Part shown: in pieces, positions 1 to 20,707 of the stretch | How positions within the stretch are numbered: the stretch's first letter is position 1 | Layout: every line of letters starts with the position of its first letter | Virus record (IMG/VR): IMGVR_UViG_3300005915_000153 | Location: 1 to 20,707 of that record | Reading direction: 5' to 3' (one strand) | DNA from: a virus | Length of the DNA stretch: 20,707 nucleotides | Notes under the pieces: generated by a model | What the model was told of the DNA's origin: nothing | The model's input: the letters and a program-made list of their open reading frames with translations, nothing else | Databases searched by the model: none | Program-made: the position numbers and the translations under genes

Positions 1-323
1 TACCTTAACGTACTGGTGTACTCAAAATGCCAACTTGCCTTGCCGAGAATCAATTTACTTCCAGCCCCTTCGGCCCGCCCCAAAGGCTTACGGTCTTTTC
101 GACTCTTTTGAGGGCCGTATTTCACATCACCATCAAGAAGCTTTGCCAACTTCTCAAATGTTGCCCGCGACGCATTAGACCACGCTGGAATTATTGACCC
201 TACAGTCGCCTGCAACCATTCCCTGCCGGCTTGTTTAAGCCAGTCTTCCATGTACTTATTCAAATGCCTTTTGTAGGCACCTAAATCTAGTACAGGGGCT
301 TGGAAGACTGGCTTGAATCTCAC
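1..323 (-). CDS. Tail-region protein, N-terminal part only (runs off the window)
   Basis: This frame is open for 107 codons and is cut by the left edge of the window. It starts with a GTG at 321-323 that overlaps the TGA of the frameshifted chaperone (320-322), a GTGA junction typical of translational coupling. The protein begins MRFKPVFQAPVLDLG and continues with amphipathic, Lys/Arg-rich helix (KRHLNKYMEDWLKQAGREW), then a Gly/Lys-rich stretch and WHFEYTSTL at the edge. I do not recognise a family. In lambda-like tails the gene after the chaperone pair is the tape measure, but this start has none of the coiled-coil or hydrophobic character of a tape measure. A small tail-completion or minor tail protein is more likely. 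The lack of stops, the coupled start and the coding-like composition support a real gene. Confidence 0.7.
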   Translation of the reverse strand, partial: MRFKPVFQAPVLDLGAYKRHLNKYMEDWLKQAGREWLQATVGSIIPAWSNASRATFEKLAKLLDGDVKYGPQKSRKDRKPLGRAEGAGSKLILGKASWHFEYTSTLR

Positions 324-996
324 GTCGCTCTCCTTGCAGCACCCACCCCGGCCATTGCTTTCATCTCTTCCATCTCTTCATAAACGCGTGTCTGATGAAA
401 GGCTAAAATTCTAGCTTGGGTGTCAACATCACATCCTACCCAAGAATCTTTAACTCTTGGGGGCCGGATGCCTAGTCGCTCACAGGCGTGCCAGATGGCA
501 TACTCGCCAGTTCGGTATCTCGGCCAGAGGATTCTTTTAGCTCCTCCTCCCGAGAACGTAGAAAAACCTCGCGGGCCGCCGTTAGTTTTTCTTCGTCCAG
601 CGAGTTAGCTTGCATGACGCACGCGGCCACTCGGTTGACTTCGATTGATGACAAGCCAGCTTCTTGAAGCTCAAGCTGCCACTCTGACCACGTCCCTGGG
701 TCGTCAAGATTGACTCGCTCCCACTCAATGTCACTTGGCTCAAGAGACTTGACGATCAAGTACGCTAGCCGCTGCTCGCCATGCTTCGCGACCATTTGCA
801 GATACGAGGGGTCTTTTTCATTTGGGCGAAAACCATCTCGCGTACGGATACCGGGAGCTTTGGGATCGGGGCAGAGGGCCTCAAATGGGTCCATGTCCGT
901 CACTGCTCTTGCCTTGATAACAATGTCTTCTTCAAGACGCGGGAGTACTAAAATTTCTTCGTTTGGTCCCTTGACCTCAATACCACCAATTTTCAT
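320..996 (-). CDS. Tail assembly chaperone, -1 frameshift fusion (gpGT-like)
   Basis: If ribosomes slip back one base near 535-540, the product is 225 residues: 154 from the zero frame and 71 from the -1 frame. The extension reads RILWPRYRTGEYAIWHACER, then LGIRPPRVKDSWVGCDVDTQ, and ends at TGA 320-322. It is plainly coding-like (aromatic, balanced charge, no stops), it has no start codon of its own in a plausible place, and its end is coupled to the next gene. This is the usual arrangement of tail chaperones in long-tailed phages, where a few percent of ribosomes make the longer form that recruits tail tube subunits. The slip position is inferred. The -1 frame is open upstream as far back as about 598, so the junction could be earlier. 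Confidence 0.75.
472..996 (-). CDS. Tail assembly chaperone, short (zero-frame) form, gpG-like
   Basis: This 174-residue acidic protein starts at an ATG preceded by GAGGAG with six bases between. It begins MKIGGIEVKGPNEEILVLPR, and a long central part holds WSEWQLELQEAGLSSIEVNR; the tail end is Glu-rich and then low in structure. It lies directly downstream of the tail tube gene, where siphoviruses and myoviruses encode the chaperone that coats the tape measure during tail assembly. The decisive evidence is that the -1 frame stays open past its TAG stop and encodes a typical second half (see the fusion entry). The family name rests on position and on the frameshift architecture more than on residue-level recognition. 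Confidence 0.8.
   Translation of the reverse strand: MKIGGIEVKGPNEEILVLPRLEEDIVIKARAVTDMDPFEALCPDPKAPGIRTRDGFRPNEKDPSYLQMVAKHGEQRLAYLIVKSLEPSDIEWERVNLDDPGTWSEWQLELQEAGLSSIEVNRVAACVMQANSLDEEKLTAAREVFLRSREEELKESSGRDTELASMPSGTPVSD
534..540 (-). promoter_or_regulatory. Candidate -1 ribosomal frameshift site (CTA AAA G)
   Basis: On the minus strand the zero frame reads CTA AAA GAA. A tRNA-Lys on AAA can slip back to another AAA, which joins the -1 frame just before RILWPRY. This is an A-AAA-G single-tRNA motif, not the classical X-XXY-YYZ heptamer. A second candidate is G-GTT-TTT at 562-568, where the P-site re-pairing would be poor. The region between these sites is open in both frames, so sequence alone does not decide between them. 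Confidence 0.5.
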
Positions 997-1037
997 GTTT
1001 CTCTCCTCAGAACAAACTTTCAGATTAAAAGGTCGGA

Positions 1038-1056
1038 AGTGGGCATAGTGCCCACT
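1038..1056 (-). terminator. Hairpin between tail tube and tail chaperone genes
   Basis: AGTGGGCA, a three-base loop and TGCCCACT form a perfect eight-pair stem, with two more G-C pairs possible beyond a single mismatch. It lies 13 bases after the tail tube stop. Downstream on the minus strand comes CCTTTT, a short U-tract, so it may be a weak intrinsic terminator or attenuator that makes far more tail tube mRNA than chaperone mRNA. It could also be a 3' stabilising hairpin. Confidence 0.5.
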
Positions 1057-1068
1057 CCCTTAACAGGT

Positions 1069-1815
1069 TTAGCAGCCTTCGTCAGCGTAATCGGCTCGCG
1101 TGACAGTGGCTTCGCTCACATTACAACGTCCAGATGTTGAAATGGTAGCTTCATTGATATCAAACTCAAGGCTTTCATACCTGAAGTCGGCAAGTACGAC
1201 CTTTTCGTCTTCTACCGTGCCACAAGGCATGCAGTGCATGATTTCAATGTCAACCGCATATGGCTCACAGACGTCTGACGATGATGTGACCCATTCACTC
1301 GCTTCGCCAGTCTGCTTCAGGGCGTCAACGATTGTTACGTCTTCGCCCGTCTCGGTTGTAATATACTCGTACACAAAGTCAATGCTAACGTCAATAGGTT
1401 GCTCATCGGCTTCACGGACGGTATCCAGATCACCACGGTCTCGGAGATACTCATACTCCTTGGCCTCGGTCCAACTTACAGAGCCTTCACCAACCTTGAC
1501 GGTTAGGCGCTGGGCCGAAAACGTGATAACGTCATTCTGCGTAACGTTAGCCGTCAGGGCGGGCGTTACAACTAAGTTTAATGTGGGACCGGCAGCAGGC
1601 GGCGTTCTTTCAGTCACCGTAAAGATGTTAGTTCCACAACTGTTGACAGTCAGTCTGGCTCCAACTGGAACTAGGTTCGTGGTAGTTGCATTCAGAACAA
1701 TAGTGTCTACGTTCAGCGTCGTCGATGCGCTCGCTGAGTTTGAAGTTACATTTCCTGTACCTGCAAGACCATCTCGTACGCGAATGTATGCCTCCCTGAG
1801 CTCAATTCGTGCCAT
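1069..1815 (-). CDS. Major tail tube protein
   Basis: This 248-residue protein starts at ATG with AAGGAG seven bases upstream. The C-terminal two thirds look like a siphovirus tail tube subunit: VKVGEGSVSWTEAKEYEYLR, DRGDLDTVREADEQPIDVSI, then DFVYEYITTETGEDVTIVD and a final beta-rich part. Tube subunits stack as hexameric rings around the tape measure and carry DNA to the cell. Residues about 22 to 105 (Ser/Thr/Val-rich, with VPVGARLTV and TQNDVITFSAQRLTVKVG) appear to be a separate beta domain placed between the N-terminal strand and the tube core, likely displayed on the tail surface. The end is Cys-containing (EIMHCMPCG, GRCNV, DEGC). Position, just before the chaperone pair, supports the call. 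Confidence 0.8.
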   Translation of the reverse strand: MARIELREAYIRVRDGLAGTGNVTSNSASASTTLNVDTIVLNATTTNLVPVGARLTVNSCGTNIFTVTERTPPAAGPTLNLVVTPALTANVTQNDVITFSAQRLTVKVGEGSVSWTEAKEYEYLRDRGDLDTVREADEQPIDVSIDFVYEYITTETGEDVTIVDALKQTGEASEWVTSSSDVCEPYAVDIEIMHCMPCGTVEDEKVVLADFRYESLEFDINEATISTSGRCNVSEATVTRADYADEGC

Positions 1816-1841
1816 CTCTTTACTCCTTAAATTAAAGTTTA

Positions 1842-2543
1842 CTAGCTAGTTAAATAAGCCCAACCTAATGGCCATATGTGGGACTTATTGTATTTGCGAA
1901 TCATATCCCGCAAAGTGCTGTAGTTAATATTTTCTCCTTCAGCAGCATCGCGAATACATTCATACTTATTGCCATTTACCAAAATCTTACGGGCACAGCA
2001 ATGTTTACCCCTTTTACGTTTCTTGCTCATCTTTTCTTTTGCTTCGGGCGTATGTTTTCGCCCTTTACTTCTTAAACCACTTTTTCTACTGTGCTCCTCT
2101 CGGTCAAATGGTACAAACTCAAAACTACTTGTGGTAGCTTCTTTGAGTCGCTTGGCCAATACGGCGCGACAGACTCCTAAAGCTTCCGCCGCTTCTTTTA
2201 TGCAAGAGAACCAAACTCCGTTAATGCGTAGCTTTTTAGCTCGTGGATTTTTGCCATCTCTTAAATTTGGGAGTCCCGAGCCGCCTGCCGTAAGATTATA
2301 CCCGTGGGGTGCCTCTGTCTGCCGCTGCGCAATTAAATCTATTTCTAATTGACAAATATCTTCTTCACAACCAGTGTACAGGACATCGAATTTTATATTT
2401 TCCAAACCGTATTTTCTAATGGCTTGATAAACAAGTTTTGATCCCCGGCCCCCTTTATGGTTAAGCCACCGCTTAGACGGACTCTTTGAGATCCCGATGT
2501 ACTCTTTACCATTAACACAGTTGGTGATTTTGTACAGAAACAT
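1842..2543 (-). CDS. GIY-YIG homing endonuclease with NUMOD-type DNA-binding repeats
   Basis: This 233-residue free-standing nuclease has an N-terminal GIY-YIG domain: YKI at residues 4-6, EYIG at 14-17, catalytic-type Arg25 in SKRWLNHK, Glu67 in CQLEIDLIAQ, and the end-of-domain motif GYNLTAGGSG at 81-90. The rest is DNA-binding: two NUMOD1/IENR1-like helix-turn-helix copies (RINGVWFSCIKEAAEALGV and VNGNKYECIRDAAEGENINY) around one NUMOD3-like helix (HTPEAKEKMSKKRKRGKH). Its ATG (2541-2543) directly follows the TGA of the tail terminator gene, with AGAGG six bases upstream. It separates tail terminator from tail tube, genes usually adjacent, so it is best read as a mobile gene inserted between them. 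All catalytic motifs appear intact. Confidence 0.9.
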   Translation of the reverse strand: MFLYKITNCVNGKEYIGISKSPSKRWLNHKGGRGSKLVYQAIRKYGLENIKFDVLYTGCEEDICQLEIDLIAQRQTEAPHGYNLTAGGSGLPNLRDGKNPRAKKLRINGVWFSCIKEAAEALGVCRAVLAKRLKEATTSSFEFVPFDREEHSRKSGLRSKGRKHTPEAKEKMSKKRKRGKHCCARKILVNGNKYECIRDAAEGENINYSTLRDMIRKYNKSHIWPLGWAYLTS

Positions 2544-3023
2544 TCAAGCCTCTAAATATATGGAAAATCGCGAGTCAACCATTGATTGGCGAACGCGGTC
2601 CACCTTGCTGATTTGTCCAAAGTGAAAAAGCTTCACACTATCTCGGCCACCTAAAACTTCTAGGCAACCGATGTAAGCGTCATCATCGTCTACCCCTGTA
2701 CCGTATTTGTAAATGCTAATTGGCCCGTTCAACGCCTCTTGAAACACACCGCCCCATTGAATCAAGTCGTATGCATTCTCAGTTGACCCATCCATTAGAT
2801 CGGTGAGTAGAATATTGACATCAACAACGAGCCGATAGTAATCACTGCTTATCTCAGAGATAGCTGGGCCGTTGACTCTAAGCTCTGCGTGATCGGCTTC
2901 CATCTTTGATTCTATTCGGTCATCAATCCCCTCTACTAAAAGTGGAAGCGGAATCGCAGCCGCTATAGGCCGCATATATTCAGCAATGGACGCAAAAATC
3001 CAGCGAGGCCAATTAGTATTCAT
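2544..3023 (-). CDS. Tail terminator (tail completion) protein
   Basis: This 159-residue protein begins MNTNWPRWIFASIAEYMRPI and holds a beta-rich core (ELRVNGPAISEISSDYYRLV, then VDVNILLTDLMD). It ends FHFGQISKVDRVRQSMVDSR. The pattern of an N-terminal amphipathic helix, a middle strand pair and an alternating VDVNILL strand fits the small ring proteins that cap the tail tube and join it to the head. Its place between the head-closure gene and the tail tube gene (ignoring the inserted nuclease) is exactly where tail terminators sit in siphoviruses. Its ATG overlaps the stop of the previous gene (ATGA), so it is likely translationally coupled. The specific role is an inference from order and size. 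Confidence 0.65.
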   Translation of the reverse strand: MNTNWPRWIFASIAEYMRPIAAAIPLPLLVEGIDDRIESKMEADHAELRVNGPAISEISSDYYRLVVDVNILLTDLMDGSTENAYDLIQWGGVFQEALNGPISIYKYGTGVDDDDAYIGCLEVLGGRDSVKLFHFGQISKVDRVRQSMVDSRFSIYLEA

Positions 3024-3526
3024 ACTACTGTCTCCGTTGCTTCACTGTCAATGTCCAGTGCGTGGTCTACGCTTAACTTAATGATTTGTTCGGGGACGAC
3101 GCCAAGAACTTCTTTCCCAGTAATGACCCAAGCTGAATTCTGCTCGAATTCGCTAATATCTTTGATCGAATATTTGCGGTCGTTGTAGACCAGCCAGTCA
3201 TCCACGTTGAATTCATAATCTGTCGTCATGTCTCTGGCGTCCACAATAAAGAGACGCGTCCCAGCATCGAATGTTCCGCCATACACAAACTTTTTCCCGG
3301 CGCTGATTTGGCTAATACCTTGCATGGTTTCACGTTGTACCTTGACTGGAAGGACAATGCAACGTTCGACCCGCGTCATTGTTTTAGTAACAGTCTTCGC
3401 ACCTGTTTTGTAATTTGTTGAAGCGGCACCGAGCTTGTAAATATCCACAGTTGATCCGTAGGCCCGCTTTAATGAGTAAAGCGTCTTGCGGATGAACCGA
3501 TTCATGGTGTAGCTCTGGATGCTCAT
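3020..3526 (-). CDS. Head-closure / head-tail joining protein
   Basis: This protein is 168 residues from the ATG that overlaps the stop of the upstream HNH gene (ATGA), or 161 from the next ATG (MNRFIRK). The second start may be the ancestral one, used before the HNH gene arrived. The core is beta-rich: STVDIYKLGAASTNYKTGAK, a basic strand VERCIVLPVKVQRE, FVYGGTFDAGTRLFIVDARD, and FNVDDWLVYNDRKYSIKDIS. A compact beta-barrel of this kind with a 'DWLVYNDRKYSI' strand fits stopper proteins that close the portal channel after packaging. It stands just before the tail terminator, as expected. I rely on order, size and strand pattern, so the exact family is not certain. Confidence 0.6.
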   Translation of the reverse strand: MSIQSYTMNRFIRKTLYSLKRAYGSTVDIYKLGAASTNYKTGAKTVTKTMTRVERCIVLPVKVQRETMQGISQISAGKKFVYGGTFDAGTRLFIVDARDMTTDYEFNVDDWLVYNDRKYSIKDISEFEQNSAWVITGKEVLGVVPEQIIKLSVDHALDIDSEATETVV

Positions 3527-4146
3527 TCATATTCTCGTAAATATTGGGCAGCAGATTCTAGTAAGTTTGGATCATCTTGAAAGCCGCCCAGTGATGCATT
3601 GCAATTCATACAGAGTAATCCTCGAATCGCGTCTGTTTGATGGTTATGATCTACACTAAGCCTCTTACCGTTTTCAGTTTCCGTTTTTCCGCAGATATCG
3701 CACCTACCATCCTGGGCCTTATGCATCCGATCATAGTCTTCCAAGGTGATTCCGTACAAATATTTAAGCTGTCTCGAAGCTTGCGCTTTCTTGTCCTTCT
3801 TAACGCACACTTTACACTGGTGGAGAACACCTTTTCGAGCAGCTTTGTTCTTATAGAAATCAGTAAGCCGCTTAATTTTCAGGCATTTACTGCAAGTTTT
3901 AGTGCTTTCTGATTCACGCCTCTGCAATTCCGTAAACTTGGTCAGCCGTTCCCTAGTAGTTGTAGGTGGCCTCGTCTTATCCGTATGCTCTTGACAGCAT
4001 TTCCTACATTGGACTGCTCGAGCCTTTCGCTTTCCAATATTCTTATGGAAGTCAGTTAAGGGTTTAATCGTCAAACACGTTGGGCAAACCTTTGTATTTA
4101 CAGATTCACTCTTTCGCAGTCGCGCAGCTTTCTCTTTCTTTGTCAT
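3523..4146 (-). CDS. Endonuclease VII-like HNH (His-Me finger) nuclease with zinc-ribbon repeats
   Basis: This is 207 residues from the ATG at 4144-4146, with a G-rich Shine-Dalgarno (GGTGGGG) about ten bases upstream; a GTG at 4164 would add six residues but lacks a ribosome site. Two similar N-terminal modules each carry two CxxC pairs (C21/C24 with C47/C50, and C85/C88 with C111/C114), with shared text such as KPLTDFHKN and KRLTDFYKN. They look like duplicated zinc ribbons. The C-terminal domain is the recombination endonuclease VII fold: YGITLEDYDRMHKAQDGRC, CDIC, VDHNH (165-169), RGLLCMNCN and LGGFQDDPNLLESAAQYL. Key His/Asp/Asn and zinc Cys residues are present. It lies between unrelated virion genes, so a free-standing homing role is likelier than junction resolution. 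Confidence 0.88.
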   Translation of the reverse strand: MTKKEKAARLRKSESVNTKVCPTCLTIKPLTDFHKNIGKRKARAVQCRKCCQEHTDKTRPPTTTRERLTKFTELQRRESESTKTCSKCLKIKRLTDFYKNKAARKGVLHQCKVCVKKDKKAQASRQLKYLYGITLEDYDRMHKAQDGRCDICGKTETENGKRLSVDHNHQTDAIRGLLCMNCNASLGGFQDDPNLLESAAQYLREYE

Positions 4147-4171
4147 TAAATGTAGCCCCACCACAGTTTAA

Positions 4172-4423
4172 TTAAGAATTCGTTTTGTTACAAAGTCGCT
4201 CTAAAGTTCTTGAGACTTGTTCCATACTGGCCGAGTTCTGGACAATAGCTGACGTACTCTTTTCCACCATTTCGAGCATGATTGTTTGCCGGTCATCTTC
4301 TAACTTTGTAATTCGGTGCGAAAGTTTCGTCTCTCTTGTCCAGTCCCTCCAAATGAAAAATAACAAGACGCCGACGAGTGGCCCAAATTGTTGCAACAGT
4401 ACTGAAAGTGCTTGCACCGACAT
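4172..4423 (-). CDS. Small membrane protein with one TM helix and a coiled coil
   Basis: The start is the ATG at 4421-4423, which has AAGGAG seven bases upstream; the frame is open further back, but that part would run through the terminator hairpin. The 83-residue product starts MSVQALSVLLQQFGPLVGVL, and the hydrophobic segment continues to LLFFIW (residues about 8-26). Then comes a charged RDWTRETKLSHR turn and a long helical C-terminus (ITKLEDDRQTIMLEMVEKST...). An N-out or N-in single helix followed by a cytoplasmic-type coiled coil resembles small phage proteins annotated as holin or BhlA-like. The place, between capsid and head-closure genes and after a terminator, is not a lysis cassette, so the role stays open. 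Confidence 0.75.
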   Translation of the reverse strand: MSVQALSVLLQQFGPLVGVLLFFIWRDWTRETKLSHRITKLEDDRQTIMLEMVEKSTSAIVQNSASMEQVSRTLERLCNKTNS

Positions 4424-4449
4424 TATCGACTCCTTAGAAGAAAAGCGTC

Positions 4450-4473
4450 TGGGGGCGGGCTTGCCCGCCCCCA
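4450..4473 (-). terminator. Strong GC-rich intrinsic terminator after the major capsid gene
   Basis: TGGGGGCGGG, a four-base loop and CCCGCCCCCA make a ten-pair stem of nearly pure G-C, 12 bases after the capsid stop. The minus-strand sequence continues GACGCTTTTCTTC, giving a short U-tract. It probably ends or attenuates the abundant capsid transcript before the next gene, whose Shine-Dalgarno lies just beyond. Confidence 0.75.
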
Positions 4474-4484
4474 AACAACTTGGG

Positions 4485-5900
4485 TTAGCTGACAAGCAGA
4501 CAGCCGAGGTTAGCGTCGAGAACCTTGACACCGCAAAGCATGTCAACAGTCACAACGGTCGCTTGACTGCTGATATCGTATGCCATGGCAATCCGCATCG
4601 ACAGATCGTTGTAGCTAGCAACGGCTGCACGGGCACCGAGGTCGGTGTTCGGCAGAGCTAGCGGACGACTTACCAACGCCAAAGCATTGCGATGGAACGC
4701 AAGATTCATACCACCGTGCGGCCCTGGGAACAGTCCATCACCACTGGTGATGGCAGCAACCAAAGGACGATCCAGCCAGACAATCAAGCCTGTCGAGTCG
4801 ATCTCGATGATAGTATACTCATTACGGTCGCCACCAGTCGTGGTGCCCGAAGCGAGTAACTGACCTAGACTGACGACAGCATCATTGACCGTTACGGCCT
4901 TTGCGTAGCCAGCGGCATAGTTCGCACCAGCAGTGGTGCTGTCGAACACATGGACCGCATCCTCATCAGCGAGAGCAACGGCTAGGCCGCTGGTGTCGAT
5001 GTTGATGCTGTTGGTCGTGTTGGCATCGTTGGCCTGGACCAGAATCTCATGGACTCGGCCTTCACCCTCGAACCAAACATACTCACCAACAGTTACGATG
5101 GTGTTGACAGTCCACGGATCAATCAAGATCAAGCCAGTCGTGCCAACAGCAAAGCCGTCAGCGGCGTTGATCTCGGTAGTGTTGTACGTCATCGCTGACG
5201 CAGTAGTAGCTACGTATGGCGTGTTCTGATCCATGTAGGTATCAAAACCAAGAACGCGCCCAAGAGCGGCGTTCGTCAGAGCGTCGCCACCGTCGCCTCG
5301 CTCGTTAGCCTTGAGGAACATATCTGTCTTGAGACAATTAGTCTCGGCGTTTGAACCCATGACCAACTTACGGCCATCGGGATATGCGTTATTCTCGTTC
5401 AGCTTCTCACGAGCGTCAAGCATATAAGTCTTGGCAGTAGAGCTTGACATCTCTGTCAAACTACCAACCTGGTTGGCCTTGAACGCAATCGCCTGACTAA
5501 TCAGGATACGGTCAACGGCGCGAGCACAAGTTGAAGCAGCAGGTTTGAGGTAGATGTCTACCAATTCCTGGAAGCTCTTTGACTGCTCACCGTCAAAAAT
5601 CTTGAAACTGACATATACGTGCTGATCCAGCGGCACGGCAACGTTCGTGACTGAGGCGTCTTGATTGGCAACGGTGCCCTGATCTTCAAGTCGCTTGATC
5701 GCGAAGTTATCAGGCTTGCGAGTGTTTACTACGTCGCCAAACTGGGCAACCTGGTTGGAAAAGTCACGGTGGACTAGACGGGCCATTACCATGTTGCTCT
5801 CAAGAATTGCGAGTGACTCCTGCGCCCAAAGCTCGGGAATCATAGCATCGTTATCATTTGCGAAGCAAGTGATCAACGGAGTTGCGTAACAAAGTTTCAT
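4485..5900 (-). CDS. Major capsid protein, P22 coat protein type
   Basis: This 471-residue protein starts at ATG with AGGGAG upstream. After a short leader (MKLCYATPLITCFAND) comes the N-arm and E-loop region of P22-like coat proteins: WAQESLAILESNMVMARLVH, then QVAQFGDVVNTRKPDNFAIK. The P-domain helix follows (FQELVDIYLKPAASTCARAV), with SNAETNCLKTDMF and LGFDTYMDQN. Residues about 230-390 are a Thr/Gly/Asp-rich beta insertion that matches the position of the P22 I-domain (telokin-like). The A-domain closes with FHRNALALVSRPLALP and MAYDISSQATVVTVDMLCGV. It assembles the icosahedral shell around the scaffold encoded just upstream. It is followed by the strongest terminator in the window. The leader is nearly shared with the scaffold, which is odd. 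Confidence 0.9.
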   Translation of the reverse strand: MKLCYATPLITCFANDNDAMIPELWAQESLAILESNMVMARLVHRDFSNQVAQFGDVVNTRKPDNFAIKRLEDQGTVANQDASVTNVAVPLDQHVYVSFKIFDGEQSKSFQELVDIYLKPAASTCARAVDRILISQAIAFKANQVGSLTEMSSSTAKTYMLDAREKLNENNAYPDGRKLVMGSNAETNCLKTDMFLKANERGDGGDALTNAALGRVLGFDTYMDQNTPYVATTASAMTYNTTEINAADGFAVGTTGLILIDPWTVNTIVTVGEYVWFEGEGRVHEILVQANDANTTNSINIDTSGLAVALADEDAVHVFDSTTAGANYAAGYAKAVTVNDAVVSLGQLLASGTTTGGDRNEYTIIEIDSTGLIVWLDRPLVAAITSGDGLFPGPHGGMNLAFHRNALALVSRPLALPNTDLGARAAVASYNDLSMRIAMAYDISSQATVVTVDMLCGVKVLDANLGCLLVS

Positions 5901-5916
5901 TAGAATCTCCCTCTAA

Positions 5917-5945
5917 AGTTTAGTTAGTTTTCTACGTCCCTTCAA
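5917..5945 (-). promoter_or_regulatory. Possible sigma70-like promoter ahead of the capsid gene
   Basis: In the 110-base gap before the capsid gene the minus strand has TTGAAG (5940-5945), a 17-base spacer and TAAACT (5917-5922), each four of six to consensus. The gap also has a 14-base palindrome (CCTTCAATTGAAGG) overlapping the -35 box, which could be an operator. A capsid-only promoter would fit the strong terminator behind the gene. Matches of this quality occur by chance. Confidence 0.25.
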
Positions 5946-6010
5946 TTGAAGGTGAAGCCAACCCAACTAACGCGTTGGTAACGGCCCGCAGGTCGCGAGC
6001 AATCCGAAAG

Positions 6011-6907
6011 TTAATTCTCTCGGTTTCGCTTGAGTCCTAAAAGCTCCGGATTCTCTGCTCGAATCCGGCGATAAGCTTCTGGCGACAAACGTGTCAAATC
6101 AATCGTGCCGCCAGGAGAGCCAGCCCCACCCGTAGCCGCACCAGAGCCGATCCCACTCACGACGTTAGCCTTGAATAAGTTGCCGTATAGACCTGACAAC
6201 TCTTTCATACGTTTCACGGCGTCTGCGGGGGTTCGTAACGTAATCTCGCGATCTCCCGTAGTTTCATTCACATCCATGAAATCAACCATCGGTGTTAGGT
6301 CACCAACTTCTTGACCTAATTCGTCCTTCACTCGCTGCATCTGTGTTGCGCCTTCCAACAGATTAACAATCTGCGAAGGGTTGAACGCCTCTGATGCAAT
6401 AGCCGCATCTTGCAAGGATCGTTGAATACTTGAGGTCTTAAACATTGTCTCCCATCTTACCGAATCTTCCTGAGCTTCTTTAAGGTCGTTAGAGTACTTC
6501 GCCTCGACTTCTTTCCGCTCAAATTCAGCTTGTTGCTCTTTTGTGCGGAATTTCTTTTGTAGTTCAGATAGACTCGCTTGCAATTTCTCTCGCTGCTCCG
6601 CAGCCAGACTGTTGTCACCTAAGAGATTTGTATAATTCTCTTCGAGGGCTTGATACTTCTCCTTGTGCTTTCGCCGGTCATCGGCTAGAAACGTGTTCAC
6701 GTCCTCTTGTGAAAACGCCTTTTCCTTTGCTTCGTCGGCGGCTGCGCCAGCTTGTCGTGCCGCTGCATCTGCCCGCGCAGCATCCTCTCTTGCTTTAGTG
6801 GCCACTTCCTCCGCGACTGCTCGCTGGTCATCCAGGATTGTTCCTTTGCCACTACCTTCGTCATCAAAACAGGTAAGTAGCGGTGCAGCATAAAACAAGC
6901 TCTTCAT
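6011..6907 (-). CDS. Capsid scaffold protein
   Basis: This 298-residue protein lies directly upstream of the major capsid gene, as scaffolds do. It starts at ATG with GGGAG seven bases upstream. After the leader MKSLFYAAPLLTCFDDEGSG it is a long helical, highly charged, coiled-coil protein from residue about 25 to 165 (Ala/Glu/Lys/Gln-rich, e.g. KLQASLSELQKKFRTKEQQ). A compact middle part follows (VNLLEGATQMQRVKDELGQ, then VDFMDVNETTGD), then a Gly-rich linker near residue 260 and a basic C-terminal helix SPEAYRRIRAENPELLGLKR. The basic C-terminal tip is what P22 and phi29-like scaffolds use to bind the coat. It should guide procapsid assembly and then leave. No prohead protease is visible, so exit without cleavage is likely. 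Confidence 0.85.
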   Translation of the reverse strand: MKSLFYAAPLLTCFDDEGSGKGTILDDQRAVAEEVATKAREDAARADAAARQAGAAADEAKEKAFSQEDVNTFLADDRRKHKEKYQALEENYTNLLGDNSLAAEQREKLQASLSELQKKFRTKEQQAEFERKEVEAKYSNDLKEAQEDSVRWETMFKTSSIQRSLQDAAIASEAFNPSQIVNLLEGATQMQRVKDELGQEVGDLTPMVDFMDVNETTGDREITLRTPADAVKRMKELSGLYGNLFKANVVSGIGSGAATGGAGSPGGTIDLTRLSPEAYRRIRAENPELLGLKRNREN

Positions 6908-7007
6908 AATAATCTCCCTAGCATTTGCTAGTAATAGTCCCTACGTTAAAATGTTCTTAATCCCCGTAGTAGGTGTTGGGGGAACTGTCCCGGAGGATTC
7001 CGGATTT

Positions 7008-7550
7008 TTATGAGATTCGGCTTAGTTTAACATCCTCAGCGTCACGCAAGAAAGGCTTCAGATACCTCCAAGCTGTAGCACTAGGGATGCCGTTGATTAA
7101 ATGTTCAATCGGTGTAAAGCTGCGATCATAAGAAGTCCGCACCGAGGAGATTCCTTGACTCGTGACTGCTAGATTCTCAACTTCTAGTTCAGGTTGCACA
7201 CCGTCTAGGAGATTGTAAGCAATCTCCCAAGTGGCAATCTTGATTGTATCGGGAACTGTTGTGTCCGTGCCCCGTGGAAATTCCAAGTCCTGCGTAATTT
7301 CTGCTGCTCGAATCTCTGCCTGTGTTGGCGCGTCTGTAAGAATGTTACCAGAGCTATCATAGACAATGTCATAGACAGGCTTTTTGTATCCACGAAAGTT
7401 CAAAGCATCAATAATATTGGTCGCCCAAAGTAAAGCCTTGGGGCGATCCGCTACAGCCGAATCATCCCAGGCATCGGGGTATAGCCGCTTGGCGAAGTAC
7501 GCCGTGGCTTCAACTAATGTTCCGTAGTATTCAGATTCGGCAATTGCCAT
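7008..7550 (-). CDS. Head-tail adaptor (connector) protein
   Basis: This 180-residue protein begins MAIAESEYYGTLVEATAYFA and continues KRLYPDAWDD, ADRPKALLWATNIIDALNFR, LEFPRGTDTTVPDTIKIATW, EIAYNLLDG, ending WRYLKPFLRDAEDVKLSRIS. The helical 'AxxYFAxR...W...RxxALxxATxxID' start, the FPRG turn and the 'VPxxIKxATxEIAYxLL' helix are typical of the small adaptor proteins that bind below the portal, sometimes filed under putative DnaT-like domains. Adaptors of this kind form the first ring of the neck. It follows the small 58-residue gene with only three bases between stop and start. The role is inferred from pattern and position. Confidence 0.65.
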   Translation of the reverse strand: MAIAESEYYGTLVEATAYFAKRLYPDAWDDSAVADRPKALLWATNIIDALNFRGYKKPVYDIVYDSSGNILTDAPTQAEIRAAEITQDLEFPRGTDTTVPDTIKIATWEIAYNLLDGVQPELEVENLAVTSQGISSVRTSYDRSFTPIEHLINGIPSATAWRYLKPFLRDAEDVKLSRIS

Positions 7551-7553
7551 TGT

Positions 7554-7730
7554 TTATTCTTTCTCAACTTCGGTGTTAGCTGCTCGAATAACTGCAACAT
7601 TGGTCTTGAAAGTCTCAATCTTTTCAACAGAGACAGCAGGCTTTAAGTATCGCTCAATCGCGACCATTGCCATCTCTTTTACTTTAGCTTCACAGCCTTC
7701 AGGCACATTCTTGATAGTTACGTCTGCCAT
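7554..7730 (-). CDS. Small protein, ribbon-helix-helix-like N-terminus
   Basis: A 58-residue gene fills the gap between the tailspike and adaptor genes. Its ATG has GGAGAAG about six bases upstream and its TAA lies three bases before the adaptor start. The sequence starts MADVTIKNVPEGCEAKVKEM and continues AMVAIERYLKP. The 'VTIKNVPEG...KVKEMA' start is like a ribbon-helix-helix strand and first helix, as found in Arc/FitA-like regulators and antitoxins. The second half is shorter than usual and ends in Glu/Lys. It could be a DNA-binding regulator, or a small virion-assembly factor that only looks similar. Tight placement in the operon supports that it is expressed. Confidence 0.7.
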   Translation of the reverse strand: MADVTIKNVPEGCEAKVKEMAMVAIERYLKPAVSVEKIETFKTNVAVIRAANTEVEKE

Positions 7731-7751
7731 ATTTCTTCTCCGGTTAGTTGG

Positions 7752-10643
7752 TTAATAGGATACTTCCGCCGCAGAAACCTTTGCCACCCACCGAACGACA
7801 TCACTACCGCTTGTTGAGTCCGTTACTTCCACACACAAGGCATCAGTGGCGTCGTCGGCAGCAACTCTTGCATCAAAGTCAGTATCGTCAGTGTCGTAGA
7901 GTGTAGTTACAGTGCTGGCTAGAATCGTAGTGGTGCCACCATCATTTTCAATGACTCCTTCGATCTTAAAGCCAAATGACTTTGTACACCCGCTTGTCGT
8001 CCCTACGAGTAGAATATCGAAGGTCCACACGGTATCACTGTGCATAGTCATTTGACCTGCCGAGCCATCGGTAAACAGTGGATACCAGTTCGCAGTGACG
8101 TGGTTAACAGTCGCCCGGACTATCTTCGTTGAGCCTAGAGCATCCCCCACAGCAGCAAAGGTGCCATTGTCCTGGTAAACTTGTCCGGTGGTAGTTACAG
8201 TGGTCCCTACAATACCCACAGAGTCGGATGCAGTAACCTCATTACCTGTGAGTATTAGTTCAGCGCCGTTAAACGTCATTGACGCATCGTCAGCGGCTCC
8301 GAGATAGAGCTTCTTAGAATCAGCGGGGATTTTCACATCGTTATCAAAACGATGAGCGGTCGTAGCTCCATAATCCATAAACCCATCAGCAAGTGAATCA
8401 ATATACTCGTTCTGATCCGTCTGAGTGAATGAGACTTTATTTATAGTTTGAATAACACCATCATGCTCAATTACGAGTGCCTCTTTCGCCACAGTGAGAT
8501 TGTTTGTCACATTCTGAAATACCCATTTATTCCCTCGCGCCGCTACGCCCCAGTTTTGGGTAGCGATACAATCAATTTCACCAGCACCAGCATAAGAGGT
8601 TCCGGAATGCCCATCTGCTATAAAGGAGAAAATACTGTCACCGCTTTGAAGGGCCAATGGCAAAGCCTTAGTTCCACGCGATCTTGTGGTTCGATACATT
8701 CCACGCGCAGCAGCGGTATTACTATTGACCAGGAGCCTCATTTCCAGAAAGGAATTGCTGTACATCCGGAAACCTTCCGTCGTACCTGCGCCGTTAATAT
8801 CCACCAGATACTCACAGTTAGAAGTTCCAGGGCCGATCCCTACGTTACCTGTAAAGGAAGTATTTCCCGAGCCTACTGCGCGAGGATTGATTAGTAGATC
8901 GGTTCCATTGTACGTGAGGGAAGCATCATCACCGCCTCCGAGGTAAAGCTTCTTTGTATCATCGGGAATCTTCACGTCTGCGAGGAAGCGGTGAGCGGTT
9001 GTTGCCCCATAATCAACAAAGCCGTCGTTGAGCGAATCAATATACTCATTACCGTCAACCTGCGTGAAGATGACTTTGTCTGTTGCTAGAATCTGACCCG
9101 TGTTAGTGATCGTTGTCCCCACTAACTGCACGGTGTCAGCCGCACAGACTGTGTTTCCAGTGATTATTAGCTCGCTGCCGTTAAATGTTACTGACGCATC
9201 ATCACCGGCTCCAAAGTAGAGCTTCTTATCATCAACTTTGATCGATACATTGCCTTCATCATAGGCGATTATGTTTGTGTTAGCACCGTTGTCAACTATG
9301 TCATTTGTGCAATCATAAAACTCATTCATTATGAGGCTGTTATCATTTACATCTTCGCCCGCGACCAAGCTAATTCCTACGGGGCAAGTTATAAACTTAT
9401 TATCTTGCACAGTGTTTCTTGCTACAACGCCCAATGACCCGCCATTTTCAGGGTTGAACGCGACCCCGATTGTAAAGTTCTCGAAAGTATTGTCCCTAAT
9501 AATGCAGTCCGTCGTGTTATAACTTGCTCCAATATTGCTGCCTATAAAGATAATTCCCGGAACTATGCCAGAACCGTAAAAAACATTGTCCGCGACCAAA
9601 GCGTAGCGGACGTGGTCATAGTAGCAACCTATGTCCAATGTAGAGTCATTTAAGGTATTTCCTCTGGCTATCAAACCATCACCTGAGCACAGCAATAGTC
9701 CCCGGTTACCAATACCTGTGACGATATTATTGATTGCTGATGAGTAGTCCCCGCATATCCTAATTCCACGGACCCCACTGTTAACCCTACAATTACTGAT
9801 TGTAGAGTTAAGCATTGGTGTGTTAAATCCGATGGCACTCCAATCATTATTGGCAGCGATTATGTTATCAAATAATATTCCGGAAGAGTTCGTAGCGTAC
9901 ACGCCGTTACTGTCAGAGTGCTCTATCCAGCAATCTTGAACTTTACAGTCAGTGCAGCCAGTGAACAAAATTAAGTCAGAACTGCTACCACCACCACTTC
10001 CACCAACTATGTATAAATCCTTAACTGTGCAGCCGACCTTGGTTGTGGCACTTATTGCGTCAAAGGTCTGGCCCGTTGGCAGGGCCGATAGAGTTGTATC
10101 CGCACCACCTGACCAAGATATAACTTCACCATTATTGTAATTCGCTGGGTCGCTAAGGGTAACATACCAAATAACTTTGTTTGTTAAGTCAACTTTAACA
10201 CAAGTGGCAGTAAAGCCAGTAGTGTCCCCTGACAAAGTTTCTCCATCGGCCGGAACACCTGTTACTGCGGTGTAAGTAGCTCTATTAGTGGCTAACAATC
10301 TTGTCCCTTTGCCAGAACCGCGAAGCACAACATTATCATCTAGTACAATCCCAGCAGTTAGATCATAGTCGCCTGCTGGTAAGTATACTTCCCCGCCATA
10401 ACTGCCCAATGCGGCAATTGCAGCAATGATACCTGCGGACGTAAAATCTGCCACGGTAATACTCTTTGCCGGGATATCAAACCCATTCGCACTTAATTTC
10501 TTGGTGGTGTCATCCCAGTGAAGTTCTGTAGTCTCGCTATGTACCCAACTTGGATCAGTCCAGAAGAGAAGTTGGCCGTTAGCCGTTCCGGCTTCAATGA
10601 AGCTTTTAGAAAGGCCTGTAGGTTCTGTATACTCTAATCGCAT
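7752..10643 (-). CDS. Tailspike/fibre protein with beta-helix domain and internal repeats
   Basis: This is 963 residues from the ATG at 10641-10643, with GGAG six bases upstream; a TTG at 10655 would add four residues. The start (MRLEYTEPTGLSKSFIEAGT) is a likely attachment region with WDDTTKKLSANGF. Residues about 60-470 look like a pectate-lyase right-handed beta-helix: GGEVYLPAGDYDLTAGIVLD, GSGKGTRL, then many short turns with Asn/Gly/Asp and Ile/Val strands such as ISNCRVNSGVRGIRICGD. Residues about 475-850 hold degenerate copies of 'KKLYxGxxDDASxTFNGxELI' and 'EYIDSLxDGFxDYGATTAHR'. The C-terminus is a beta-rich domain with Cys near the end. Such proteins bind and often cleave surface polysaccharide. 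Lying between portal and adaptor genes is unusual for a tailspike and may mean a head or neck fibre. Confidence 0.8.
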   Translation of the reverse strand: MRLEYTEPTGLSKSFIEAGTANGQLLFWTDPSWVHSETTELHWDDTTKKLSANGFDIPAKSITVADFTSAGIIAAIAALGSYGGEVYLPAGDYDLTAGIVLDDNVVLRGSGKGTRLLATNRATYTAVTGVPADGETLSGDTTGFTATCVKVDLTNKVIWYVTLSDPANYNNGEVISWSGGADTTLSALPTGQTFDAISATTKVGCTVKDLYIVGGSGGGSSSDLILFTGCTDCKVQDCWIEHSDSNGVYATNSSGILFDNIIAANNDWSAIGFNTPMLNSTISNCRVNSGVRGIRICGDYSSAINNIVTGIGNRGLLLCSGDGLIARGNTLNDSTLDIGCYYDHVRYALVADNVFYGSGIVPGIIFIGSNIGASYNTTDCIIRDNTFENFTIGVAFNPENGGSLGVVARNTVQDNKFITCPVGISLVAGEDVNDNSLIMNEFYDCTNDIVDNGANTNIIAYDEGNVSIKVDDKKLYFGAGDDASVTFNGSELIITGNTVCAADTVQLVGTTITNTGQILATDKVIFTQVDGNEYIDSLNDGFVDYGATTAHRFLADVKIPDDTKKLYLGGGDDASLTYNGTDLLINPRAVGSGNTSFTGNVGIGPGTSNCEYLVDINGAGTTEGFRMYSNSFLEMRLLVNSNTAAARGMYRTTRSRGTKALPLALQSGDSIFSFIADGHSGTSYAGAGEIDCIATQNWGVAARGNKWVFQNVTNNLTVAKEALVIEHDGVIQTINKVSFTQTDQNEYIDSLADGFMDYGATTAHRFDNDVKIPADSKKLYLGAADDASMTFNGAELILTGNEVTASDSVGIVGTTVTTTGQVYQDNGTFAAVGDALGSTKIVRATVNHVTANWYPLFTDGSAGQMTMHSDTVWTFDILLVGTTSGCTKSFGFKIEGVIENDGGTTTILASTVTTLYDTDDTDFDARVAADDATDALCVEVTDSTSGSDVVRWVAKVSAAEVSY
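8182..9230 (-). repeat. Degenerate internal repeats of the tailspike gene
   Basis: Three diverged copies encode KKLYxGxxDDASxTFNGxELI with a following GTTxTxTGQ strand. Two of them (near 8182-8439 and 8875-9076) also carry the NEYIDSLxDGFxDYGATTAHR part. The copies differ at many synonymous sites, so the repeat is old and kept at protein level. Confidence 0.75.
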
Positions 10644-10644
10644 G

Positions 10645-10980
10645 TTATACTCCAATCCAAGCTAAGTCTTGAGCAGCGGCGTCCGAGATAGCATACAACG
10701 CCGAAGTATCGTCAATAGGTACTCGTATTGATGCCCCTGGCAGTAGTGGGAAGCCACCAGTATCCACGGCACTGTTGGCTGTCACTTTTGCGTCACCGAT
10801 CCAAACTGTGTTTGTATTTGGGACTGCGTCATCTGGTCCGGGTGTGCGGAGCACAACGCCTCGCATATACCTTAAACTTTGTGGAGTGATCTGAACGGCA
10901 GCCGCACCTACAACAGTGTGTCCCTGGTCAATCCCAGCCGTGGGGGATACTTCTTTCTGAATATTTACTGGCTGCGTCAT
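10645..10980 (-). CDS. Small beta-rich virion protein
   Basis: This 111-residue protein sits between portal and tailspike genes. Its ATG has GGAG eight bases upstream; that Shine-Dalgarno overlaps the portal stop, and its own TAA overlaps the ribosome site of the tailspike. It begins MTQPVNIQKEVSPTAGIDQG and continues VQITPQSLRYMRGVVLRTPG, NTNTVWIGDAKVTANSAVDT, GGFPLLPGASIRVPIDDTSA and LYAISDAAAQDLAWIGV. This alternation of strands with 'VWIGDxxVT...GGFPLLPGxSIxVPI...LYAI' is common in small beta-sandwich phage structural proteins of unknown exact place. Its coupling to the tailspike suggests they form one appendage. No enzymatic motif is seen. Confidence 0.6.
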   Translation of the reverse strand: MTQPVNIQKEVSPTAGIDQGHTVVGAAAVQITPQSLRYMRGVVLRTPGPDDAVPNTNTVWIGDAKVTANSAVDTGGFPLLPGASIRVPIDDTSALYAISDAAAQDLAWIGV

Positions 10981-10983
10981 TGC

Positions 10984-12819
10984 TTATTCTCCGTTATTAT
11001 TGCTGCGACCTTCGCCGCGAACTGGTTTCTTTGTACTGTCAGAGAGGGTCGTGTCTGTAGCGGCTGCCCGCTCGGCGATGCCTTCTTTCGGATCAACTGA
11101 TAAGTCTCCCACACCTCTAGCTCCGTTTGCATCCCCCGCTGTTCCGTCTGAAGCCGCGTCCGAAGCTTTGCTCTGCGCCTCAGCAATACGTGCCACGCGC
11201 TCGGCGTGATCTGCTCTTGCTTGCTTATACTCATCTGGGGCAAAGCCAAGAGCTACAGAAGCTACTTGCTCGCCTACGAGCCCTGCTTCCTGTGCCCTGA
11301 TAATTGTGTCTGGATCACTCGTGGCATAATCAGCTTGTTCAATCTCAAAGTGGATTCGATCCATTTGCTCTGTTGTAATGCGTCCAGATAACAACGTATT
11401 GACAATGTTCTTAGAAAGTTGCTTCTTGACGGATGGCCCCGGAACTGTAAACATCAGGTCAGAAAGCTCTTTTGCTTCTTTTACCCTGTCAGAGTCGTTC
11501 TTCAAAGTATACCGATCGGGATACTTGATAAGCGCTATCTTTCGCTTCGCGACAGTTCGTTCTTCGTACGCGGCCCAGTGATTGGCAAGTATTCGCTCGC
11601 CGCCTTCAAGCACAAGCCCGATGTACGACAAACCAGCTTCTAGCCCTTGGTCACTCATCTTCATTGCTTCCGCAGATGATGCCCGACGCCCGACCTGATT
11701 TGCTACTGCAAGATTAACTAGCTTGCGAATGTCGTCTTCAAGTTTTCGCTGCAACTCCATTGAGGCTTTAAGAGGCTCAGAAGATGGGTGAATAAATCCT
11801 GGCCGCTCTGACTTTATATCATAGACTCTACCCTGAGTAGTTCCAGTTTCAACCTCTTTGCTCATTGATCGTTGACCGCCAGCGGAGGCGGTGCCATCTG
11901 GATTGACTCCGTGTTTCAGGTGGTCGCCCACGGCTCGCATGTCTTGCTGCTCAGTATAGAACGGGAAGTTGGCTTTCAATGCGTAAGCAACGTCCGAACT
12001 ACACAGATTTAGCAAAGCTGCCTGATGCTGTGTGACGTCCTTGAGTAAGCTGCTCTCAATATCAAATCGCACGAACGGGATACGTGTGAGGTCTAATTCT
12101 CGCCCGTCTTCAGCGGCGGGATTACCAGCAGCGTCAGTTGCCTCACCATTCTCATTGTAGAATTGAATCCGAACCTTACCTGTGATTTTGTCAATCCACA
12201 TGAGGCGATAACGAATGTATTCTCCGCATGGGATTTCAAGATCAAACTGTCCATGCTGTTGATAGTTAATGCCACGATCTCGTAAAAGTATTGACTGATA
12301 TTCCCCTGGCTCTTCGGGCTTTGTAAGCGACCAAGCAAGAATATCCTCAACACAATACTTATACATGTATGGACGGGCATTTCCGACATCCGCGAGCGTG
12401 GGGCCGGAGATTTCTGGCATATCCACATAGACGCCGCAGGAGCCCATTACTAACAGTTCAGTCAAGACATCAATACCTATGAAACCGTTCATAGACGTGC
12501 CTTTAAGATCGACACCACCCTGCTCACCAGCGACGGCCCGCATAAAATCTCTTGACCCATTTTGCCGAACGACGTCCGTTAATCGCTGAAAAATTGCATT
12601 GCGAATATCGTTCACAGCCGCTTTAGAATATGAAGGTATTGGGGCAATCTTCTTACGTGCCGTGAAATCCTCATTACTTTCGCGTGACGTGAATTTTGTC
12701 AGATAACGATTTGTATAATCGGGACCGCCATCATAACATTCTCGCCACGTCTCCCAGTAAGACCTGTCACGAATGATGCTCGGATGTCTCAGGCTCGTTA
12801 TGCTCAAGTTTGAAGCCAT
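10984..12819 (-). CDS. Portal protein
   Basis: This is 611 residues from the ATG at 12817-12819; a TTG three codons earlier overlaps the upstream gene. It starts MASNLSITSLRHPSIIRDRS, then YWETWRECYDGG and YLTKFTSRESNEDFTARKK, a layout seen in portals of the DUF4055/SPP1-like group. A helical and beta wing follows (LTELLVMGSCGVYVDMPEI, then YMYKYCVEDILAWSL and IRYRLMWIDKITGKVRIQFY). The stem and crown helices are at LEDDIRKLVNLAVANQVGRR and SAEAMKMSDQGLEAGLSYIG. The last 90 residues are low-complexity Ala/Asp/Gly/Arg. The ring of twelve forms the DNA channel at one capsid vertex and binds the terminase encoded just upstream. Family subgroup is uncertain; portal identity is well supported by pattern, size and place. 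Confidence 0.8.
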   Translation of the reverse strand: MASNLSITSLRHPSIIRDRSYWETWRECYDGGPDYTNRYLTKFTSRESNEDFTARKKIAPIPSYSKAAVNDIRNAIFQRLTDVVRQNGSRDFMRAVAGEQGGVDLKGTSMNGFIGIDVLTELLVMGSCGVYVDMPEISGPTLADVGNARPYMYKYCVEDILAWSLTKPEEPGEYQSILLRDRGINYQQHGQFDLEIPCGEYIRYRLMWIDKITGKVRIQFYNENGEATDAAGNPAAEDGRELDLTRIPFVRFDIESSLLKDVTQHQAALLNLCSSDVAYALKANFPFYTEQQDMRAVGDHLKHGVNPDGTASAGGQRSMSKEVETGTTQGRVYDIKSERPGFIHPSSEPLKASMELQRKLEDDIRKLVNLAVANQVGRRASSAEAMKMSDQGLEAGLSYIGLVLEGGERILANHWAAYEERTVAKRKIALIKYPDRYTLKNDSDRVKEAKELSDLMFTVPGPSVKKQLSKNIVNTLLSGRITTEQMDRIHFEIEQADYATSDPDTIIRAQEAGLVGEQVASVALGFAPDEYKQARADHAERVARIAEAQSKASDAASDGTAGDANGARGVGDLSVDPKEGIAERAAATDTTLSDSTKKPVRGEGRSNNNGE

Positions 12820-12820
12820 T

Positions 12821-13168
12821 TTAGCCAACCCATGTACGACTTACGATTAGACAAGTAAAGAAGCGAAGAGCTTCACGACGGCGTTTGATACGCGCCCGAA
12901 CGCGTGGGCGGTTATAGTACCACTTAATGAGCGGGAAATCGTGACCTAATGTAAGAAGCGTGAATATGTGTCTCAGGATGGTTCTTACTGGCTTGTTTTT
13001 CTTAACCCAGGCTCGGCGTTTGATACATCGGGCGATTCGCCGTGCTTTACGTGCGACTCGTCTCGCTTTGCGTGCGGCTCGTCGCCGCTCGCGGCGCTCT
13101 CGGCACTCGTCTCTCCACTCCTTTAACTGCTTCTGCCAGCGTTGGTAGCATAGGTAGAGTTCACTCAT
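12821..13168 (-). CDS. Very Arg-rich small protein of unknown function
   Basis: This 115-residue protein lies between the HNH gene and the portal. Its ATG has AGGAG six bases upstream, overlapping the HNH stop, and its TAA is one base before the portal ATG. The start MSELYLCYQRWQKQLKEWRD is amphipathic. Residues about 22-58 are almost only Arg, Lys and Ala with a few Ile/Cys (e.g. RRAARKARRVARKARRIAR). A short hydrophobic stretch (TILRHIFTLLTLGHDFPL) and a second basic run (RPRVRARIKRRREALRFF) follow. The charge predicts nucleic-acid binding. Sitting between large terminase and portal, it might condense DNA or help packaging, but no family is recognised and no small terminase features are seen. 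Confidence 0.7.
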   Translation of the reverse strand: MSELYLCYQRWQKQLKEWRDECRERRERRRAARKARRVARKARRIARCIKRRAWVKKNKPVRTILRHIFTLLTLGHDFPLIKWYYNRPRVRARIKRRREALRFFTCLIVSRTWVG

Positions 13169-13177
13169 TTGTCGCTC

Positions 13178-13888
13178 CTAGTGGGATAAACCCGCTGCTT
13201 CTGGAATTGTTAGTTGAATATTTTGCTGTAGTTTTTGTACAGTGGCCAAGAGCATGTGCTCAATTGGCTCTGGATTATGTGGCTTTAAGTAATTTGCGGC
13301 TTGTCGCAATGTTTCTGGGTCATCTTGAAAGAGACCCAGTGCGACGTTACATTTACTACAGAGCAATCCTCGCACCACGCCGGTTTCGTGATCGTGGTCG
13401 ACATGGAAGTTACCACTGCCACCCGGTGTTTTGGATTTACAGATTTGGCAACTATGGTTCTGGCTGGCTAACATCTCCTCAAATGTTTCAAGAGTTAAAC
13501 CATATTTCTTTAAGACTGCTGCGCGTATTGCAGCTTTTCCTTCACCCCGGCAATAAGCTTGATCACACATTTTACACCAAGTCTTGTGTCCGTCTTTGGC
13601 CTTTTTACATTTAGAGAACTTGGTCAATGGTTTAAGAGTCAAGCATTTGCTGCACGCTTTTTTATTGTGGTTGGCGGAGGCTTTTAACTTTTGCAGTTTA
13701 ATGTCTCGGGGCGACAGTGTTTTAATTCGCTTTACCTGGCGACATTTTCGCCCGCACGCGTTGAAACACATTTTACAGTAACTATTACGCCCTTTTCGCC
13801 CGTGTTTGGCCTTATAAAACTCGGTTACTAGCTTTAACTCTAAGCATTTTGGGCAAGCTTTCGTGTTTTCAGTTTCAGCATTTATCAA
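13178..13888 (-). CDS. Endonuclease VII-like HNH nuclease with zinc-ribbon repeats (second copy)
   Basis: Counted from the TTG at 13886-13888 it is 236 residues. No ATG lies in frame near the 5' end. The only good ribosome site, GAGGAG at 13928-13933, points to an ATC at 13919-13921 in the same frame, which would add 11 residues. Two N-terminal CxxC modules (C12/C15 with C38/C41, C79/C82 with C105/C108) precede the endonuclease VII domain: KKYGLTLETFEEMLASQ, CQIC, VDHDH (163-167), RGLLCSKCN and LGLFQDDPETLRQAANYL. The C-terminus adds about 30 helical residues. The layout matches the other HNH gene at 3523-4146, so the two are paralogues or relatives. It directly follows the large terminase gene, a frequent homing location. 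Confidence 0.88.
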   Translation of the reverse strand: MINAETENTKACPKCLELKLVTEFYKAKHGRKGRNSYCKMCFNACGRKCRQVKRIKTLSPRDIKLQKLKASANHNKKACSKCLTLKPLTKFSKCKKAKDGHKTWCKMCDQAYCRGEGKAAIRAAVLKKYGLTLETFEEMLASQNHSCQICKSKTPGGSGNFHVDHDHETGVVRGLLCSKCNVALGLFQDDPETLRQAANYLKPHNPEPIEHMLLATVQKLQQNIQLTIPEAAGLSH

Positions 13889-13940
13889 TTCTTTGTAGTG
13901 TTGCTTCTGTGAATCCGTGATTGTATTCTCCTCAGAAAGA

Positions 13941-15614
13941 TTACAAGAACTTCTTTATGTTTTGTCCGGTTGTAATTGCCCCTGCTAGCGGCAAAGCGAT
14001 CTCACTATAGCAGAGTGCGTGGGCGAAGTGGTCGTGTCCGCCGACAGTTAGATAGGTCGCTCGCGCGTTGTTGTTCTCGTCTCGTTCAAAGGTTCGCACC
14101 ATGTTACCGATGTGATTCTTGAATTGGAAACTCGTATCAGCGGGGAGACTAATTCTCGGCGCTTCGCTGTGAAACCTTGACATCGTCGCATCCAACCAGG
14201 AAGTTCTATCTACAGTGGCCATCGGTGCGCCGCCATCTTCCTCACTAATGTTCATCTCCCGACCACTTAGGCCCCTTCGGTATCTGCAAAGCCAACAATA
14301 GCCTGGGAAGCGTCTTGCGAATCTTCGAGCGTCATTCACGTTGGGATCAGCGTCTACGACGCACGCAAGTACTTGCCATTCCCGCATCAATAAATCCAAC
14401 TCACCCCAGTCTGTTCCTGGCCGCTCGGCTTCATAGAGTATTTTCTTAAAAGCCACAGCGTTAATGTCGTACCCAGGGGAGCCTTCAATAAAATACTCGG
14501 CTACGACTATATGGTTGCTCTTGCCTTGATCGACGCCCATCGTAATGAGCCGTTCGCGCCCTACCATTGGTCTAGGAGAATCTTTCGTGTATGCTCTCGA
14601 CACTACGTTGTCTATTTCTTCATCGGTGACCTGACCGCCGTCCGGAATGTAAGGATTTCCAAGCTTACTATTGTGAAACTCTACGTTTGCAGCCTCGTCA
14701 CCCATCCCTCGAAAGTGTGCTTGAACTAGCTCGCCCGGCGTCACTGTATAACTATAGAGTTGATTGATATAGAATGATCTATTATCGTCCGCGTCAACTG
14801 TTGCTTCCCACTTTGCGTTCTTGAATAGTTCTGGCTTATCCTCGTGCTCAAGTCTGTGCCCGCATTCTTTGCATTTCAGGAAGGACTCTTTTACCTCTTT
14901 GTCTGAGATCGACTCGCCGCGAATCTCGACACAATCCGGCCAGACTAACTCCGTGCGATTCCCACAGTGAGGGCACTTAAAGTAAAAATGTTCCTGCGAG
15001 CCTTGCCTATAAAGTTTATGTATCCCGAACATCGGAACTGTTGGAGTCGAGAGAGCGAACACTGACTTTTCAATATGCCCCGATAATCGTTCAAGAGCCA
15101 AAAACACTTGCCCTTGATCCATTTCATCAAGTTCGTCAAGTATTAACGCACTCACAGGAATTCCCTTCAAGTTCGAGTCTCCGCGACTCCCCCTGATGTA
15201 CAGGCTAACGCCACCCGCTTGCTTTAGTCCAACTGTATTTGTGTCTGTAAACAAACCGTTGAGATGCTCACTGTACATCAACGCGTTGCCAAAACGTGCT
15301 TTTGAAAAGTCCGATGCATTCAACATCGTGGGCAGCACGTACAGGGCTCCCTTCTTCAAAACATCAACCATGAAGAACGCCCGATTGATGGCAACCTCTG
15401 TCAGCCCCATCTGTGCGGCCTTCATTATCGTTACGTAGCTTGAAGCCGCGTCGTGGGGCTCTCTGCACCACGGATGGTACTTGAATCCGTAAGGTCCGGG
15501 AAAGGGCTCACCCATTATTCGTCTATGCATCGCCCATCGCGAGCAGGACGTAAGAGTTTGACTTAACAAACCCTCGGCTATACTTTGCCGGAAGTCTTCT
15601 CGGAGATTACTCAC
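13941..15614 (-). CDS. Terminase large subunit, GpA type
   Basis: This 557-residue packaging motor starts at a GTG (15612-15614) that overlaps the stop of the previous gene (GTGA). It matches the lambda gpA group: RRIMGEPFPGPYGFKYHPWC, a deviant Walker A MKAAQMGLT (64-72), motif LPTMLNASDFSKARFG, Walker B LILDELDEMD (157-166) and the coupling motif LSTPT (188-192). A zinc-finger-like insert follows (CPHCG at 214 and CKECG at 248), as in GpA relatives. The nuclease domain has MGVDQGKSNHIV with Asp362, CVVDADPN with Asp421, and GGHDHFAHAL near residue 533. It binds the portal, drives DNA into the procapsid and cuts the concatemer. All catalytic positions I can identify are present. Confidence 0.93.
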   Translation of the reverse strand: MSNLREDFRQSIAEGLLSQTLTSCSRWAMHRRIMGEPFPGPYGFKYHPWCREPHDAASSYVTIMKAAQMGLTEVAINRAFFMVDVLKKGALYVLPTMLNASDFSKARFGNALMYSEHLNGLFTDTNTVGLKQAGGVSLYIRGSRGDSNLKGIPVSALILDELDEMDQGQVFLALERLSGHIEKSVFALSTPTVPMFGIHKLYRQGSQEHFYFKCPHCGNRTELVWPDCVEIRGESISDKEVKESFLKCKECGHRLEHEDKPELFKNAKWEATVDADDNRSFYINQLYSYTVTPGELVQAHFRGMGDEAANVEFHNSKLGNPYIPDGGQVTDEEIDNVVSRAYTKDSPRPMVGRERLITMGVDQGKSNHIVVAEYFIEGSPGYDINAVAFKKILYEAERPGTDWGELDLLMREWQVLACVVDADPNVNDARRFARRFPGYCWLCRYRRGLSGREMNISEEDGGAPMATVDRTSWLDATMSRFHSEAPRISLPADTSFQFKNHIGNMVRTFERDENNNARATYLTVGGHDHFAHALCYSEIALPLAGAITTGQNIKKFL

Positions 15615-16036
15615 TCTTCTTGCTTAGGCTCCATCTTTCGCTTAGGCTCCATCTTTCGCTTAGGCTCAGGCTTCGGCTCGGGCTCCATCTTTTCTTGCTT
15701 TGGTACTAGCTCCACCTCTGACTTTGACTCTAGCTCCACGGGCTCCACAGCCTCCACAGCCTCCACAGGCTTCACTTTTCGCTTCTTCGGCTTCGGCTTC
15801 TTCGGCTCAGGCTTCACAAACTCAGGCATCTCAGGCACCCATTCGCCATTGATGCAGTAATTCCGAGCCACGTCCTGTCCGCCGCGAGTCTGCCCAACTA
15901 CAACGACGATGCAGTCCTTAGGCACTTCAAACGTCTCTTGCTTGCCACAAGACAGGCCACCAATGATGGTGCCATCTCGCTTGTACATCTCAAGGCGGAA
16001 TAAGTGTAATGTCGGGAATGGGTTTGCAATTCTCAT
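15611..16036 (-). CDS. Protein with Lys/Pro/Glu-rich repetitive tail, upstream of terminase
   Basis: This 141-residue protein starts at ATG with AGGAG upstream and overlaps the terminase start. Residues 1-75 look folded: MRIANPFPTLHLFRLEMYKR, TIIGGLSCGKQETFEVPKDC, IVVVVGQTRGGQDVARNYCI and NGEWVPEMPEF. From about 75 the chain is low-complexity, with KPEPKKPKPKKRKVKPV, then VEAVEAVEPVELE, and two exact KRKMEP copies near the end. It stands where small terminases are often encoded, but no helix-turn-helix is visible, so I do not call it one. The tail suggests a flexible, charged linker, as in the neighbouring 156-residue membrane protein. Function unknown. Confidence 0.7.
   Translation of the reverse strand: MRIANPFPTLHLFRLEMYKRDGTIIGGLSCGKQETFEVPKDCIVVVVGQTRGGQDVARNYCINGEWVPEMPEFVKPEPKKPKPKKRKVKPVEAVEAVEPVELESKSEVELVPKQEKMEPEPKPEPKRKMEPKRKMEPKQEE
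15623..15667 (-). repeat. 18-base tandem repeat, about 2.5 copies
   Basis: On the plus strand the unit CTTAGGCTCCATCTTTCG occurs twice exactly at 15623-15658, with nine more matching bases after it. It encodes KRKMEP units in the tail of the protein ahead of the terminase. Such repeats can change copy number by slippage without breaking the frame. Confidence 0.85.
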
Positions 16037-16059
16037 AGTTTCTCCTAGTTGATAAACGA

Positions 16060-16077
16060 GGGCGGCACGGACCGCCC
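16060..16077 (-). terminator. GC-rich hairpin between two repeat-bearing genes
   Basis: GGGCGG, a six-base loop and CCGCCC form a six-pair stem in the 78-base gap 16037-16114. The minus strand continues TCGTTTATC, a poor U-tract. It could be a weak terminator or a processing hairpin between the membrane-protein block and the packaging genes. Confidence 0.35.
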
Positions 16078-16114
16078 CCGCTCTCTGAGGCGACCTGATA
16101 CAGGCCGTACAAAG

Positions 16115-16585
16115 TTATTTCTTTTCTGGTTCGTTAAACTTAGCTTCGGGATCAAGCTTTAGAACGGCTTCATCAGCAGCCCGTTTCCAGTCCTTTAAGC
16201 ATTGCTGCTCCACAGGGCCAAGCTTCTCAGGCTTCTCAAGCTTCTCAGGCTTCTCAGGCTTCTCAGGCTTCTCAGGCTTCTCGGACTCTCCGTCCTTGGG
16301 CTCGGGCTTAGGCTCGGCTTTCGGCGCAGGCTCAACAAAGAGAAGAAGTGTCAGGAGAATCTTTAAGATGTCAACCCAATGCTCTTTGACCCAATCTACC
16401 AATTTGGCCCAGTCAATTCGCCCCTGTACTGGAGGGGACAAACGCTTCTGGATCAGGTCTTGTGCTTTCTGTGACTTCTCGGGGTCGCGAAGCACTTCAC
16501 AAATCTTGTGATAATCTGAGCCAGAAAGACGGCCGCGTCGATGATGACGTTTCGCAACGCCCTTGATTACTCGTTGAAATTTCAT
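16115..16585 (-). CDS. One-helix membrane protein with Lys-Pro-Glu tandem repeat
   Basis: This 156-residue protein starts at ATG four bases after the previous stop region. The N-terminus is basic (MKFQRVIKGVAKRHHRRGRL), followed by helical text (SDYHKICEVLRDPEKSQKAQ). A membrane segment lies at about residues 70-85 (WVDILKILLTLLLFVEP). Then comes a Pro/Lys/Glu region with seven three-residue units of KPE or KLE, and a helical end (CLKDWKRAADEAVLKLDPEA). A single helix with an extended charged linker could span periplasm, as in spanin-like or envelope-bridging proteins, but no lipobox or known spanin motif is seen. Its neighbour downstream of the hairpin has a similar tail. Function unknown. 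Confidence 0.7.
   Translation of the reverse strand: MKFQRVIKGVAKRHHRRGRLSGSDYHKICEVLRDPEKSQKAQDLIQKRLSPPVQGRIDWAKLVDWVKEHWVDILKILLTLLLFVEPAPKAEPKPEPKDGESEKPEKPEKPEKPEKLEKPEKLGPVEQQCLKDWKRAADEAVLKLDPEAKFNEPEKK
16223..16285 (-). repeat. 9-base tandem repeat, seven units
   Basis: On the plus strand CTTCTCAGG repeats seven times with single changes (CTTCTCAAG in unit 2, CTTCTCGGA in the last). It encodes KPE/KLE triplets of the membrane protein. Being a multiple of three, copy-number change keeps the frame. Confidence 0.9.
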
Positions 16586-16586
16586 G

Positions 16587-16802
16587 TTACTCTCCGTCTT
16601 TCAAGACTAGTACTCGCGTAACCCCTGTCGCGAGAATTGCTGCTGCGAACAAGATTGCCATTGAAAGCAATCCCTTTTGCGCTATGTGATTTTCCCATAA
16701 GGATGGCACCCAAACGGATGCAACCCCGATGACCGTGGCAGCTATGATTGTGCTGATAGTCACGTAAAAACAAGTCCGATTGATTCGTGTAAAAGAACTC
16801 AT
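16587..16802 (-). CDS. Two-helix small membrane protein, holin-like
   Basis: This 71-residue protein begins MSSFTRINRTCFYVTISTII. It has two hydrophobic segments, about residues 12-32 (VTISTIIAATVIGVASVW) and 45-65 (LLSMAILFAAAILATGVTRV), and a short charged end (LKDGE). Size, two helices and a short polar C-terminus match class II holins. It is followed after one base by the one-helix membrane protein, so the pair may be lysis or envelope components. No endolysin is recognised in the window, and two-helix small proteins are not always holins, so the role is only a suggestion. Confidence 0.6.
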   Translation of the reverse strand: MSSFTRINRTCFYVTISTIIAATVIGVASVWVPSLWENHIAQKGLLSMAILFAAAILATGVTRVLVLKDGE

Positions 16803-16810
16803 GTTATTCC

Positions 16811-17554
16811 TTATAAACTCATTGAGGTTATTGTTGCGCGTTTCCAGCCTAATTCTTTGTGAGAGGCGGCTTTTCCTTTAAGAACTCTACGAACAGCGCT
16901 GGGGTCAAAACCATCTTTACGAACTACCGCTTGACTTTCAAAGTATTTAATATCTTCCCCAGTCACAAGGTCGTAGGCCACTACTGGAATTTTTACCTGA
17001 CCTTCGCTTAGTTTCCGCCTAGTCTCTACGGAAAAAATCTTCCCTTTATTGACCTCGCTTAATTTCCGTCGCGTTTCTTTGGAAAGCTTTTTCCCTTTAT
17101 TGGCAATGCTCATCTTCTGCCGCGTTTTTTGGGGAAGCTTTTTTCCTTTGCGCGCCTCACTCATTTTCCGCCTAGCCCCTGCGGAGGGCCTTATGCCTTT
17201 ATGTGACTCACTTATTTTTTGCCGAGTTTCTGCGGAATGTCTATGGCCACTTCCTCCCTCACCGCCATCGGTCATGTTACAAAGACAGCCAGTATCCAAG
17301 TCGCGACGGCCATATGTGGCTATGAAAATTTCTTCAATTTCAAATGCTTTGCGCTCACTTAGGTCCTTATGAAGAATAATTATCTCTGGTTGGATATTCC
17401 ACCTTAACATTCCACGTAATTTGTTATGGAACCTATCCCGCCTCCTTAACTCTCGTAGTTGGGTATGACAATACGCGCGATTACCATGACCTTTACCCAC
17501 ATAAAATGGCTCGCCACCAGGGTTCAGATACAAATAAACGTAAAATTTATTCAT
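16811..17554 (-). CDS. GIY-YIG homing endonuclease with five NUMOD3 repeats
   Basis: I start this at the ATG 17552-17554, which overlaps the stop of the upstream gene (ATGA); the frame is open further back, but only through that gene. The 247-residue protein has the GIY-YIG domain at the start: YVYLYLNPGGEPFYVGKG (5-22), Arg26 in GNRAYCH, ERKAFEIEEIFIATYGR (67-83) and NMTDGGEGG (93-101). Residues 106-186 are five NUMOD3 units of 16 residues each, such as LSKETRRKLSEVNKGK. The end is a NUMOD1/IENR1-like module (VVAYDLVTGEDIKYFESQAV, then DPSAVRRVLKGKAASHKELG, WKRA). It sits between two membrane-protein genes. Catalytic motifs are intact, so it is probably an active mobile gene. Confidence 0.9.
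   Translation of the reverse strand: MNKFYVYLYLNPGGEPFYVGKGHGNRAYCHTQLRELRRRDRFHNKLRGMLRWNIQPEIIILHKDLSERKAFEIEEIFIATYGRRDLDTGCLCNMTDGGEGGSGHRHSAETRQKISESHKGIRPSAGARRKMSEARKGKKLPQKTRQKMSIANKGKKLSKETRRKLSEVNKGKIFSVETRRKLSEGQVKIPVVAYDLVTGEDIKYFESQAVVRKDGFDPSAVRRVLKGKAASHKELGWKRATITSMSL
16997..17239 (-). repeat. 48-base repeats encoding NUMOD3 units
   Basis: Five imperfect 48-base units follow each other in phase with the 16-residue NUMOD3 helices of the GIY-YIG gene. The units differ at many bases, so they are a protein-level array and not a CRISPR. Confidence 0.8.
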
Positions 17555-17871
17555 TCTTCCCCCAGCAAAAGAAGGAGCCAGACGATCCCGCCTGATGCGA
17601 TGCTTGACAAGGTAATTGTTGCAAATACTGTAAGTATATAAGACCCAATATTCATTGCCCATGATTCTGACCACTCGAATGTCGCTGGTCTGCACATTAC
17701 AATACCTGCTGCCAACCAGTGATTCAAGCAATACGGGCAACTGAACAGTTTTCCTACCCACGGCCCGAACTCCTTCGCCCAGTCTCTAATTGGTAAACAT
17801 GCTTTTGACAGCGTTACTGTTACTGAGAGGCTTGCGATGGCCAGAGCCATAAGGAAAATGTCATTCCACAT
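17551..17871 (-). CDS. Multi-pass membrane protein with CPYC motif (DUF1360-like)
   Basis: This 106-residue protein starts at an ATG that overlaps the stop of the thioredoxin gene (TAATG). It begins MWNDIFLMALAIASLSVTVT, a first membrane helix, then a charged loop (KACLPIRDWAKEFGPWVGKL) and FSCPYCLNHWLAAGIVMC with a second short helix. A long hydrophobic C-terminal part (MNIGSYILTVFATITLSSIA, SGGIVWLLLLLG) likely forms one or two helices. The 'FSCPYCLNHWLA' segment after a first helix is the mark of small phage and bacterial membrane proteins of the DUF1360 kind. The CxxC pair could bind metal or form a redox-active disulfide next to the two thioredoxin-like proteins upstream. The family name is from memory of the motif only. 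Confidence 0.65.
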   Translation of the reverse strand: MWNDIFLMALAIASLSVTVTLSKACLPIRDWAKEFGPWVGKLFSCPYCLNHWLAAGIVMCRPATFEWSESWAMNIGSYILTVFATITLSSIASGGIVWLLLLLGEE

Positions 17872-18431
17872 TATATGATGTTGTAATCCGGGGGTGTATT
17901 TTTCTTCAAGTACTTCTTGATCCGTTCTTCCGGAATGACGCCAACGAACTTCTTTACTTCTTTACCGCCTTCGCGAATAAAGATGGTCGGAAGCAATCGT
18001 ACACTCCACTTCTTAGCCAAAGCCCCGTACTCAGTGTAATCCAAGATGTAAACAGCATATCCTTGTGCTTCCAGTTTCTCGACTACGGGATACATCTTAA
18101 TACATGCACTACACCCTGGCGAGGAAAACATAATTAAGCAGTTCTTCTTGAACTTTTTCGCTCTCGCCGTTTGAACAATTCCCGAGACAATTTCTCCTTC
18201 GACTCCAGGAGCAGCGGCTCGTCCGTCACCCTCTGCATGTCCAGGTAGTCGTGCATCAGTTGCACCGCAGTCTCCAGGCGCTCCGTCCAATTGACAGACT
18301 TGCCAGACTTGATCTCTAAAAGAGTTAAACGAACTAGCTTTATTATCTTGCGCCACAAGCACAAAAGTCGCCAATAGTACATACACACCCCCGATGCTTA
18401 ATATAGTTTTTCGCCGCATTGGCTGTCGCAT
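17871..18431 (-). CDS. Exported thioredoxin-like protein, CSAC active site
   Basis: I choose the ATG at 18429-18431: GAGG lies seven bases upstream and it follows the previous stop by eight bases, while the longer frame would overlap the upstream gene by about 49 bases. The 186-residue product starts MRQPMRRKTILSIGGVYVLL, then ATFVLVAQDN, a signal peptide with a likely cut before QD. A Gly/Ala/Asp-rich linker follows (residues about 47-85). The thioredoxin domain has CLIMFSSPGCSACIKMYPVV (CSAC active site), YAVYILDYTEYGALAKKWSV, the cis-Pro loop LLPTIFI and KEVKKFVGVIPEERIKKYLK. It should act outside the cytoplasm on disulfides. The linker region reads better in another frame (see the embedded frame at 18134-18388). 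Confidence 0.85.
   Translation of the reverse strand: MRQPMRRKTILSIGGVYVLLATFVLVAQDNKASSFNSFRDQVWQVCQLDGAPGDCGATDARLPGHAEGDGRAAAPGVEGEIVSGIVQTARAKKFKKNCLIMFSSPGCSACIKMYPVVEKLEAQGYAVYILDYTEYGALAKKWSVRLLPTIFIREGGKEVKKFVGVIPEERIKKYLKKNTPPDYNII
18134..18388 (-). other. Embedded alternative frame within the thioredoxin gene, possible overprinted gene
   Basis: An 84-codon frame lies inside the thioredoxin gene in another phase, starting at GTG 18386-18388 or ATG 18380-18382 and ending at TAA. Its product begins MCMYYWRLLCLWRKIIKLVR and its middle is an amphipathic helix (VNWTERLETAVQLMHDYLDM, then QRVTDEPLLLESKEKLSREL). Codons across this middle are strongly G/C-ending (CTG, GAG, GAC, GTG, ACG, CTC), unlike the genes around. 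That is what a real coding segment looks like, while the thioredoxin frame here is a GGA- and GCA-rich linker. It might be a nested gene, or a piece of foreign coding DNA captured out of frame. No clear Shine-Dalgarno beyond a G-rich run is present. Confidence 0.3.
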
Positions 18432-18439
18432 GGTCTGCC

Positions 18440-18859
18440 TCAGTTCTTTTGCAGATACTCTTTGATTGTGGCTTCCGTAATCCCGCAAGTTTTCTTACCG
18501 GCAAATCTCTTTACCTCTTTGCCGTCAGTCAAGATAATCAACGTCGGGCATCGGCGCACCTTAAATTGCTTGGCCACATCCTCATTTGCGCCGTAGATAT
18601 AAACACGGTAGCCTTGGGCGCGTAAGCTTTTAATCTTCCCCGCTAAACAACTGCTACAGTTACCGTCGATAACTGTGACAAGGCAGTTAGGCGTAAGTTC
18701 TTGTGCCCGCCACAGCTGCGGTTGGTTACTAGCAACGTGCATAGTGCAGACCTGCTGGCCTTCATTGTTGCTTAGTAACTGTACCGTACTATCTTGAGCA
18801 ATGACAATAGCGTATATTATGTAAATCGCACAAGCGAAGGTTATTAGTTTACTTTTCAT
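18440..18859 (-). CDS. Exported thioredoxin-like protein, CSSC active site
   Basis: This 139-residue protein starts at an ATG three bases after the peptidase stop. It begins MKSKLITFACAIYIIYAIVI, then AQDSTVQLL, a signal peptide with a likely cut before QD, as in its downstream neighbour. The domain has CLVTVIDGNCSSCLAGKIKS (CSSC active site), LRAQGYRVYIYGANEDVAKQ, the cis-Pro segment RRCPTLIILTDGKEVKRFAG and an end helix EATIKEYLQKN. An added Cys lies just before the cis-Pro. The two thioredoxin-like genes are paralogues (shared signal cut, QVC in the linker, KEVK.F(A/V)G), arranged head to tail. They probably keep envelope or secreted cysteine proteins, perhaps the peptidase encoded just upstream, in the right redox state. 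Confidence 0.85.
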   Translation of the reverse strand: MKSKLITFACAIYIIYAIVIAQDSTVQLLSNNEGQQVCTMHVASNQPQLWRAQELTPNCLVTVIDGNCSSCLAGKIKSLRAQGYRVYIYGANEDVAKQFKVRRCPTLIILTDGKEVKRFAGKKTCGITEATIKEYLQKN

Positions 18860-18862
18860 TGT

Positions 18863-20707
18863 TTACCACAAATTGTAATCCGGGATGTCAACCCTAGGAA
18901 ATCCGATATAAGCCGAGAGGGCGAAACTGTCCCCTTGACTCAGCATTTTGTTAATTGTCGAGGCTGACGCGAAGAACGACCCTTCCGGGATACCATACGG
19001 TCTGGGACCACCAAGATAATTACCCCATGAGTTCATAATCAAACCCATCGGGTATTTAGCATCATCAACGTATCCAGCAATGAGCATACAGTGGTGCCAT
19101 GGTCGCCGCCCGCGCATACACTCTCCTCGACTGTTGCGATCTCCCATTTGGAAGCCAACATTCGAGCAAACTGCAATTGGAGAACCATTATACAAACAGT
19201 CCCTAGCGTCTTCCCAAGACTCTACTAACGCCACTGTCTTGACAGGGTGGAGCTTACATAGTGGCTCAAGTTCATCAGGCACTCCAACGTATCCCAATTT
19301 ACGAGCCTTTTCACCACTGTACGTAGTGAAATCGTAAAGGCCATCGAGGTACTTTTTCCGCTGCAAGGTGCCGTATTCTTTCACAAATTCGGCAGCCCAC
19401 GCCCCTACGGAACCGTCCCCTTTGATGTTCTCTCCGCCTATTTCAACTCTCGACCCTGCATAAATGATTTCTGTTGCTGCACAGCCACCCCAAATCTCGG
19501 GCTTATTGTGCATCATAATTTGTGTGGACCCAAGTACATCAACCCCTAAACCAAATCCGTCCCCAACACAGTTGTGCGTGGAATATCCATTAGCAATGAA
19601 TGAATGGTCCTCTTCCACGACTAAACAATAAACCGTAGTCTCGGCCCGTGAAATTGTTGACAATTTCTTTATTTTTCGTTGCAGTCCATATTCCGAACTT
19701 TTCAATTTTTTATAGTTTGGAAATGTTACTGCAAGCTTGGAGGCCATTTGTGGGTAAAGTTTCATAGCTGCTTGAGTGGCAAAATCAATCGTCCATGCTT
19801 GGGCGCGCGTTCCATATCGGCTATTTTTACTGATACGGGGATTAAGTTGGCAGTTATTAGCTGAGTAAAACAAGCCACGAATAAGTTCTTTGGAAACACT
19901 TACGCCACTACAAGCTAATCGAGGCCATTTTGACGTTTTTGGCTCACGTATTCTAAAGTGACCGTCCCCAGCGAGCCAACCACGAATACACGCAAGCTGC
20001 ACCTCTTCCGTCGCCGTGAATATTTCAGTCGGTACATTCTTAGAGTAAGTATTACCAGGCACTAACTCTTTGAAGAATGTCGCAACTGCTGTACTTTGAC
20101 AACGAACATATCTTACAGTTGGTTTGCTTGGCACAGAGTATTGCTGGCAAGGAACCCCAAAAATTTCTTCAATAGACGCTGCAATCTTATTGCCAAATTC
20201 AACTTCTAAATGACTAAGGTTAAAATCCACCTTCTGCCAGGTATCAGTCGCTTTGCTACAGCCACCCTCAGCGAGATAAGCCCCTAAGACCCAGGCTAAT
20301 TTTTCGTCAAGCTGAATATATCTGTGGCACCATTTGTGTGATCCTTTGGCGCGAATTTTATTATCTACTGCCTGTGCGTCAGGTAGAAAATCTAAAAGAT
20401 CATAAACTTTGGCCGTTGGTGCTCCGCGATAACCTTGAAGAAAAACTGAATCCTTATTTCTTAAACTCTTAGCCGCTACCCATCCTTTTTGTGTCCAGAA
20501 TAAGTGGTCCGGGGTGCAGGTCACACGCTCGTTGTACCCTTTGGCTTCAACGGTTATTAAGCGACCAGAGTATGATTTCCTAATTGTTCGGGTGACTGTT
20601 CGGGGGTTGCCTAAATGGCTAACTACCTTTTCACCAATTTTGATTTTCTCAATTTTCTTTCGGCTGCCATCAGCCATTGTAACTAACGTGCCTGCGGTAT
20701 AACAGTC
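18863..20707 (-). CDS. Papain-like (C1) cysteine peptidase interrupted by an intein, 5' end outside the window
   Basis: The frame is open to the right edge, so the N-terminal extein is missing except for one Asp codon. After removal of the intein (19571-20704) the chain would run D-CVGDGFGLGVDVLGS and on for 235 residues. The first Cys (19568-19570) is the expected catalytic Cys of the C1 family and also the +1 residue used in splicing. The other active-site residues are visible: His in RRPWHHCMLIAGYVD (about 19091-19096) and Asn in MNSWGNYLGG (19031-19033). The Cys-His and Cys-Asn distances (about 158 and 179 residues) are close to those of papain. The extein has at least seven Cys. It is the first visible gene of an operon with two exported thioredoxin-like proteins. 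Target proteins are unknown. Confidence 0.88.
   Translation of the reverse strand, partial: DCYTAGTLVTMADGSRKKIEKIKIGEKVVSHLGNPRTVTRTIRKSYSGRLITVEAKGYNERVTCTPDHLFWTQKGWVAAKSLRNKDSVFLQGYRGAPTAKVYDLLDFLPDAQAVDNKIRAKGSHKWCHRYIQLDEKLAWVLGAYLAEGGCSKATDTWQKVDFNLSHLEVEFGNKIAASIEEIFGVPCQQYSVPSKPTVRYVRCQSTAVATFFKELVPGNTYSKNVPTEIFTATEEVQLACIRGWLAGDGHFRIREPKTSKWPRLACSGVSVSKELIRGLFYSANNCQLNPRISKNSRYGTRAQAWTIDFATQAAMKLYPQMASKLAVTFPNYKKLKSSEYGLQRKIKKLSTISRAETTVYCLVVEEDHSFIANGYSTHNCVGDGFGLGVDVLGSTQIMMHNKPEIWGGCAATEIIYAGSRVEIGGENIKGDGSVGAWAAEFVKEYGTLQRKKYLDGLYDFTTYSGEKARKLGYVGVPDELEPLCKLHPVKTVALVESWEDARDCLYNGSPIAVCSNVGFQMGDRNSRGECMRGRRPWHHCMLIAGYVDDAKYPMGLIMNSWGNYLGGPRPYGIPEGSFFASASTINKMLSQGDSFALSAYIGFPRVDIPDYNLW
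19571..20704 (-). mobile_element. Full-length intein with LAGLIDADG homing endonuclease
   Basis: The 378-residue intein starts at Cys1 (20702-20704) and ends at His377-Asn378. Splicing blocks are complete: block A CYTAGTLVTMADGSRKKIEK; block B RVTCTPDHLFW with Thr64 and His67; block F VYCLVVEEDHSFIANGY; and block G STHN followed by Cys+1. The endonuclease between blocks B and F has two LAGLIDADG-type motifs: WVLGAYLAEGG (about residues 138-148) with Glu as acidic residue, and CIRGWLAGDGHF (about 239-250) with Asp. So both splicing and homing look intact. It interrupts the peptidase exactly at its catalytic cysteine, so the peptidase is inactive until splicing is finished. Confidence 0.93.

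Follow-up and report, generated by a model that had tools for sequence, protein, structure and literature searches.

Inteins at the catalytic cysteine, histidine and asparagine motifs of a papain-family peptidase encoded by phages

Inteins prefer conserved functional sites, and the homing cycle has been described there (PMC2814812; PMC5050341). In mycobacteriophages they are found at the active centres of TerL, which has seven sites, of a RecB-like protein and of a nucleotidyltransferase (PMC5050341). The catalytic subunit of the V/A-ATPase has two intein sites in its catalytic binding site (PMC2814812), and MCM proteins have four (PMC10643990). Known redox-responsive inteins use an N-extein cysteine at position -3 (Cys-3), a disulfide between Cys1 and Cys+1, or an internal cysteine (PMC3922620; PMC6195587), the Cys1/Cys+1 disulfide being known from Pab PolII (PMC3922620).

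Here we describe an intein in a stretch of viral DNA of 20,707 nucleotides (IMG/VR record IMGVR_UViG_3300005915_000153; the whole stretch is referred to as the window). An intact class 1 intein interrupts a peptidase of the papain family (C1) exactly at its nucleophile, which bears out the main claim of the initial annotation, and in related peptidases the pattern extends beyond this single site to the whole catalytic triad.

The intein and the peptidase that carries it

The minus strand of the window contains a 614-aa open frame that runs off the window end. Residues 2-379 of this frame are the intein, and the next residue is the cysteine of CVGDGFG. The intein (378 aa, CYTAGTLV...GYSTHN; 20704..19571, minus strand, as are all features of this gene) lies in frame between the codons for Asp(-1) (20705..20707) and Cys(+1) (19568..19570). 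Its splicing motifs are those of class 1: Cys1 (20704-20702), block B VTCTPDHLF with its TxxH (core CTPDH; 20498..20524), block F TTVYCLVVEEDHSF (19598..19639), block G NGYSTHN with penultimate His and terminal Asn (19571..19591), and the +1 Cys. Block F reads TVYCLVVEEDHSF and has a cysteine, Cys360, where many inteins have Asp. The first LAGLIDADG motif, LAWVLGAYLAEGG (with LGAYLAEGG within it; 20261..20299), retains its acidic E, and the second, IRGWLAGDG (19961..19987), its acidic D. Pfam matches to Intein_splicing (PF14890, 1.7e-12) and Hom_end_hint (PF05203, 2.7e-09) both pass the cut-off and agree with the motifs, as the initial annotation had read them. Over 190 residues, the intein part of the predicted model resembles that of TliVMA (Z 20.6, rmsd 2.5). 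The insert is an intact class 1 LAGLIDADG intein, far beyond what chance would give. Intein-free homologues, which the initial annotation had suggested looking for, are present and lack exactly the intein segment, leaving precise empty sites; the precursor alignment is clean around the insert, with both flanking exteins intact. Judging from the intact motifs, the intein probably splices, and its endonuclease would cut the empty site.

Asp(-1) is the last N-extein codon and the sole one inside the window. The remainder comes from IMG/VR contig 3300005918_000238 (L002:20-310, MNRREALL...QTIGD), which differs from the window by 2 mismatches over 7842 shared bases and extends past the window end. 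This contig gives the whole precursor: a signal-like MNRREALLTMFGAV, an N-extein ending in MTQTIGD, and then the intein, with the junction between MTQTIGD and C.

The C-extein (235 aa, 18866..19570, stop codon at 18863-18865) corresponds to the catalytic domain of a papain-family peptidase. Its first residue, Cys(+1), aligns with the C1 catalytic cysteine and is invariant in intein-free members, the second His of PWHHCM (19091..19093) aligns with the C1 His, and NSWG (19022..19033) with the C1 Asn motif. Invariant residues in 52 intein-free relatives include the oxyanion Gln100, Cys105, His266 and NSWG286-289 (numbering of relative L005). In a profile of these 52 members, nQGevGSCVsfg aligns with the papain-family NQGGCGSCWAF; in ginger protease and in ficin it is GSC-W that pairs with the family GSC-V. 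The family His and NSWG fall on the C1 His and Asn. The alignment thus has Gln, Cys, His and Asn in papain order, as expected of a C1 peptidase, and the extein cysteine coincides with the C1 nucleophile as proposed. The suggested match to the Pfam Peptidase_C1 family (PF00112) held for the relatives, 26 of the 52 matching at E values up to 0.01 (best 1.7e-8), but not for the C-extein of the window, which alone gives no match to this family.

A papain fold is also predicted for the extein. The AlphaFold model of the precursor, built on a 56-row precursor alignment, has pLDDT values mostly of 86-98 in the C-extein and low confidence in the intein junction loops (95-104 and 462-473). A long helix (476-496) begins exactly at the cysteine, residue 476. 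The best structural match of the predicted extein is xylellain, a C1 peptidase from bacteria (3ois; Z 22.1, rmsd 3.3, 243 residues), followed by many cathepsins and papains; the xylellain match extends from residue 31 to residue 697 of the model and so takes in extein on either side of the intein. The profile alignment, the invariant triad and Gln, the start of the helix and the xylellain match together identify the +1 Cys as the C1 nucleophile.

The phages that encode the peptidase are uncultured. The peptidase family is without a match in PHROGs, and a search of a phages collection returned zero homologues. In cellular sequences it was matched only by a contig from an Anaerolinea MAG and, distantly, by a homologue on plasmid pPLIM01 of Planctopirus limnophila. 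The latter (NC_014149.1, 1184-2218) is annotated as hypothetical and adjoins phage terminase and capsid genes; with terminase, portal, head protease and capsid genes, pPLIM01 looks like a phage-plasmid.

In the clade of the window, the peptidase gene is directly upstream of the terminase and portal genes. The TerL of the window has distant relatives only among named phages, with at most 27.5% identity among the matches listed. A gene for a 967-aa right-handed beta-helix protein (7752-10655, minus; PF13229, 4.7e-12) likely encodes a tail fibre or spike. The phage is also unusually rich in mobile endonucleases: apart from the intein, four ORFs at 16811-17761, 1842-2543, 13178-13888 and 3523-4164 (all minus) encode free-standing enzymes of homing type, of which two are GIY-YIG/NUMOD and two Endonuclease_7 (HNH). 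A scan of the window for Rfam families and tRNA found none.

Insertion sites at the catalytic triad and their distribution

Relatives of the peptidase were taken as the best 80 per scan of at least 424, which gave 136 members distinct at 97%. Within this family all three motifs of the catalytic triad are intein sites. At site a, between GD and the catalytic Cys, nine members carry an intein with an identical junction (the window, L004, L020, L023, L034, L212, L215, L223 and L224). Five of these inteins are 378-382 residues long and that of L215 has 351, while the other three (182, 158 and 130 residues) are mini-inteins without an endonuclease. A different intein occurs at site b, directly after NSWG and with a +1 Ser, in L004, L034, L127 and L129. 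Site c lies directly after the catalytic His, between H and CM, and holds a third intein in L036 alone, with no further relative found. In L004 and L034 a single peptidase (L004:4540-7725; L034:3546-6737) is interrupted twice, at the Cys site and at the Asn site. Insertions away from the three sites were not seen in the members examined, of which 136 are distinct at 97%. By a rough estimate, for inteins that land at random beside any of the 24 invariant residues, the chance that three sites hit three different catalytic motifs is about 0.7%.

Two side observations concern the inteins at NSWG. The peptidase with this intein only in L129 (2369-4300) has a C-extein that ends early at ..GKQPER, possibly through a frameshift or because the copy is broken. 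Relatives of the NSWG-site intein (CFDEQTEI..., L130-L165) are found in many unrelated phage proteins and represent a widespread phage intein family.

The distribution at site a is scattered. On the extein tree the site requires nine changes for nine carriers, every carrier being alone among intein-free relatives. The intein tree resolves two lineages at the same codon, split at 100/100, and the inteins of L212 and L215, which belong to one lineage, occur in well separated extein clades. Intein similarity is about equal to or above extein similarity (e.g. 73 versus 59%). Both LAGLIDADG acids are kept in the intein of the window, and one is lost in L004 (LAKGG). The two lineages, the mini-inteins and the scattered distribution show that site a has been invaded repeatedly. 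Inheritance by descent of a single old intein was also considered and is ruled out by the scattered distribution. As judged by comparison with inteins of other proteins, the pattern is that of the homing cycle at conserved sites.

Export signal, thioredoxin-like neighbours and the redox question

The N-terminus given by the overlapping contig, MNRREALL, is the window's own signal and a weak twin-arginine (Tat) motif. A Tat-like motif is present in 48 of the 124 scorable members with downstream sequence, characterises one large clade of the peptidase family and occurs in most intein-bearing members; the Pfam TAT_signal model (PF10518) matches 5 of the 52 relatives. The Tat pathway carries folded proteins. 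The signal suggests that the peptidase may be exported by Tat after splicing, and splicing is most likely completed in the cytoplasm because of this property of Tat.

Downstream of the peptidase gene, the initial annotation had noted two thioredoxin-like proteins, and both are real ORFs, with Pfam Thioredoxin matches of 7e-12 and of 1.1e-4, the latter slightly short of its cut-off. Protein 1 (139 aa, CSSC; 18440..18859, minus) and the homologous protein 2 (205 aa, CSAC; 17871..18488, minus) each combine an N-terminal hydrophobic segment with a CxxC motif. The two genes are in tandem (17871-18859, minus; mutual phmmer 4.5e-15), whereas most relatives show one. They are followed by a gene for a small DUF1360 protein (PF07098) with CPYCxxHW (17551-17871, minus), conserved in many relatives, which forms part of a conserved block of genes for exported or membrane proteins upstream of the terminase gene.

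It had been suggested that splicing is redox-sensitive and linked to these neighbours, and our results offer no specific support for this. In such a scheme Cys1 would be linked by a disulfide to Cys(+1), or a disulfide would involve Cys360, a possible partner that the initial annotation had not mentioned. This would block splicing under oxidising conditions, and protease activation would depend on the compartment or on the thioredoxin-like proteins. Cys1 and Cys(+1) are present in all nine site-a inteins and Cys360 in seven, and there are precedents in Pab PolII, with its Cys1/Cys+1 pair, in Mma PolII (PMC3922620) and in DnaBi1 (PMC6195587). By analogy, a Cys1/Cys+1 disulfide is possible in the site-a inteins. 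However, Cys(+1) is equally invariant in intein-free members and is fixed by the protease rather than the intein; a Cys1 intein at site a always has both cysteines because the +1 residue is the catalytic residue of the peptidase. The other site-a lineage has Asp instead of Cys360. None of the nine carriers has a cysteine among the last 15 N-extein residues, which excludes the known Cys-3/Cys1 trap, and a Tat substrate has to fold before export, while it is in the reducing cytoplasm. The thioredoxin-like gene is downstream in 46 of the 48 members with a Tat-like signal, in 37/39 of those that are intein-free and in 9/9 of those that bear an intein, but in only 10 of 76 members lacking the signal. 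The presence of this gene therefore follows export of the peptidase and not the intein, and an origin of these genes as partners of the intein is ruled out by the intein-free members that have them. We regard redox-gated activation as very unlikely.

Proposed explanation and comparison with known intein systems

We hypothesize, with high confidence, that the inteins are selfish homing elements in the catalytic codons of a C1 peptidase of tailed phages, that splicing restores the active site and that the protease is inactive until then. In this reading a tailed phage encodes a papain-family peptidase, with a twin-arginine-like export signal in most of its close relatives, in which a LAGLIDADG intein fills the codon junction just ahead of the catalytic Cys. 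After translation Cys1 would form a thioester, the thiol of Cys(+1), which is the catalytic residue of the peptidase itself, would take over the N-extein, and cyclisation of Asn378 followed by an S-to-N shift would join the exteins. One thiol would in this way be the nucleophile twice, first in splicing and later in proteolysis, and the active site would be complete only once spliced, most likely in the cytoplasm and before Tat export. That the precursor would be inactive until splicing can soundly be expected, because the oxyanion Gln and the Cys lie 378 residues apart. The intein would be kept as a selfish homing element whose endonuclease is aimed at codons that are fixed in the host protein, while selection on the protease would guarantee the essential +1 Cys; other inteins in the same family use the His and Asn motifs.

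The remaining alternatives concern either what the intein does for the phage or whether the proteins are functional at all. Since insertion leaves the active site incomplete, the intein could have been co-opted as a zymogen lock independent of redox state, slow splicing delaying the protease until late in infection or until export. Slow phage inteins are known (PMC5050341), and three mini-inteins without an endonuclease have been kept at the same codon. Such mini-inteins are not expected to last long under pure homing, though they fit the loss phase of the homing cycle. Most relatives have no intein at the site-a codon, the nearest neighbours of every carrier on the extein tree include intein-free members, and no clade shares an intein, all of which makes such a lock quite improbable. 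A combined reading is also unlikely, in which the triad motifs have become separate intein niches and the intein at the nucleophile is kept even without its endonuclease, because delayed splicing acts as a removable lock on an exported protease while it is in the cytoplasm.

Loss of activity in the extein, as a pseudo-enzyme with the Cys conserved for another reason, would be in keeping with the weak Pfam score of the window extein and the missing PHROG family, yet Gln, Cys, His and NSWG are invariant across 52 diverse members and the predicted fold is of papain type, which leaves this reading improbable. Asp at position -1 may favour N-terminal cleavage in some Cys1 inteins, and this residue in the window N-extein could indicate cleavage without ligation, by an intein that has degenerated or by an autoprocessing domain of the Hint type (BIL). 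Against this, blocks A, B, F and G are complete, the +1 Cys is present, the exteins on both sides of the cleanly aligned insert are intact, and a non-ligating insert would destroy the peptidase. The chance that the element is of this kind appears extremely small.

Selfish homing into codons of the active site, our preferred reading, makes these codons repeated landing sites for inteins. One small enzyme family with inteins at its Cys, His and Asn motifs, in several alleles and mini forms and with many empty sites, is a clean set of natural cases in which to ask what brings inteins to catalytic residues and whether any of them turn into regulators. The predicted twofold role of a single thiol, in splicing and then as protease nucleophile, is readily testable. 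In this family, moreover, genes for a protease and a thioredoxin-like protein, both predicted to be exported, lie beside the terminase gene, which suggests a conserved phage module.

A literature search of incomplete coverage gave no earlier description of inteins in C1 peptidases or in substrates of the Tat pathway. The host protein resembles xylellain and other papain-family enzymes (MEROPS C1, PF00112) in the order of Gln, Cys, His and Asn and in its predicted fold; it differs from them in that the phage family is without papain Cys22, has no PHROG model and has a Tat-like signal in one large clade. Among redox inteins (Pab PolII, Pab MoaA, Mma PolII and DnaBi1), the site-a inteins share Cys1 and Cys(+1) with Pab PolII, but they lack Cys-3, they owe Cys(+1) to the host enzyme and any disulfide is putative. 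Like the mycobacteriophage inteins, those described here occur in a phage protein, at several sites per protein and in conserved functional motifs, often after invariant residues. The mycobacteriophage hosts are DNA or nucleotide enzymes. The present host is instead a protease of the papain family that in most cases has an export signal, and each of its three sites matches one residue of the triad. The V/A-ATPase and MCM inteins likewise comprise several alleles clustered at functional sites, patchy in distribution and moving horizontally, but their hosts are cytoplasmic ATP-driven enzymes in which, unlike in the peptidase, the +1 residue does not act as nucleophile in covalent catalysis. Inteins at the active centres of phage proteins are thus already known; the novelty lies in the protein that hosts them, in the pattern across the triad and in the mini-inteins that have been retained.
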